From positions 124,001 to 188,000 of the forward strand of contig JALWGC010000014.1 of assembly GCA_027038835.1 (NCBI GenBank): a stretch of DNA of 64,000 nt, in the 5' to 3' direction. This document shows, one piece after another, positions 1-64,000 of this stretch. This DNA comes from Helicobacteraceae bacterium. GTDB taxonomy: Bacteria > Campylobacterota > Campylobacteria > Campylobacterales > Sulfurimonadaceae. Made by a program: the position numbers and the translations under genes. The notes under the pieces are model-generated. The model was given only the letters and a program-made list of their open reading frames with translations. It was not told the origin of the DNA and searched no databases. The stretch's first letter is position 1. Every line of letters begins with the position of its first letter.

Positions 1-173
1 AGCGCTTCTCCGAAGCCGCCAAATCGGCACTCAAAAAAGGCTCGAATATGCTCCGTAGCGACACCGCCAAAGAAGCAAAACGGATGGGTGTGCAAATTGT
101 CGGTGTAGCCAAAACCGCTTTGGGTTCCGCTATCAAAACCGCAAAAGATGTAATGGAGAAGAAAAAAAGCTGA
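1..173 (+). CDS. C-terminal end of an unidentified helical protein (partial)
   Basis: The window opens inside a reading frame that stays open from the first bases to a TGA at 171-173. About 56 residues are visible, rich in Lys, Ala and Ser (ending KDVMEKKKS), and look like amphipathic helix with no cysteines, no membrane segment and no recognisable motif. Its stop overlaps the start of ung in a TGATG, so the two are very likely co-transcribed. The start lies outside the window and I do not recognise the family. Confidence 0.6.
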
Positions 174-847
174 TGCAAATAGAGCCCAAAATCGATCCAT
201 CTTGGAAGGAAGTTTTAGCCAAGGAGTTCGCAAAGCCCTATATGATGGAGCTCAAACGGTTTTTGCTCGAGGAGAAAAAGCGATATAGAATCTTTCCCCC
301 CTCGCAAAAGATTTTCAACGCTTACGACACCACCCCTTTTGAGAAAGTCAAAGTGGTGATTCTCGGTCAAGACCCCTACCACGGACTCAATCAAGCACAT
401 GGACTCGCTTTTTCGGTCTTGGACGGCACACCTTTTCCCCCGTCACTTCAAAATATCTTCAAAGAATTGGTAAGCGATATAGGATGCGAGTACCCAAAGA
501 CTTCCGACCTCACCCCATGGGCGAAACAGGGAGTTTTCCTCATAAACGCCGTTTTGACGGTGCGAGAAGCGCAAGCGGCATCCCATAAAGACAAAGGTTG
601 GGAACGCTTTACCGACGCGACCATAGAGGCTATCAGTCAAAAAAAAGAAGGGGTGGTGTTCATCCTTTGGGGCAGACCGGCACAAGCCAAGGAAAAGCTC
701 ATAGACACCTCAAAACACCTTGTCATCAAATCTCCACACCCCTCTCCCCTTTCGGCTTATAGAGGTTTTTTCGGCTCGAAACCGTTTTCAAAAGCCAACG
801 ATTATCTACTGAAAATCGGCAAAGAACCGATACACTGGTGTTTGTAG
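173..847 (+). CDS. ung: Uracil-DNA glycosylase (family 1)
   Basis: Removes uracil from DNA by cutting the N-glycosidic bond, the first step of base-excision repair of deaminated cytosine. The 224 residues match the usual family length. The water-activating loop GQDPYHG is at residues 65-71 with the catalytic Asp at 67, and the minor-groove loop [11 protein letters not shown] begins at 189 with the conserved His. The ATG overlaps the stop of the upstream gene (TGATG), which fixes the start and suggests translational coupling. The stop lies one base from the stop of the convergent membrane-protein gene. Confidence 0.97.
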
Positions 848-848
848 G

Positions 849-1178
849 CTATTCACACTCGTACGCGCTTATCATCACCGCGTAGTATGGGGTGTTTTGT
901 TTGCCTATAAACGTATAAGTGCCCGTACTCAAACTAAAATATGTGCTATTTACATCGTATTTTCCGCACTTGATGGTTTTTCCCTGTTTGTACTTCACGA
1001 CGATATCGAGCATTTTTTCTTGCTCTTTGGCTTTGTATTGGTTGTACAGATAAGCAAGAAGAACAAGAACGAGTAAACCCGTGTTGATGGCGATTTTTTG
1101 CCTATGCTCAAGCTTGATGAAATAGCGGAAGAAAAAAAACAGCAAAACGACGGCTATTATCACCGCTATATAGCCCAT
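849..1178 (-). CDS. Small membrane protein downstream of murC (Cj1053c-like position)
   Basis: 109 residues with two hydrophobic N-terminal segments at about 2-17 and 28-42 separated by a basic stretch, then a polar domain of about 65 residues with two cysteines. The open frame continues upstream into murC, but the start chosen is the ATG that overlaps the murC stop (TAATG), because the protein begins with a good membrane segment there and the upstream residues are only murC read in another frame. A membrane protein directly after murC also occurs in Campylobacter jejuni (Cj1053c after Cj1054c), so position supports orthology. Function unknown; an envelope role is suggested only by linkage to murC. 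Confidence 0.75.
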   Translation of the reverse strand: MGYIAVIIAVVLLFFFFRYFIKLEHRQKIAINTGLLVLVLLAYLYNQYKAKEQEKMLDIVVKYKQGKTIKCGKYDVNSTYFSLSTGTYTFIGKQNTPYYAVMISAYECE

Positions 1179-2494
1179 TACGCATCCCCTCGCATCTGGT
1201 AGGTGATATCTCCGGCTCCAAAACCGACAATCAACCCTTTTGTAAGCTCTTTGAACGCTTTTTCGTCTTTGATAAGTTTGATGGTATTTCCAACCCTTTC
1301 GATTCGATCGGCGAAGATAGGGTTGTATTTTTGAAAAAGGGTCGCGAAATCGATCTCGCGCTTGGCTTCCCCTGCGCTCCAAACAGGAAGAATCACCAAC
1401 TCTTTCGTCCCTTCGAAACAGCGCACGAAATCGTCGATATTGTCTATGGTTCTAGAATACTTATGCGGCTGCCAAATAACGGTAATATCGCTAAATCCTT
1501 TGAGACGTGCGTATTCTCTCAACGATTCGAACGTCGCTTTTATCTCGGTTGGATGGTGACCGTAGTCGTCAATGATAATGCGATTGTCGTCTTTCGCGAC
1601 GATATCGAAACGCTTTTTTATCCCCTTGAAACCAAGCAGTCGTTCCCGAATCGTCTCGATATCCATCGACTCGCTTGCAGCCAGTATCGCAAGCGAAGCA
1701 TCGAGCGCTATATGTTTGCCCATCCCCCAAACATCGAACGTGCCTAAGTTTTTGAGTTTGAAACGGGTATGGGGCTCGTCGTCTCGCAAAACGTACTCCA
1801 CATCGCTGATATCTTCACTTGGATAGAGCCAAGTCGCATCTATTTTCCCCACAAGCGTGGAAAGAAACGGGTCTTCGGCATTTAACACGCGACACTTCGC
1901 CATCTCTATGAAACGGCGATAGAAGTCGTAAAAACGGTCGTAGTTGTAGTCGTAGTACTCCATATGCTCCGGTTCAGCGTTTATGACTATAGCACAATAG
2001 GGGTTGGAGTTTAGAAAACTGCCGTCACTCTCGTCCGCTTCGAAAATCATCACATCACTGTTTGGCTCGTAGCGAACATTGCTGCCAAACGCTTTGGATT
2101 CCGCTCCGATAATCGCGCTCCCTTGCATAATCGAAGCCAAAATCGCCGTCGTGGTACTCTTACCATGCGCGCCGGCGACCGAATACACCTTTTTCCCTTC
2201 CAAAATCTTCGGCAACGCTTCTCTACGCGCCAAAACTTCTATACCTTGCTTTTTCGCCTCTACCACTTCCGGATTGTCGGGTCGGATGATGGCAGAATGT
2301 ACCACAAGCTCTTGATTTTTTATGGCACTTCTATCGTGCGGGACGGTGATTTCGATACCGAGATTTTCGAGCTTTTTAGTAATGACACTTTTGCTGATAT
2401 CCGAACCGCTTACTTCATGGCCGTTGTAGCGCATATACTGCGCCAGCCCGGAAATACCGATACCCCCTATCCCGATGAAATGCACCCGCATCAC
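1178..2494 (-). CDS. murC: UDP-N-acetylmuramate--L-alanine ligase
   Basis: Cytoplasmic ATP-dependent ligase adding L-Ala to UDP-MurNAc, the first amino-acid step of peptidoglycan precursor synthesis. At 438 residues it has the usual length. The N-terminal nucleotide-sugar loop is IGIGGIGISG (residues 7-16), the Mur-ligase ATP loop GAHGKSTTT is at 108-116, and the ligase segment EADESDGSF and the C-terminal HHPTEI motif are present. It overlaps the upstream gene by four bases (ATGA) and the downstream membrane-protein gene by one (TAATG), so it sits in the middle of a tight operon read from 4.1 kb down to 0.85 kb. Confidence 0.96.
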   Translation of the reverse strand: MMRVHFIGIGGIGISGLAQYMRYNGHEVSGSDISKSVITKKLENLGIEITVPHDRSAIKNQELVVHSAIIRPDNPEVVEAKKQGIEVLARREALPKILEGKKVYSVAGAHGKSTTTAILASIMQGSAIIGAESKAFGSNVRYEPNSDVMIFEADESDGSFLNSNPYCAIVINAEPEHMEYYDYNYDRFYDFYRRFIEMAKCRVLNAEDPFLSTLVGKIDATWLYPSEDISDVEYVLRDDEPHTRFKLKNLGTFDVWGMGKHIALDASLAILAASESMDIETIRERLLGFKGIKKRFDIVAKDDNRIIIDDYGHHPTEIKATFESLREYARLKGFSDITVIWQPHKYSRTIDNIDDFVRCFEGTKELVILPVWSAGEAKREIDFATLFQKYNPIFADRIERVGNTIKLIKDEKAFKELTKGLIVGFGAGDITYQMRGDA

Positions 2495-2979
2495 GACTCC
2501 TCTTGTGCATTCTGAGGCAGCTCTTTGGCAAAATCGGCTATGTAGAAGTTCCCGCTTCTCTCAACCGCCGCCATATCGACATATTCGTCCAAAAAGTGCT
2601 CCAAATCTATACCCGCTCTTGCCGCTTTGGCGTGTTTTTCCATCGCTTGAGCAAACCGCGCATCGCTCGTGATACCGCTTAAAATCTCGAACAGACTCGA
2701 AGCGTCCTCGAGTTTTTGTGCGTGGTAGTGCTCCATCGCGTATTCGTACAGCGCTCTTGCGGTCGCGAAATCTTCGACATCCTCCATGTTCATCTTTGTC
2801 TTGGCTTCGAGCGTATCGGTAAGGCGCTCGAGTGCCAAATCGAGAATGTTCTTGTAATAATCAAGCAACGTCGCTTCGTTGAAAGTGTCGTTGGCTTCTT
2901 GTTCGAGCATATACAGCGACGCTATGCTCCCCTCTTGTACCGCTTGTAAAATCTTTTTTTTCAACGCTTCTTTACCCAT
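2491..2979 (-). CDS. Conserved helical protein between dapC and murC
   Basis: 162 residues, almost entirely predicted helix with a TPR-like rhythm of Ala, Leu and Tyr, no signal peptide and no cysteines. The frame is open further upstream, but the ATG at 2979 (MGKEALKKK) is preferred: it overlaps the end of the aminotransferase gene by only eight bases and avoids a long Arg/Lys-rich extension that is just the aminotransferase gene in another frame. Its stop overlaps the murC start (ATGA). I do not recognise a family; it is probably cytoplasmic and co-expressed with cell-wall precursor genes. Confidence 0.8.
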   Translation of the reverse strand: MGKEALKKKILQAVQEGSIASLYMLEQEANDTFNEATLLDYYKNILDLALERLTDTLEAKTKMNMEDVEDFATARALYEYAMEHYHAQKLEDASSLFEILSGITSDARFAQAMEKHAKAARAGIDLEHFLDEYVDMAAVERSGNFYIADFAKELPQNAQEES

Positions 2980-4108
2980 GTAGTGCCTTTTTGACTCTTT
3001 GTAGAACCTCTTTGGTTTTTGTATCGTTCTCGACAAGTGCGATACGGACGAAATCTTTTCCCGGATTGACACCGTCGTCGTCCCTGCTTAGAAATTCGCC
3101 CGGAAGCACTTTGACGTTGTAGTCTTTGTAGAGTGTTTTCGTAAACTCAAGCGCGTTTGGCACTTCGAGCCATATGTAGAAGGTCGCTTCGGGCACGGGT
3201 ATAGAGAGAATCTCTTTGGCTATTTGGAAATTGTTTCTATACACCTCGCGCGCCGTTTCTACGTGCGTCTCTTCCCCCCAAGCTTCGGCCGCGGCGTACT
3301 GCAACGGTAAAGGGGAAGCACACCCCACGTAGGTTCTATACTGCATGTAGTTTTTCAAAATCTCCTTATCACCTGCAATAAACCCGCTTCGAAGCCCCGG
3401 CGCGCTGCTCCGCTTGGAGATAGAATTGATAACGAGCGTGTTTTTCAAACTTTCGTTGCCTATCGCTTTTGCCGCTTGAAGAAGTGAAGGGGGCGGTGTA
3501 GCGGTGTAGAGTTCGCTGTAACACTCATCGTTTAGCAAAACGAAGTCAAGCTCCAACGAAAGAGTTGCCCACTCTTTGAGTTCTTCAAGGGTCAAAACCG
3601 AAGATGTCGGATTGTTTGGAAAGTTGAGTATGACCAAATCGCACTCTTTGAGTTTTTCTTTGTCTATGACGGGCTTGAAGTTGTTTTCCTTCGTCAAGTT
3701 GATGTAGTGCACCTTCGCACGCGAGGCTATGGCCGCACCTTCGTAGATTTGGTAAAACGGATTGGTAAACGCCATGACGGGGTTTGGTTTGTCAAAAAGC
3801 AAAAACTGCGGAAAATTGAAAAGCACCTCACGCGTCCCAAAGACGGGAATAAGCTCTTCATCACCAAGATTGACGCCAAAACGGCGGGAGACAAAACCGC
3901 GCATCGCCTCTTTAAGAACCGTTTCGCCTGCGGTTTTTGGATATTTTTTCAAAAAAGCGCTCGATTCGCAAAGCTTTTGTTGGATAAACTTCGGCGTCTT
4001 AAACTGTGGTTCGCCGATAGTCAGCGAAGAGGCGGCATACTCGCCGTTAGGTTCTATATCTGCCAAAAGGGTGTTGAGTTTTTCGAAAGGGTAAGGTTGA
4101 AACTGCAT
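2972..4108 (-). CDS. dapC: N-succinyldiaminopimelate aminotransferase (class I PLP aminotransferase)
   Basis: Predicted PLP enzyme of the succinylase route to meso-diaminopimelate and lysine. At 378 residues it has a normal class I/II fold: the cofactor-contacting LNFPNNPT segment lies around residues 161-168, and the Schiff-base lysine is Lys232 in SISKRSSAPGLRSGF, followed by the phosphate-binding Arg. The role in DAP supply fits its position two genes upstream of murC. A misassigned general aspartate/aromatic aminotransferase is possible, since substrate cannot be read from the motifs. It is transcribed from the symmetrical promoter region it shares with the divergent cytochrome gene. Confidence 0.85.
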   Translation of the reverse strand: MQFQPYPFEKLNTLLADIEPNGEYAASSLTIGEPQFKTPKFIQQKLCESSAFLKKYPKTAGETVLKEAMRGFVSRRFGVNLGDEELIPVFGTREVLFNFPQFLLFDKPNPVMAFTNPFYQIYEGAAIASRAKVHYINLTKENNFKPVIDKEKLKECDLVILNFPNNPTSSVLTLEELKEWATLSLELDFVLLNDECYSELYTATPPPSLLQAAKAIGNESLKNTLVINSISKRSSAPGLRSGFIAGDKEILKNYMQYRTYVGCASPLPLQYAAAEAWGEETHVETAREVYRNNFQIAKEILSIPVPEATFYIWLEVPNALEFTKTLYKDYNVKVLPGEFLSRDDDGVNPGKDFVRIALVENDTKTKEVLQRVKKALHG

Positions 4109-4131
4109 TAACTATGATGTCCTAAAAATGA

Positions 4132-4156
4132 GGTATAATAATGGCATTATTATACC
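4132..4156. promoter_or_regulatory. Perfect 12-bp inverted repeat carrying back-to-back TATAAT boxes
   Basis: Between the divergent dapC and cytochrome genes lies a perfect palindrome, GGTATAATAATG on each side of one central base. Each arm contains TATAAT (plus 4134-4139; minus 4154-4149), so each strand has a consensus -10 box at a suitable distance from its gene (start codons at 4176 and 4108). This looks like overlapping bidirectional promoters; the symmetry could also be a repressor operator. No clear -35 hexamer is seen, as is normal for Campylobacterota sigma-70 promoters. Confidence 0.65.
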
Positions 4157-4175
4157 ATTAAAAGGAAAAGAGCCT

Positions 4176-4808
4176 ATGTATAAAGTTTCATTAGTACTAA
4201 GCGCATTGTTGCTACTTAGCGGATGTGGAGAGAACAAAGAACACAAAAGCACGGCCGCTACACAAGAAACACCTGCACAGGTGGAAAAAACGGCGCCGCA
4301 AGAGCACAAAACACAAGAGGTATCTAAAAGTGCTTCCGCAAAAGCATCTGCAAAACCCCTCGAAGATATCAAGATGACGACCGCACCGACTCCGACACCG
4401 GCAAAAAGGGTCACTCAAGCAAAAGAAGAGGCTACACAAAAAGTCACTCAAGCAAAAGAGGAAGTTACACAAAAAGCCACTCAAGCCAAAGAGGAAGTTG
4501 CACAAAAAGTCACTCAAGTCAAAGAGGAAACGGCAAAAGCGGTAGAAGCGACGGCACAAAAAATCGACGCTGCGAAACTCTATGTCGCATGTGCTGGATG
4601 CCACGGCGGCAAAGGTGAGAAAAAAGCGCTTGGCAAATCGGAGCTAATTGGCGGATGGAGCAAAGACAAAACCGTTACGGCATTAGAAGGGTACAAAGCC
4701 GGTACTCGTAACGTCCATGGGATGGGCGCGGTTATGAAAGGGCAAGCGAGCAAACTTTCAAAAGAGCAAATCGAAGCTCTTGGAGAGTACATCTCCAAAA
4801 TGCAATAG
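4176..4808 (+). CDS. Lipoprotein c-type cytochrome with repetitive linker
   Basis: 210 residues. The start at 4176 (MYKVSLVL) is preferred over an upstream in-frame ATG because a purine-rich ribosome site (AAAGGAAAAG) sits just before it and it gives a classic lipoprotein signal ending LLLLSGCG, with the lipidated Cys near residue 17. A long Lys/Glu/Thr/Ala linker follows, including four 11-residue repeats, then one class I cytochrome c domain with haem site CAGCH and a distal Met in HGMGAVMKG. It is probably a periplasmic electron carrier tethered to a membrane by lipid, with the haem domain held away on a helical stalk. Its redox partner is unknown. Confidence 0.88.
   Translation: MYKVSLVLSALLLLSGCGENKEHKSTAATQETPAQVEKTAPQEHKTQEVSKSASAKASAKPLEDIKMTTAPTPTPAKRVTQAKEEATQKVTQAKEEVTQKATQAKEEVAQKVTQVKEETAKAVEATAQKIDAAKLYVACAGCHGGKGEKKALGKSELIGGWSKDKTVTALEGYKAGTRNVHGMGAVMKGQASKLSKEQIEALGEYISKMQ
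4410..4541 (+). repeat. Four tandem 33-bp in-frame repeats in the cytochrome linker
   Basis: Units start at 4410, 4443, 4476 and 4509, each 33 bp and in frame, encoding variants of VTQAKEEVTQK. The first three units differ at only a few bases and the fourth has diverged. The 11-residue period, with charged and small residues, predicts a long amphipathic helix like those of LEA or apolipoprotein repeats. Near-identity of neighbouring units suggests recent slippage and probably copy-number variation between strains. Confidence 0.85.
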
Positions 4809-4822
4809 CGTTACGCTATTGC
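4802..4822. terminator. Perfect hairpin spanning both convergent stop codons
   Basis: GCAATAGCG, a three-base loop and CGCTATTGC form a perfect 9-bp stem. It contains the TAG of the cytochrome gene (4806-4808) on one strand and the TAA of the ThiF gene (4811-4813, in the loop) on the other. There is no long T-run on either side, so it may act as a transcript-end stabiliser or weak bidirectional terminator rather than a strong intrinsic terminator. Confidence 0.55.
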
Positions 4823-5476
4823 GAACTTCTGCGTAACGAACTCCCCTTCTTTATTGAAAAACATATAATACACACAATCTTTTTTCACACTCGACCCTAC
4901 AAGATGGCGTAACGCCAAATTTGCCTGCAGCGCAGCGGTTTGCATAACCATTGGCGCGGCTATTCCACCGGGTGTTCGCTCTTTGATGGCGAAAAAATCG
5001 CGAAAACTCGCTTGGTCGAAAAAACAAACCTGTGCGTTGAACGCTTCGACACTACCGTACACCCAAGGGGTTTTACGTTCTTTGGCGTACGCATCTATGG
5101 CGGCTCGAGTCGGCAGGTTGTCCGTAGCGTCTATGATGAGATCGACCTCGATCCCTTTTTTGCTCCAAGTCTCGAAATCACACGCATGGGCGAACGCTTT
5201 CGTGTACGGGCAGCGCTGCATGATAACATCTGCATTTACCTCGGCTTTGTTTTTCCCCTCGTCGGTCGTTCTAAAGGCGATTTGACGGTGAATGTTATGC
5301 AAACTCACCTCATCGAAATCCACGATATGTATCTCCCCTATCCCGCTTGAGCCAAGCGCGAAGCACAACGAACTGCCAAGCCCTCCAGCCCCTATGATCG
5401 CTATTTTTTTCTTTTGCAGCGAGCGTTGGGCATCCTCTCCCCACAGTTGAATCTGTCGTAGAAAATAGTTGTTCAT
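4811..5476 (-). CDS. ThiF/MoeB/HesA-family adenylyltransferase
   Basis: 221-residue E1-like protein. The nucleotide loop GAGGLGSS is at residues 29-36, the acidic VDFDEV segment at 52-57, NIHRQ at 61-65 and the DATDN motif further on. Proteins of this family adenylate the C-terminal Gly of a ubiquitin-like sulfur carrier (ThiS, MoaD) or act on small substrates. The zinc CxxC pairs of full-length MoeB/ThiF are not visible, and no sulfur-carrier gene is adjacent, so the pathway cannot be assigned. It has its own promoter and is convergent with the cytochrome gene. Confidence 0.85.
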   Translation of the reverse strand: MNNYFLRQIQLWGEDAQRSLQKKKIAIIGAGGLGSSLCFALGSSGIGEIHIVDFDEVSLHNIHRQIAFRTTDEGKNKAEVNADVIMQRCPYTKAFAHACDFETWSKKGIEVDLIIDATDNLPTRAAIDAYAKERKTPWVYGSVEAFNAQVCFFDQASFRDFFAIKERTPGGIAAPMVMQTAALQANLALRHLVGSSVKKDCVYYMFFNKEGEFVTQKFAIA

Positions 5477-5499
5477 GCAAGTATCCGTTTTTAATGGAG

Positions 5500-5505
5500 A
5501 TTATA
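5500..5505 (-). promoter_or_regulatory. -10 box for the ThiF-family gene
   Basis: TATAAT on the minus strand 24 bases before the ATG at 5476, in the 60-bp gap after the antiporter gene. No -35 box is evident. Confidence 0.5.
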
Positions 5506-5531
5506 TCGTAAATTCTTATAAAAGGGTGTAT

Positions 5532-5551
5532 GCGGCTTAAAAGAAAGCCGC
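5532..5551 (-). terminator. Hairpin at the antiporter stop codon
   Basis: GCGGCTT, a six-base loop and AAGCCGC give a 7-bp perfect stem that includes the antiporter TAA (5537-5539). The sequence after it on the minus strand is only moderately T-rich, so termination strength is uncertain. Confidence 0.45.
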
Positions 5552-6730
5552 GATGATGGCATAAGCGGTGAAGAACATCAGGTGGGAAATACCCTCGAAG
5601 TAGTTGGTGTGCCCCTCATCGGTCGTTTTCCATACCAAAATGATGGTCAAAATCAACGCACCCACTTCAAGCGGGTTGAAATCGAGCGTCAAAGCTATAC
5701 CGCTTTGGTAGGCTAAAAGCATAAGAATCGGAACGGTAAGTAGTATAGAAACGGTCGAAGCCCCCATGGCGATGTTGACAACACGCTGAATTTCGTCGTT
5801 TTTGGCAGCACGTATGGCGGTAGCGATTTCGGGAGAAACGGAGATAATAGCGATGATAAGACCGGCAATACCTGTAGAAATACCGTAATCTTTAGCCAAA
5901 ACGACACCGTCTTTAGCAAATACTTCAGCACCCAGCGCGATAATGGCGATAAAGAGAAATATCGAAAAAATAAGCGCGATATTTGGAAATTTGTCGAAGA
6001 TGTAATCGTCGTCTTCCTCCTCTTCCTCCTCGCGACCTTGCTCTTTGAGTTTACGCTTGAGTCTGAATATACGGCTTCTTGCGGTTTGCTTGAAAAAATG
6101 GGTATGGGTTTTTGTTTGAAAAATGACGATAACGATGTAGAAAACGAACAACAAAGCCGCGATATACATCGACGCTTCCATCACCACTTGGGGAGTATGG
6201 TCGCTTCTACTAAGCAGACTCGGTACCAAAAGCGCCATCGCCGAAACATAAAGAATGGTCGTATAAGCGCTTGAGGTTTCCTTGTTATGCTCTTGTTCTA
6301 TGAACTTCAATCCCCCTATGAAGACCGCCAAGCCAAGCAGTACGTTCATATCGACGATAACGGCGGAGATAATACCCCCTTTGACCGTATCGAGAATATG
6401 GATATTATGTTTGGCTTCGAGCAAAATGATATAGAGCAGGATTATTTCGACCGCAACGGCACTGAAAGTCAAAATAAAACTCCCATACGGCTCTTTGAGA
6501 CGTTCTGAGAGGATTTCGGCTATCTCCGAAACGGTCAGCGAAAGTGAACCGATGCCGACAGCGGCAAATAGTGTCGATAGTAAAATCGAATGGTTGTGAT
6601 GAAAATAAAACGCAACCGCTATCGAAGCGATTCCAACAAAAATATCCCAATAATCTTCTAAAAAATACTCGTAAAAACTCTCTTTGTGTTCGTCGTTTTG
6701 TTTGCTACTCCGCTCAGGCTGTGAATCCAA
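5537..6730 (-). CDS. Ca2+/H+ antiporter-like cation exchanger (CaCA superfamily)
   Basis: 397-residue inner-membrane protein with two homologous halves of about five hydrophobic segments each, separated by a cytoplasmic loop carrying an unusual acidic run (REEEEEEDDD, near residues 233-243) that may sense cations. Acidic residues of the exchanger repeats are seen in TFSAVAVEI and SVSPEIATAI. It probably expels Ca2+ or another cation in exchange for protons. The start is a TTG at 6728-6730 preceded by a strong AAGGAG at good spacing. A TATAAT on the minus strand at 6760-6765 overlaps the stop codon of the upstream nitrilase-like gene, so the gene may have its own promoter. Confidence 0.87.
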   Translation of the reverse strand: MDSQPERSSKQNDEHKESFYEYFLEDYWDIFVGIASIAVAFYFHHNHSILLSTLFAAVGIGSLSLTVSEIAEILSERLKEPYGSFILTFSAVAVEIILLYIILLEAKHNIHILDTVKGGIISAVIVDMNVLLGLAVFIGGLKFIEQEHNKETSSAYTTILYVSAMALLVPSLLSRSDHTPQVVMEASMYIAALLFVFYIVIVIFQTKTHTHFFKQTARSRIFRLKRKLKEQGREEEEEEDDDYIFDKFPNIALIFSIFLFIAIIALGAEVFAKDGVVLAKDYGISTGIAGLIIAIISVSPEIATAIRAAKNDEIQRVVNIAMGASTVSILLTVPILMLLAYQSGIALTLDFNPLEVGALILTIILVWKTTDEGHTNYFEGISHLMFFTAYAIIAAFF

Positions 6731-6760
6731 CTGTTTTCTCCTTGAAATTGTTTATCGTTA

Positions 6761-7558
6761 TTATACCAAATCTCTTCTTTGTAGTGCGTCTTTGAATCTC
6801 CATGCTTTTTTAGCCTCGAGCACCTCTTTGTGGCTTAATTCGACTATCATCAACTCCTCTTCGTTGCCAAGGTGGTTGAGTATCTCGCCGTTTGGAGAAG
6901 CGAGAATCGAATCTCCGTAAAATTCCCATGACTCTTCGTCGTTCTTGTACTCCCCGATGCGATTGGCTCGAAGAACGTAGCAGTTGTGGGTAAACGCTCT
7001 TGTGCGAACGAGCGCTTCCCACCTTGCATATGAGCCGAACGTGGAAACACTCGGCACAAGAACGCAATCGACGTTCTTTTCATCGATGAATTTCCATAAA
7101 TCATCGAAATGCAGCTCGTAGCCGTTCATAAGCGCAAAGCGCATACCGTTTGTTTTGAAACTCAGCGGTGCTTTTGGTTTTTGTACGGGATTTGCGAAAA
7201 AGCGCTCCTCGTTCCAATGGGGATAATTGATAAGAAATTGCTGATAGTAGTACGCCACACTCTTTGGAGAGAATTTGACCGTCACTTTGTACGGCCTGCC
7301 GTTTTTTACGCTCACAAGCGGAGCGATGATGGTCATGTCGTAGTCTCTGGCACTCTCTTTGAGCACTTTCGTTTGGATTTTAACCGAATCTTCGACCATC
7401 TCCAACGAGAGATTTTCCAATTCTTTGAAAAAAGGGGTAAGTATGTACTCACCAAGAAGCAGGAGTTTGACCCCTTTTTTATGTGCGATTCGGATGTAGT
7501 TGTAGAGTTTTGTGGAGCTGAGTCCTTGGGAGTTGAGCTGTAAGACCGCCGCCGTCAT
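6761..7558 (-). CDS. Nitrilase-superfamily protein lacking the catalytic Cys and Lys
   Basis: 265 residues with the overall carbon-nitrogen hydrolase layout, beginning MTAAVLQLNSQG. The catalytic Glu is present (LLLLGEYILTPF, Glu37). The usual YRKxH lysine segment reads YYQQFLI (Gln at 106-107), and the usual CYE nucleophile motif reads NGYEL (Gly146). Two of three triad residues are therefore replaced, so amidase activity is unlikely and it may be a pseudoenzyme with a binding or regulatory role. Its ATG overlaps the end of xseB by four bases, so it is in the metX-xseB operon. The fold call is firm; any reaction assigned by homology would not be safe. Confidence 0.8.
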   Translation of the reverse strand: MTAAVLQLNSQGLSSTKLYNYIRIAHKKGVKLLLLGEYILTPFFKELENLSLEMVEDSVKIQTKVLKESARDYDMTIIAPLVSVKNGRPYKVTVKFSPKSVAYYYQQFLINYPHWNEERFFANPVQKPKAPLSFKTNGMRFALMNGYELHFDDLWKFIDEKNVDCVLVPSVSTFGSYARWEALVRTRAFTHNCYVLRANRIGEYKNDEESWEFYGDSILASPNGEILNHLGNEEELMIVELSHKEVLEAKKAWRFKDALQRRDLV

Positions 7559-7749
7559 TGCGATTGCTTGATTTGGTTGATTTTGAGCTTGGCTTCTTCT
7601 AACATCTTTGTCGCTTCGTTTAGCTCTTTTATCCCCTCTTCATACGCTTTGACGCTTTGTTCGAGCGTTATTTCCGGACTGAGGAGTTTTTCGAGAATCT
7701 TTTTGGCGTTTTCTATCTTTTGTTCGAAACTCATCTCTTTTTCACTCAT
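7555..7749 (-). CDS. xseB: Exodeoxyribonuclease VII small subunit
   Basis: 64-residue helical-hairpin protein with the family pattern FEQKIENAKKILEKL, a turn at SPEITLEQSVKAYEEG and a second helix LNEATKMLEEAKLKI. It binds the large subunit XseA to form the single-strand-specific exonuclease VII; xseA is not in this window. It overlaps metX by four bases upstream and the nitrilase-like gene by four downstream. Confidence 0.92.
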   Translation of the reverse strand: MSEKEMSFEQKIENAKKILEKLLSPEITLEQSVKAYEEGIKELNEATKMLEEAKLKINQIKQSQ

Positions 7750-8852
7750 TGTTCCAAAACCTCCCTGATGTAAAAATCGAACTTCTCGAGCTCGACCAAA
7801 AACGCGTCATGCCCGTAGTCGCTGTCGATGTCGATGTAAGTATGGTTCGTATTGCCGATTTTTTTCAACCCTTCGCTTATATGCTTCATCTCTTCGTTTC
7901 TAAAAAGCATATCCTCTTTGAAGCTAAGCAGCATCAGATTCGATTCTATTTTTCTCAAAGCATCTTCAAGACTATCAAACCCTCTTGCGATATCGAAAAT
8001 ATTGATCGCTTTGGTGATGTAGAGATAGCTAAGGGGGTCGAACCATTTGGTGAAGTTGTATCCATTGTACTCCAGATAACTCTCTACTTGAAACTTCCCG
8101 AAAAGCTCGTAAAGACCATCGGTTCTTTTGTACTCACGGCCGAATTTCCGCTGCATCGAATCGTGAGAAAGAAAGCTTATGTGCCCTGCCATTCTACCGA
8201 CTGCCATACCGGATAGACCCTGCTCTTTTATCACTTCCGGGTCGTAGTAGCCGTTTTGAAAATCGGGGTCTTTCAAAATCGCTTCTTGGGCGACTTTATT
8301 GAACGCTATCGCCCAAGGTTGGGTCGCGTAGGTTGTAGCCAGCGCTATGATGTTGTCTGCGAATTTCGGATAATGGATGGCGAAATGGAGCGCTTGCATA
8401 CCGCCCATGCTTCCACCGACAATCGCTTTGACATGGTGAATCCCAAGTCTGTCGAACAAGATGCGCTGCGCTTTGACCATATCTTTGATGGTAACGACGG
8501 GAAATTTGTAGCGGTAGGGTTCTTGGTAAGGGGGACGTGGACTCATCGGACCGGTAGAGCCAAAACAGCTTCCAATCACATTGGTACAGATGACGAAATG
8601 TTTGTCGGTATCTATCGCTTTGCCGCTGCCGATAAGTCCGTCCCACCAGCCCGGCTTCGTATCCCCTTCGTAGAGCCCAGCGGCGTGGTGGCTTCCCGTA
8701 AGCGCATGACACACGACCACGACGTTGCTTTTGTCTTCGTTTAGCTCCCCATACGTTTCGTAAACGATGTCGTACGGCTCGAGAATACGCCCGCTTTCAA
8801 GATAGAGCGGGTTGGTGAAATGTTCTTGTTTAGTTTGGAGTTGTAACGACAA
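7746..8852 (-). CDS. metX: Homoserine O-acetyltransferase
   Basis: 368-residue alpha/beta-hydrolase enzyme that acetylates homoserine with acetyl-CoA for methionine synthesis. The nucleophile elbow is GGSMGGMQAL, and the Asp and His of the triad are in DSDYGHDAF near the C terminus. MetX specificity (acetyl rather than succinyl) is inferred from family and from the presence of a metY gene in the window. The start is a TTG (8850-8852): no ATG exists in this frame before an upstream stop, and the residues after it match where the family begins (FTNPLYLESGRIL). It is the first gene of the metX-xseB-nitrilase-like operon. Confidence 0.93.
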   Translation of the reverse strand: MSLQLQTKQEHFTNPLYLESGRILEPYDIVYETYGELNEDKSNVVVVCHALTGSHHAAGLYEGDTKPGWWDGLIGSGKAIDTDKHFVICTNVIGSCFGSTGPMSPRPPYQEPYRYKFPVVTIKDMVKAQRILFDRLGIHHVKAIVGGSMGGMQALHFAIHYPKFADNIIALATTYATQPWAIAFNKVAQEAILKDPDFQNGYYDPEVIKEQGLSGMAVGRMAGHISFLSHDSMQRKFGREYKRTDGLYELFGKFQVESYLEYNGYNFTKWFDPLSYLYITKAINIFDIARGFDSLEDALRKIESNLMLLSFKEDMLFRNEEMKHISEGLKKIGNTNHTYIDIDSDYGHDAFLVELEKFDFYIREVLEQ

Positions 8853-8921
8853 TACCGCTGTAACCTTTAGAATTTTTCCGTTATTTTAGCGAAACTCTCT
8901 TGGAACAGAATTAAATCCGAG

Positions 8922-9206
8922 TTAGATGTCGTCTCTGTAAACGTCGGTTATGTCGAAATCGTAATCGGGCTTGATATCGGGAACACTCTCTATGGTCTTT
9001 TCATCCACTTCGTTCGATTTGAGATCGTACTCTTTCCCCTTATAGAACTTTTGTTCTTTTGCGAATTTTTTCTCTTGTTCTATCGCTTTTTCGATGTTTT
9101 TTTGCGTAACATCTTTCTTTTTGGCTTTATAGTGCGCATCACTCGCACTCAAACTGGAAATGAACAAAACGTTCATAAGGAGTAAAATTGTAAAAAATCG
9201 GCGCAT
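8922..9206 (-). CDS. Small secreted hypothetical protein
   Basis: 94 residues: a signal peptide (MRRFFTILLLMNVLFIS followed by SLSASDA) and a short, highly charged mature part rich in Lys, Glu and Asp with no cysteines. The start at 9206 is chosen because AAGGGAA precedes it and a signal peptide begins there; the open frame upstream runs through the repeat element and is not genuine. A MITE-like element ends about 13 bp upstream of the start codon, so expression of this gene may depend on it. Family not recognised. Confidence 0.6.
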   Translation of the reverse strand: MRRFFTILLLMNVLFISSLSASDAHYKAKKKDVTQKNIEKAIEQEKKFAKEQKFYKGKEYDLKSNEVDEKTIESVPDIKPDYDFDITDVYRDDI

Positions 9207-9218
9207 AAGTTCCCTTTT

Positions 9219-9432
9219 TAAGTAATGAGGCATAAATAGTTTCATAATCCAACAAAACAAGCGAAGCGCTCCCGAAGGGATGTTTCTTGTTGCCCTTTGG
9301 GTGAGATGATTTTCACTCATCTTTGCACGAAAATCACCTTGAAGTAGAATAACTACTACTGCGGTGATTTTCCTACAAATCTGAACGAAACTCATCTCAT
9401 TGGATAGGAAATTATTTATGCCTCATTACTTA
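9219..9432. mobile_element. MITE-like element, 25-bp terminal inverted repeats flanked by TA
   Basis: The ends 9219-9243 and 9408-9432 are inverted copies of each other with one mismatch in 25 bp, bounded on both sides by TA, as expected for an IS630/Tc1-type target duplication. The interior, about 164 bp, has further self-complementarity, including GAAAATCACC (9329-9338) with GGTGATTTTC (9363-9372), and encodes no transposase. A full-length transposase source is not in the window. It lies between a small secreted-protein gene and the HD-GYP gene. Confidence 0.7.
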
Positions 9433-9490
9433 TAAGCATTTTATATAAAATTGATAATACCATTTTATATATAAAACGATAAAGAAGAAC

Positions 9491-10978
9491 TTAAAACTTT
9501 CCGCTTCTTGCTTCGATGGACCTTTTGGACTGTAAGAACGTTTCAAGATGTTTTAAAAATATATCCATCAAATACGGGTCGAACTGCTTCCCTTTCTCTT
9601 CTTCGAAAAGTTTGAGTATCTTTTCCAGCGGCCACGCTTTTTTGTAAACCCTGTCACTCCCAAGAGCGTCGAAAACGTCCGCTATGGCGACGATTCTGCC
9701 GTAGATGTGGATATCTTCCCCTTTGAGTCCTCTTGGATACCCTTGACCGTCCCATCGCTCATGGTGTTCGTACGCAACGATCGCCGCGGCTTTGAGCAAT
9801 TTTCTGTCGGAATGTTTGAGCATGTTGTACCCGATGGTCGTGTGCTCTTTCATCTTTTCGTACTCTTCTTGGGTAAATCTGCCCGGTTTTGCAAGGATAG
9901 AGTCTGGAATCCCAAGTTTACCGATATCATGCATCGGAGAAACATCTCGAAGCAATATCGCCTCCTCAATCGGCAAGCCGGCGAGTTTCGCCAACAAGAA
10001 AGAATAACTCGCCACCCGCTCGATATGCTCGCCCGTTTCCTTGGAATGCTCCTCGGCTATCGAACCCATAGTATGGATAATCTCTTTTTGGGTAATATGA
10101 AGCTCACGGTTGAGCGCTTTTATCTCCTGTGTCGCTTTTTTAACTTCGGTTTTGATTTTCTGCGCTTGGGTTCGTTCATTTTGAATGAGGTCTTCAACTA
10201 CATGAATATTCGCTTTGAGCGCAACGGCAATCTCGGTAATCTCGTTTTTCCCTTCAAACTGAATATCTTCCACTTTTGTACGTTTTCTCTGCAATACATC
10301 AAGAAAAATCGTGAACTGTTTACTGAGTTTTTCGATATCGAGCAGCACCTCTTTGATGGTCTGCTCGAATAAAAAGAGTATAAAGAAAAAGATTATGACA
10401 GAAACACCGATTGTCAATGCTATTTTGTCATGTATCTCTTTTTGTATCTGCTTGATTTGTTCGCTACCATGTTTTTGAATCTCTTGAAATATCTCGTTGA
10501 GTTCGTTTAGGATTTTTCCGTTTGTTTGTACAAGCGCCAGCACGGAGTAGATGCCGTCTTCGTAATCCTCTTCCATGTCCTCTCTAAGGTTGTCGGCTAT
10601 CACTTTCAAACCCTTGATACGGGTTTGGATATTGGTCAGCTTCGAAGCGATTAGCAAGTCGTTGTAGTTAAGAACCGTTTGTTTCAAATTTTCGATATCT
10701 TCTTGGAGTTCGTTGTAAGTTTTCTCCCTAAGAGCGTCGATATTTTTTTTCTGTATCGCCGAAGTGATGCTAAGACCGTTAAAACGCTTTAATTCCGCAT
10801 CTATCGTATATATTTGATACTGCAGTTTACTAAAACTGCTCAGCTCTTTTTGGTATGCGTCGTTGGTTCGCTCGACCGCTACGAAAGGAGCGAAAATGAT
10901 GATACCTATCATTACTACCGCGATAACGTAGTTGATAAAAATCTTTTTACGAATTGTGTAGTTTTTTAAAATCGACAT
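9491..10978 (-). CDS. Membrane-anchored HD-GYP cyclic-di-GMP phosphodiesterase
   Basis: 495 residues: a membrane segment at about 13-30, a periplasmic four-helix-type sensor region, a second membrane segment at about 186-204, a coiled linker of about 80 residues, then an HD-GYP domain. The catalytic motifs HDIGKLGIPDSIL and HERWDGQGYPRG are complete, so hydrolysis of c-di-GMP is expected. The domain layout suggests that periplasmic signals control activity. It starts three bases after the DUF3373 porin stop and ends a three-gene operon; the porin and the small periplasmic protein may feed the signal, which is inference. Confidence 0.92.
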   Translation of the reverse strand: MSILKNYTIRKKIFINYVIAVVMIGIIIFAPFVAVERTNDAYQKELSSFSKLQYQIYTIDAELKRFNGLSITSAIQKKNIDALREKTYNELQEDIENLKQTVLNYNDLLIASKLTNIQTRIKGLKVIADNLREDMEEDYEDGIYSVLALVQTNGKILNELNEIFQEIQKHGSEQIKQIQKEIHDKIALTIGVSVIIFFFILFLFEQTIKEVLLDIEKLSKQFTIFLDVLQRKRTKVEDIQFEGKNEITEIAVALKANIHVVEDLIQNERTQAQKIKTEVKKATQEIKALNRELHITQKEIIHTMGSIAEEHSKETGEHIERVASYSFLLAKLAGLPIEEAILLRDVSPMHDIGKLGIPDSILAKPGRFTQEEYEKMKEHTTIGYNMLKHSDRKLLKAAAIVAYEHHERWDGQGYPRGLKGEDIHIYGRIVAIADVFDALGSDRVYKKAWPLEKILKLFEEEKGKQFDPYLMDIFLKHLETFLQSKRSIEARSGKF

Positions 10979-10981
10979 AGC

Positions 10982-12412
10982 TTAGTAATTGAGATTCATC
11001 TTCAAATAGTAAGACTGCAGTTTGAGGGCTTCTTGGCTGTTGGCAGCCTCGAAACCGACAGGCTCGCTGACGAACCACCCACTTCGGCTATAATCGTAAT
11101 CTACAAGAACGTAACCGGCTCTGAAATTGAGATAACGGTTCACCACGTACATCAAATACCCCTCGTAACCGTCCCCACGCGTAGCGAGTTTGTTGTACAA
11201 ATCGAACGAGCCTTGCGTAAGATTGGTCCAGTATCTGCTTCCATGATTGTACTCGAATCCCACTTTGTATTTGCCTTTTTCACCAAAACCGTACCGCCCA
11301 CCGACCCAGTACGCATAGCCGTTTTGCGATTTACACCCAGAACCTTGACACAAAAGACCGAGAGAATAGCCGTTTACGACATATCTGTTGCCGTTTGGGT
11401 GAGTGATGTTGTAGCCGTAATGCGCGAACAGGTCAAGATGGGTATTGGCTATGTTTTGCACCTCTATCATCGCGCCAAGGAGGTCCATATCGCCTATATT
11501 TTTATTGTTTGTGTAGTTGGAATCGAGCGGATTTGCGATAATGTCGTACAGCCTCGAGTAGCTCACCTGCACAAGAGAGTTTTTCATACCCGCTACGGTC
11601 GTATCGAAGAAAACCCCGACAACGTTGGTATCTTTTATGTCGTCGTTGGAAGCTCCTATATACGCATTACCGACATATTCGTCGGTATTGACATGCCCAA
11701 ACCCTTTTGCATACCCAAAACGCAAGTAGGTTTTTGGATAATCGAGCAATTTGGAAAAATTGAGCGTAAGTACCGCCCCATCAGCCGCGCCGTCGTAAAG
11801 AAGAGCCGAGTAGGTCGCTTTGCGTTTGAGATTTTCCTTGAACTGATGGCTTGGACCGTCGCTACTTGGCTGTCTTCCTATCGTAAACGCCATCGGCACG
11901 CTGCCTTCTTGGTTGAAAAACCAGTCCACATAAGCTCGCTCTACATATAAAGAGCTATCGGAGGGGACTCTCCCTTGCATATTGTCGTAGTAACTGTATG
12001 GGTGGGTGTAGGCGCTCCCCCAGTATTTGTACATGGAGACTCGCCCATGAAAGTGCAAGTTGTCCGTGATGTTGGCTCTCATTTTGAGCATGAATTTCGT
12101 AGAAAGAACATTCGTGTTTTTTACCGTTTCGCCGTTTGTGCATTTTTTGTCGAAGTTGTCCAAATTGAACTTCAAACCTAGACCGAACTTGATTTTGTCT
12201 TCGAGAATGCGGGTTTCGACGTTTTCGGTGTAATCGTAAAGTTCGTCGTAGTTTCGTTCCTGATTGGCTCGCAATGTTTCAAGCTCTTTGTGAAGGGTTC
12301 TAGACTCCTTTTTTAGTTGATGAATCTCTTGCTTGAGTGTTTCTATCTCATCTGCTCGATCCGCTCCAAGCAAAAACGTACTCAAAACCGCTATCAGCAA
12401 TAAATTTTTCAT
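10982..12412 (-). CDS. DUF3373-type outer-membrane porin
   Basis: 476 residues: signal peptide (MKNLLLIAVLSTFLLGA), a short N-terminal coiled coil (about 20-55), then a beta-rich barrel with many aromatic and Gly residues and a C-terminal strand ending KMNLNY. The segment IGRQPSSDGPSHQF and the following strands are typical of DUF3373 proteins, common in Campylobacterota. The coiled coil may bind peptidoglycan or trimerise the protein, as in SLH-type porins. Substrate unknown. It overlaps the upstream small gene by four bases (ATGA) and is three bases from the HD-GYP gene. Confidence 0.85.
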   Translation of the reverse strand: MKNLLLIAVLSTFLLGADRADEIETLKQEIHQLKKESRTLHKELETLRANQERNYDELYDYTENVETRILEDKIKFGLGLKFNLDNFDKKCTNGETVKNTNVLSTKFMLKMRANITDNLHFHGRVSMYKYWGSAYTHPYSYYDNMQGRVPSDSSLYVERAYVDWFFNQEGSVPMAFTIGRQPSSDGPSHQFKENLKRKATYSALLYDGAADGAVLTLNFSKLLDYPKTYLRFGYAKGFGHVNTDEYVGNAYIGASNDDIKDTNVVGVFFDTTVAGMKNSLVQVSYSRLYDIIANPLDSNYTNNKNIGDMDLLGAMIEVQNIANTHLDLFAHYGYNITHPNGNRYVVNGYSLGLLCQGSGCKSQNGYAYWVGGRYGFGEKGKYKVGFEYNHGSRYWTNLTQGSFDLYNKLATRGDGYEGYLMYVVNRYLNFRAGYVLVDYDYSRSGWFVSEPVGFEAANSQEALKLQSYYLKMNLNY

Positions 12413-12684
12413 GAGTTCATCTCTCCCGCGATTGTCGGATGGTCGGAATCGACCGCATGATCGATTAGATAACTCTTTAGCGCTTCTTGCTCCTTTGGAG
12501 TGAGGGTATCGATTTTGTAGCGTTTCATTTTTCGCTCGCTACTAAAAACCCTCTCCCATTGCAAAATCGCTTTCGTCCCGGCTGTAAGATGCAGCTTTTT
12601 AGCCAGCATCTCCCCGTTGATATCGGAAGAAAAAAGTGAAACAGGCAAAAGAAAAAAGATGATAAATATACTTCTATACTTCAT
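12409..12684 (-). CDS. Small periplasmic protein heading the porin/HD-GYP operon
   Basis: 91 residues with a signal peptide (about 1-19, ending FSSD) and a mature domain of about 70 residues, mostly helical, without cysteines or a haem motif. Its segment LTPKEQEALKSYLIDHA resembles the C-terminal helix of small cytochrome c domains, but no CxxCH is present, so a haem function is not supported. Translationally coupled to the porin by an ATGA overlap. Function unknown; possibly a ligand-binding partner of the porin or HD-GYP sensor. Confidence 0.7.
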   Translation of the reverse strand: MKYRSIFIIFFLLPVSLFSSDINGEMLAKKLHLTAGTKAILQWERVFSSERKMKRYKIDTLTPKEQEALKSYLIDHAVDSDHPTIAGEMNS

Positions 12685-12718
12685 ACCAACCTATCCGTCT
12701 ATTTCGACTGAATGAGTG

Positions 12719-12724
12719 ATTATA
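12719..12724 (-). promoter_or_regulatory. -10 box for the small-protein/porin/HD-GYP operon
   Basis: TATAAT on the minus strand in GTGGTATAATCACTC, about 35 bases before the first start codon (12684) in the 80-bp gap after metY. No convincing -35. Confidence 0.55.
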
Positions 12725-12764
12725 CCACACTTTTAAAGTAATTCAAAAAAGTATAAAAACCGAT

Positions 12765-14027
12765 TCACTCCAAAGCCTGTTTTAAATCCGCTATCAAATC
12801 TTCGGCACTCTCCAAACCGCAAGAAAGTCGAATAAGCCCCGGTGCCACACCGCACGCTTTTAGCTCTTCGTCACTCAACTGTTGGTGGGTCGTCGAAGCG
12901 GGATGGGTAATGATAGATTTCGAATCTCCGATATTGACCACAAGCGAGAAAATTTTCACGCTATCTACCACTTTCTTGGCTTCTTCGAAACTTGCAAGCT
13001 CGAAACTCAAAAGCCCGCTTGCAAGCCCTTCTTTGAAGTACTTTTGCGCCATAGGGTAATTCGCATCGTTTTGCAATCCCGGGTAATTCACCTTTTGAAC
13101 TTTTGGATGGTTTTGCAAAAACTCCGCTACCGCAAGCGCGTTTTTTGAGTGTTGGCGCATACGCAGCGGGAGGGTTTCCATCCCTTGAATGAAAAGCCAC
13201 GCATTGAACGGACTTAGTGCCGCTCCAAGGTCGCGAAGAAGCGAAAGGCGTGCTCGAAGGGTAAAAGCGGGTAATCCCACTTCGGTATAGACAAGCCCAT
13301 GATAACTCTCGTCGGGAGTGTTGAAGTGTGCGTAGCGAGGGTTGTTTTTCAGTTTTTCGTTCAACCCTTTTCGCTCAACCATTATCCCCCCTATGGCAAG
13401 CCCTTGACCGGTCGTGTATTTGCTCGCACTGTGGACCGACACATCGACACCATGCAGCAGCGGTTGACACAAAACCGGCGTCGCGACGGTATTGTCGGTG
13501 ATGGTTACGACACCGTGTCTGTTCGCCACTTCGACGATTTTTTCGATGTCGGCTACGTCGATACTCGGATTTGTAAGGGTTTCGAAAAAAACGGCTCGTG
13601 TTTTGTCGTCTATAAGACTCTCAAGCTGTGTCGTATCATGTACGTTGAAAAAACGCGCTTCGATACCGAAACGTTTGAGCGTGTGTGCGGTTTGCGTCAA
13701 TGTTCCGCCGTACGCTTGGGAAGCGCAGACGATGTTCTCTCCAGCTTGTGCAACGTTAGCCAAAGCGTAGAAAATAGCCGCCATTCCGCTTGCCGTAGCC
13801 AAAGCCGCTTCTCCCCCTTCTAATGAAGCGAACCGTTTTTCGAACACGTCGGTTGTCGGGTTGTTCAGCCGTGTGTATATGTTGCCAAGCTCTTTGAGTG
13901 CAAAAAGGTTCGCCGCATGGTCGGCATCTCTAAACTCGTAAGCGGTCGTTTGGTAGATAGGAACCGCCATCGTCGATTGCGAATCTTTCTCGTATCCTGC
14001 ATGGAGCGCCAATGTTTCTATATCCAT
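12765..14027 (-). CDS. metY: O-acetylhomoserine sulfhydrylase (Cys/Met metabolism PLP enzyme)
   Basis: 420-residue PLP enzyme that joins O-acetylhomoserine and sulfide to make homocysteine, completing direct sulfhydrylation begun by MetX. The family start (IETLALHAGYEKD), the TDNTVATP segment and the PLP-lysine motif SVHSASKYTTGQG are present, and length fits the MetY group. Direct use of sulfide suits a sulfur-metabolising organism. It is preceded by a TATAAT and a short palindrome in its leader. It could instead act partly as a cystathionine gamma-synthase; length and motif favour MetY. Confidence 0.93.
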   Translation of the reverse strand: MDIETLALHAGYEKDSQSTMAVPIYQTTAYEFRDADHAANLFALKELGNIYTRLNNPTTDVFEKRFASLEGGEAALATASGMAAIFYALANVAQAGENIVCASQAYGGTLTQTAHTLKRFGIEARFFNVHDTTQLESLIDDKTRAVFFETLTNPSIDVADIEKIVEVANRHGVVTITDNTVATPVLCQPLLHGVDVSVHSASKYTTGQGLAIGGIMVERKGLNEKLKNNPRYAHFNTPDESYHGLVYTEVGLPAFTLRARLSLLRDLGAALSPFNAWLFIQGMETLPLRMRQHSKNALAVAEFLQNHPKVQKVNYPGLQNDANYPMAQKYFKEGLASGLLSFELASFEEAKKVVDSVKIFSLVVNIGDSKSIITHPASTTHQQLSDEELKACGVAPGLIRLSCGLESAEDLIADLKQALE

Positions 14028-14043
14028 GATTTTCCTTTCCTTA

Positions 14044-14077
14044 CTTGCTATGCAAGATTTTTGATTGATACATTATA
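14044..14077 (-). promoter_or_regulatory. metY -10 box plus a 13-bp palindrome in the leader
   Basis: Minus-strand TATAAT at 14072-14077 overlaps the TAA stop of the RDD gene. Between it and the metY start lies CTTGC-TAT-GCAAG (14044-14056), a perfect 5+3+5 palindrome that could be an operator or a small RNA hairpin. No similar site is seen before metX. Confidence 0.4.
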
Positions 14078-14588
14078 ACTTTTTTTTATTTACATTTTGT
14101 ATATCTTCGTCGTAAACCACCGCCGTGTTCGCCAAAATATCATGCAATGCGCGTTTATCTTTTCGAAACAGCACCATCAAAAAACCTATCCCAAAAGGGA
14201 TCGTAGAGACGATATAACCGAGACTTCGCGTTATCGCTTGGGTGTTGGTTATCTCTGCGAAACTTTTCGCATCGACGATTTTGATCCCTACAAACCGTTT
14301 ACCCGGAGTCGTTCCGCCCCATTTGTCCCAAAACAAGACCGTAACGAGTAAAACGGTTATTTCAAAAACCATCTCCCAGCCAAAGGAGGTTTTCGGTTGG
14401 TGGCGCAAAGCACTCCAATCGCCGCTTAATGCAAGTTGCATGTTATGCTTGTACGCCGCAAAATCGAACCACTCGCCCCCGCTTAGAACATAAACGACAA
14501 GAGCAACGGGTAATGCAAGTAAAAAAGTGTCTATGAGTGAAGCGATAAACCGGATGAAAAATCCGGCATACCTCGGAGGATGATTCAT
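14073..14588 (-). CDS. RDD-family membrane protein
   Basis: 171 residues with three hydrophobic segments (about 9-33, 71-88 and 126-147). It has the RDD features: RYAGFFIRFIASLIDTF at the N terminus with Arg and Asp in the first helix, and TPGKRFVGIKIVD after the second. RDD proteins are inner-membrane proteins of mostly unknown function, some linked to ion transport. It starts six bases after guaB ends, so it is probably co-transcribed with guaB. Confidence 0.85.
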   Translation of the reverse strand: MNHPPRYAGFFIRFIASLIDTFLLALPVALVVYVLSGGEWFDFAAYKHNMQLALSGDWSALRHQPKTSFGWEMVFEITVLLVTVLFWDKWGGTTPGKRFVGIKIVDAKSFAEITNTQAITRSLGYIVSTIPFGIGFLMVLFRKDKRALHDILANTAVVYDEDIQNVNKKKL

Positions 14589-14594
14589 AAGAGA

Positions 14595-16073
<1,479 letters not shown>

Positions 16074-16146
16074 TTATACAATTTTTGTGGTTAAAAAGGG
16101 GTTAAAAGAGCGGGATTTCCTCATCCAAGGCAAAAACCCGACCCAA

Positions 16147-16180
16147 CAAAACGGCTCCGCAAAAGCTTGCGGCGGTTTTG
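16147..16180 (-). terminator. Probable terminator hairpin after gatA
   Basis: On the minus strand CAAAACCGCCGCAA and TTGCGGAGCCGTTTTG pair around a short loop with a two-base bulge, 13 bp after the gatA stop, followed by a T-rich stretch (GGGTTTTTG). It lies in the gap before guaB. Confidence 0.5.
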
Positions 16181-16192
16181 TCGCGAAAAAGA

Positions 16193-17524
16193 CTACAATG
16201 CAGCTTCGAGCCCTAAAGCACCATCGAAAAGTGTTTGCTCGTCGTAAGGTTTGGCAATGAGCTGCAGGCCTATTGGCAGTCCTTCATCGTTCCTAGCAAC
16301 AGGAAGCGAAAGAGCCGGAAGCCCCGCCAAGTTGACACTTATGGTGTACATATCGCTAAGATACATCTGCATCGGTGTAGCAAGCTCGCCGAATTTCGGT
16401 GCAACACTCGGTGCGACGGGAGAGAGGATGAGATCGACTTCGCTAAAAACTTTTTCGTATTCCTCTTTTATAAGATGGCGTACTTTTTGCGCTTTGACGT
16501 AATACGCATCGTAATATCCGCTACTTAGAACGAAGTTTCCAAGAAGGATTCTTCGCTTCACTTCATCGCCGAAACCTTCGCTTCTGGTGTTGATGTAAAG
16601 CTCTTTTATGTTTTGTGCCGGAGCTCTGTTGCCGTAGCGGATACCGTCATAACGTGCGAGGTTCGTCGTCGCTTCCGCGGTAGCGGTGATGTAGTACGCA
16701 CTGATGTCGTATTTCGCATCGAGCAGCGAAACCTCTTTGATGGTGTGCCCCATCTTTTTCAGCACTTCGACCGTCTTGCCGTAAGCTTTTTTCACATCTT
16801 CACTCGCTTCTTCCACGTACGAAGGAACTATCCCGATAGTGAGTTTTCTATTCGGGTCGAGATTTGGAACGACTTTGTCGTCGCGCTGCGCGTTTGTAGA
16901 GTCTTTAGGATCGCTTCCGCTGATGATATCGTACAAAATAGCCGCATCTTCGACGTTTTGGGTTATAGGACCTATCTGATCGAGACTCGAAGCGTATGCA
17001 CCAAGCCCGTATCGGCTCACTCTGCCATATGTCGGTTTCATCCCAACAACGCCGCAGTACGCTGCCGGCTGACGGATACTTCCTCCCGTATCGCTTCCAA
17101 GCGCGGCTATGGCGATGCCGCCGGCAACCGCTGCGGCACTTCCCCCGCTACTGCCTCCGGGGACTCTTTCATAATCGCACGGATTGAGCGTTTTACCATA
17201 GCAACTACTCTCGGTCGTACTTCCCATCGCGAATTCGTCCATATTGGTCCGTCCGTAAGCACCAAGCCCCGCTTGGTGCATCTTTTCGATCACCGTCGCG
17301 TTGTATGGAGCTTTGTAACCTTGGAGGATATTCGAAGCACACGTAACGCTCCAATCTTTGACTTGGATGTTGTCCTTTATCGCTATGGGGACTCCCTCAC
17401 CCGCTTCTTCGAGTCCGACGTACGCGTTTAGTTCCTTGTTCGCTTTTATTTTCTTTTTCAGGTCGTTTCTAAGCTCTTGTAGCGCTTGACTATCGAGTTC
17501 TAAAGCTTCTTTGAGTGTTATCAT
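16193..17524 (-). CDS. gatA: Aspartyl/glutamyl-tRNA amidotransferase subunit A
   Basis: Amidase subunit of GatCAB, which turns Glu-tRNA(Gln) and/or Asp-tRNA(Asn) into the correct amidated tRNA. 443 residues with the amidase-signature Ser-cisSer-Lys triad: Lys in [10 protein letters not shown], Ser in [10 protein letters not shown] and Ser in [12 protein letters not shown]. Campylobacterota rely on this indirect route. gatB and gatC are not adjacent. It follows the HDOD gene by 19 bp and probably shares its transcript. Confidence 0.96.
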
Positions 17525-17543
17525 CGTTTATATCCTTTAAAAG

Positions 17544-18362
17544 TTATTCGTAAAACTTCTCCGCCAATCTGTTGCATGATTTGACGAATTTTTCCCCATC
17601 GAGCCCTTTTGCTTCTAACATGCACTTTGCAAAAGCGATATCTTCCTCTTCGAACTGCCTTTTGAGATTAACGACCGTTCTTACCGCTTTGAGAGCCGTA
17701 GCCAGCTCTTCGACGTAAGCGTCGGTTTTGTAGAGTTCACTATCAAGAGCGTGCATCGTTTGGCTAAAAACCTCATCGAGCCCCCAATGTTCGAACAAAA
17801 TATAATCGACTTGAATGGCGGTCATACTGGTATGCAAAATCTCCGCTTCACCGATATCGAGCTTTTGCAAATCACTTAAAAAACGTTCTTCGAGGTCGTT
17901 ATCTATAAGAAACCTCGACAATACGACCGAGCCCACTTCCATCATGAAAGCCATAGGCAAAAGTGTTTTCGATTTTTCTATATCGACCCCCATATACCAG
18001 CGAAACACGAGCTCGCTTTGGTAAGAGGAGATTTTCAAAAACTCGTCGTTGCTGATGCCGTATGGTTTCATTTCGACTTTGAAACTGCTGAAAATCGCCG
18101 CTTTGAGCGCCATTTTTCGTATCTGTGCCGTACCGAAAAGGATGACGGCTTGCTCGATAGAGCGAATCTTTTTCGAAAATCCAAAAAGCGGAGAGTTCGC
18201 TGTCGCCATGATGCTTGCCGTAAGAGATGGGTCCGATTCTATTATCGAAACTATCTCGTTGGCTTCCGGTGAGGGTGAAAGCGCGAAACAGCGCTCCATC
18301 TTCTGGATACTTTGCGGAAGCGGCGGGAGGTTTTTTATTTGGCGTACGATTTCACTTCGCAT
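17544..18362 (-). CDS. HDOD-domain protein
   Basis: 272 residues from the ATG at 18362 (MRSEIVRQIKNLPPLPQS). The HDOD domain occupies most of the chain, with the typical LPPLPQSIQK start and the IRSIEQAVILFGTAQIRK segment. HDOD domains resemble HD domains but usually lack metal-dependent hydrolase activity; they act in signalling and chemotaxis regulation. A longer start exists but would run over the small membrane-protein gene; the chosen ATG overlaps that gene's end by 11 bases. Role unknown. Confidence 0.88.
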   Translation of the reverse strand: MRSEIVRQIKNLPPLPQSIQKMERCFALSPSPEANEIVSIIESDPSLTASIMATANSPLFGFSKKIRSIEQAVILFGTAQIRKMALKAAIFSSFKVEMKPYGISNDEFLKISSYQSELVFRWYMGVDIEKSKTLLPMAFMMEVGSVVLSRFLIDNDLEERFLSDLQKLDIGEAEILHTSMTAIQVDYILFEHWGLDEVFSQTMHALDSELYKTDAYVEELATALKAVRTVVNLKRQFEEEDIAFAKCMLEAKGLDGEKFVKSCNRLAEKFYE

Positions 18363-18468
18363 TCTTCTTTCCCTTTTGTACACCCCAAATCCCAAGTGCA
18401 ACCACACCGAAGATAAGGGCTATAGTTTCAAATATGAAACTCATCGGTACAGGCTGGGAAACATCCAT
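18352..18468 (-). CDS. 38-residue single-span membrane protein after ileS
   Basis: A short frame between ileS and the HDOD gene, beginning MDVSQPVPMSF, with one membrane helix (about 9-29) and a basic tail (VQKGKKNAK). The ATG at 18468 has GTGGGG five bases upstream, which is the end of ileS, and its TGA lies inside the start of the HDOD gene, so the three are packed like a real operon. It resembles the small protein at 24222-24317 in size and layout (MD start, one helix, Gly-rich with a Trp, basic end). Function unknown. Confidence 0.6.
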   Translation of the reverse strand: MDVSQPVPMSFIFETIALIFGVVALGIWGVQKGKKNAK

Positions 18469-18470
18469 CA

Positions 18471-21227
18471 TCACCCCACTACCTTCTCGCATCGTTCACA
18501 AAGAGCATCTTCACTTTGAGCATGATATTTCCAGCATCGCGGACATTTGTGTTTGGTCGCTTTGGCGATGACGAAGCGATCCCCTTCGATTTCGAAGCTA
18601 CCGAGCTCTTCACACGCCTGCATCGCTTCTACGCCGCTAACGACGAACCAATCTTCCGCTTCGGTCGCATCGAGATCGAGCGTTTTTTTGCTTGTCGTAA
18701 AGATTGTGAGCTCCAAAGTCGCTTTGATCGTTTTTTCTTTTTTGAGTCCATCGACGATTTCGTAGAACTTCTCGCGCGCTTGGAGGAAATATTCACTGTC
18801 GAAATCGCTTTTGACATTTGGAAGCGGTTGATGAACGAAGTCGAAAATATCTTCCCCGTCCCCTTTAAGAACTTCCGGGGCATGTTCGACTACCTCGTCC
18901 ATCGTATAGGTCAAAATCGGCGCAAGAAGCGTCAGCAAAGTTTTGGCTATAAGCGCCATGGCGCTTTGACTCGCACGTCTGTGAAGCGCTTCTTTGGCAT
19001 CACAGTAAAGACGGTCTTTGGTGATATCGAGGTAGATACCGCTTAGTTCGTTTACGATGAAATTGTTGAGGATGTTCATACCGCCTACGAAGTTGTACTC
19101 GCTAAAGGCTTGGTGTACCTGTGCGAGCACCTCCGAAGCCACGCTAAGAATCCATCTATCCAGCACTCCCATACTCTCGACACTCACCACCGCTTCGAGG
19201 TCGTTGATGTTCGCCATCAAAAAACGGAACGTATTGCGCAGTTTTCTGTAGTTTTCGGCAGTTTGTTTGAGAATCCCTTTGGAGATTTTCAAATCCCCCT
19301 GATAATCGCTCGAAGCGACCCACAAACGCAAAATTTCGCTACCGTACTCTTTGATCACTTGCTCGGGTGCGACGACGTTCCCTTTGGATTTACTCATCTT
19401 CTCACCCTTTTCATCGACGGTAAAGCCGTGGGTGAGCACCCCTTTATATGGTGCTTGATGCTCTATGGCACATGAAAGGAACATCGAAGACTGGAACCAA
19501 CCTCTATGTTGGTCGCTTCCTTCCACATAAAGGTCCGCAGGGTATTTTCCTGCATCGTAGTTGCGAGATTTCAAAACGCTAAACCATGTCGAGCCGCTAT
19601 CGAACCAAACATCGAGAATGTCGTTGACCTTCTCGAGCTCTTCAGGTTTGTAACCGCTTCCGGGGTAGAGCAACTCTTCGATACTCATCGAGTACCATGC
19701 ATCACTCCCTTTCATCTCGAAAATCATCGCTACGAAATTGAGCACTTTTTCATCCAATAGCACTTCCCCAGTAGCTTTGACTCTAAAAAACGCGATCGGC
19801 ACACCCCAATCTCTTTGTCTCGAAATACACCAATCGGGACGATTTTCCACCATCGACTTGAGTCTGTTATGCCCCGTTTTTGGGATAAAATCCGTTTTCT
19901 CCACTTCCTCGAGCGCTATCTCTCTGAGGGTTTTTTCTTCCCCTTGCGGCGTACCGTCAACACTGATGAACCACTGCTTCGTCGCTCTAAATATTAGCGG
20001 TTTGTGGCTTCTCCAGCAGTGCGGGTAGGAGTGGGTGAATTTGCCCACTTTCAAAACCGCATCGCCCATCATCTCTATAAGTTTGTCTTGTATTTTGAAG
20101 ATATGCCGCCCGACGAACTCTTCCGGGTTTGGAATAAGCTGCTCTCGAACGACCGTTTCATCGTACACCCCCGTTTCACTTACAGGCATGATTACCGGCA
20201 AATCGTACTTCAGTCCGACGCGGTAGTCATCCTCCCCATGACCCGGAGCGGTATGTACACAACCTGTTCCGTTATCAACTAAAACATGCTCACCCAGCAC
20301 TATGCGCGAATCTCTACCGTTTAGCGGGTTTTTGGCTATGAGGTTTTCAAACACTCCCGCTTCGAACTCTCGGGCTATCTCACCGCGTATCACCTCTTGT
20401 TCTTTCAAAGCCTCGACAAGCGCCTTGGCGACGATGTATCCATCGCTTGTAAGAACGTAAGTTTCGTTCGGGTTGATCGATATACCCGTATTCGCAGGGA
20501 TCGTCCACGGTGTCGTCGTCCAGATGACGAGTGCGGCTTTACCGTCGATGCCCACTTTCGTTTTCGCTTCGTCGCTGAGTTCGAAAGCGATGAAAATGGA
20601 GTAGTCCTCTTTGTCTTCGTACTCCACTTCCGCCTCTGCCAACGCCGTTCGCTCCGCCCATGACCAAAAGACCGGCTTGCTACGCTCGACCAAAAGCCCT
20701 TTTTTGGCGACTTCGCACAAAGCGCGGTAGATGTTGGCTTCGAATTTGTAATCCATCGTCACATAAGGCTTGTCCCAGTCGGCGATGATACCGAGTTTTT
20801 TGAACTCTTCACGCTGAACGTCGACGAACTCGCTTGCATGCTCGCGACATTTTTGTCTGACCTCGGCTTTACTAAGCGCTTCTTTTTTCGCTTTGCCGCC
20901 GAGTTTTTTCTCCACTTGCTGCTCTATCGGTAGCCCGTGGCAGTCCCACCCCGGCGTGAAACGAACCGACTTACCGTTGAAGTAGTTATGTTTGATGATG
21001 ATATCTTTGAGGACTTTGTTGAGTGCATGACCTATGTGGATGTGCCCGTTGGCATAAGGAGGACCGTCATGTAGCGTGAACTCGCTCGCCCCATTGCGCT
21101 TTTTTTTCATCTTCGCATAAACGTCTTTTTCGAACCATTTGGCGTACCGTACAGGCTCGTTGTTTGGAAGGTTTCCGCGCATGGCGAAAGTGGTGTTTGG
21201 TAAAAGGAGTGTATCTTTGTAATCCAT
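18471..21227 (-). CDS. ileS: Isoleucyl-tRNA synthetase
   Basis: 918-residue class Ia synthetase that charges tRNA-Ile, with an editing domain. Signatures: HIGH-type motif PPYANGHIHIGHAL near residue 55, the editing region around TTPWTIPANTGI, KMSKS in GEKMSKSKGNVV near 600, and a C-terminal zinc-binding set CPRCW...CERC. The bacterial type with the zinc module fits Campylobacterota. Transcribed from a TATAAT in the divergent gap with the CinA-like gene. Confidence 0.97.
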   Translation of the reverse strand: MDYKDTLLLPNTTFAMRGNLPNNEPVRYAKWFEKDVYAKMKKKRNGASEFTLHDGPPYANGHIHIGHALNKVLKDIIIKHNYFNGKSVRFTPGWDCHGLPIEQQVEKKLGGKAKKEALSKAEVRQKCREHASEFVDVQREEFKKLGIIADWDKPYVTMDYKFEANIYRALCEVAKKGLLVERSKPVFWSWAERTALAEAEVEYEDKEDYSIFIAFELSDEAKTKVGIDGKAALVIWTTTPWTIPANTGISINPNETYVLTSDGYIVAKALVEALKEQEVIRGEIAREFEAGVFENLIAKNPLNGRDSRIVLGEHVLVDNGTGCVHTAPGHGEDDYRVGLKYDLPVIMPVSETGVYDETVVREQLIPNPEEFVGRHIFKIQDKLIEMMGDAVLKVGKFTHSYPHCWRSHKPLIFRATKQWFISVDGTPQGEEKTLREIALEEVEKTDFIPKTGHNRLKSMVENRPDWCISRQRDWGVPIAFFRVKATGEVLLDEKVLNFVAMIFEMKGSDAWYSMSIEELLYPGSGYKPEELEKVNDILDVWFDSGSTWFSVLKSRNYDAGKYPADLYVEGSDQHRGWFQSSMFLSCAIEHQAPYKGVLTHGFTVDEKGEKMSKSKGNVVAPEQVIKEYGSEILRLWVASSDYQGDLKISKGILKQTAENYRKLRNTFRFLMANINDLEAVVSVESMGVLDRWILSVASEVLAQVHQAFSEYNFVGGMNILNNFIVNELSGIYLDITKDRLYCDAKEALHRRASQSAMALIAKTLLTLLAPILTYTMDEVVEHAPEVLKGDGEDIFDFVHQPLPNVKSDFDSEYFLQAREKFYEIVDGLKKEKTIKATLELTIFTTSKKTLDLDATEAEDWFVVSGVEAMQACEELGSFEIEGDRFVIAKATKHKCPRCWKYHAQSEDALCERCEKVVG

Positions 21228-21261
21228 TGTGCCGCAATCCTGATTATAATTAAGTTGGCAG

Positions 21262-21267
21262 ATTATA
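21262..21267 (-). promoter_or_regulatory. -10 box for ileS
   Basis: Minus-strand TATAAT in AGGTATAATCTG, 35 bases before the ileS start. A second TATAAT lies nearer the gene (21243-21248), so either could be used. Confidence 0.5.
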
Positions 21268-21366
21268 CCTTTTTGGCGATTAAAAATCGATTAAGAACTG
21301 ACCCTTACGCACAATATCGTAAATCAATCGAAAAGGGAAAGGCGTTACAATGCTAAAACTCTATGG

Positions 21367-21372
21367 TATAAT
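21367..21372 (+). promoter_or_regulatory. -10 box for the CinA-C gene
   Basis: TATAAT on the plus strand, 27 bases before the ATG at 21399. The short distance argues against the ATG at 21390. Confidence 0.5.
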
Positions 21373-21398
21373 TTTCCATCTCGAAACGGATGTGGACA

Positions 21399-22487
21399 AT
21401 GAAAAACGGAGTGATTTTCGTCGGAACGAAATTTTTGTACAACGACGCGCTTAGGGAGTACGCCTTGAGAAAAGCCAAAGAGGTCTTGGGCGTTGTGGAA
21501 AAAACGGTTTTTTTCAAAGACGGGGACAAAGAGCTCTTTTTGGAGCTTGAGGGGGAGTTCGAAGAAGGAGCGAGAAACATCCTCTTTGCTTCCAAACAGA
21601 ACTTTCCCACCATCGGCAAAATCCTCTGCACCATCACCGAAGACAATCTTGTTCTCAAAGAAGACTCCCTCATCCCCTCAAAAGCCGAACTTTACGCTAA
21701 AAACAGCTATGTGGTTCGCTACAACGGCGCTTCACTCAACGCTTTGGCGCTCGATGAAGAAAAAAAGATGCCCGAAATCCTCCTTCAAAACGAAAACGAT
21801 TCCGCTACGGTGCAGCTTTTTGGAGAGGATGAACACAGCGCCAAACTTCTCCTTGAAACCCTTTCTCAAACATACGAAGTCAAATTGGAGTTCGTAACGC
21901 TTGTCCAAGGCTGGCTCGAAGTGCACATAAGCAGCAAGAAACACGGCAATATCGCGGAATTCATCCAATCGGCAAAACAACTTTTTCCAAAAAAACTCAT
22001 CCCCGCATCCAATATCATGCTCTACATCATCGAGCGTCTATCCTCACTTGGCAAGACCGTAACGTTCGCCGAAAGCTGTACCGGAGGTTTGCTGAGCTAC
22101 TTTCTGACCAAAAACAACGGCGCTTCTAAAATCTTAAACGGCTCGCTCGTTACATACTCCAACGATATCAAGAACAATTGGTTGGCAGTCGATAGCGAAG
22201 TTTTGGAAAATTTCGGCGCGGTGAGCCAAGAAACGGTTATGCAAATGTGCGAAGGGGCGATGGGGGTCGCCAAAGCGGACTACGCCGTAGCTATAAGCGG
22301 CATAGCGGGCGATACGGGAGGAACTCCGCAAAAGCCCGTCGGAACGGTTTTTGTCGGTGTGAGAAACCACAGCCGCCACATAGAAGAGCATCTTCTTCTC
22401 CAAGGTGATAGAAACTATGTACAGTACCAAAGTGTACTTTATGGCATCAAGATGTTGCTCCTAAGCGATGTGGAAACTTTTTTTTAG
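21399..22487 (+). CDS. CinA C-terminal family protein (NMN amidohydrolase-like)
   Basis: 362 residues. The C-terminal half (about 205-355) is a CinA-C/PncC domain with the AESCTGGLLS nucleophile motif and the ISGIAGDTGGTPQKPVGTV segment; this domain deamidates nicotinamide mononucleotide to recycle NAD. The N-terminal half lacks a clear MoCF-type motif and seems to be a divergent CinA N-terminal domain. The start at 21399 (MKNGVIFVG) is preferred over the ATG three codons earlier because of the promoter position. It precedes the tRNA cluster. Confidence 0.82.
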   Translation: MKNGVIFVGTKFLYNDALREYALRKAKEVLGVVEKTVFFKDGDKELFLELEGEFEEGARNILFASKQNFPTIGKILCTITEDNLVLKEDSLIPSKAELYAKNSYVVRYNGASLNALALDEEKKMPEILLQNENDSATVQLFGEDEHSAKLLLETLSQTYEVKLEFVTLVQGWLEVHISSKKHGNIAEFIQSAKQLFPKKLIPASNIMLYIIERLSSLGKTVTFAESCTGGLLSYFLTKNNGASKILNGSLVTYSNDIKNNWLAVDSEVLENFGAVSQETVMQMCEGAMGVAKADYAVAISGIAGDTGGTPQKPVGTVFVGVRNHSRHIEEHLLLQGDRNYVQYQSVLYGIKMLLLSDVETFF

Positions 22488-22516
22488 ATTTAAACTTGAT
22501 TAAAGCTATATTTACC

Positions 22517-22522
22517 TATAAT
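22517..22522 (+). promoter_or_regulatory. -10 box for the tRNA cluster
   Basis: TATAAT about 44 bases before the first tRNA (Lys). It probably drives at least the closely spaced Lys-Val-Asp group. Confidence 0.5.
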
Positions 22523-22565
22523 TTCGACCTCAATATGCAAGCTATCTGTTTGTAGATTGTTCGAT

Positions 22566-22641
22566 GTCTCCTTAGCTCAGCCGGTAGAGCATCTCCCTTT
22601 TAAGGAGGTGGTCGTTGGTTCGAATCCAACAGGGGACACCA
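22566..22641 (+). tRNA. tRNA-Lys (TTT)
   Basis: 76 nt with encoded CCA. Acceptor GTCTCCT pairs with AGGGGAC, anticodon loop CTTTTAA gives TTT, and the T arm is GTTGG-TTCGAAT-CCAAC. Confidence 0.95.
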
Positions 22642-22646
22642 TTTTC

Positions 22647-22722
22647 GGGCGCTTAGCTCAGTTGGTAGAGCGCTACCCTTACAAGGTAGATGTCACTGGT
22701 TCGAGTCCAGTAGTGCCCACCA
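22647..22722 (+). tRNA. tRNA-Val (TAC), copy 1
   Basis: 76 nt with encoded CCA. Acceptor GGGCGCT/AGTGCCC and anticodon loop CTTACAA. Identical in sequence to the copy at 22851-22926. Confidence 0.95.
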
Positions 22723-22723
22723 T

Positions 22724-22800
22724 GCGGTGGTAGTTCAGTTGGTTAGAATACCTGCCTGTCACGCAGGGGGTCGCGGGTTCGAGTCCCGTCCACCGCGCCA
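22724..22800 (+). tRNA. tRNA-Asp (GTC), copy 1
   Basis: 77 nt with encoded CCA. Acceptor GCGGTGG/CCACCGC and anticodon loop CTGTCAC. It begins one base after the tRNA-Val end and differs from the second Asp copy at one D-loop base. Confidence 0.95.
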
Positions 22801-22850
22801 TTTTGCGCTAAGCTTTGTAAAAAGCTTCCAATGTTAACAAAAAAAACAAA

Positions 22851-22926
22851 GGGCGCTTAGCTCAGTTGGTAGAGCGCTACCCTTACAAGGTAGATGTCAC
22901 TGGTTCGAGTCCAGTAGTGCCCACCA
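22851..22926 (+). tRNA. tRNA-Val (TAC), copy 2
   Basis: 76 nt, identical to the first tRNA-Val copy, with CCA encoded. Separated from tRNA-Asp copy 1 by a 50-bp spacer. Confidence 0.95.
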
Positions 22927-22989
22927 TTTGCGATTATGCAAACAACAATTGAAGAGATTGGTATAACAACCTTGATCTTGATTGAAAGT

Positions 22990-23065
22990 GACCCTTTCGT
23001 CTAGTGGCCAAGGACGCTATCACTTCATGATAGAGACAGAGGTTCAAATCCTTTAAGGGTCGCCA
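22990..23065 (+). tRNA. tRNA-Glu (TTC)
   Basis: 76 nt with encoded CCA. Acceptor GACCCTT/AAGGGTC and anticodon loop ACTTCAT closed by CTATC/GATAG. Confidence 0.93.
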
Positions 23066-23100
23066 CTAAGCGAACCTAAGATATACTTTCAGACACACAA

Positions 23101-23177
23101 GCGGTGGTAGTTCAGCTGGTTAGAATACCTGCCTGTCACGCAGGGGGTCGCGGGTTCGAGTCCCGTCCACCGCGCCA
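23101..23177 (+). tRNA. tRNA-Asp (GTC), copy 2
   Basis: 77 nt with encoded CCA. Same as copy 1 except C for T in the D loop (TTCAGCTGG). Confidence 0.95.
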
Positions 23178-23255
23178 TTTTCACTCAAATAAATTCAGTA
23201 TGCTTTATTTTTTATCCTTGTTTAACATTTTATTTTAGCCAAAGTTTACAAGAGA

Positions 23256-23261
23256 TATAAT
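23256..23261 (+). promoter_or_regulatory. -10 box for the pilin pair
   Basis: TATAAT within an AT-rich run, 31 bases before the pilin start at 23293. It should give strong transcription, as expected for a major pilin. Confidence 0.55.
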
Positions 23262-23292
23262 ATATATAATGAATATATCCCAAGGAGACTCA

Positions 23293-23739
23293 ATGAAAAG
23301 AAGTGGTTTTACACTGATCGAGCTGATCTTTGTTATCGTTATCATAGGTATATTGGCTGCGGCAGCGATTCCACAGTTCAAAAACCTCAAACAAAATGCC
23401 GAATCGAAGAGTGTCATAAAGACAACCATCGACACCGCACAACAAGCTGCTGAAGCGGCGGTAAATAGACTTGACCTCGAAGATGATACCAGCATCACAC
23501 TGAAAGATTTGGTTTCTGTCAAAGGGAAAGGTTGGTCTTACAGTACTACAAACGATGGAAAATACTCTTATACCGACCCCGCTAACGATAATGTCGTTTC
23601 GACAATAGAACTTAACACGACAGGCAGAAGCGTCACATACGAAATAGACTGTACAAAGTTCAACGATACAGCTACGCAAAGTAAGTGTAAAGAAGACTTG
23701 AACACGACTACAAGTATATCGGTGCAACTTGATTTTTAA
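23293..23739 (+). CDS. Type IV (MSHA-like) pilin
   Basis: 148 residues. Class III-type leader MKRSG, cleaved before Phe in GFTLIELIFVIVIIGIL, with Glu at +5, then the long hydrophobic assembly helix and a globular domain with two closely spaced C-terminal cysteines (DCTKF...SKCKED) that can form the pilin disulfide loop. The start is fixed by AAGGAGA seven bases upstream. It lies opposite the MSHA operon and directly before a second pilin. Probably the major MSHA-like subunit, but which of the two is major cannot be told from sequence. Confidence 0.9.
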   Translation: MKRSGFTLIELIFVIVIIGILAAAAIPQFKNLKQNAESKSVIKTTIDTAQQAAEAAVNRLDLEDDTSITLKDLVSVKGKGWSYSTTNDGKYSYTDPANDNVVSTIELNTTGRSVTYEIDCTKFNDTATQSKCKEDLNTTTSISVQLDF

Positions 23740-24216
23740 ATGAAACGAGCTTTTACCCTTTTAGAACTTATCTTCGTTATCGTCATCATCGGCATTGTTG
23801 CCGCGGTGGCGATCCCCAAATTCGTCGCACTTACGGCGAACTCGAAAATCTCCTCTGAACTTGCCACGGCTTCTACCATCCAAGCCGCCATCGACGACGT
23901 TCATAGCGATTGGATCATCAGCGAAGGGGATTTCGAATGGGGGAACGAAAGAAACTCCAGCGACCTTACACAAAAAGGTTACCCAAAACAGCTTGGAGAC
24001 TGCTCCCCTGCATTCAACTGGATTTTAAAAAACTACTCGACGGTGGAAGGCAAATGGAGTTGTAGCAGTGACGGAGGCGGTGTGTACACCTACAGAGGTC
24101 CTGCCTCTACCTCGGACTCCGGCGTTTCCAACAACGGCAGCGACAAGCCAGATAGTGACGACTGCTGGAAGTACGATAGCACAAAAGGAACTTTTACATT
24201 GAAAGAAGGGTGTTGA
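23740..24216 (+). CDS. Second type IV (MSHA-like) pilin
   Basis: 158 residues starting directly after the first pilin's stop (TAAATG). Leader MKRA is cleaved before Phe in AFTLLELIFVIVIIGI, with Glu at +5. The globular part has cysteines near positions 88, 107, 141 and 158, which could form two disulfides, with a C-terminal Cys residue. A paralogue or partner pilin co-expressed with the first. It ends shortly before the convergent small membrane-protein gene. Confidence 0.88.
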   Translation: MKRAFTLLELIFVIVIIGIVAAVAIPKFVALTANSKISSELATASTIQAAIDDVHSDWIISEGDFEWGNERNSSDLTQKGYPKQLGDCSPAFNWILKNYSTVEGKWSCSSDGGGVYTYRGPASTSDSGVSNNGSDKPDSDDCWKYDSTKGTFTLKEGC

Positions 24217-24221
24217 GTCTC

Positions 24222-24317
24222 TTAGAGATTCGACATCTTATGTAAAATCCAAAATCCAAATCCAAGAATGATCGAACTGATTATCGCTATGACGATACTT
24301 CCGCTTTCTATATCCAC
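24222..24317 (-). CDS. 31-residue single-span membrane protein after mshG
   Basis: Short frame just downstream of mshG, starting at a GTG with AAAAAGGG five bases before it. It reads as MDIESGSIVIAI..., with one membrane helix and the tail WILHKMSNL. It is like the 38-residue protein at 18352-18468 in its MD start, single helix with Gly and Trp near the end, and position directly behind a large gene. Function unknown; possibly an accessory to the pilus platform. Confidence 0.5.
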   Translation of the reverse strand: MDIESGSIVIAIISSIILGFGFWILHKMSNL

Positions 24318-24328
24318 ATTATCCCTTT

Positions 24329-25564
24329 TTACGCCAAATTGACCATATTCCACATCGGCAAGAAGATTCCAAGCGCAAGCGTGAGGACAAACCCGGCTAT
24401 CGCGGCTATGAGAATAGGCTCGATAAGCGTAGCGATGTTATCGACGATATAATTGAAACGCTCCTGATACACTTTCGAACCTTTTTCGAGCATCTTGCCA
24501 AGCGAACCGCTCGCTTCACCCGCTTTGACCATCTCTACAACCATATTTTCAAAAAGTTTCGTCTCTTCGAAACCCTGATAAAGACCTCTTCCTTCTTCTA
24601 TCGCGGTCGCTACGAGTTTGATTCTATTTTTTATGTAACTGTTATCGACGATATCTTCTGCGATATTGAGTGCTTCTATCATGGGGATACCCGCTTCTGT
24701 AAGCACCATGAACACATAAGTAAAACGGCTTATCATGGCATATAGCGTCGCTTTACCTATAATGACGATTTTAAGCATCATTTTATCCATAAAAAGCTGA
24801 ATCTTTTCACTTTTTCTATACCCTATCATCATCGCGATAAAAACCAAAAAAGCTCCTGCGAAAATGAAAGGGCCGTAGTTTCGAATCGAGCTCTCCAGCC
24901 AAAGCAAAAAAATCGTCGGAAGCGGCAGTTCCATTTGCGATTCTTCGAAAAACGACTTGAACTGCGGTATGACGAAAATGGTTACGATGGTAAATGCGAC
25001 AATCATCGCCGTCATGATAAAAACAGGGTAGCGCGTCGCTTTTTTGAACTTTCTTCTGTTATCTACGATATTTTGCAAAATGGAAGTTAGATGTTGCAAC
25101 GACTCTGCAAGTTGACCTGTTTCTTCCCCAAGACGTATCATCGAAAGGGTGATTGGACCGAGTTGGCGTTTGTAGCGCAAAGCGGACGCATAAAACCCCT
25201 TACCCCCCTCTATATCTTGCTGAATCTGCTCGAAAATCGCTTTTAGCATCTTGTCGTCTTCGTTTTTCGACGCCTCCGCCAAAACGAAGTTCAAAGGGAG
25301 TCCCGCATCGAGCATAACCGCTATCTGGTCGAGTATGGAGATGAGCTTTTCAAGATTTGCCGGTTTGTCTTTTATGGGATTTTGAAATTTTTCGTCCAGC
25401 TCCTTGAAAACCATCGAAAACGGTTTGGAAGTTTTTTCTATCTTGACCAAAACACCCAACCGCTTTTCGAAAAACGCCTCCATAGCCGAAGCTTTGTTGG
25501 GAGCTTCAAGCACGATGGCGTTGCGTTTTTTTCCAAGTTTGTAGGTGATTTTGAAGTATGCCAA
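24329..25564 (-). CDS. mshG: MSHA/type II secretion-type inner-membrane platform protein
   Basis: 411 residues of the GspF/PilC family: two repeated T2SSF domains (about 65-190 and 270-395) with three membrane segments near 170-190, 220-242 and 378-402. It contains the family segment SMIRLGEETGQLAESLQ and its repeat VEMVKAGEASGSLGKM. It forms the inner-membrane platform on which the assembly ATPase pushes pilins. It begins three bases after mshE ends, the position of mshG in Vibrio. Confidence 0.92.
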   Translation of the reverse strand: MAYFKITYKLGKKRNAIVLEAPNKASAMEAFFEKRLGVLVKIEKTSKPFSMVFKELDEKFQNPIKDKPANLEKLISILDQIAVMLDAGLPLNFVLAEASKNEDDKMLKAIFEQIQQDIEGGKGFYASALRYKRQLGPITLSMIRLGEETGQLAESLQHLTSILQNIVDNRRKFKKATRYPVFIMTAMIVAFTIVTIFVIPQFKSFFEESQMELPLPTIFLLWLESSIRNYGPFIFAGAFLVFIAMMIGYRKSEKIQLFMDKMMLKIVIIGKATLYAMISRFTYVFMVLTEAGIPMIEALNIAEDIVDNSYIKNRIKLVATAIEEGRGLYQGFEETKLFENMVVEMVKAGEASGSLGKMLEKGSKVYQERFNYIVDNIATLIEPILIAAIAGFVLTLALGIFLPMWNMVNLA

Positions 25565-25567
25565 AAG

Positions 25568-27244
25568 CTATCCTTTCGTTACGCGTAGAACTTCTTCGAG
25601 CGTCGTGATGCCTCGAAGCGCTTTATTGACGCCATCGGCTATCATGGGCTTGTAGGAGGTATGTTCTTGTGCGTATTGCGATATTACAATCTTGTTCGCA
25701 TTTTCGGAAATAAGCTTTGAAAGCTCGTCATCGACGGTTAAAATCTCCGAAATCATCGTTCTATCGAAATATCCGGTAAAATCACACTTCGAACACCCCT
25801 GCCCACCATAGAATACCGGCTCTTGGGGGAGATATTTTTCCACTTTTTTCAATTGCGCTTTGGTTGGCTTGATTTGGGTTTTACAATAGGGGCAAATCTT
25901 ACGAACCAATCTTTGGGCTACAACCCCCATCAAAGCATCGGCAATAAGATAGGATTTCAATCCCATTTGAATCATTCTCGGAATCGCTCCGGGAGCATCG
26001 TTGGTATGAAGCGTGGAAAAAACGAGGTGACCCGTCAGTGCCGCTTGAGCCGCGGCATCGAGCGTTTCGTAGTCGCGAACCTCACCGATGAGGATGACAT
26101 CGGGGTCTTGACGTAAAAACGACTTGACCGCACGCGCGAAGGTCAATCCCGTTTTGTCGCTGACTTGAATCTGCTGCACGAGTGGAAGACGGTATTCCAC
26201 AGGGTCTTCGGCGGTCATCACTTTGTTGGAGATGTTTTTTATCTCGTTGAGTGCCGCATAAAGCGTAGTGGTTTTACCGCTTCCAGTCGGTCCGGTTATA
26301 AGCACTATCCCATGGGGAGCTTCGATCAAGTTGTTAAACATCTCCAAATTTTCATCTTCGAAGCCCAAGTCGTCCAAACGAAGCAGAACTTTTTCTCTAT
26401 CCAAAATCCGCATAACCAAGGACTCCCCGTAAATCGTCGGGGCACTTGAGAGCCTGAAATCATACATTTTCCCATCCACTTCCAAAGAGAACCGCCCATC
26501 TTGCGGCACCCGTTTTTCGGAGATATCAAGATTCCCAAGCAGTTTTATACGTGATGAAAGAGCGTGGTAAATCTCCAAATCGAACGCGAACATCTCGTAC
26601 AACATCCCGTCTATCCTCGCTCTGACTATCATCTCCCGCTCATCGGGTTCTATATGGATATCGCTGGCACGTTTGGAGATGGCTTCTTTGACGATGACGG
26701 TGATAAGCTGCATCACTGCACTTTCTACGCCCTCTTTTTTCAGCCCTTCGGTTCGAAGCTCTTTTTTCACCTCGCTGACGATAGCTTTCGTTTTTTTCAA
26801 AACATCGACACGACGGAAAATAACTTCGATATCCTCTTTGAGTGCGAGATATATCTTGATAGGCTTCATAGAGATCGTGTGCTCGAGCGCATCGAGTGCA
26901 TCGTAGTTGAGCGGGTCGGAAGTCGCTACATACAAAAAGTCTTCGTCCTCTTTGAACGGTACGGCATTAGCGGCTTTTAGAAGCTCGAAAGGATACTTCG
27001 TCGCGAGTTTTTCGAAGTCTATATTTTCTCCGTACAAATCGACGAATTCGATTTGCAATTGGCGTGAAAGTTCTTTGAGAAGCTCTTTTTGGGTCAGATA
27101 CCCCTCTTCGATAAATATCTCACCCAACTTTTTCGTAAACCCAAGCGCTTTTTGTTTCGCAAGCGCTTTTTGGAGTTGCTCTTGGGTTATAAAGCCGCGT
27201 TCTATCAGCAAATCACCCAATCGAACTTTTTGCGCAATCATCAT
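25568..27244 (-). CDS. mshE: MSHA pilus assembly ATPase with c-di-GMP-binding MshEN domain
   Basis: 558 residues. The N-terminal MshEN region carries two copies of the nucleotide-binding motif: RLGDLLIERG...Q at 8-31, and KLGEIFIEEG...Q at 39-62 with Lys replacing the first Arg. The GspE/PilB ATPase core has Walker A GPTGSGKTTTL, Walker B ILIGEVRD and a tetracysteine zinc site (CPYC...CSKC). It hydrolyses ATP to drive pilin polymerisation. In Vibrio MshE this domain binds c-di-GMP and switches extension on; the conserved motifs make the same control likely here. Overlaps mshN upstream by four bases. Confidence 0.93.
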   Translation of the reverse strand: MMIAQKVRLGDLLIERGFITQEQLQKALAKQKALGFTKKLGEIFIEEGYLTQKELLKELSRQLQIEFVDLYGENIDFEKLATKYPFELLKAANAVPFKEDEDFLYVATSDPLNYDALDALEHTISMKPIKIYLALKEDIEVIFRRVDVLKKTKAIVSEVKKELRTEGLKKEGVESAVMQLITVIVKEAISKRASDIHIEPDEREMIVRARIDGMLYEMFAFDLEIYHALSSRIKLLGNLDISEKRVPQDGRFSLEVDGKMYDFRLSSAPTIYGESLVMRILDREKVLLRLDDLGFEDENLEMFNNLIEAPHGIVLITGPTGSGKTTTLYAALNEIKNISNKVMTAEDPVEYRLPLVQQIQVSDKTGLTFARAVKSFLRQDPDVILIGEVRDYETLDAAAQAALTGHLVFSTLHTNDAPGAIPRMIQMGLKSYLIADALMGVVAQRLVRKICPYCKTQIKPTKAQLKKVEKYLPQEPVFYGGQGCSKCDFTGYFDRTMISEILTVDDELSKLISENANKIVISQYAQEHTSYKPMIADGVNKALRGITTLEEVLRVTKG

Positions 27245-28236
27245 TCACTCTCCCATTGGCGTAACAGTTCTTTGACTCCGGTGGAGTTTTCGAACTTCAA
27301 ATAAAACATCAAAATCTTCTTCGCTTCGCTCTTTTTACCGAGTTTATACAAAGATTTCGCATACATAACCCACGCGTCCTCTTTTTTTCTATCGAGCTTG
27401 TTCGCTTTTTTCGCCCATTTCAAGGAAGCTTCGTACTCCCCTTTTTGATAGTATTCTCTTGCTATTTGCATAGCGATGGAATAGCTTTGACGTTTTTGGA
27501 AAAGTGTTTCGAGCTCTTTGAGCGTAGAGGAAGTCATAGAGATAGAAGAACCCGCTTGATTCACCGTTACGTTGTTGGTAGGATGCGTAGCTTCTTTTGG
27601 AGCTGATGTTCGCGTTTTTTGCATAACCGGCTTTTGCTTCGAAACCCCCTCAAAATCCCCAAACTCTCTTGTACACTCCTCACCGTTAAGACTAAAAAGG
27701 ATGTAGTGCAGCTTGTAACGTTTCGCTTTATGGATAGATTTGACGATGGCTTCTTTGCTCGTAGTTCTGTCACAGCGCAACATCGCATAATTTTTATAGC
27801 GGTAGAAACATGAAAAACCAAGCGATTCAAGCCGTTTTTTCTTCGGTTCGAGATAGTCGGCATATTTTTTTTTCGCCGAAGCGAACTGAAGCGAGTAGCA
27901 ATCGGCATCGGGGATGGACTCGAACACTTTTTGTCGTGTTGTTTTATGAGTTTTTTGCACAACCGGCGAAGTGCTTTTGAGACTCTTTGGTTGAGGTTTT
28001 TTCGCTGCCGACTCTACCGACGCCGGTTTTAGCGGTGTCGCTTTGGTCTCTTTTGGCATATTTGACTCTATGGTTCGAGGCGGTCGTTTTTGCTCCGCCT
28101 CGTTCGTCGATGCAAGGTTTGAGTATCCAAACACCGCCAAAGCACCGACAAAAAGCAAAAAGAGCAAAATATAAGGCGCTCTTTTTTTCCAGTAGTATTT
28201 TTTACATCTACGCTCCAGCGTATCGAAATCAAGCAT
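27241..28236 (-). CDS. mshN: MshN-position protein: membrane anchor, SPOR-like module and TPR
   Basis: 331 residues: a single membrane helix (about 20-38), a Pro/Lys-rich linker, a SPOR-like domain (about 113-185) beginning CYSLQFASA and containing LRCD, and C-terminal TPR helices (about 240-325). SPOR domains bind denuded peptidoglycan strands, so it may anchor the pilus machine to the cell wall. The SPOR-like module resembles the one at the start of the PelB-like protein. Its place between mshM and mshE matches mshN; sequence recognition alone is weak. Confidence 0.8.
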   Translation of the reverse strand: MLDFDTLERRCKKYYWKKRAPYILLFLLFVGALAVFGYSNLASTNEAEQKRPPRTIESNMPKETKATPLKPASVESAAKKPQPKSLKSTSPVVQKTHKTTRQKVFESIPDADCYSLQFASAKKKYADYLEPKKKRLESLGFSCFYRYKNYAMLRCDRTTSKEAIVKSIHKAKRYKLHYILFSLNGEECTREFGDFEGVSKQKPVMQKTRTSAPKEATHPTNNVTVNQAGSSISMTSSTLKELETLFQKRQSYSIAMQIAREYYQKGEYEASLKWAKKANKLDRKKEDAWVMYAKSLYKLGKKSEAKKILMFYLKFENSTGVKELLRQWESE

Positions 28237-29023
28237 CTACAAGCCCCCCTTCGATAGCCGCCATGGTTATAAGACAGTTGGAAAACTTCCGGTACTTCGT
28301 TTTGTTGTGTTCATGTGCATAATCCAAAAGCAAAAACAGATGAAACAGCAACTTTTTGAGATCGCGAAAATTACCTTTTGAAAGGGTGTAGAAGCTTTTT
28401 AAAAACTTCTTGTGCAGCTCTTGAGCGAAAAAACTTTGATTGGCTCTGGTAAATTCGAAATACAAAAACTCTTTCATCTCCTCCTTGCTCAAAACACCGA
28501 GTTCGAGCACTTTGTGAGGACGGGAAGCGAACTGCGGTTCTTGCAAGATAGATTGCGATTCGTGTTTGTGCATCGCCAGCAAAAACCAAAACGCTTTCGA
28601 ATCCGCCAATATACGAATCACCTCTATCATCTGCTTCGAAAGGAGTTGCGATTCGTCTATCATCACTATGTAGTCGCTCGTTTTGTAGATTTCGACCACC
28701 TGTTTGATAAGCGCGTCCAAAGAGAAATCTTCTATCTCCTCTCCGGCTTGTTTGATAAGCGTTTTGATAAAATCTACCGGTTCCAAAAACGGCATATCGA
28801 ACTTGATGGTGCGGTAGCGGTTTTCGAACAAAGTATCGAAGTTGTTCAAAAAAGCGCTTTTGCCGACCCCCGGTTCACCGACCAAAAAAAGCAACTGTTT
28901 CGTTTCGTTTTGAAAAATCTGCTCCAAAGAGCGCTTCAAGCTTGCGACACCGGAATTGGTAAAGAAGTCGATCCCATCGATCTTCTCTTCGAAAAGCTTC
29001 GCTATCTCTTTGTATTTACCCAA
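28229..29023 (-). CDS. mshM: ExeA/MshM-type AAA ATPase
   Basis: 264 residues of an AAA ATPase with Walker A GEPGVGKSAF (about 47-56) and Walker B IVMIDESQLL. Family members (ExeA, MshM, GspA) are inner-membrane-associated ATPases thought to help localise or open the cell wall for the secretin. It is directly downstream of the secretin gene, with one base separating them, and overlaps mshN by eight bases. Confidence 0.88.
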   Translation of the reverse strand: MGKYKEIAKLFEEKIDGIDFFTNSGVASLKRSLEQIFQNETKQLLFLVGEPGVGKSAFLNNFDTLFENRYRTIKFDMPFLEPVDFIKTLIKQAGEEIEDFSLDALIKQVVEIYKTSDYIVMIDESQLLSKQMIEVIRILADSKAFWFLLAMHKHESQSILQEPQFASRPHKVLELGVLSKEEMKEFLYFEFTRANQSFFAQELHKKFLKSFYTLSKGNFRDLKKLLFHLFLLLDYAHEHNKTKYRKFSNCLITMAAIEGGLVDA

Positions 29024-30559
29024 CTATTGTTCCTTTAGAGTCGTTTGTGCCGGTTTTTGCTCTTTTTCCGGATGAAGCACGTTCATAAACTCGAAATCCA
29101 TCTCGTCAATTGTGGGCATATTGTCCGATTTGACGATTTTTGGAACGATAAGAATGAACATTTCGCTTTTTTTGCGAAGGTCTTTTTTGTTACCGAAAAT
29201 CCCTTCCAAAAACGGCAAATAGCCCAAAATCGGCACTCTGTTGCTCTCTTTGTTCTTCAACACCCCTATAAGACCGCCTATGAGCACCTTTTGACCGTCC
29301 TTGACTTTGACGATGGAGGTCATTTGCTTGATTTTCACATCGGGTGGAAGTTCTCTAGTTATCTCCTGCACGCTTATTTCATCCGAAAGTTTACTGATGA
29401 CCGGATTGATTTTCATGACTATTTCGTTGTTCGCACTTACTTCTGGAATCACATACAACGTAATACCGACAAACGTCGAACCAAGAGAATAAACGTTCGT
29501 CCCGGCAGCCGTTCCTCCCGTTGTCGTAACCGAACCTGTTTGGTATTTGTACGAGAGTTGCTCACCGACGTTGATAACTGCGGGCTGATTGTTGAGCGTG
29601 AGTATTTTCGGGTTCGAAAGCACCTTGACCGTTCCGTACTGGTTGAGAAACTGCAAAAATTTCTCACTGGTAAAACCGTATGTAAGCTTGTAACTGAAGT
29701 TACGCGCTATGTTGTTTCCGCCCGATAGGGAACCGGTAAGGTAGAGGTTGAGCTTGCTCCAGTCTATTCCGACCGAAGAGCTGTTGTTGTAAACGACTTC
29801 GATGATTTTCGCTTCTATAAGCACCTGTTTGTGCATCTTGTTCATCAAAGTATCGATGAACTTTTCCACCTTTTGCAGCTCTTTTTTGTTCGCCGTTACG
29901 GTGAGAAGCGACGCGTCTTGGTTCAAAAAAAGTTTGACATCGTCGGGATTGTCGAAAAGTTTGACGATGTTCTTCTTGAGATTTTTCCAAAAAGCGAATT
30001 TCGATTTCGTTTTCATCAAAGTATAATCCGTCGATGGGGAACTGCCGCTACCGCTTAAGAGGTCGTTACCGCTACCTCCTATCGAAGAGACTCCGTAACT
30101 CGAACCCGTACCGAGATTCCCTTCGTTGTAACCCCCTATACCGGCACTTGTCCCTGTGTTGATCGATTTGGTACTTTCACTCTCAAGCTCGCTAACGTTG
30201 ATGTAGTCGATGCTAAACGTCTTGCTTTTGTAGTACTGCACCGATATCTGGCTTTTTCTTTTGTCGTATGTGTAAAAAAGGTTCGATTCGTCAAATAAGA
30301 ACTCCAAAAAATCCTCGAACGTATAGTCTTTGATATTGACAAAATCAAGCTGTTTTTTGATCGCTTTTTTACTTTTTTCGTCACGAAAGACAATAGAGAG
30401 GTTACATTTAAGTGAAAGCTCTTGCAAAATATCTTCCACACGTAAAGAGCTTCCCTGATGTTTGTAGGCGCTGAGCGAAAAAAGTTTCGAATCGCACTCG
30501 CCTGCGTTAAGTTGAACAAATAGTGACAGCAGTACCAAAATACCAAAAAATCGTTTCAC
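29024..30559 (-). CDS. mshL: MSHA outer-membrane secretin
   Basis: 511 residues: signal peptide (about 1-18), an STN-type domain (about 40-110), a Gly/Ser-rich linker near 140-175, an N-domain (about 190-265), then the secretin core with the NVGEQ, VPILGYLPFLEGIFG and LIVPKIV signatures. It forms the outer-membrane channel for the pilus. The length and simple domain set fit MshL/PilQ rather than GspD of a full type II system. Overlaps the mshK-like gene by four bases. Confidence 0.93.
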   Translation of the reverse strand: MKRFFGILVLLSLFVQLNAGECDSKLFSLSAYKHQGSSLRVEDILQELSLKCNLSIVFRDEKSKKAIKKQLDFVNIKDYTFEDFLEFLFDESNLFYTYDKRKSQISVQYYKSKTFSIDYINVSELESESTKSINTGTSAGIGGYNEGNLGTGSSYGVSSIGGSGNDLLSGSGSSPSTDYTLMKTKSKFAFWKNLKKNIVKLFDNPDDVKLFLNQDASLLTVTANKKELQKVEKFIDTLMNKMHKQVLIEAKIIEVVYNNSSSVGIDWSKLNLYLTGSLSGGNNIARNFSYKLTYGFTSEKFLQFLNQYGTVKVLSNPKILTLNNQPAVINVGEQLSYKYQTGSVTTTGGTAAGTNVYSLGSTFVGITLYVIPEVSANNEIVMKINPVISKLSDEISVQEITRELPPDVKIKQMTSIVKVKDGQKVLIGGLIGVLKNKESNRVPILGYLPFLEGIFGNKKDLRKKSEMFILIVPKIVKSDNMPTIDEMDFEFMNVLHPEKEQKPAQTTLKEQ

Positions 30560-30906
30560 TGAACCTTCTCCACATCTTTGATTTTTACAAAATTCTTCGG
30601 TTTAGCCAATCGAAGTATCAATCTTTGCGTGTTCTTTTTCAAAACCACCCCGTTTTGTGTAATCCTTACCAGTTCGTACTCGCCGACTCTCTGACCGACT
30701 CTATAGAACTTCCCGTCGATATACGCTTTGTCGTTATATATCGCCGTAAGATGAAGTTTTCTAAAGCGATTTGGGTAATTGGCTTTGAGTTTTCTCACTT
30801 TTAGTATCTTTTGCGACTTGTAAAACGGGTCGTAATGCACCATCGGCAAACTTTGCGAAGCGAACGAAACGCTACATACAAGAGGGATCAAAAAGCTCTT
30901 TTTCAT
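30556..30906 (-). CDS. mshK: MshK-like periplasmic protein
   Basis: 116 residues with a signal peptide (about 1-17) and a small beta domain with the GspC/PilP-like pattern DPFYKS..., VGQRVGEYELVRITQNGVVLKKN. Such HR/PilP domains bind the secretin N-domains and link them to the inner-membrane complex. Its gene overlaps both neighbours by four bases. Name given by gene order and domain style rather than strong identity. Confidence 0.78.
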   Translation of the reverse strand: MKKSFLIPLVCSVSFASQSLPMVHYDPFYKSQKILKVRKLKANYPNRFRKLHLTAIYNDKAYIDGKFYRVGQRVGEYELVRITQNGVVLKKNTQRLILRLAKPKNFVKIKDVEKVQ

Positions 30907-31523
30907 TGTTTCGCTCCGTAAAAGTCTATATGGATATCGACACGGGGCACAGACCCGTTGGTCTCGATACTCAAGTCGTTTACAAGCATCAGGATTTTCG
31001 TTCTCTCGATACTTCTTAAAAATGAAACGACATCCAAAAACCGCCCCTTGGCATCGATGTCCACCGAACGGATCTTTTTGAGTTTGCCCACAAAATCACT
31101 TTGCGATTCGTCTATGACGAGATTTTCTATGTCGATATCATGCAGTACCGAACGGCCAAGCAGACTTTCCAAAAAAAGGTTGAAATCTTTCATATCACTC
31201 AAAAGAAATCTGTTTTGACGAAAACGGGACTCGATGGCGAGAAGTTCCATTTTTTTACTATCGAGCTTCGCCTTGTTTTCTAAAAGTTTTCTTTTTTCCT
31301 GCACCACTTTGGCAAGGTAGCGCTTAGGGGAGTTTCGCGCTACGCTTTTTCGTGTTTTTTCTATCTCCTCTTGCGTACTTTGATACCTCTCGAGGGCATC
31401 GACGACATAGAAAAAATAAAACAGTATGAACAAAAGCGCTATACCCCCGACCAAAGCCATCCGTTTTTTCGAACTTGGCGTTTGCTCCAAAAGCTCTTCG
31501 AATCTATCGAGATAGTCTCTCAT
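30903..31523 (-). CDS. mshJ: MshJ/PilO-like inner-membrane protein
   Basis: 206 residues: one membrane helix (about 24-42), a periplasmic coiled coil (about 45-115) and a ferredoxin-like alpha/beta domain at the end. This is the PilO/GspM architecture, forming heterodimers with PilN-type proteins in the alignment subcomplex. Overlaps mshI upstream and mshK downstream by four bases each. Confidence 0.82.
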   Translation of the reverse strand: MRDYLDRFEELLEQTPSSKKRMALVGGIALLFILFYFFYVVDALERYQSTQEEIEKTRKSVARNSPKRYLAKVVQEKRKLLENKAKLDSKKMELLAIESRFRQNRFLLSDMKDFNLFLESLLGRSVLHDIDIENLVIDESQSDFVGKLKKIRSVDIDAKGRFLDVVSFLRSIERTKILMLVNDLSIETNGSVPRVDIHIDFYGAKQ

Positions 31524-33004
31524 TTGAACACCTTGACATTACTCATGTACACACCGTATTCGTTGTATATTTTATCGGTATATACCTTGGAGTAGCCCAT
31601 TTCGAGCAAATCTTCCATAAATCTTGAAATCGTCTCTCTGTTTCTCGATTGTGAAATCAGCATTATATCCATCTCTTTTGCATCTTTTTGGCGAATATAC
31701 TTCGTGTTGAGTTTGTATTTGGCAAGAGTGGAAAGGATGTCGTTCATAAAACGCTGCCGTTTGAGTTTTTGCTCTTGTACCATCGGCACCGCTTCGATGG
31801 TAGTTTCATAGACAAATATCTCCCCATCGATTTTTTCCATCTTCTCTTGAAGCGCTTTGTTTTGCGCTTTGAGTTCTTTGTAGCGCTTGAGGATACCTGC
31901 AACTTTTCGTTTGTGCTCTTTCTCGAGTCGTTTCTCTTTTGCAAGTTCCTCTTTCGCGCTTGCATTCATGTAAGAGAGGTACACATACCCTCCAACGACA
32001 AGCAACAAAGAAACCGCCACGGCCACGATGTAACCAAACGCTTCGTATTGAACGAGCGGCTTTTTCCTCGCCATAGGGGTAAGGTTGACCCGCTGGAGCT
32101 CGTTTTTTTCATCTTGAGCCAAAAGAAGATACCGGCAACTAAGCGTTATGTCCGTATTGACGTTACTTGGGGCGTGTTCTGGCAAAGATACGGGTTCTAT
32201 TTTTATCTGCGGGTAGCCAAACGGAGTGAAGAACTCTTCGAGCCCTTGAAGTGACTGAGAATAAAAATCGACATAGACTCTCTCTATCCCCTCGACCCCG
32301 AAAATACTGCGTTTATGACTGACCGAATAGACTAATTTTTCTATATCTTTCAAAAACACCTCTTGGACGGTGTCTATGATATGCATCTCTTCAAGGTCGT
32401 AGTTCGATCGTACGAACCCTTTTGTTTGTAGATACTCCTTGAGCTTGGCAAGCTCGATGCCGGTTCGTTTCGAAAGGGAAGAAAGGGAGTTGATATTTCT
32501 ATACCCGATATAGCGCCCTTGGTAATACAGCGCGCCAAAAGCCTCTTCTTCGTCTATATAGATATAGATATCGCACCCGTTTGCAGTCGCTTCGTTTTGC
32601 TCGTACAACGTTTGGTAAATCAAAAAACGGGGGAAAAGCAGATCGATAGCGGAGAGTTTTTTTACATTTTCACCAAGCGCCTTCGGTAAATCCTCTTCCA
32701 AAAAAGCGTACGCTTCTACGACCAGTTCCTCTCCGCTTTCGAAACTGAGGTAATCGATGACGTACTCTTTCTTTGCATCGAGCCCCCCTTCGTTGTACAT
32801 CTTGAGCTCGACTTGCATGTCGAGCTCTTCTTTGGAGAGGTTCTTTGAGAGTTTGAAAGATACTACTTTAAGATAATGCAGCGGAACGACGGCACCGCAA
32901 AACAGTTCTTTTGTTTGAGAAAAATTCGCATCTTCGATCTCTTTTCCATCGAATCGCAAAAGTTTGTTTTGACGATAAAAAAGAACTCCCCCGCTTTTTG
33001 CCAT
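31520..33004 (-). CDS. mshI: MshI-like protein: PilM-like and PilN-like parts in one chain
   Basis: 494 residues. The first 300 or so residues are soluble, with an actin-like (PilM/GspL cytoplasmic) pattern. One membrane helix follows (about 325-347), then a coiled coil (about 350-410) and a small periplasmic ferredoxin-like domain as in PilN. This GspL-type fusion joins the cytoplasmic ATPase side to the periplasmic ring. First gene of the assembly half of the locus; AAAGGGA precedes the ATG, and a terminator-like hairpin separates it from the pilin genes upstream. Confidence 0.82.
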   Translation of the reverse strand: MAKSGGVLFYRQNKLLRFDGKEIEDANFSQTKELFCGAVVPLHYLKVVSFKLSKNLSKEELDMQVELKMYNEGGLDAKKEYVIDYLSFESGEELVVEAYAFLEEDLPKALGENVKKLSAIDLLFPRFLIYQTLYEQNEATANGCDIYIYIDEEEAFGALYYQGRYIGYRNINSLSSLSKRTGIELAKLKEYLQTKGFVRSNYDLEEMHIIDTVQEVFLKDIEKLVYSVSHKRSIFGVEGIERVYVDFYSQSLQGLEEFFTPFGYPQIKIEPVSLPEHAPSNVNTDITLSCRYLLLAQDEKNELQRVNLTPMARKKPLVQYEAFGYIVAVAVSLLLVVGGYVYLSYMNASAKEELAKEKRLEKEHKRKVAGILKRYKELKAQNKALQEKMEKIDGEIFVYETTIEAVPMVQEQKLKRQRFMNDILSTLAKYKLNTKYIRQKDAKEMDIMLISQSRNRETISRFMEDLLEMGYSKVYTDKIYNEYGVYMSNVKVFK

Positions 33005-33088
33005 CGTATCCCTTTTAATTATATAACACCCAATTTGGCGAAATAATACACCATTTTAACTTAAACTTATACTAAAAAAATCTTGCCG

Positions 33089-33111
33089 AAAAAAAACGAA
33101 GCTAACGCTTC
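33089..33111 (-). terminator. Intrinsic terminator between minor pilins and mshI
   Basis: On the minus strand GAAGC-GTTA-GCTTC, then G and a run of eight T. The stem includes the TAG of the preceding pilin gene. Its short stem suggests partial termination, which would let minor-pilin and machinery levels differ. Confidence 0.55.
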
Positions 33112-33584
33112 ACCCTTATAAAACCACTTAGGTGATCGATGATGATATAACGTGTTTTTCCACCGTATTGAAGTGAAATTTTTACATCGACTTTCAAATA
33201 CCCGTTTCCAGTTAAATCGGTCAAATTGTTATCTTTTTTACCATCGAACACTCTACCGAAAGTATCGAAACACGCAACCTCCAAAGAGCTTGGAACTTCG
33301 ACTTCGACTTTGGAGTGAAACTTATAGTCCTTCGTACCTCCAAGACCGGTGGTGTTTTTGTCCAAATCGTTCAAATCGATACATCCGATACTTCCGCCGG
33401 TACTCAAACCGGTTTTATCGTATCCGACTCCTTGATAACGGGTGTTTTCAAGCTCCATCACCACTTTTGCGACATCGTTTCGAAGATAATCGGGACGAAA
33501 ACCGTAAAACGCGATTCCGGTAAGTATCCCGATGATGACAATGATAAAAATAAGCTCGAGCAAAGAATATGCGTAACGTTTCAT
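33102..33584 (-). CDS. Minor pilin-like protein (GspH-type position)
   Basis: 160 residues with an N-terminal pilin signal MKRYA, cleaved before Tyr in YSLLELIFIIVIIGILTGIAF. Glu is at +5; Tyr rather than Phe at +1 is unusual but tolerated. A beta-rich globular domain with two cysteines near 68 and 104 follows. One of four overlapping pilin-like genes downstream of the adhesin gene; it probably belongs to the tip or priming complex. Overlaps the upstream gene by four bases. Confidence 0.83.
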   Translation of the reverse strand: MKRYAYSLLELIFIIVIIGILTGIAFYGFRPDYLRNDVAKVVMELENTRYQGVGYDKTGLSTGGSIGCIDLNDLDKNTTGLGGTKDYKFHSKVEVEVPSSLEVACFDTFGRVFDGKKDNNLTDLTGNGYLKVDVKISLQYGGKTRYIIIDHLSGFIRVKR

Positions 33585-34048
33585 ATGCGTTGTAAACTCC
33601 TTAGCATCACCCTTACGGGGGAGATGAAACTCCCGATTTTATCGTTTGTGCCGTTAGTTTGCACGACGATATCTATCGTAACGTAACCATGCGATTCGGG
33701 TGTATGGATCGCTTTTACGATGGAGCAGTTCGAAAGGCTCGAGCCGTCGTTGTCTTTTCCGTTGTAAAGATAATACCGTTCGATAGTGACGCTCGCGTCG
33801 AATCTACCGTCTGGAGATTTGAAAGAAAGCGTACGCAAGCAGTCACTGTTGGTACTTCTGTCGTACCCTTGTATTTTCATAATCGTCGCTTCGAGAACCG
33901 ACTGGGCGAAAAGTTCGGCTTGCTCTTTGGTGTAACTATCCGCTATATGCTTCGCACTTATCGAAACGTATTTCATCGTCAACACCGCCGCACCGCTGAG
34001 TGCGAGTATCATCACCATCGCCATAAGAAGATTGAATGCTTTTCTCAA
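33581..34048 (-). CDS. MshP/PilX/GspK-like minor pilin without Glu5
   Basis: 155 residues. The N terminus MRKAFNLLMAMVMILAL has a pilin-type hydrophobic helix after a basic leader, but the residue five after the predicted cleavage site (Phe first) is Met instead of Glu. In type II systems GspK likewise lacks Glu5 and caps the pseudopilus tip, so a tip position is suggested here. Two cysteines in the globular part. Overlaps neighbours by four bases on each side. Confidence 0.78.
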   Translation of the reverse strand: MRKAFNLLMAMVMILALSGAAVLTMKYVSISAKHIADSYTKEQAELFAQSVLEATIMKIQGYDRSTNSDCLRTLSFKSPDGRFDASVTIERYYLYNGKDNDGSSLSNCSIVKAIHTPESHGYVTIDIVVQTNGTNDKIGSFISPVRVMLRSLQRI

Positions 34049-35007
34049 AATACCACCTTCATTTTCGAAAGATGCACTCCGACATCCGTCCCTTTTATAG
34101 TTTTGTTGATATCCAAAGCGATGCGGATAGTATGGTCAAGCAGTTCGAAACGAAATCCCTGCACATCCTGTAACAAAATCCCGACTCCCCCAGACGGCGT
34201 TACACCGGTCGTGTTCGCATCGGCGCAAAACGTTTCCCCTTTCCATGGGCGGTAGTTGTAAAAAAGAAACAAGGTATTGTCTATTTTGGAACCGTCGATA
34301 CCGGTAGAAGTGATGCAACTTGCGGTTTTGTCGATATCCGCACCCCTCGCTATGGCGTATGCGCCATCAGCCAAAAAGAACTTTTCATATATGAATTTCG
34401 GCGTATCGCTATCGGTTATCGTAATCTTTCCCGAAAAATGGATGGAGATATCGAAACTGTCTTTACTGAGCCCCCCATGCCATCCAAACGCATCGTTGTA
34501 GGTGTTGCTCTCACCTGCCCCCCTCTCGAAACTTCCGACAAAAACGAGATTGACTATCTTGTTGGTGTAGATATCGGCATTGTAGTTGTATTTTTTCTTG
34601 ACGTATTTTGCAATCTCATTTCCGTTCGTATTTGGCGAGTAGAGCACCTTGGAAGATTTATTGGTATCTTCCATATCGATAAACTGCGAATACATTTGCG
34701 CTTTGAGCGCTTCTATCGACCTTGCGTACCACTCCAAAATCGGTTTGTTCGAAGTGAGTTCACCGATATACTCATACCCGCTGTTAGGGTCGTATCCTAT
34801 CGTGGTGTAGGGGATTCGGTTTTTCAAGTACGACGCTATCACATCTACGGCGACTTGGGACTCCAAAGAGAGTCTCGCGGTCTCTTTGGCTTTGTAACTT
34901 CGAACCATTATCATCTGCAACGCTTTGTAGGTCGCTACAGATAAAAACGAGATGATAACGACGACGAAAACGAGCTCCAAAAGAGTATAACCGTTTCTTC
35001 TCACCAT
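34045..35007 (-). CDS. MshO/PilW/GspJ-like minor pilin
   Basis: 320 residues, long for a pilin. Leader MVRRNG, then YTLLELVFVVVIISFLSVATYK with Glu at +5; a large globular domain follows, with Cys near residues 251 and 269. Length and position between GspI-like and GspK-like genes match MshO/PilW. It is probably part of the four-protein minor-pilin complex that primes assembly and carries the adhesin. Overlaps downstream by four bases and upstream by seven. Confidence 0.82.
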   Translation of the reverse strand: MVRRNGYTLLELVFVVVIISFLSVATYKALQMIMVRSYKAKETARLSLESQVAVDVIASYLKNRIPYTTIGYDPNSGYEYIGELTSNKPILEWYARSIEALKAQMYSQFIDMEDTNKSSKVLYSPNTNGNEIAKYVKKKYNYNADIYTNKIVNLVFVGSFERGAGESNTYNDAFGWHGGLSKDSFDISIHFSGKITITDSDTPKFIYEKFFLADGAYAIARGADIDKTASCITSTGIDGSKIDNTLFLFYNYRPWKGETFCADANTTGVTPSGGVGILLQDVQGFRFELLDHTIRIALDINKTIKGTDVGVHLSKMKVVF

Positions 35008-35624
35008 GCCCGCCTGTTTATCTGAATTTGCCCTATGTTGTTGGCGATGTAGTAGAACCTCGCTATGTGGTTTCCAACTGCCGATTCCCTATTTGTCGCA
35101 TTGACGTCGATGACGATATATTTCGTATTTGTCGGATTCGCCTTGGTTGTCGTGGAAAACTGGGTGCCATTTAGCGAAATATCTTCGACATAATCGACTC
35201 CAACCGAGATTGTGTATTTACGTACGGCACTTCCCGTGGTATTTACCTCACCTATGAAATCGTCCATATCGTCGGCAACTCCACCGTCATCACCGTCCAT
35301 ACCGAGCGAAGAGGAGGCACTAAGCGCGTTTTTGCAGTTTCGCGACCCGATAAAGCTTCCTACTCTGTAATCGCTACATGAATACGCCGCGTCCCCATCT
35401 GAAGAAACGAGCAAAATATCGTCTTTTTTCGTGTTTTGCTCATCCCAAGCCGTCGATTTGACAAGCCCCAAAAGCGCTACGGCACTATAGATCGCTTCCT
35501 CTTTGACGCTTTGCTTGGAAACCTTCGCCGCCATCTGCAACATCTTCGGCAACACGGTAAAAGCTATGGCGATAATCACCATCGAAAAAATAAGCTCCAA
35601 AAGCGTAAACCCTTCTCTTCTCAT
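35001..35624 (-). CDS. MshD/PilV/GspI-like minor pilin
   Basis: 207 residues. Leader MRREG, then FTLLELIFSMVIIAIAFTVLPKM with Glu at +5. The globular domain carries two cysteines (about 82 and 95) and an Asp/Gly-rich loop (SLGMDGDDGG) that could bind Ca2+, although this is only a composition-based guess. Directly downstream of the adhesin gene, with a four-base overlap. Confidence 0.82.
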   Translation of the reverse strand: MRREGFTLLELIFSMVIIAIAFTVLPKMLQMAAKVSKQSVKEEAIYSAVALLGLVKSTAWDEQNTKKDDILLVSSDGDAAYSCSDYRVGSFIGSRNCKNALSASSSLGMDGDDGGVADDMDDFIGEVNTTGSAVRKYTISVGVDYVEDISLNGTQFSTTTKANPTNTKYIVIDVNATNRESAVGNHIARFYYIANNIGQIQINRRAW

Positions 35625-38600
35625 CTAAGCAACCTGATTCCTCTGTTGTTGTTTTGGATATTCATGTAGATATCGAGCGGTTTGAAATTCGAGCCGCTTT
35701 GTACTTTTTTCCCTTGCGATTTTTTTTGGTAAACATATTTTATACAAGGATGGTTTAGACAACTCGAGTTGCCATCTTCGTAACGATACGTCTCTCCAAA
35801 CCCTTCTGGTGCATACCATAGCCATTTGGAAATATCGAGATGGATAAAATACACCCCCGTTTTTTCTGCCGTATTGTTAACATCGATGGTGTAGCTTCCG
35901 TTACCCTCGAAACTCGTACCGCTTGGGATCTGCGCATTGGTTTTTAGCGTAGTGGAGTCGTTTATGCGAGTAGCCGCCACTTTACCGAGGTTTTCGCTTG
36001 TGTGGTCGTTTTTGTAGTACCAACCAAGCAACACCTCATCCATTCCGCTCACAAGAGGATTCGTATCTTTACCATACACCAGTACTTTCAAAAGGGTCGA
36101 ATCGTTTTTGGAAGAGGTATAGAGGTCTTTGGCGTAGGTTCGCCCATAGTAAAACGTAGCGTCCCCACTTCTTTGTTCGTAACCGCTGCTGTTGGCATCG
36201 CTATTAGCCACATTTATACCACTTAAAGTAAATTTAAAAGGCTCGACGACTTTGGTAAAATTGCGGTCAAAATTGAAACGAAGACGCACTACGCTCGTTC
36301 CGTTTTCATCTACAAGAGTGTTTTTTGAGGAAAAGTTCGAAGCAGCGTACGTAAAAGAAAGCGAGTCGTTTTTCGCCACGCTTTGCAACGCGCTTTGTGT
36401 CGCGTTGGCATCTACGACGAAGTAGAGCAAGTTATCCAGATTTGTAGTTCCGACATTGCTATGCGTTAGATTGATATCGACATCTTTGGCGTAACATTCA
36501 CTCGTGAAATTTCGCGTCGTTACGTTTTGCTCGTTTTTCGCAGCGACGGTGATGTTTATGTCGGCGGACATGTTCGCATCTTCGTTTTGAAGGTTGCAAA
36601 GGTATGTGAAGCTCCCCTGTTTAAAATCTCCAACCGTAGCGTTTACTTCGAAATGATGCACGCCAAAGGTGATGTTTACTTCTTGAGGTTCTATCGCCGT
36701 ACCGCTTTGGGTATCCCATGAGCCCGAAACGTTCTTGTCGTCACAGTCTATCGAAGCGAAACGGTGCAAACAATCCTCTTTTTCTCGAATCGACAGCTTT
36801 ATCTGCCCCACTTCGCTATAAGAAGTACGAAGGGTTTTATTACCGTCTTCAAATCGCCATCCCTTTAGCGAGACGGAGAAATTCCCCTCCCGACACTGCG
36901 GCTTGAGCTCCGTTACGTTTACATCGAAACTCCCCCCTTCACTTTCGTTGTAATCGACTACATCGCTACCGCTACCGTCAAACGCGTGGAACTCCACATC
37001 GAACTCCTCTCCAGCATATAAAGCTGAAGAGAAACCGGTAATAGCGAAACGTTTCGGACGGATGGCGAATGCATCGCTAGAGAGCGTCGAGTTGGTTTCG
37101 TTCGTTACCGGACACGCTTCATCGACGTTTTCTTTCCAGACTATCTTCACTCTGGCGAAATCGAGCGCTTTTGCAACGTTGAATGTCGGATTGCCTTGCG
37201 CGGTTTGCGAAGAGAGGTTCTCATCTACAAAAAGATTTTTATGCCACGCTGAAACCAGATTAGAATTTCTATCGACCAAAGCGCTACATACCGTACCGTT
37301 GAACTCTTGAAAGTCCGAACCGTCCTCTTTCAAAGAAGCGATACTCACCACAAACCCATCACCGCAAAGCTTGGTCGAAATGTTTCTGTCGTTTATATTT
37401 CGAAAACTATCCCACGCATCGAAACTAAATACCGGAGGTGGAGGTGGAGTAACGTTACAGTTGGTACAATTTCTATCCGTCCCATCATAGTTCTTTTTCG
37501 CTTTTTCGTTTCGATACACCTGTTTGATAGCATCTTTTGTAAATCTTTTATCGTAAATGTTCACTTCATCCATCAACCCTTCGAAATCTTGATTTTTATC
37601 GAAACCACCACCCAAACTATCTTGGTCTTGCCCAAGATAAAGACCGTCTTTGTCTATCGTTACCGCCCCATCACTTCCCCTGATTTTACGGCAACGGCGA
37701 TCACCATCGACATATATACAATGCCTTTGTCCGTTTCTCACCCAAGCGATCTGGTGCCAAGTACCGTCAGCGACACTTTTTGGTAGGGTGATATCTACGT
37801 GTTTATTTTTGATATGAGGCCTGATAGTCGTGTCATTCACCAAATAAAGCAACGCTTCGTTCGAACCGCTAAAAGTATTGTCTTTAGCCCCGGAGAGGAG
37901 TGCTTGTCCGCCCGTATCGGTCGTTTTTATCCACATCGTAACGGTAAAATTTTTCAAACTATCCATCGCACCCCCATCGAGCTTTATATAATCATTGTCG
38001 GAATCGGCTCGTAAATCCGCTCCTTGACAGATTTCTCCCTCGGTCGTATCGACGTTGTGCGCGGTTCCGTTATGATCGTATCCGCTATAGTCCTTCACCT
38101 CACCTGCGGTACCGTTCCAAGTACCCGGGCACACGTCGAAACGATAATAAGCGACAGGCCTTACGAATATCACGAACAATTCATCCCATATAGCAGGCGT
38201 TATCAACCGAAGCGAATCGTTCGTATCGTCCGCATCGACGACGGCGAATTCGCTTCCGTTGATCTCCGCTATTTGCATGACGACATCTCCAAGCTCGCTT
38301 ATTTTCGTATCGAACGAGATGCTTCCGTCGGAAAACTCGAAAGGATTCGGCTGCCCCCTTAGTCGAGCATCGACTTCGAAACTAAACGTAGTGCCGTTTG
38401 TTTCGTTGTAATCTTGCACGTTCACTCCATCTATATCAGTCGCGTTTATGTCTATATGGAACTCTTCGTTTTTTAGCGGAATAGTATTGTTAACATCTAT
38501 TACGAATCTATCTGGTCTGATAGCGAAATTGTCAGTCGAGTTCGACTCGGCGTCCAAAGCGATCAAAGGACAACTCGCATCCGCATTTTTTCTCGCTGCG

Positions 38601-39610
38601 ATGTAAACTCTTGTATCTCTTACCGGTTTGCTTATTTTGAAAGTAGCCGTAGATACATTTTGGTCTCTAAAATCCAGTTTTACCGTAGAATCCTCTACCG
38701 TCACGCACACCGTTCCATTGAAATCCCTATAATCGCTCCCATCGCACTTCAGCGAAGCGATGGTTAGATTGAAATCTTGATTGACTATTTTGGTGGAGAT
38801 GTTTCTGTCGTTTTTATCTCTAAAAGTATCCCATGCATCGAATTTATAACAACACTGGCACACTCTTTGAGTGTCGTCGAAATTTTTTCCCGCTTTTTCT
38901 TTGTCGTAGAGCTCCTCTACTTGCTTAGCGGTCAGAGCACTTGAGAAAACTTTTACCTCGTCTATATAACCGTTCCACAAGTCGTTTCCATCACCGACCC
39001 CTTTCCATTCACTATCACCTATCATAAAATTGTAATCGGAGGCTATCACCTTGTTTTTGACGCTCTTTACTTTCTTTTTTTCACCATTAATATATATTTT
39101 TAAATATTTACCATTGTAAGTTCCGACAACATGTGTCCAAACGTTTTTGTCTACCGCCACTCCAACACTATTACGATACCAATCTTCAATAGAAAAACAC
39201 ACTCTCCCATTTTCATCTCGATAAAGATGAAACCCTTCCTTCCAATCTGCATCAGCTTGAATAGCGATTACCGCCCACCTGTTATCCCCTGTAGGTTTTA
39301 TCCAAGCCGAAACCGTTATCTCTCCTGCGCTGTTCCCTTTTTTATACTCTTTTAACGGTTTGCCGGCGTTTATGTAGCTTTTTTTGTTGGCATCGAAACT
39401 TCCGACACGACACAAGCCACCACCGGCGGTTTTTGCGGTTTCGATCTTCGCTTCGTTGTAAGCTGTTGCATTGTACTCTCCTTGCTGGTCTATCACCTCG
39501 CCTGTAGTAGCGCTCCATTCACAGCTATCCATTCGGTATTCCACTATCGGATCGGGTATCGTTGCTAAAACCGGTAAAGAAAACAAACATAGAATCAAAA
39601 ATATCCGCAT
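35621..39610 (-). CDS. mshQ: MshQ-like giant adhesin with two LamG domains
   Basis: 1329 residues from the ATG at 39610, chosen for its signal peptide (MRIFLILCLFSLPVLA) and the AAGG site nine bases upstream. Two LamG/concanavalin-like domains at about 17-237 and 487-707 share a pattern (Arg/Tyr-Phe-Asp start, GEV-D module, IDEVKVF and MDEVNIY ends). Each is followed by a copy of the module FDAW(D/S)FR(D/N)xNDRNIST and a FAIRP-type segment like those of MshQ proteins. Ig-like or beta-sandwich repeats rich in Asn/Asp/Thr follow. Probably the surface adhesin delivered by the MSHA machine, binding glycans or surfaces. First gene of the operon. Confidence 0.85.
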   Translation of the reverse strand: MRIFLILCLFSLPVLATIPDPIVEYRMDSCEWSATTGEVIDQQGEYNATAYNEAKIETAKTAGGGLCRVGSFDANKKSYINAGKPLKEYKKGNSAGEITVSAWIKPTGDNRWAVIAIQADADWKEGFHLYRDENGRVCFSIEDWYRNSVGVAVDKNVWTHVVGTYNGKYLKIYINGEKKKVKSVKNKVIASDYNFMIGDSEWKGVGDGNDLWNGYIDEVKVFSSALTAKQVEELYDKEKAGKNFDDTQRVCQCCYKFDAWDTFRDKNDRNISTKIVNQDFNLTIASLKCDGSDYRDFNGTVCVTVEDSTVKLDFRDQNVSTATFKISKPVRDTRVYIAARKNADASCPLIALDAESNSTDNFAIRPDRFVIDVNNTIPLKNEEFHIDINATDIDGVNVQDYNETNGTTFSFEVDARLRGQPNPFEFSDGSISFDTKISELGDVVMQIAEINGSEFAVVDADDTNDSLRLITPAIWDELFVIFVRPVAYYRFDVCPGTWNGTAGEVKDYSGYDHNGTAHNVDTTEGEICQGADLRADSDNDYIKLDGGAMDSLKNFTVTMWIKTTDTGGQALLSGAKDNTFSGSNEALLYLVNDTTIRPHIKNKHVDITLPKSVADGTWHQIAWVRNGQRHCIYVDGDRRCRKIRGSDGAVTIDKDGLYLGQDQDSLGGGFDKNQDFEGLMDEVNIYDKRFTKDAIKQVYRNEKAKKNYDGTDRNCTNCNVTPPPPPVFSFDAWDSFRNINDRNISTKLCGDGFVVSIASLKEDGSDFQEFNGTVCSALVDRNSNLVSAWHKNLFVDENLSSQTAQGNPTFNVAKALDFARVKIVWKENVDEACPVTNETNSTLSSDAFAIRPKRFAITGFSSALYAGEEFDVEFHAFDGSGSDVVDYNESEGGSFDVNVTELKPQCREGNFSVSLKGWRFEDGNKTLRTSYSEVGQIKLSIREKEDCLHRFASIDCDDKNVSGSWDTQSGTAIEPQEVNITFGVHHFEVNATVGDFKQGSFTYLCNLQNEDANMSADINITVAAKNEQNVTTRNFTSECYAKDVDINLTHSNVGTTNLDNLLYFVVDANATQSALQSVAKNDSLSFTYAASNFSSKNTLVDENGTSVVRLRFNFDRNFTKVVEPFKFTLSGINVANSDANSSGYEQRSGDATFYYGRTYAKDLYTSSKNDSTLLKVLVYGKDTNPLVSGMDEVLLGWYYKNDHTSENLGKVAATRINDSTTLKTNAQIPSGTSFEGNGSYTIDVNNTAEKTGVYFIHLDISKWLWYAPEGFGETYRYEDGNSSCLNHPCIKYVYQKKSQGKKVQSGSNFKPLDIYMNIQNNNRGIRLLR

Positions 39611-39694
39611 AATCGACCTTGAAAAGATAATCAATCAATGATATCACTTTGGGGATTAAAAAAAAATTAGAAGAGGAAGTTTTATATTTGCAGA

Positions 39695-39769
39695 TGGTGT
39701 TCGGGAGAGGATTTGAACCTCCGACCACTACGATGTCAACGTAGTGCTCTACCCCTGAGCTACCCGAAC
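39695..39769 (-). tRNA. tRNA-Val (GAC)
   Basis: 75 nt, minus strand, CCA encoded. Acceptor GTTCGGG/CCCGAAC and anticodon loop TTGACAT closed by CTACG/CGTAG. A TAAAAT (39788-39793, minus strand) is a possible -10 box; the transcript would run on toward mshQ. Confidence 0.94.
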
Positions 39770-39908
39770 TTTTGTTTGTGGAGTGGAATTTTAGCGAATC
39801 GAAACTTAAAAAACGTTGTAACGAAGAAAAAAAACTGAAGAAAAAAAATATTTTCTAAAAAAAAGCGATTTTGATTTCGTTTTACGTTAAATTTAGGTTT
39901 AGTAGTAG

Positions 39909-39914
39909 TATAAT
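39909..39914 (+). promoter_or_regulatory. -10 box for pckA
   Basis: TATAAT in AGTAGTATAATTTCAG, 40 bases before the pckA ATG, preceded by a T-rich stretch typical of Campylobacterota promoters. Confidence 0.55.
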
Positions 39915-39954
39915 TTCAGCAACGAAATTATTCAATGCCAGAAGGTAAACTACA

Positions 39955-41544
39955 ATGAGTATAGCCACACAACTCCAAGAGCTTGGGTTAAGCGACATCC
40001 AAGAAGTTTTCTACAATCTCAGCTACGATGAGCTCATCGACCATGAACTGAAAAACGGTGAATGCAAAATGACCTCCAGCGGTGCCACCGCAGTCGATAC
40101 CGGCATCTTCACCGGACGAAGCCCAAAAGACAAGTATTTCGTCGATCGCGACCCTTCCAACCGCTACATTGCATGGGGGGACGTCAATCAGAAGATATCG
40201 CCGGAAGTGTTCGCCGAGCTTTTCGAAACGGCGAAAAAAGAGCTTAGCGGCAAAAAACTCTACGTTATCGATGCCTATGCAGGTGCAAGCCAAGCTTCAA
40301 GAAGAAACGTACGCTTCGTTTCCGAAATAGCGTGGCAGGCACATTTTGTCAAAAACATGTTCATTCGACCAAGTGAAGAGGAATTGGCGGAGTTCAAACC
40401 CGACTTCACTCTTTTGAACGCTTGCAAAGCGGTAGATGACAAGTGGAAAAAACACGGTCTCAATTCGGAAGTGTTCGTCGCATTCGATGTGGAGGAAAAC
40501 ATCGCCATCATCGGTGGAACATACTACGGCGGAGAGATGAAAAAGGGTATATTCTCCATGATGAACTACTGGCTGCCGCTTGAGGGGAAACTCTCTATGC
40601 ACTGCTCGGCAAACGTGGGTAAAGAGGGGGATACGGCACTCTTTTTCGGACTTTCCGGAACCGGTAAAACGACCCTTTCTACCGACCCTAACAGAAAACT
40701 TATCGGGGATGACGAACATGGATGGGACGACGAGGGAGTTTTCAACTTCGAGGGTGGATGCTACGCAAAAGTGATCAACCTCGACCCGGAAAGCGAACCG
40801 GAAATCTTCAACGCCATTAGAAGAAACGCTCTTTTGGAAAACGTCGTTTACGACGAAGACGGCGTCGTCGATTACGAAGATGGAAGCAAAACCGAAAATA
40901 CCCGTGTTTCCTACCCGATAGAGCACATAGAAAACCACCAACCAAGCTTGATGGCGGGACACCCTAAAAACATCATTTTCCTTACAGCCGATGCGTTTGG
41001 TGTTCTCCCTCCGGTTTCAAAACTTACGCGTGAGCAAGCTATGTATTATTTCCTAAGCGGATACACGGCGAAAGTTGCGGGAACCGAGCGTGGTATAACC
41101 GAGCCTGTCGCTACGTTTAGCGCATGTTTTGGAGAGGCGTTCTTGCCGCTTCATCCAACGGTCTATGCGAAACTCCTCGGTGAAAAAATCGACAAACACG
41201 ACGTCAACGTTTACCTTGTCAACACCGGTTGGACAGGTGGCGGATACGGCGTTGGAAAACGGATGAGCATCAAAGACACTCGCGCGTGTATCAATGCCAT
41301 ACTCGATGGCACTATCAACGACAGCGAGTTCGACGTTACCAAAACGTTCCGACTGCATGTACCGAAAAAACTCGGTGAAATCGACCCTAAAGTTCTCAAC
41401 CCGAGAGAAGCGTGGGCGGACAAAGAAGCGTTTGATGCAACTCGCGACAAGCTCGCTCAGATGTTCATAGACAACTTCAAAAAATACCAAAGCGAAGACA
41501 GCGAATTCGACTTCTCCGCTGCCGGTCCGAAAATCGAATCGTAA
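39955..41544 (+). CDS. pckA: Phosphoenolpyruvate carboxykinase (ATP)
   Basis: Interconverts oxaloacetate and PEP with ATP, supporting gluconeogenesis from the reverse TCA cycle or organic acids. 529 residues with the P-loop [12 protein letters not shown], the metal-binding [12 protein letters not shown] segment and the substrate-binding GRSPKDKY near the N terminus. Bacterial ATP type. The next gene, a Fur-family regulator, starts nine bases downstream. Confidence 0.97.
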
Positions 41545-41553
41545 GGAAAAGCG

Positions 41554-41955
41554 ATGGAACACTACGCCCTGAAACTTCGAGAACACAGCCTCAAAGCGAC
41601 TCCGCAAAGAGCCGCCATAGCCGAAGCACTCGATACCTACGGGCATCTTAGTGTAGAGGAGCTTTACGAGATACTTCGTAAAAAGTTCGCCTCCCTCTCC
41701 CTTGCGACTATTTACAAGAACATCCACATTATGCTTGAAAACGCTTTCGTTTCCGAAGTGAAACTACCGGGACAAAAAAGCGTTTACGAGCTAACGAAAG
41801 AAGCCCATGCACATTTGCAGTGCACCAACTGCCACACCATCGAAGATATAGCGCTCGATATGGAATGCCTGCTTTCCCAAGCGAAGACGAAAACCGACTT
41901 CGATGTACAAACCGCCAACCTCGTTCTTAGCGGGCTTTGCAAAAAGTGCCGCTAA
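41554..41955 (+). CDS. Fur/PerR-family transcriptional regulator
   Basis: 133 residues: a winged-helix DNA-binding domain (about 1-75, with TPQRAAIAEAL and SLATIYKNI) and a dimerisation domain with structural zinc pairs CTNC and CKKC. Short length and the HLSVEELYEIL segment resemble PerR-like peroxide or metal sensors of Campylobacterota; Fur versus PerR cannot be decided from the motifs. It follows pckA closely and is likely co-transcribed. Confidence 0.9.
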   Translation: MEHYALKLREHSLKATPQRAAIAEALDTYGHLSVEELYEILRKKFASLSLATIYKNIHIMLENAFVSEVKLPGQKSVYELTKEAHAHLQCTNCHTIEDIALDMECLLSQAKTKTDFDVQTANLVLSGLCKKCR

Positions 41956-41971
41956 AGCGGACGCGGTTTTT
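41949..41971 (+). terminator. Possible terminator after the Fur-family gene
   Basis: CCGC at 41949-41952 pairs with GCGG at 41963-41966, followed directly by five T. The stem is short, overlaps the stop codon and is only weakly supported. Confidence 0.3.
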
Positions 41972-41996
41972 AAGTGCCTAATCAGCACATATTCGC

Positions 41997-42002
41997 TACA
42001 AT
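41997..42002 (+). promoter_or_regulatory. -10 box for prs
   Basis: TACAAT on the plus strand, 31 bases before the prs start at 42033. AAGGAT serves as ribosome site. Confidence 0.4.
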
Positions 42003-42032
42003 TACCCACTTACTTTTTCAAGGATATACACA

Positions 42033-42959
42033 ATGAGAGGTTACAAGATTTTTGCCGGAAGTGCGAGTACGGAGTTTGCCAAAGAGGTTTGTTCCATCCT
42101 CGACGTGCCAGTTGCCAAAGCGGATATCAAACGTTTTAGTGATGGTGAAATAAGCGTGCAAATCAGCGAAAGCGTCCGCGGTCGCGATGTGTTCATCATC
42201 CAAAGTACGGGAGCTCCATCGAACGACAATCTTATGGAGCTTTTGATCATGGTAGATGCGCTTCGCCGCTCTTCGGCTTCGAGCATTACCGCCGTCATCC
42301 CCTACTTCGGATACGCAAGACAAGACAGAAAAGCGGCTCCAAGAGTACCCATAACCGCAAAACTCGTCTCCGATATGATAGAAACCGCAGGAGTGGACAG
42401 AGTCGTTACGATGGACTTGCACGCAGGGCAGATTCAAGGCTTTTTCGACATTCCGGTCGATAACCTGTATGGCTCTATCGCGTTTGAAAACTACATCAGA
42501 AGCAAAAACCTCAAAAACCCCATCATCGCATCACCCGACATCGGCGGAGTTGCCAGAGCGAGGTACTTCGCAAGCCGTTTAGGACTCGAGATGGTCATCG
42601 TCGATAAACGGAGAGAAAAAGCCAATGTCGCCGAAGTTATGAACATTATCGGCGATGTTGAGGGAAAAGACGTCATAATGATAGACGATATGGTCGATAC
42701 GGCAGGAACGATGGTCAAAGCGGCAACGGCACTCAAAAACAAAGGTGCTACAAGCGTGATGGCGTGTGCCACACACCCCGTTCTTAGCGGTAAAGCGTAC
42801 GAAAATATCGAAAACGGAGAATTGGACGAACTCATCGTTACCAACACACTCGTCTCGCAACCTTGTAAAAAAATCTCCGTACTTAGCGTCGCTCCCGTTT
42901 TTGCGGAAGTGATTCGCCGAGTCTATCACAACGAGAGCGTCAATTCGCTTTTTGCATAG
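42033..42959 (+). CDS. prs: Ribose-phosphate pyrophosphokinase
   Basis: Makes PRPP from ribose-5-phosphate and ATP for purine, pyrimidine, histidine and NAD synthesis. 308 residues, with the N-terminal [14 protein letters not shown], the [13 protein letters not shown] segment and the PRPP loop [10 protein letters not shown]. Normal class I length. Seven bases separate it from lepA. Confidence 0.97.
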
Positions 42960-42966
42960 GAAAACG

Positions 42967-44760
42967 ATGGACAATATACGAAACTTCTCCATCATCGCCC
43001 ATATCGACCACGGTAAAAGCACCTTGGCAGACCGCATCATCCAAGAGTGCGGAGCGGTGAGCGAACGGGAAATGACCTCTCAAATGATGGACACGATGGA
43101 GATAGAGCAAGAGCGCGGTATCACCATCAAAGCGCAATCGGTCAGGCTCGATTATGTCAAAGACGGCAAGCACTACGTTCTCAACCTTATAGACACTCCC
43201 GGACATGTCGATTTCAGTTACGAAGTGAGCAAATCTTTGGCTTCATGTGAAGGAGCGCTCCTCATCGTCGATGCCGCTCAAGGGGTCGAAGCACAAACGA
43301 TCGCCAACGTTTACCTCGCACTCGACAACGACCTCGAGCTTATCCCAGTCATCAACAAAATCGACCTCCCCGCGGCCGATCCCGACAGAGTCGCCGAAGA
43401 GATAGAAGAAGCCATAGGGATAGATGCGACCGATGCCATTTTGACCTCTGCAAAAACCGGTCAAGGTATCCGTGAGCTACTCGACGCCATTGTCGATCGC
43501 ATTCCAGCTCCATCGGGGGATATAGAAGCTCCGACACGCGCCATCATCTACGATAGTTGGTTCGATAGCTATCTTGGAGCGCTCGCACTTGTAAGGGTGT
43601 TTGACGGCAGTATAAAGAAAAAACAGACCATCAAATTCGTTAGTAGCGGTATAGAGCATGAAGTACTCGATTTGCAGTATCCGCATCCTTTGAAAAAACT
43701 AAAAACGGACGAAATAAAATCGGGTGAGATAGGGATTGTCGTTCTTGGTATCAAAGATGTAAGTGTCATCAACGTCGGCGATACCATAACCGATGCGAAA
43801 AACCCAACCAAGTACCCCATAGAAGAGTACGAACCGGCAAAACCGTTTGTTTTTGCGGGACTTTACCCCATAGATACCGACAAATTCGAAGACCTGCGCG
43901 AAGCGCTTGAAAAACTCAAGCTCAACGACAGCTCGCTAAGCTACGAGCCTGAAACTTCGGTCGCTCTTGGGTTTGGGTTTCGAGTCGGATTTTTGGGTAT
44001 GTTGCATATGGAAGTGGTCAAAGAGCGGCTCGAGCGGGAATTTGGACTCGATCTCATCGCGACCGCGCCGAGTGTTGTGTATCATGTATATCTCAACGAC
44101 GGTACGATGATAGAGGTGCAAAACCCAAGCGAACTGCCAGACCCTAGCAAAATAGACCATATAGAAGAGCCTTACGTCAAAGCGACCGTCATTACCCCTA
44201 ACGAGTACCTGGGGAACATTATGAACCTGCTTGTCTCCAAGCGCGGCATACAGGAAAAGATGACCTACCTCAACGAAGACCGCGTTTTGCTCGAATACGC
44301 CATACCGATGAACGAGATAGTAGTCGATTTCTACGACACCCTCAAGTCTATCTCCAAAGGGTATGCAAGCTTCGATTACGAACCAAGCGAATACAGAACC
44401 GGCGAGCTTGTCAAACTCGATGTCAGAGTCGCCGGAGAAGTGGTCGATGCTCTAAGTGTCATCGTTCCAAAAGAAAGCGCTCAATCACGCGGACGCGCAC
44501 TTGTAAAGAACATGAAAGAGATAGTTCCAAGACAACTTTTCGAAGTTGCCATTCAAGCAAGCATCGGAAACAAGATAATCGCTCGAGAAACCGTCAAATC
44601 GATGGGCAAAAACGTAACGGCGAAATGTTACGGTGGAGATATCACCCGTAAGCGAAAACTACTCGAAAAACAAAAAGCGGGTAAAAAACGGATGAAGGCA
44701 ATAGGAAAGGTGCAGTTGCCGCAAGAGGCGTTTATGTCGGTTTTGAAGATGGATTCTTAG
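42967..44760 (+). CDS. lepA: Translation elongation factor 4 (LepA)
   Basis: 597-residue ribosome-associated GTPase. G motifs [14 protein letters not shown] and NKID are near the start, followed by EF-G-like domains and the LepA C-terminal domain. The ATG at 42967 (MDNIRNFSI) has AGGAAA just upstream; the in-frame ATG before it would overlap prs. The last 51 bp of the gene are repeated exactly 166 bp further on, so this copy may be the donor or the repaired copy of an insertion event. Confidence 0.97.
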
Positions 44761-44922
44761 ACGAATGAAAGCTAAAAACACTTGCACCTTTCCTTCTTTG
44801 CGAAGCAAAAGCTTTAGTGAGATGAATTGCGAAAGGGACTTGTTCCTTTTGCAAGAAGAGATAAAACGACAAAAGGTGCAGTTGCCGCAAGAGGCGTTTA
44901 TGTCGGTTTTGAAGATGGATTC
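44706..44922 (+). repeat. 51-bp exact direct repeat of the lepA 3' end flanking a 115-bp remnant
   Basis: Bases 44706-44756 and 44872-44922 are identical, and both are followed by a stop codon after Asp-Ser (TAG in the first, TAA in the second). The 115-bp segment between them encodes nothing obvious and contains TGCACCTTTCC (44781-44791), the reverse complement of GGAAAGGTGCA at the first repeat. Such a structure can arise when an element integrates into a gene's 3' end and restores it, or from a small tandem duplication. Confidence 0.8.
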
Positions 44923-44936
44923 ATAAAGGGAAAAGT

Positions 44937-45509
44937 GTGAAATGCCTTATGTGTCAAAGTTTCGCTTTGACGCATATTTGCAAAACTTGCCAAAAAAATT
45001 TTTTACAACCTTCCATTAACAGACGTATCCTTCCAAGCGGTGTGGAGGTCATCTCTTTCTACCGCTACAACGAAATCAAAAAACTACTTCATACCAAACA
45101 TACCGACCTTGGGTATCACATCTACACCCTTTTGGCAAAAAACTCTTTCGTCCCTTTTGGTAATGCCCTGCAAATCGATGAAAAAGTTGCCATAATCGCT
45201 ATTGACGACAATCCAAAAGAACTCTATTCCCATACCGCTATTCTGGCTAAATCTTTGCAAAACGTTCAACTGCACTACTACCCATCACTTCTTAGAGCCA
45301 AAAACGATGTTTCGTATTCCGGAAAATCGAAACAATTTCGTCTGCAAAACCCAAGAGAGTTTCACTTTGAAAGGTTCGAAGAAAATCTCTGCGTACTCGT
45401 CGATGACATCATCACGACGGGAACTACCCTTAGCGAAGCCATCACGACGATGCGAACCAACGACAAAGAAGTGCTTATTTGCCTGACGCTGGCAGACGCT
45501 AAAAGCTAG
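44937..45509 (+). CDS. ComF-like phosphoribosyltransferase-domain protein
   Basis: 190 residues: an N-terminal four-Cys zinc finger (CLMCQ ... CKTCQ) and a PRTase domain whose PRPP loop is VLVDDIITTGTTLSEA. ComF proteins are required for DNA uptake in transformable bacteria, probably handling DNA at the inner membrane. The start is a GTG with AAAGGG six bases upstream. Its last 11 bases overlap the convergent HupE/UreJ-like gene. Confidence 0.85.
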   Translation: MKCLMCQSFALTHICKTCQKNFLQPSINRRILPSGVEVISFYRYNEIKKLLHTKHTDLGYHIYTLLAKNSFVPFGNALQIDEKVAIIAIDDNPKELYSHTAILAKSLQNVQLHYYPSLLRAKNDVSYSGKSKQFRLQNPREFHFERFEENLCVLVDDIITTGTTLSEAITTMRTNDKEVLICLTLADAKS

Positions 45510-46452
45510 CGACTCTTTGAATAAACCAAAATGTAGCGATAAATCCGACTCCATAAGCGATAAGTCGTTTCGGTACGCCTACTTTGTAAGTATGTAGCAG
45601 CGTAAAACATGCCAAAACGACGAGAATGAACATTATCTGTCCCAACTCTATACCGATATTGAAAGAAAAAAGAGCAAGCGCCATATCATCATGGGGCAAT
45701 CCTATCTCTTTGAGTGCGCTTGAAAACCCCAAACCATGCAGTAAACCGAAAATGAAAGCGATATATTCAAGGTGTTGTTTCGTTATCGTTTTTTCAGGCA
45801 CAAGAAGCTCTCTAGCTAGAAAAACGATACTAAGCGCAATCATGGATTCGACGAATTTCGAAGGAATCGTGATTATATCGAACACAGCAAGCGCTAACGT
45901 GATCGAATGGGCAAGAGTAAATGCACTGACGGCAAAAAAAAGCCGTTTAAGGTTTTTCGCCAACAGAAGCATCGAAAGAACGAACAGAAGATGGTCGTAT
46001 CCGGTAAGGATATGCCAAACGCCTAATTCGATATACTCCAGCATATACTCCGGCGTCGTATTTTCTTTTGTCACTTTGACAAACGGTGTGGTAGAACGAA
46101 GTAACGCTTTTTGGGTAAAATCTTTGCTTCGATAGCTAAACGCCACCCCTTTGTCCGAACGCACGAGCCCTTCGATCCAAAGACGCTTTCCAAGCATCCC
46201 CTCTTTTCCGCACCACATCGTGAAATCTTGAATGACGAACCCTAGCTCGTAGCGTTTCGAACCGGTTTGCAAAATACGGCAACTCTGCGGATAATGAATA
46301 GAGATAGGTTTTGCACTCGCATCTTCAAGCGGTTTTTTGTAAACGACCAAGAGTGTGGTATCTTCGTTTTGAGCGATGTCTATGTAAGATAAACCCGTTT
46401 GGTGTGCAAAAAGCGTCTGTATCACAAATAAAATGAAAAAACTAATTTTCAT
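45499..46452 (-). CDS. HupE/UreJ-family membrane protein
   Basis: 317 residues: a signal sequence (MKISFFILFVIQTLFA), an extracytoplasmic domain of about 120 residues, then about six membrane helices with the family motif HILTGYDHLLFVLSMLLL and LALAVF segments. HupE/UreJ proteins are linked to nickel or other metal uptake, but this long form with an N-terminal domain is also found next to isomerase genes without metal enzymes. It overlaps the isomerase gene by 11 bases and ends the pel operon. Another in-frame ATG lies four codons upstream. Confidence 0.8.
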   Translation of the reverse strand: MKISFFILFVIQTLFAHQTGLSYIDIAQNEDTTLLVVYKKPLEDASAKPISIHYPQSCRILQTGSKRYELGFVIQDFTMWCGKEGMLGKRLWIEGLVRSDKGVAFSYRSKDFTQKALLRSTTPFVKVTKENTTPEYMLEYIELGVWHILTGYDHLLFVLSMLLLAKNLKRLFFAVSAFTLAHSITLALAVFDIITIPSKFVESMIALSIVFLARELLVPEKTITKQHLEYIAFIFGLLHGLGFSSALKEIGLPHDDMALALFSFNIGIELGQIMFILVVLACFTLLHTYKVGVPKRLIAYGVGFIATFWFIQRVASF

Positions 46453-47230
46453 AATCCAACTCATATCTGCTAAGAATCTTTTTGAGTCTCGCTTTTTTGT
46501 TCGTTTGATGAAGATGATTTACATAATCGTTATAAACACGATATTCGACCCTATCAAAAGGAAGTTTTTTACCGAGTTTGTCGTACTTGAGTATATAGAC
46601 AAGCACCATGCCCTCTTTCGTATATACCGGTCCACTCCACGTTTTTTTCGGTAATGCCAAAATCTTCTGACGCGCAAGTCTGCCAAAACGGTCTTCTATC
46701 TGTTGCGGGGTTTGATTTTCAAATTTTATCAACGGGAGTTTTTCAAGCGGCAAGAACCAAACCGCTTGCCTTAGTTGCTCCGAAAGCTCTTTTGAAAGAA
46801 CATGCAAAACAACGAAACTCAAACGTTTCTTTTCACTATAATCTTCTCCATGCGCTTTGTAATAATTTTCTAACTGAATTTCGTTCGGTTCTTGAAAAGT
46901 TTTTTGATTCAATAACAGTTCCATTTTCGATAAAAGACGCTTTTTTATCTGCTCATCCTCTTTTTCCAGCCCTAAAGCATACGCTTCACTTAAAAGAACG
47001 TCTTGCAAAAAAACATTTTCCACAAGCAAATCGAGTTCATTTTTCGTCGGCTGTCTATGAGTTTTTTGATAAAAATCGTTTTGCAATTCTTTTATATCGT
47101 ATTGAGTGAACGTGATAGCTTTTTTCTGTATCGCTACCGTATTTTTCGGTGCGACACTTTGGTAGTATAGAAAAACGAGTCCTCCAAAAAGAAGGAAATG
47201 TACAAGTGGTTCTTTTATCAATTTTTTCAT
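46442..47230 (-). CDS. Membrane-anchored peptidyl-prolyl isomerase (parvulin/SurA-like)
   Basis: 262 residues with one N-terminal membrane helix (about 10-26), a helical chaperone domain (about 35-110) and a degraded parvulin-type domain (about 125-235). Such proteins fold or guard secreted outer-membrane proteins. The start at 47230 overlaps the end of pelA2 by four bases (ATGA), which ties it to the pel operon; it may serve the export machinery. The isomerase motif is weak, so chaperone activity alone is possible. Confidence 0.72.
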   Translation of the reverse strand: MKKLIKEPLVHFLLFGGLVFLYYQSVAPKNTVAIQKKAITFTQYDIKELQNDFYQKTHRQPTKNELDLLVENVFLQDVLLSEAYALGLEKEDEQIKKRLLSKMELLLNQKTFQEPNEIQLENYYKAHGEDYSEKKRLSFVVLHVLSKELSEQLRQAVWFLPLEKLPLIKFENQTPQQIEDRFGRLARQKILALPKKTWSGPVYTKEGMVLVYILKYDKLGKKLPFDRVEYRVYNDYVNHLHQTNKKARLKKILSRYELDYEN

Positions 47231-49989
47231 CGTGCACACCGTATAGAGATATCGATCTTGTTTACAGGGAAAACAAACCGATGAATCGTTCCTTTATGCT
47301 CGGCAACGATAGGTAAGTGGGAAAATGTCGCTTGACATTTGGAATCGTAATATAACTCCACTTTTTGGTTGACGTATCCACTAAAAAAGAATCTCGTAGT
47401 ATTATCGTCATAAGTACGTTTTAGATAACCGTTCGCACTGATAACATAAGGTGGTGTAGCGTTTCGATCTGTTTTATACTTGGAAAAATCAAGTATATAC
47501 GATGATATATTCGTGTCGTTATCGAGCGCTATGTAGAGATCGTCATTATGATGCATATAACCGACGATACCGGGATTGTGCTCGAGGCTCGGAGTGAAGT
47601 TGGCTTTGTCTACACGAATCGTTTTGAGATGTTGCATGCCACTGACAAGCCATTTGTTTTTCTCCTTGGCTATAGAAATCTCATACAGATTTTGCACTTT
47701 AGGAATATACTCCGTAGTATAGATAGGGAAGATACGTTTTTGCGAAAGTGCGTAGTTAAAGACATATTGAAGTGCCTTGAGCGAAGCGTCTTTGGAGCCG
47801 GAATAAAGATGGTAATAGACATCTATTGGTTTGAAACGGCGTGGAGAGTCGGTAAGTTCGAAAGTTTGCGTAACACGTTTGAAGCCCCAAAACGGCCCCA
47901 ACCAATCGTTAGTAAAGACATTTTCATTCTGTTGTCCCGTATAAACTTGCGTAAACCCGCTTCGCTGCAATCCAAAAGGAGCGATTCGAGAAAGCCAAGG
48001 AGCTGTTTTGATGATGGTCGTATCTCCGCCGTTGATATTTAAAATATTATTTTTATACACGAATGAAAGTGCGTTGAGCCTTGGAGAACAATCACCACTC
48101 CAAAAAACACTACGCGCTTTTTTGGTACTGTTTGCATCCAAAAAATGGGTATCGATATATTCCAACGGAGCTTTGAGCTCGTTGTATAAACTAAAGTGAT
48201 ATCCTTTTGGCTTGAGTCTGTAACGCGGATCGAGGTCTCCGTCTTTCGTGATTTTTCCCCAAAAGAACGTATGGGTATAGGTATGGGTTGCCGGTTCGAC
48301 ATTAGGAAGTGAAAAAATCTCTTTAGTAATTCTTTTGGCATCTTGTGCATACTGTGGATACAGCCCTTTAGGATCTATCTCCGAACCGATCACCGAAACC
48401 GAGTGGGGGATTTTATATGGTTTTAATATTTTTTCATATATCTCTTCGGCGGCGAATCTCTCTTTCTTTCCTTCGACACGACTGAAGAAACCGTCTCCGT
48501 CGATATGGGTAAAAAGGAGTCTCGATCCGTTTTGCGTAGTGGGATCGGGAACGATAAGCGGTTGTAGATTCAGTGCTCGTCGAAAAAACGAAAATGGATC
48601 AGTAACCCATATATTTTCATTCTCGACATTGAGCATATACGCCTCGTTGACGATATAGCCACCCCATGGAGTGAGCGCGGCCGGGATAGAAACCGTGTCG
48701 TCGATATTTTTATACATCAACAAAGGTACAGCATCAGATGTATCGAGTGCGATTTGGTCTCCTCCCGTAAAAAGCGGTGGATTGATTTCGTAACCCATCA
48801 TAGGAGCTTGATAGAGTAGTTTTTTTCTCAGTTTATTTTTTTTCGTAACCACTATACCCAACGAAGCAAGTTCGTTTTTTTTGAGTTCGATCCCGAAATT
48901 GTTTACAAAACAGAACTTTATACCGCCTCGTCGCAATGAATTCAGCCATTTTACGAACCGTTTTTTATTGCGGTAATAATCTTGCAACCATATGATCACA
49001 CCCGCATAACGGCGTAATTCTTTGGTAGAAGGGAGCGGTTTGGTAGAGATATCGTAAAACACTTGTTTATATCCCATATATTCCAAAACGGTACCACCGT
49101 ATTGATGCGCTTCTAACAGTATCCTATCGAGCCGTTCCTCGCTTATGATAGTAAGTACTTCCCGTTTGAGAGCATTTTTAGTCGAATACCCATAAATATC
49201 GAGCGATTTGACACTTACATACGGAATCAATCCTTTTAAACGCAGTCTTTCGACAAGCTTAGGAGCTTCTATATCGAGTCTGGTTAGAGGCAAATAATCG
49301 ACAACGATAATATCTTTACCGTATTTTTTGATTTTCTCTATTTGAATATCGAGCCATTTTCTATCCTCTTCCGTTACGGAAGCATAATCGAGCTTTTCCC
49401 CTTTGAGCCCATAAGCGTAAGATTCGAACAAAACCGCTTCGATACTGTCGTGTATCCGGTCGATAATTTCAAATCCCCTATTGACGATGAGTTTACTTTG
49501 AGGATAACGCCTGTGAAATTCATTGATAAAACCTGCTAAGGCGTTTTCGCATCGATGTCGTTGCGACGGTGTCTTTGCATACATTTGATACGAATCTAAT
49601 GTATCGAAAAAAAAGTTTTGCACCCCTTTTTTTCGAAGAGGTTCGATAAAATATTTGAAGATGAATTCTCGATACTCCTTATTGGTAATATCGAGTATAT
49701 CGCTTTTCCAAGCTTTGTTGTAAGCTTTAATCCATTTTTTCTTTATATGTCTATACTGAGGGATATTTTTGTCTATTTCCCCTATACTTACATAAACATA
49801 CACTTTATCTTTATAAAGTCTAAAGCCCGGGGTATAAGGATCGATCGAATACGGCTGCGTAATAATATAGTCATGGATTCCTACCATAGGGTAGGAGATG
49901 TCATTTCCGTAGTAAACAATGGCACTTTTATCTTTAAGAGAGCCATACAGCGCCGAACACAATACCAAAACAATCAACAACAATCGCAT
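47227..49989 (-). CDS. pelA: PelA paralogue 2, with intact hydrolase and deacetylase motifs
   Basis: 920 residues with a signal peptide (about 1-16). The N-terminal TIM-barrel hydrolase domain (about 25-300) keeps the acidic residues expected for a PelA/GH166-type enzyme: FFFDTLDSY (Asp129, Asp132) and FESYAYG (Glu189). A reductase-like middle region follows, then a polysaccharide deacetylase domain with FTHIDGDG (Asp497, Asp499) and THTYTHTFFWG (His569, His573). PelA trims and deacetylates Pel in the periplasm. It follows the PelB-like gene by eight bases. Placement of the catalytic acids is by motif only. Confidence 0.85.
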   Translation of the reverse strand: MRLLLIVLVLCSALYGSLKDKSAIVYYGNDISYPMVGIHDYIITQPYSIDPYTPGFRLYKDKVYVYVSIGEIDKNIPQYRHIKKKWIKAYNKAWKSDILDITNKEYREFIFKYFIEPLRKKGVQNFFFDTLDSYQMYAKTPSQRHRCENALAGFINEFHRRYPQSKLIVNRGFEIIDRIHDSIEAVLFESYAYGLKGEKLDYASVTEEDRKWLDIQIEKIKKYGKDIIVVDYLPLTRLDIEAPKLVERLRLKGLIPYVSVKSLDIYGYSTKNALKREVLTIISEERLDRILLEAHQYGGTVLEYMGYKQVFYDISTKPLPSTKELRRYAGVIIWLQDYYRNKKRFVKWLNSLRRGGIKFCFVNNFGIELKKNELASLGIVVTKKNKLRKKLLYQAPMMGYEINPPLFTGGDQIALDTSDAVPLLMYKNIDDTVSIPAALTPWGGYIVNEAYMLNVENENIWVTDPFSFFRRALNLQPLIVPDPTTQNGSRLLFTHIDGDGFFSRVEGKKERFAAEEIYEKILKPYKIPHSVSVIGSEIDPKGLYPQYAQDAKRITKEIFSLPNVEPATHTYTHTFFWGKITKDGDLDPRYRLKPKGYHFSLYNELKAPLEYIDTHFLDANSTKKARSVFWSGDCSPRLNALSFVYKNNILNINGGDTTIIKTAPWLSRIAPFGLQRSGFTQVYTGQQNENVFTNDWLGPFWGFKRVTQTFELTDSPRRFKPIDVYYHLYSGSKDASLKALQYVFNYALSQKRIFPIYTTEYIPKVQNLYEISIAKEKNKWLVSGMQHLKTIRVDKANFTPSLEHNPGIVGYMHHNDDLYIALDNDTNISSYILDFSKYKTDRNATPPYVISANGYLKRTYDDNTTRFFFSGYVNQKVELYYDSKCQATFSHLPIVAEHKGTIHRFVFPVNKIDISIRCAR

Positions 49990-49997
49990 CTTTTCCC

Positions 49998-52900
49998 TTA
50001 TGGATGAAAATACATAAACTCGTAATCGAGATAGAACTCTATAATTTTATCATTTATTCCCTGTAAAAATTCACTATAGCTCATGCCCACACTCAAATGA
50101 TCTTGATGCCATACCTTTCCACCCGCTCCGACTTCCACGGCATACGTATAGTCATCGAGCACACTATTGTAAAAATAACCTACTTGAAAGTAAGGGCGCC
50201 AAACTCTTGTGTAAAGATGACGGTTTTGCATACCGTATGCAAGACTCATCCCGTAAGAATAGAAATCATCTGTCAACACTTGAAAATTCTTCGATTGTAT
50301 TTCATCTATAACCCCTTTGGAACCCTCTTCTTCGTTATACAAACCTTTATCGAAAAGCGCTCCTATTTGTATATCCGGGTACCCGCTATGAAGCGTATAG
50401 TTCAAAGCGGTTCGAAAATAGTTACTATCTCCAACATATACATTATCATCGGAAGTGTAGCGACTGTAATCGTAATAGAACTCACATAAAGTAGAAGGAA
50501 GTACCGCCCAACTTATACGAGGTGCTATAAAATCTTTCTTCCCCGCGACAAGCAGCTGGATCGATTCCAAGGCATTTTTATTCTTCGCTACTTCTGCAGC
50601 AATACGAACCGTATTTGTCAGTCGGTATTCCCCTTGAATATCGGCTTCGAAGTAACTCCTCATCTTCTTGTGGTAAAAAAGACCCACTTTAAGCATCCCT
50701 TTGTCGAAACGTTTTTGCACTCCACCGCCTACTTCGAAAAGTTTCGAGGGAACATGGACAAACATCGCCTTGTCAAGCGAAGTCGGTTTCGAGTAACGCA
50801 GATGCTCATAAATCGAATACCCTTGCGCAAGGTAGTTTTCGTTGTTGATGCGAATATATTTTTGCAACAAAGGTTCTCGATCGTAATATGCCACTTTTGA
50901 CTCGAATCGATCACCCCGTTTTTTACTTAATTCGATATGTTTAATATACACATTTTGATTTTTTTGATTTTTACTCATTCCCTCAAAAGCGATCGTTTGA
51001 GCGAGTGCCGTTTGCCCGTCTTTATCGGCTGCTTGCACACTATCTCCCATAGAGAGTTGCGTAAGATAGAGATCGAGCAAGTCTTCTATACGACTATGAT
51101 CGTCAAAAACGATCGCATCGCTAAAACGAGCCCACAACTCTTTTTTGGGCATCTTGTAGTAAATTTTATGCGATTTTTCGTACGCTTTTTTATCGATTGC
51201 CCATGAATATTTTATCTCGTAATAGTCTTGTTTTTTGAGATACTTTTTCGCTTTTTTCAGTTTTTTCTCAAACTTGTCCGGAGGAAGAACGTACATCGCC
51301 GCACGAAGATAACTCGACCAAAAGGAGGAACTTTCTTTTAGGTTGGGGTATTTAACCAAATCGTTTTTCATCGAAGAAACGATATCGAGCATCAGTGTTT
51401 TGAATCCTTCTTCGTTATTTTGTATCTGGTAGATATAAGCTTGCAAAAATTTGAATTGAATCGTTTGGGTGATCGGATCGTCGATTCGGCGAAGAAGATT
51501 CGTATAATAAGCAGCTTTGTTGACATCGTTCAAGTAAAAATACGCAGATGCCAGAGGAAAGTAAAAACTCGGTGTCAAATCGTAATCTTGCTCTATCTCA
51601 AAAAGCATCTCTTTTAGTGCCCTATCTTCACCTAAATCGATCAAAAACCATAACAACGAAAGCCGTATTTGATAGTTGTTTTTATCAAGTTCGAGCGCTC
51701 GCAACATGTATTCTTTAGCGAGAAGTTTTTTGTCAAGATTCGCATAGGTCTGCGACTTTATCATCCAGTACATAGCATCTTTGACAAGAGGAGAAGTAGT
51801 TTCATCGATCCCATCAAGAACAGTTTTCAGCTCCTTGAAATGTTGTGAACGCAAAGCGTCGTTCGCGTAAGTATAAAAAAGATACGTCAAACGATATTTC
51901 TCAAATCCTTGTTTTGCCATTTTCGCCGCAAGCTTTGGGTGTTGATTCTGAAAATAGTACATAGCCCGTTCATAATCTACAATCCGCCCCTCTTTTTCTT
52001 GTATAGTTTTGTAAGACGCCAAAGCGGCGTCTTCCGTATGTTGCAGGTACCACCCTAAGTCACTTTTAAGATGCTCGTACGCGATGAAATCTTTCGTTTT
52101 GTTGTTATCGCCTACACTTGTGTTGACATCAGCCAATGCGGCATATGCTTTAGGGACATTTCGTATTATATAGTAATAACGTGCAAGCAACAATGCATCG
52201 GTATATGTGTAAGGTTTTTGCGCTTCCAAAAGATCGACATATTTTTTCGCCAATTCGAGATTTCCCATCTCCAGAGTCGTTTGCAACGCTTTTCTAATAT
52301 ATTTTGTATCTTTAGTTCGTTCGAACTTGGCTTCGAACAGTGTAAGAATCTTTTGAGGTTCACCTATTTTTTTGTAGATGAAATCAAGAAGCTCGAGGTT
52401 TTTATCGCTAGGGTCTCTGTTGTAACGATTGAGCACTAATGGCTCCACTTGTTCGTATTGATACACGGATAAACCGTAATCTACAAGTCTCTTTTCCACT
52501 TTCGGATCTTGGGAAAGCGCATATACCCGCTTGAGATAATGCATCGCTTGGGGCGTTTTATTGCTCCATTGCAGCGTATCGGCCATTTTTTTGTTCCAAT
52601 ATACCGAATTTGGATATTTTTTTACGGCGAAGGAAGCCACTTTAAGTGCATTTTCCAAATCTTTCGAATAAATAAAAGAAAGATAGAGCATTTTTAATTC
52701 GTTATCACTATAATCGTTTTTATGAAAATATTTTCTTTTGCGTTGTTTAAAAATCTTTTCATTCGATATGGACGGTTTTTTTCGCGTTATTTCGATAAGT
52801 AAATTACGGTTTTTATAACTTTGAGTATCTGAAAATCGATATTTGTACGTTGTCGCCAAGGAAGCTTTTTTATAGTTTTTTTTCAGTTCGTTCAAAAGCG

Positions 52901-53114
52901 GTTTAATCTCCTCTACCGTATCGTAACAACCGCACCGAACCGTCAATACACCACCTATGTGGAGCGTTTTACAGAGCTTTGGATACGTGTTTTTCTCTAT
53001 ATTTCTCAAAGCTTCTTTGCTATAGGGCGCACTCAGTAATTGAACGGTGTAGCAGCTTTTATCCGATTTAGCGAACATTATCGTTGCCAGAAACAAAAAA
53101 AAGAGTAATCGCAT
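49998..53114 (-). CDS. pelB: PelB-like outer-membrane protein: SPOR-like module, TPR array, beta-barrel
   Basis: 1038 residues: signal peptide (about 1-16), a SPOR-like module (about 20-95) starting CYTVQLLSA and containing VRCGC, a long array of TPR helices (about 145-620) and a C-terminal beta-barrel from about 750 with alternating aromatic strands ending in FMYFHP. The TPR-plus-porin layout matches PelB, the Pel export channel, but the N-terminal inner-membrane anchor of PelB is missing and a separate TPR membrane protein is encoded just upstream. It starts four bases after that gene. Confidence 0.85.
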   Translation of the reverse strand: MRLLFFLFLATIMFAKSDKSCYTVQLLSAPYSKEALRNIEKNTYPKLCKTLHIGGVLTVRCGCYDTVEEIKPLLNELKKNYKKASLATTYKYRFSDTQSYKNRNLLIEITRKKPSISNEKIFKQRKRKYFHKNDYSDNELKMLYLSFIYSKDLENALKVASFAVKKYPNSVYWNKKMADTLQWSNKTPQAMHYLKRVYALSQDPKVEKRLVDYGLSVYQYEQVEPLVLNRYNRDPSDKNLELLDFIYKKIGEPQKILTLFEAKFERTKDTKYIRKALQTTLEMGNLELAKKYVDLLEAQKPYTYTDALLLARYYYIIRNVPKAYAALADVNTSVGDNNKTKDFIAYEHLKSDLGWYLQHTEDAALASYKTIQEKEGRIVDYERAMYYFQNQHPKLAAKMAKQGFEKYRLTYLFYTYANDALRSQHFKELKTVLDGIDETTSPLVKDAMYWMIKSQTYANLDKKLLAKEYMLRALELDKNNYQIRLSLLWFLIDLGEDRALKEMLFEIEQDYDLTPSFYFPLASAYFYLNDVNKAAYYTNLLRRIDDPITQTIQFKFLQAYIYQIQNNEEGFKTLMLDIVSSMKNDLVKYPNLKESSSFWSSYLRAAMYVLPPDKFEKKLKKAKKYLKKQDYYEIKYSWAIDKKAYEKSHKIYYKMPKKELWARFSDAIVFDDHSRIEDLLDLYLTQLSMGDSVQAADKDGQTALAQTIAFEGMSKNQKNQNVYIKHIELSKKRGDRFESKVAYYDREPLLQKYIRINNENYLAQGYSIYEHLRYSKPTSLDKAMFVHVPSKLFEVGGGVQKRFDKGMLKVGLFYHKKMRSYFEADIQGEYRLTNTVRIAAEVAKNKNALESIQLLVAGKKDFIAPRISWAVLPSTLCEFYYDYSRYTSDDNVYVGDSNYFRTALNYTLHSGYPDIQIGALFDKGLYNEEEGSKGVIDEIQSKNFQVLTDDFYSYGMSLAYGMQNRHLYTRVWRPYFQVGYFYNSVLDDYTYAVEVGAGGKVWHQDHLSVGMSYSEFLQGINDKIIEFYLDYEFMYFHP

Positions 53115-53118
53115 CGTT

Positions 53119-54174
53119 TTACCTTATATATTTTCTTTTTAGAATTTTTTTAGCGAGCGAATGAGCCAAATCAAGTCGTCCGGACGCCATATATACATCA
53201 AGCATAAACTCCCTCATTGTTTTATCATTGATAAACTCGTTTTCATGTTTTTTCACCAACAATGCTGCAGCTTCAAGATAGTTACCGGCTCTAAGCGCAT
53301 TGACCGCTTTTTTAAAATAGGTTTGTCTTTGCTCTTTATCAACCACTTTTCCCATAATATCCAAATATGCTTTGGAGGCTCTTGTATACTGGCGGCGCAT
53401 CAAATAAAAATCTGCCAATAATTTGAAAAATTTTATATTTCGTTTCGATTCGCTCTGCAATAATGCTGCAACGTCCGAATACCGTTTTTGATTCATCAAA
53501 AGATAGTACTTCGCCATTACCCAGTATTGATGTTGCTGTTTGTCATAACGTAACAATGCATCTACATACCGATTCGCATCTTCGCTTCGATGCAGTTGTT
53601 GCGCAAGATAAAAACCGTCTTGAAGGTATTTAAGATCGGTGGGATGTGTCTTTATGAGTTGTTTTATAAAAAAATATCTAGCATACGGAAGCTGGACAAA
53701 AGTCGCTTCTTCGTACCATTTTTCATAATCTTTATCGTAAAGATGCAACGAAAAAATCCGAAGAAAAAGCAAACGCATTTTTGCCAAAAGTTCTTTTTTT
53801 TCTTCACCCTTGTCGGTTTGAAAATATTTTCGCTTCAATACATCGTAAGTAAGCAACGTCGCTTCATCGGAAACTTTTTTCTTCTTGACAAGTCGCAGTT
53901 TTTCAAGTAATCCCAAGGCGAAATCCAAATCACCTTTTTGAATCGCCATCTTGACAAGAATCATCTTCAAAGAAGGGTTTTTTGGATCTTTGAGAATAAG
54001 ATTTTGCAAATAGGTCATACTCAATTCATAATCCGTATCTTGCGAAAGGATTTGCTGTTTGAGCAAGTCTTTAGGATACAGCGCAAACAGTATAAAAGAA
54101 AATACGAAAAATATAAAAAGAAGCTCTTTGTAAGAAATTACAAAGAGTTCCTCTTCGTTATTTGCATGATACAT
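53119..54174 (-). CDS. Inner-membrane TPR protein (probable split N-terminal part of PelB)
   Basis: 351 residues. A short cytoplasmic N terminus, one membrane helix (about 13-30), then TPR-like helices through the periplasmic part, with Tyr/Leu/Ala repeats. In Pseudomonas PelB, an N-terminal membrane helix and TPRs are fused to the barrel; here the anchor and TPRs form this protein and the rest forms the next one. It overlaps pelA1 by 17 bases. The division of labour is inferred from architecture. Confidence 0.8.
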   Translation of the reverse strand: MYHANNEEELFVISYKELLFIFFVFSFILFALYPKDLLKQQILSQDTDYELSMTYLQNLILKDPKNPSLKMILVKMAIQKGDLDFALGLLEKLRLVKKKKVSDEATLLTYDVLKRKYFQTDKGEEKKELLAKMRLLFLRIFSLHLYDKDYEKWYEEATFVQLPYARYFFIKQLIKTHPTDLKYLQDGFYLAQQLHRSEDANRYVDALLRYDKQQHQYWVMAKYYLLMNQKRYSDVAALLQSESKRNIKFFKLLADFYLMRRQYTRASKAYLDIMGKVVDKEQRQTYFKKAVNALRAGNYLEAAALLVKKHENEFINDKTMREFMLDVYMASGRLDLAHSLAKKILKRKYIR

Positions 54175-56731
54175 CGGTTATAGCCTTGTGTGTCGTAAAC
54201 TGAAAAGATACGGTAGTATCATCTATCTGTTTGAAAGAGGAAGGTTTTGGAACGGTATCGACCTTGCACCCTTTAGGTATATGCAACATCAATGACAAAT
54301 CGACATGTCCGCTCCACTCTATACGGGTAGTATAATTACCTTTTATATAATGTTTGACGGCGCCGTTTGCAGAAATCACATAGGGAATATTCGGCATCTC
54401 TTTTTGTAAAGAAAAAGTATGTGTAGATTTTGGAGCCAAACTAAAATAGGTATCGTTGTTGATTTTTCTTTTTCCAAGGAGTGTCTTGGTATCGGTATAC
54501 CCTACATCATCATCACAGAACTTAAGTGTTCTTAAATTTTTCGTTCCGCTAACAAGATAACTATCTCCTTCATTGGCGATCGATATTTCGAAATAATCCA
54601 TCACTTTTTTAACGAACTCCGAAGTGAAAATAGGAAATACGTCCTGCTTGATCGCATAATCATAGACATATTTGAGCGCATTCAGCGATGCTCTTTTCGA
54701 ACCGGAATAAAAATGGTAGTAGATGTCGATCGGTTTGAGACGGCGTGGTTTGTCGGTAAGTTTGAACGTTTGCACCACTTTTTTAAACCCCCAAAACGGT
54801 CCAATCCAGTCGTTGGTAAAAACATTTTCGTTTTGCTCTCCGGTATATATCTGATAATACCCTCCCCGTTCAAGACCGAGCGGAGCTACATTTGTCAAAT
54901 ACGGTTGCGCATATGTTATAGTCGTATATCCTCCATTAATATTTAAAAGATTGTTTTTGTACACCACTTCAAGCGCATTTTTTCTCGGACTACAATCTCC
55001 ACTCCAAAACACGCTACTTGCTATGGGCTTTTTCCCTTTTGGATACAAATCTTCCATGATATAATCAAGCATGCCTTTGATTTCGTATGTGAGATTGTAA
55101 TCGTACCCTTTAGGCTTCAAACGATATTTAGGAGACAAATCTCCGTCTTTTGTGATTTCACCCCAAAAGAAAGTATGGGTAAAAGTGTGTGTCGCTCCTT
55201 CGATATTCGGTAAGCGAAATATTTTTTTCGTCAATTTCAAAAGACGGGGAGAGAGTTTTGGGTACAGACCGTTAGGCATAATTTCCGCACCTATGACCGA
55301 AACGGAAATAGGAATATCGTAACGAGAGAGAATATCTCTATAAATCGTGTCTCCGGAGACAAGGTCGGGATCGAACTCTACCGTATTCATTATCCCATCA
55401 CCGTCAATGTGACTAAAAAGATAGCGTCTTCCGTTTTCGGTCGTCGTATCGGGTGCTGGAAGTTTTTCTAGACGAAGCCCTTCTTTGAAAAATAAAAACG
55501 GATTGATGATCCAAATGTTTTGATCTTCGAATTCGAAAATGAAACTTTCTCGTAGCGCATAACCTCCCCACTCGGTAATAGCTGCAGGAACACTGACATC
55601 ACCGAAATTATCTTGTATTTGTATAAGCGGTTTCGCGTTATGCGGTATCAGATAAAGGCTATCTCCACCCCCTAGTATCGGAGCGGTTTCAAAACCTATC
55701 ATCGGATCCTTATATATGATTTTGCGTTGTGTAACAAATCCTTTTGCTTCAGAAAGATCGATACCGAGCTGTCCAAGAAGCATTTGATCGATATTGGAGC
55801 CGAAATTGTCAAGAAATAGCGTTTTTATACCGATTTTATTTAGTTGTATAACCCATTCGAAAAGTTTATCGGGGTACGGATAATCCCCGTAAAGCCATAT
55901 CAGCACACCCTTATAATGCAACATCTCTTTTAAATCGGGCAACCCGATGTTAATATCGTGCATTTTTTCTATATATCCATAATGTTCCAAAGCGATTGCA
56001 CCGTATTGATGTACCGGTTGAACTATGGCATCTGCTTTATTTAAATCCACTAAAGCTAAAATCTCTCGCTTTAAAGCGTTTTTATTCGATACACCATAAA
56101 TATCGTAATCGTTCGTAGTATAAAAAACTATGATATGGTCATATTTCGAAAATTTCAAAACATCTTTTTTTGCATTTTCGATATCTGCATACAAAGGTTG
56201 CACCAAAGCACTTTTGAACGTTCGTATCCAAATGACATCGACGTTGAAATGACTCGCTTTCTTTTCTACTGAAGAGATATTTACGAGTTTTTCTTTCGTC
56301 GCTATTGCTTTTACATAAGGATAAATTGCACTTATTTCCTTTATATCCGTTTGAACGACCAGTTTCGAATCGGGATAATGCGCCGTGATGTTTTGCAATA
56401 ACTTTTTTAGTTCATTCTCTCTTATCTCATGCGTTACAAGATAAAAGTTTTTAAAATTTTTCTTGGTTGCAGATTCTATCTGTTTCAATACCTGCAGTCT
56501 ATCCGATATATCGATATAAGCGTAAATTTTTTCGTTATAGAGTCTAAAACCGTGACGATACGGATTGACTTTTTTCGGATTGAGTACGATATAGTCATGT
56601 ATTCCAACCATAGGATATGAAACGTTTTCTTGCAGATAAATCATTGCGCTACGATGTGTCAATGAAGCCAAAAGCGACCCCACACAAATAAAAAGTAGTA
56701 AAAAAAGTTTACTGCAACATAAACGTTTCAT
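54158..56731 (-). CDS. pelA: PelA paralogue 1, deacetylase with a degenerate hydrolase domain
   Basis: 857 residues with a signal peptide (about 1-22). It shares the N-terminal start (SYPMVGIHDYI) with paralogue 2 but is about 63 residues shorter, mainly in the hydrolase domain: no FFDTLDSY segment is seen, and the FESYAYG glutamate region reads IATKEKL. The deacetylase domain is complete, with SHIDGDG (Asp443, Asp445), THTFTHTFFWG (His515, His519) and WSGDCSPR. It is therefore likely a dedicated Pel deacetylase. Overlaps pelG by 23 bases and the TPR gene by 17. Confidence 0.85.
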   Translation of the reverse strand: MKRLCCSKLFLLLFICVGSLLASLTHRSAMIYLQENVSYPMVGIHDYIVLNPKKVNPYRHGFRLYNEKIYAYIDISDRLQVLKQIESATKKNFKNFYLVTHEIRENELKKLLQNITAHYPDSKLVVQTDIKEISAIYPYVKAIATKEKLVNISSVEKKASHFNVDVIWIRTFKSALVQPLYADIENAKKDVLKFSKYDHIIVFYTTNDYDIYGVSNKNALKREILALVDLNKADAIVQPVHQYGAIALEHYGYIEKMHDINIGLPDLKEMLHYKGVLIWLYGDYPYPDKLFEWVIQLNKIGIKTLFLDNFGSNIDQMLLGQLGIDLSEAKGFVTQRKIIYKDPMIGFETAPILGGGDSLYLIPHNAKPLIQIQDNFGDVSVPAAITEWGGYALRESFIFEFEDQNIWIINPFLFFKEGLRLEKLPAPDTTTENGRRYLFSHIDGDGIMNTVEFDPDLVSGDTIYRDILSRYDIPISVSVIGAEIMPNGLYPKLSPRLLKLTKKIFRLPNIEGATHTFTHTFFWGEITKDGDLSPKYRLKPKGYDYNLTYEIKGMLDYIMEDLYPKGKKPIASSVFWSGDCSPRKNALEVVYKNNLLNINGGYTTITYAQPYLTNVAPLGLERGGYYQIYTGEQNENVFTNDWIGPFWGFKKVVQTFKLTDKPRRLKPIDIYYHFYSGSKRASLNALKYVYDYAIKQDVFPIFTSEFVKKVMDYFEISIANEGDSYLVSGTKNLRTLKFCDDDVGYTDTKTLLGKRKINNDTYFSLAPKSTHTFSLQKEMPNIPYVISANGAVKHYIKGNYTTRIEWSGHVDLSLMLHIPKGCKVDTVPKPSSFKQIDDTTVSFQFTTHKAITDVSCK

Positions 56732-58082
56732 AAGTCAAATCCTTCATTTCATCACGTATCATAAGCAAACTGAGTAAAAATACTATCAGAAGCGATACTG
56801 CATAACCGTAACCGAAAAATGACGGCCCAAGCTCTATAGAAATCAGCGTCAACGAACCGTTGAGAACGAAAAAAGCTATCGAGAGCCACATCGCCTCTTT
56901 TTTTCTATCAAGATAATATAAAAACGCTTGTACGGACATAAAAGCAAGCTGCAACATCGCTCCGATGGTCAATATATAAAAAAGTCCGAGATAAAGTTTG
57001 GAAATATGTAAAATATCGAAAAAATAAGGAGCTGTCAAGAACAGCAGCACATCCACAATCCCTTGTATCATAATAATCTCTTCGATGGCATGACGGATGA
57101 TGGTTACCATTTCATTTTTATATTTGTTGATCACTCCAAGCGTTCCGCCGTTGCGAACAGCGTCGTAGTAGAAATCGTACTTTTCCGCAAAATCGGATTC
57201 GAGACGGAAAAAGAAAATTGCCATACCGGGTAAAATCGAAAGATATGCCAAGAAAATAGGCATATCGTAAACGACCGAAGCGTTCAACTTTCCTATAACT
57301 TCATGTCCGGTCGCCGGATGGTACCAAAAGATGAACTTATCGACCCAAGCTCCCAAATTGTAAAACAAACCGGCAAGTGCGAGCGTCCAGTAAAAGTTTG
57401 GTGCATAGAAAAAATCGACTCGCATAAAACGGGTCGAATCGTAACTTTTAATGATATAGGTCATCAGTAAAGTAAGCAGCAAAAGATTACCGAAAAAAAA
57501 GATTAACATCAGCTTCTCGATCGTAGAGCCAAAAAAGTACGAAAGCACGACTATAAGAGTATAAGAGATCAAATAAGACCAAACCGCTTCTTTATAGTAC
57601 TTCAAACTCGCCGCCAAAATACTAGAAATCCAAACACCACACAAAACCATAAAAGTCGCAACGACGCCGGTAACCAAAAATTTGCTTTGATGTTCGAACA
57701 CCCAATTATAAAACGGTATGACAATAGGGAGCCCGACAACCCATGAAGCGACGATCGTTCCAAAATAGGAAGGGAGGACTTCATCACTTCGTTTTCTAAA
57801 AAGTAAATCAGCGACGTAACGAGTATAGGGAAGTTGAACGATACCGGTAATGATAAGACTCGATGCAAAAGCGATCGAGTAAGTAACGACTACTTGGAAC
57901 CGAACCGTATCATTTGTTACCCCCATATTGGATAGATTGATAAAACCGACAAGAACGATCGCCAGTATCGAGATAACCCAAGGACCCGAACTTAAAATTG
58001 CGGAATATCCATACACTTTCGTAAGGGAAAGAATACGATCCGATTTAAGCGACTTCCTTAGTTCAAACCCGATACCGGCCAT
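56709..58082 (-). CDS. pelG: PelG, inner-membrane polysaccharide transporter
   Basis: 457 residues, about 12 membrane helices, starting MAGIGFELRKSL, the typical PelG start. PelG belongs to the MOP flippase superfamily and with PelD, PelE and PelF moves the growing Pel chain across the inner membrane. One-base overlap with pelF (TAATG) and 23-base overlap with pelA1. Confidence 0.92.
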   Translation of the reverse strand: MAGIGFELRKSLKSDRILSLTKVYGYSAILSSGPWVISILAIVLVGFINLSNMGVTNDTVRFQVVVTYSIAFASSLIITGIVQLPYTRYVADLLFRKRSDEVLPSYFGTIVASWVVGLPIVIPFYNWVFEHQSKFLVTGVVATFMVLCGVWISSILAASLKYYKEAVWSYLISYTLIVVLSYFFGSTIEKLMLIFFFGNLLLLTLLMTYIIKSYDSTRFMRVDFFYAPNFYWTLALAGLFYNLGAWVDKFIFWYHPATGHEVIGKLNASVVYDMPIFLAYLSILPGMAIFFFRLESDFAEKYDFYYDAVRNGGTLGVINKYKNEMVTIIRHAIEEIIMIQGIVDVLLFLTAPYFFDILHISKLYLGLFYILTIGAMLQLAFMSVQAFLYYLDRKKEAMWLSIAFFVLNGSLTLISIELGPSFFGYGYAVSLLIVFLLSLLMIRDEMKDLTYETFMLQ

Positions 58083-59794
58083 TAGTTTTTCTCCTCACAA
58101 GGGGTAAGCGTAAACCGTTTTATTTTAAATACAGCTTCATATTTCGGCATGCAAGGGACGCGATTCGGTTTTAGATAGGAATACAGACTACGGTAAACTT
58201 CCATCCAACTTTTTTTAAACACTTTCTTGTATTCCACGGTATAGTTGAAAAGGAAGTGCTCCTCTTTGTAGTATCTGTTTACACGTTGCAATGCTACTTT
58301 TTGCGCCGTTTCCCATTGACCGTTTGCGAAATCAAGCAGTTCGAGATACGCTTGGGCAAGCGCTTGCGGATCGGCGATACCCGTCACTTTACCCGCTTTA
58401 CCTATAGCTATATCGTGTTCATCTATACCACCGTATATAAGGTCTTTACAGCTCCCGACATCGGTCGCTACACAAGGAACTCCTGCAGCGAATCCTTCCA
58501 AGATAACAAGCGGCATCCCCTCGCTGATCGAAGAGAGAGTTTGCACAGCCGTTTTTGGAAAAATTTCTTTGATATTGCTATGACCGAAAAACTTCACTTT
58601 CAAGTCTTCTCTTTTTTCAAGCTCATCATGTGCTAAAACGCTTTTATTTCCTTGAAATTTTTGTAACTCACTATTGAGGTTGAGTGCGATTGCCATTTGC
58701 TGGCATTCCAAAACATACTCCGGATCCTCTTCCACCGGTCCGACTATCCAACCTTCCACTTCCGGGTTGATCGCGGTGGCTATCTTGATCGCCCGAATGA
58801 ACGTCTTGATATCTTTAATCGGAACGACTCTTCCTATAAGCGTAACGATAGGACGAGGAGGATCGTTTCTAAACGAGATCGTCTCGCTCAGACTTTCGAC
58901 ATCGACTCCGTTTGGAATGACCTTGCAGCGATTTTTATCGGCACCGTAAGATATCTGGATATTTTTCGCACCTTGGAACAAAGAGTAAACGTAATTCGCT
59001 CTGTTGTAACAAAACAGCCCTATTTTATCGAAAAATGTAATCCACATCTTTTTGATATAGTTATATTCTTCAGGTTCTTGCAACAATTCCGGTTTGTTAT
59101 ATGCTATCCAATCGGCAGATAGTAGCTCGATTTTGCGTTCTCTTGTGTAAATACCGTGTTCTGTAAGTAAAAACGGTTTATTTGTCGTATAAGAGGAAAG
59201 CGCTCCTAAAAAACCTGCATATCCCGTTGAGGGTGCATGAAAAATTTGCGACTTCGGAAGAGTCTTCACGATTTGTGCCAAAATCCAAATCGGCTTATGA
59301 ATATTTCTTAAAGTCCAGAAATAATCGATAAAAGGAACATCCGAGCAGTTTTTGTAATACTGTTCTTCAATAAAATTCCATGCACGTTTGGAATAAAGGA
59401 AATCATCGAACTTAACCGTTTTTAGATAAAAATCGATATTTTGCAGCTCTTTTGGAATCTCTCCACTGTTGTTTGTAAACGATGCATAAAGTTTTCTTAC
59501 CGCTTCGAATCCTTTTTTATCCCCTTTTAGCGAGCGAACGTCTTGTGTTTCATCGAAATCGTAAAGCCAATGCACTTCAAGATGTTTCAAGTTTGGTGGA
59601 AAATCGTATGAAATTTCCAACTTTTTCCCATCTACGAACTCGCTCGCACCGACGAAACATACCCCGAAATTAAATTGCGGCAAACCGGTTATTAGTTGGT
59701 ATATCCATGAAGAAACACCCCCTCGTATATATGGATATGTCCCTTCGGAGAAAATCATGATATCGACATTATCGCTTTTTGGCAAATCGTTCAT
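58082..59794 (-). CDS. pelF: PelF, Pel polysaccharide glycosyltransferase
   Basis: 570 residues, GT4 family. The N-terminal Rossmann half carries SEGTYPYIRGGVSSWI, and the C-terminal half carries VTLIGRVVPIKDI and the EX7E motif in SEGMPLVILEGFAAG. PelF polymerises Pel from UDP-GalNAc in the cytoplasm and delivers it to PelG; the substrate is from the family and not read here. One base separates it from pelE. Confidence 0.93.
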   Translation of the reverse strand: MNDLPKSDNVDIMIFSEGTYPYIRGGVSSWIYQLITGLPQFNFGVCFVGASEFVDGKKLEISYDFPPNLKHLEVHWLYDFDETQDVRSLKGDKKGFEAVRKLYASFTNNSGEIPKELQNIDFYLKTVKFDDFLYSKRAWNFIEEQYYKNCSDVPFIDYFWTLRNIHKPIWILAQIVKTLPKSQIFHAPSTGYAGFLGALSSYTTNKPFLLTEHGIYTRERKIELLSADWIAYNKPELLQEPEEYNYIKKMWITFFDKIGLFCYNRANYVYSLFQGAKNIQISYGADKNRCKVIPNGVDVESLSETISFRNDPPRPIVTLIGRVVPIKDIKTFIRAIKIATAINPEVEGWIVGPVEEDPEYVLECQQMAIALNLNSELQKFQGNKSVLAHDELEKREDLKVKFFGHSNIKEIFPKTAVQTLSSISEGMPLVILEGFAAGVPCVATDVGSCKDLIYGGIDEHDIAIGKAGKVTGIADPQALAQAYLELLDFANGQWETAQKVALQRVNRYYKEEHFLFNYTVEYKKVFKKSWMEVYRSLYSYLKPNRVPCMPKYEAVFKIKRFTLTPCEEKN

Positions 59795-59795
59795 A

Positions 59796-61025
59796 TCATG
59801 CTCTCCATTGTGCTACAACAGGATACAACCTAGTATTGTACTCAAGATTGATCGCCTTTTGTAAAATTTTTTTAGTCAGCGCATAACGTTTTTCGTTGAA
59901 ATATATCTCGGCGATATAAGGATATATATAGCTAAGATCGCTATTGAGCTCATCTTCCGCTATCGAAATAGCGATGGTAAATTCTTCTATAGCTTTATTG
60001 TATTCCTTCCTCTTCATCGCCACTTTTCCTTTGAGGATTTTCGTATCGATATAATACTCGTAAACACGACGAATCTCTTTGAACAGTCGAAATTTGTCGC
60101 GAGAAAGTTCTACATCGCTCATCGTTTCCTTTCGATTCGTCGTAGAAACGACTTTTTGTTGAAATTGAGCTATCTTTTGTTTCAATATGGCAAGTTCATC
60201 GATAAAAATATGTTCTGCATGGTCGATATAATCATAGATGGTTTGAAGAAATTCATCTTCTAGTACGTCCTGAGCAAAACCTTGATAAATAAGCTCCCAA
60301 TACAAATAAGCCAATCGTTTTTTCGCAAGAGCGATTTTAATCGGATTTTGATTTTCTTTGCTTTCTTCCGCACTAAGAGACGCAAGAGCAGCGTTGATCT
60401 TTCCATTGAGTGAAAGTTCGGTTTTATTGAGAATAGCATAACCAAACATCCGTATCTCGTCATCTTTACTTTTCAATGTTTCTTTCACCACTTTAAGATT
60501 GACCGGCGTAGCATTTTGAGAGATAGACGCAAGCGCTTGAAGCTTTTTCGATTTAGGCACATAAGGGTTGTTCATCATATCCAACAATGCGCTTTCACCG
60601 AAAACCCGTTTCGTTTCGTTGAAAATCTCTTCAAATTCATCGAGATTGAGCACATGAGTCGTTTCCAATTTTTTGATATATTTTACGTTTTTCAAGTAGT
60701 ATGCAATCCACAAAGCGCTTATGTAACCCAAAACAGGCATTGTAAAGTTGAGAAAAAAGAGCATTGTATAAGCATGAATTCTGTTGTACTTATGAAAAGA
60801 AAGTTGAAAAAGTTTTTTAGCTATTTTCCCTTTCCAAGTTTTCTCCTCTATTATACTCTCAAGCTCTTCTCTATCTTTTTCATTGAACGCATGATTGTCA
60901 AAAAAACGCTTTTTAAGTAAAAGATGGAGCAAGTATGCCAACACCAACGATATAGTGGTGTGTATAAACAAAATCGTATAAAAGTGTTCTTCGAAAAAGA
61001 GCTGAATATCAGGTAGCCGTGACAT
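59796..61025 (-). CDS. pelE: PelE, inner-membrane TPR protein
   Basis: 409 residues with two membrane helices (about 15-38 and 89-108) and TPR-like helices in the C-terminal half (about 270-400). PelE connects PelD and the synthase/transporter in the inner-membrane complex. It is recognised by position between pelD and pelF and by architecture. Overlaps pelD by 17 bases. Confidence 0.85.
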   Translation of the reverse strand: MSRLPDIQLFFEEHFYTILFIHTTISLVLAYLLHLLLKKRFFDNHAFNEKDREELESIIEEKTWKGKIAKKLFQLSFHKYNRIHAYTMLFFLNFTMPVLGYISALWIAYYLKNVKYIKKLETTHVLNLDEFEEIFNETKRVFGESALLDMMNNPYVPKSKKLQALASISQNATPVNLKVVKETLKSKDDEIRMFGYAILNKTELSLNGKINAALASLSAEESKENQNPIKIALAKKRLAYLYWELIYQGFAQDVLEDEFLQTIYDYIDHAEHIFIDELAILKQKIAQFQQKVVSTTNRKETMSDVELSRDKFRLFKEIRRVYEYYIDTKILKGKVAMKRKEYNKAIEEFTIAISIAEDELNSDLSYIYPYIAEIYFNEKRYALTKKILQKAINLEYNTRLYPVVAQWRA

Positions 61026-62391
61026 AAGTGTACTCTTTTTGGATATATTCGTTCATTTCATCGATCGTATGCATGTCGAAATACATCACTTCGAACTCTT
61101 GATCTTCTTTCGTTTTCAAATTTGCACGAAAACGGTTCAAAAACCCTTCCGCAGCCGCACGATCGTTAAGCACGAGCATTATCAAGATATTATAAGAATC
61201 TTTAGATTCGATAAATGTTACCATATCGAGCGATCTGAGTATTTTGACGATTAGTTCGTACAGTCTTCTTGCTTGGAGCTTGCTTTGTATTTTGAGAACG
61301 ATCGAAGCGGTATTGACTTGGTAAGTATCGTAAATGTATTTGAGTCTTGCAAATTCAACCGCGAATTCTTTTTCTTTCACAAACGGTAAATAATCTTTTT
61401 CAAGAAGATACGCTTTATTGTTCATTTCAATAAGAAAATAATCTAACAAGATCGCGACAGCCGTAAGATTTTCTTTATTGAATGCCATAAAAGGCAGTTC
61501 TTTGACAAGCAATATACCTAAAAGTTTTTCTTCAAAATAAGAGGGGATAACTGCCAAATACTTCACATCTTCCGCATTCGCAAAAGATGGATTACCGCTT
61601 TCGTCACTGATATATACCGCACGACGTTTAGAAAGAGCCTGATCGACGAGATCCTCTTTGAAAAGGTCTGCCAGTGTTGTATCGTTGCTTGGATGTTTAT
61701 CGATAAGTTTTGCATGCCGTTTAAAATATTCCACATCGTCCGATGGCTCATGTCGTAAAACATCTAGACAAATCAATTGAGCGTTTTGTAAATTGAATGA
61801 TTTTTGAAGCAACTCCAAAAAATCCTTTGCATGCCGATCGATTTTGTTTTCAACAGAAGCATCTTCATCGACTTGCGTCTCTTTTTGCAATATATACTCT
61901 AAAGAGTTACGAATACTCATCGGCTTGATGACATAATTTTTTTCAAGTTGATCATGGGAAATTTTCAGTGTATAGAATGCACGCGAAATCTCACTAATTT
62001 TACGTGTTTTGTATTCTGTTTCAAGTTTAAGCTTATGAATCTGCCTAGTCCAATAACGATGAAATTCACTAAAAAGCATCGTCATTACCAAAGCGACAAG
62101 AAACGAAATATAAGGAAACGGATCGTAGTCGAACCACATACCGATCGTAACTATCGTCAAGGCCAATACACCGTTTTCAAACCCATGAAACAAAGTTATA
62201 AGAGCTAAAAGCATCAACAGATACGGAGCGTCTTTATCGATCATGACGATATCTTCAGGATTTATCATATAACCGATCGATAGATACAAAAATACGATGA
62301 CGATCGTTTCCGCATAGGCATAGCGATGCAGTAAGTCTAAACTTTTTTCTTTAAAAGTTTTTTGTTTTGCTCTTGCGTCTTTTTTTGACAT
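61009..62391 (-). CDS. pelD: PelD, c-di-GMP receptor of the Pel synthase
   Basis: 460 residues: four membrane helices (about 28-110), a coiled linker, a GAF domain (about 165-325) and a degenerate GGDEF domain at the C terminus without an active-site GGDEF. The c-di-GMP I-site RxxD is present as RSLD (386-389), with a further Arg at 411 in NDRAAAEG. This fits allosteric activation of Pel synthesis by c-di-GMP. First inner-membrane gene of the operon, directly after pelC. Confidence 0.92.
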   Translation of the reverse strand: MSKKDARAKQKTFKEKSLDLLHRYAYAETIVIVFLYLSIGYMINPEDIVMIDKDAPYLLMLLALITLFHGFENGVLALTIVTIGMWFDYDPFPYISFLVALVMTMLFSEFHRYWTRQIHKLKLETEYKTRKISEISRAFYTLKISHDQLEKNYVIKPMSIRNSLEYILQKETQVDEDASVENKIDRHAKDFLELLQKSFNLQNAQLICLDVLRHEPSDDVEYFKRHAKLIDKHPSNDTTLADLFKEDLVDQALSKRRAVYISDESGNPSFANAEDVKYLAVIPSYFEEKLLGILLVKELPFMAFNKENLTAVAILLDYFLIEMNNKAYLLEKDYLPFVKEKEFAVEFARLKYIYDTYQVNTASIVLKIQSKLQARRLYELIVKILRSLDMVTFIESKDSYNILIMLVLNDRAAAEGFLNRFRANLKTKEDQEFEVMYFDMHTIDEMNEYIQKEYTYVTAT

Positions 62392-62973
62392 TTAATTTTC
62401 AGATTTTGTACTATTGGTTTCTTTTACTTTTTCTTTCTTAGACGCTTTTCCCTCAAAGATCATCTCATCTATGAGATCTTGAGCGGTCGTGCCGATAGAA
62501 GCATTCCCCCAGTCACTATCGGAACCAGTTGCACTCCATACCACTTTCCCTTTTTTTGTTTTGTAAAGAGTCAACTGAAGACTTACCGCGGGTTCACCAT
62601 CTATCCCCGTCTTGTATCGCCATTCACTCACACCACCATACAAAAAGTACTTGCTACCATCAGCTTTAGCTATTTTTCTCGCTTTTTTTAAAGAAGGCGC
62701 TTTCTCTGTAATGTGAGATTTAATCTTATACCCTTTAGTAAGAAGAATACCCTCTACAATGTTCGATGCTCTCATGCCGGCACGCGGCGTATCGGTATAG
62801 TTGCGTAAGCGAAAAACCGAAATCGTTACATCTCGCTTTTGTATATATGAATCGTTAACATCGACATAGACCGGAGGAAGCCCCTTTTTCGTTGTAACGA
62901 TAGAAGCGGTAGAACATCCAACAACCAAAAAAAATGTGATAAACAAAGCACTATACTTGAGAACTTTCAACAC
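62392..62973 (-). CDS. pelC: PelC-like outer-membrane lipoprotein
   Basis: 193 residues from a GTG at 62973, chosen because AAGGGTGG lies at good spacing and a classic lipobox follows (FFLVVGCST). The ATG at 62991 has no ribosome site, and 63021 lies before the likely transcription start. The mature part has the alternating beta/alpha pattern of PelC/CsgG-like rings (VTISVFRLRNYTDTPRAG) and a Lys/Glu tail. PelC rings help guide the cationic polymer to PelB. The assignment rests partly on place, since sequence similarity is modest. Confidence 0.75.
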   Translation of the reverse strand: MLKVLKYSALFITFFLVVGCSTASIVTTKKGLPPVYVDVNDSYIQKRDVTISVFRLRNYTDTPRAGMRASNIVEGILLTKGYKIKSHITEKAPSLKKARKIAKADGSKYFLYGGVSEWRYKTGIDGEPAVSLQLTLYKTKKGKVVWSATGSDSDWGNASIGTTAQDLIDEMIFEGKASKKEKVKETNSTKSEN

Positions 62974-63021
62974 TTGCCATCCACCCTTCATTATTTTTAA
63001 AATTTGACGGAAGTATACCAT

Positions 63022-63027
63022 ATTATA
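63022..63027 (-). promoter_or_regulatory. -10 box for the pel operon
   Basis: TATAAT on the minus strand in TTATTATAATATGG, about 49 bases before the pelC GTG. It lies in the 72-bp gap after the porin gene, so pel has its own promoter. Confidence 0.55.
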
Positions 63028-63045
63028 ATAAAAAGTAAAGAGTTT

Positions 63046-64000
63046 TTAAAAACTAAAAGAACCCCTTACCTGCCAAACTTGGAACATTCCGTCATATAAA
63101 TCGGTATTTTTCGGATAAGCTTGAATATAATTCATCATCAATTTCAATTCATTCGATATATACCAATTTATACCGATGCCGATATCGGTTTGTTCTCCCC
63201 CTTGTTCATCCTTGTCGTTGAGGTTGATATATGAATATCTCGCCGCCAATTCGACGGCACCTTTACCCGTCGGTTTCACTTTATCCAGTGTAGCGTCCTT
63301 GAGCGAAAATCTCTTCCCTTCTCCAAGAAGAAAATAACTTCCCTGCACATAGTAACCGTTAAATCTATATTTTCCTTTTTTCGCGTTAACATTTACCAGT
63401 GTAGCCTCAGCTTGAATGGAATACTTATCATACATACCAAAAAGTTCTACATTGTTTTTTGCAACCGTATCGACATTTTTGATTTTTACCGAAACGTATT
63501 TCGTATCTACAAAATCGGATTCCGCTCCTTGCTTATATTTGATACTATCCGAATTGAACTTTTGTGATTGATATGCAGTACCGATATTGAAAATTCTATG
63601 TGGAGCTGTTTTGTATGCATAAGTCAAGCGCAGATTGTATCCAGGATGGCTTATTTCATCATCCAAACGTTCATCGATAGAATTGGAAAAAACATCGAAA
63701 AAAAGATTGAAATAGTTATCGGAAACTTTCTTACGCATTAACAATTCTCCACCGATTTTTCGCCTGTCCACATACGCATCGCTCAATGCACGTTCCATAA
63801 AGGTGATATATTTCGAAGAGGAGTAAGATTCAAGAGAAAAGGGGATTTTGAAATTACCCACTTTAAATCGATAACGAACATCTAGTGGTTTGAACTTCCC
63901 TTTATACCCAAGGTAGATATCTTTGTAGCTGTTCGGTCCGGTAAAACTATAAGCAAATTTATAAAACAACTTTTTATCGAAAAAAGAGCCTTTATGATAC
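63046..64000 (-). CDS. Outer-membrane porin, phosphate-selective (OprP/OprO) type, C-terminal part
   Basis: The frame is open to the window edge, so the start is missing. About 317 visible residues form a beta-barrel with alternating aromatic strands (YRFKVGNFKIPFSLE, AARYSYINLND) and end in VRGSFSF, the C-terminal Phe of outer-membrane porins. Such porins are often upstream of exopolysaccharide loci in this phylum; a direct role in Pel is not shown. A 14-bp palindrome overlaps its stop codon (63041-63054). Confidence 0.8.
   Translation of the reverse strand, partial: YHKGSFFDKKLFYKFAYSFTGPNSYKDIYLGYKGKFKPLDVRYRFKVGNFKIPFSLESYSSSKYITFMERALSDAYVDRRKIGGELLMRKKVSDNYFNLFFDVFSNSIDERLDDEISHPGYNLRLTYAYKTAPHRIFNIGTAYQSQKFNSDSIKYKQGAESDFVDTKYVSVKIKNVDTVAKNNVELFGMYDKYSIQAEATLVNVNAKKGKYRFNGYYVQGSYFLLGEGKRFSLKDATLDKVKPTGKGAVELAARYSYINLNDKDEQGGEQTDIGIGINWYISNELKLMMNYIQAYPKNTDLYDGMFQVWQVRGSFSF

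Follow-up and report, generated by a model that had tools for sequence, protein, structure and literature searches.

The window, a 64,000-nucleotide stretch of DNA from a Helicobacteraceae bacterium, contains a 214-bp segment (9219..9432, hereafter referred to as E1) that ends in inverted repeats and lies in front of a small gene. The locus raises the question of what kind of element this is, how it came to lie there, and whether its folded interior or its proximity affects the gene. A preliminary description of the segment had noted 25-bp inverted ends with one mismatch, TA at both edges, the absence of an internal transposase and a foldable interior, and all of these features were confirmed. 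The left terminal inverted repeat (TIR; 9219..9243, plus strand), TAAGTAATGAGGCATAAATAGTTTC, in which TA is the target dinucleotide, and the right TIR (9408..9432, minus strand), which reads inward as TAAGTAATGAGGCATAAATAATTTC, match at 24 of 25 positions, with TA at each edge, and neither a transposase nor any other gene was found within E1. The single-strand fold of E1 has an energy of -96.6 kcal/mol (z -12.9), and none of 200 shuffled sequences was equally stable. A scan for inverted pairs of this quality, 110-400 bp apart, identified 17 places in 1.96 Mb of the same genome, one of which (C13:87915) is unrelated, versus none in 9.8 Mb of first-order shuffled sequence at the same score.

Copies, target site and rearrangement

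Many other copies, for which the preliminary description had proposed a search, were found both in the same genome and in relatives, and its reservation that there might be none can be set aside. E1 and its family (F1) are short and non-coding, have TIRs, occur at multiple unrelated loci and display a TA target-site duplication: E1 is a real miniature inverted-repeat element (MITE), that is, a non-autonomous DNA transposon. Its own genome contains two further TIR-bounded copies, E2 (C2:153309-153581, 273 bp) and E3 (C14:293791-293999, 209 bp), together with one half of an element at C12:59220-59318, a piece of the interior at C3:72859-72946 and about nine single ends, each 18-29 bp long. A metagenome-assembled genome of the same genus (G003, JALUFE records) carries about 13 full copies of 273-275 bp, and G266 has a sister family with the ends TAAGTAATAGGGCATAAATA, represented by about 14 full copies of ~268 bp and many partial copies and solo ends. 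In G116, which belongs to another family of the same order, an EamA gene is split by a 275-bp copy, and removal of the element plus one TA restores a continuous frame of 304 amino acids; the target duplication is therefore TA, the direct proof consisting of this one disrupted gene together with the edge sequences of the F1 copies, which carry TA on both sides.

Comparison of the three TIR-bounded copies indicates how E1 was formed. E2 is intact and consists of the TIR stem, arm B, the CCCTTTGGG hairpin, arm C and the second TIR. In E3, arm C has been lost and a palindrome of 36-38 bp (module A) adjoins arm B. E1, a rearranged derivative of the 273-275 bp element, contains module A (9254..9288, minus strand; a mobile palindrome of 35-38 bp) in the place of the lost arm B, followed by the GC mini-hairpin CCCTTTGGG (9293..9301), which sits between the two arms and is conserved across the superfamily described below, and by arm C (9302..9399), an imperfect hairpin of ~98 nt that is divergent and lacks the CAAGGC/AACG core. 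The CAAGGC...AACGMAG core is absent from E1, having been lost with its arm, but is present in E2 and E3. E1 is thus an arm replacement caught inside one genome, in which the motif-bearing arm would have given way to another small mobile palindrome. Module A also occurs on C8, as a tandem array of four copies of a ~37-bp unit (C8:106266-106412, L034), on C11 and C13, and inside elements of another family, F3, on C4 and C5; it is missing from the same position of a further F3 element (C2:70598) and is therefore independently mobile. Single copies of module A were also observed in several other Campylobacterota genomes.

Several smaller derivatives were encountered. Mini-elements of 33-59 bp, with little beyond two facing F1 ends, are present in the same genome (C10:34393-34425) and in G003 on C46 (L112:993-1046) and C95 (L120:1048-1106). 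At four loci (C2:36154-36173, C12:56510-56529, C6:120410-120429 and C19:36352-36371), a solitary F1 end overlaps the stop codon with which the gene reading into it terminates. As the TA target and the first A of the element regenerate TAA, stop codons may be safe landing sites at which the end is kept as a stop. Several solo ends closely face a start codon, suggestive of a promoter motif, but no common promoter role is claimed for them, because these four overlap an upstream stop codon. Two inward-facing F1 ends lie 2.8 kb apart at C12:56509-59319 (L030), an interval enclosing ppk and a hexapeptide-repeat (gamma-carbonic-anhydrase-like) gene; a composite transposon was considered here but is judged less likely, the two ends being probably chance neighbors. 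In G266, at L142 and other loci, the F1-like family is also represented by many copies that are one-sided or partial, one of them lying close to an unrelated palindrome of ~70 bp, TAACTACTAAGCCCCTTTTTTAAG.

Cloverleaf fold and the shared arm core

Full-length relatives of about 265-285 bp fold as a cloverleaf, with a TIR stem of ~33 bp and two opposed imperfect hairpins (arms) of ~95-100 nt that flank a tiny GC hairpin. Eleven full F1 copies share a structure of 103 pairs, in which 98.2% of cells pair, and the end-to-end TIR stem is found in all F1 copies. Two-sided changes affect 13 of the 103 pairs, a number reached by none of 500 shuffles, with 0-2 in slid controls. A similar fold in the set from G266, G034 and AUK240 displays two-sided changes in 20 of 108 pairs, counted on the consensus fold of that set itself, without slid controls. 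DNA-level palindrome repair may yield much of this covariation in the absence of selection.

The geometric scan of the genome revealed, besides F1, five families with unrelated TIRs: F2 (ends TAACTGACCTTACGCACC), F3 (ATCCCGGATTTTGCATTAGA; mostly a single hairpin), F4 (TAGACTTCTTGCAAAACTCC), F5 (TACCAAACCCAACTAAA) and F6 (TACCATCGGTAACTAATTCC). F2, F4, F5 and F6 follow the plan of F1: their arms, of 94-102 nt, are oppositely oriented, and most copies have a GC hairpin of 7-9 nt between the two. A core is common to the arms of these four families and of F1; its 5' side carries CAAGGC and its 3' side AACGMAG. Two-sided changes were found in 21 of the 27 core pairs over 21 arms, and 26 of the 27 pairs covary in a 71-arm alignment that was fitted to the structure (score 0.77, versus 0.24 for shuffled and 0.11-0.18 for slid controls). 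Among 41 arms less than 80% identical (mean 51%), hardly any variation is seen at the loop and lone-pair residues, A-G-G-C and A-A-C-G, whereas most stem columns are low in information; this near-invariance is partly ascertained, because the covariance model favors arms that keep the core. The right TIR of the AUK240 element is identical to that of F1 over 27 of 27 bases, whereas its arm 1 has a core with 88% identity to an arm of F5 (whose TIR matches at 10/27) and only 54-60% identity to F1 arms. Identical ends are therefore found with different arms, and different ends with similar arms. Judging from these sequences, the arm core has been recombined among families and behaves as a portable module, and the retention of shared folded arms despite different ends suggests that the arms do something.

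The covariance model of the arm (R1) gave 20 matches in the genome of E1, nearly always within TIR elements. Across the phylum, it matched 57 of 397 Campylobacterota genomes, belonging to 22 of 68 genera, with many opposed pairs ~105 bp apart. Of 30 R1 loci fetched, 24 proved to be complete TIR elements, 264-289 bp in length, among which more than 10 different ends occur; this is an independent check, because the ends are not part of the model; both arms match R1 in about 15 of these 24. Two phage contigs of unknown host contain single-arm, near-perfect palindromes of ~162 bp with the core (L355:884-1046, 42.8 bits; L393:1502-1663, 30.8 bits), which suggests that the core may reach beyond Campylobacterota. 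These are the two real matches to a loose core pattern in viral contigs, the others being mostly due to chance; no exact F1 end was found in viral contigs, and no similar DNA was found in the plasmids and phages searched. Rfam 15 gave no structured-RNA match above the gathering score. The open-licence PMC literature yielded no description of this repeat class in Campylobacterota and no MITE papers for Sulfurimonas, Arcobacter or Epsilonproteobacteria. The group is large and appears to be undescribed.

Probable placement of E1 in the leader of the small gene

The gene behind E1, described beforehand as encoding a small secreted protein, is real and conserved: it encodes 94 amino acids (8922..9206, minus strand; ATG at 9206-9204), has no Pfam match and is conserved in the family, with homologs of 46-49% identity in several genera. 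The early suggestion of a MITE-like element close to its start codon stands, except that the gap to the ATG is 12 bp rather than 13. The upstream neighbor, an HD-domain (HD_5) protein gene (9491..10978, minus strand), is read in the same direction. In several relatives, a TATAAT-like box precedes the ATG by ~30-40 bp. Just beyond E1 stands GGTATTAT, which without E1 would be ~43 bp from the start codon, a spacing like that in the relatives, and comparison with these relatives points to (GG)TATTAT at 9454..9459 (minus strand), upstream of E1, as the probable native -10 box of the gene. Given this position, E1 most likely inserted into the transcribed leader, with the promoter left in place; as it lies between the probable -10 box and the ribosome-binding site, it would be part of the mRNA leader. 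The insertion would have occurred at a TA between these two signals, and the expected empty site is AAAATGCTTATAAAAAGGGAACTTATG, with one TA. In the mRNA, E1 would fold into a hairpin of its own immediately ahead of the ribosome-binding site; translation could then still initiate largely unhindered, and the hairpin might provide a site for RNase III. The proposal that E1 supplies or silences expression was not borne out: the probable native -10 box is on its far side, and the predicted accessibility of the ribosome-binding site hardly differs with and without E1, for a folded leader whose 5' end lay a few bases before the expected start of transcription. The 17 element positions examined are all intergenic; where both neighbors were callable by crude ORF calling, seven were divergent, eight tandem and one convergent.

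The strong fold and the placement in the leader of a conserved gene might also be taken to indicate a fixed regulatory element, such as an attenuator or a structured 5' UTR, that is not mobile. We give this reading practically no credence, as E1 is missing from those upstream regions that were read in relatives of the gene, and its sequence recurs at many unrelated loci; these copies already refute it.

Mobilization, possible arm function and relation to known repeats

As a whole, the data are best explained by a cloverleaf MITE that is moved in trans and has a portable arm core, E1 being an arm-swapped derivative of it located in a leader; we consider this very probable. A transposase recognizing TAAGTAATGAGGCATAAATAATTTC ends would have moved E1 in trans. 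An autonomous partner with the same ends is usual for a MITE but not required, and is often absent for real MITEs. The IS630/Tc1-type transposase with matching ends anticipated in the preliminary description did not materialize. No partner with matching ends was found in the same genome or identified in the relatives, which were searched in part, and the genome contains no intact element of 0.6-3.5 kb with F1 ends (TAAGTAATGAGG...). Its only DDE_3 match is a truncated 3' remnant of an IS630, with ends unlike those of F1; this remnant sits between other genes (C11:104004-104306, L129). Intact IS630s in G001 and G038 were rejected as partners, their TIRs being different, and weak DDE_3 matches in G109 correspond to IS3-type rve proteins.

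MITEs derived from IS630/Tc1-mariner elements have a TA target duplication, TIRs and no coding capacity, as in the elements described here, and the TIRs of the G038 IS630, TATTACTCCACTAAC, resemble those of a G181 MITE, TATTACTCCCCCATT. The TA duplication is thus consistent with a classical family of this type with an IS630/Tc1-mariner transposase as partner, but 22 of the 26 arm-rich genomes have no DDE_3 match, no transposase with matching TIRs was found, and the present elements differ in sharing an internal arm module across different ends; we regard such a partner as rather unlikely. Movement through the arms by an HUH enzyme of the Y1/RAYT type, as for REPs and REPINs, with the TIRs serving only as the base of the fold, would accord with the recognition by such enzymes of imperfect hairpins with conserved mismatches in opposed pairs, and with the better conservation, across the phylum, of arms than of TIR sequence. 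The precise TA duplication and the strong conservation of the outermost TIR bases point instead to a double-strand DDE mechanism, making an HUH enzyme very unlikely.

The role of the arms is the more delicate issue. The core may have been kept by common descent, recombination and palindrome repair, without function, in what would be an ordinary MITE with palindromic filling: arms recombine among families, DNA palindromes can correct themselves and thereby generate paired changes, and elements with lost or degenerate arms persist (E1, F3 and arm C). The internal-loop residues are, however, nearly invariant although the surrounding stems have diverged fully, and palindrome repair cannot preserve such residues; moreover, the core is found again and again, across 22 genera, in elements whose TIRs are unrelated; this account is conceivable but falls short of an even chance. 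Alternatively, and as tentatively, the core may be a portable structure with a function, either single-stranded DNA or RNA in folded form, that has a conserved purine-rich internal loop and is recognized by a factor common to many bacteria. MITEs whose ends are unrelated, possibly served by different transposases, would then acquire the core because it raises transposition or persistence.

Among known repeats and recombination sites, integron attC sites have an R-box/L-box pattern, which does not appear to fit here. The Correia elements (NEMIS) of Neisseria are also small and non-coding, with TIRs of ~24 bp and TA at both ends, often adjoin genes and form a long stem in the transcript for which RNase III processing has been proposed; they differ in their length (~107 or 155 bp) and in the IHF site of one form, and neither a two-arm cloverleaf nor a cross-family arm module is described for them (PMC2229807). 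The CIR repeats of Caulobacter and Brucella resemble the present elements in having two long inverted-repeat arms joined by a linker, but their ends do not pair (PMC2229807), and TIRs and a TA duplication are absent or unknown in them. Assignment of F1 to the CIR repeats was rejected, as all F1 copies are closed end to end by the ~33 bp TIR stem. According to the same review (PMC2229807), CIR repeats are the only bacterial repeats with arms, and they have no end pairing; the cloverleaf architecture is thereby distinct from the repeats reviewed there. REPs and REPINs are likewise mobile imperfect hairpins, often in inverted pairs (PMC3116915). The long TIRs, the TA duplication and arms of ~95-100 nt set the present elements apart from them.

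MITEs are usually defined by their ends, the inside being treated as filler. Here, the ends change freely, whereas an exact hairpin with invariant loop bases is kept inside across 22 genera. The arm core thus makes it possible to test whether bacterial MITEs can contain an internal module with a function, and R1 is a model with which a repeat class missing from Rfam can be searched for. The superfamily also explains the repeated hairpins in gene leaders with which annotators of Campylobacterota genomes are confronted.
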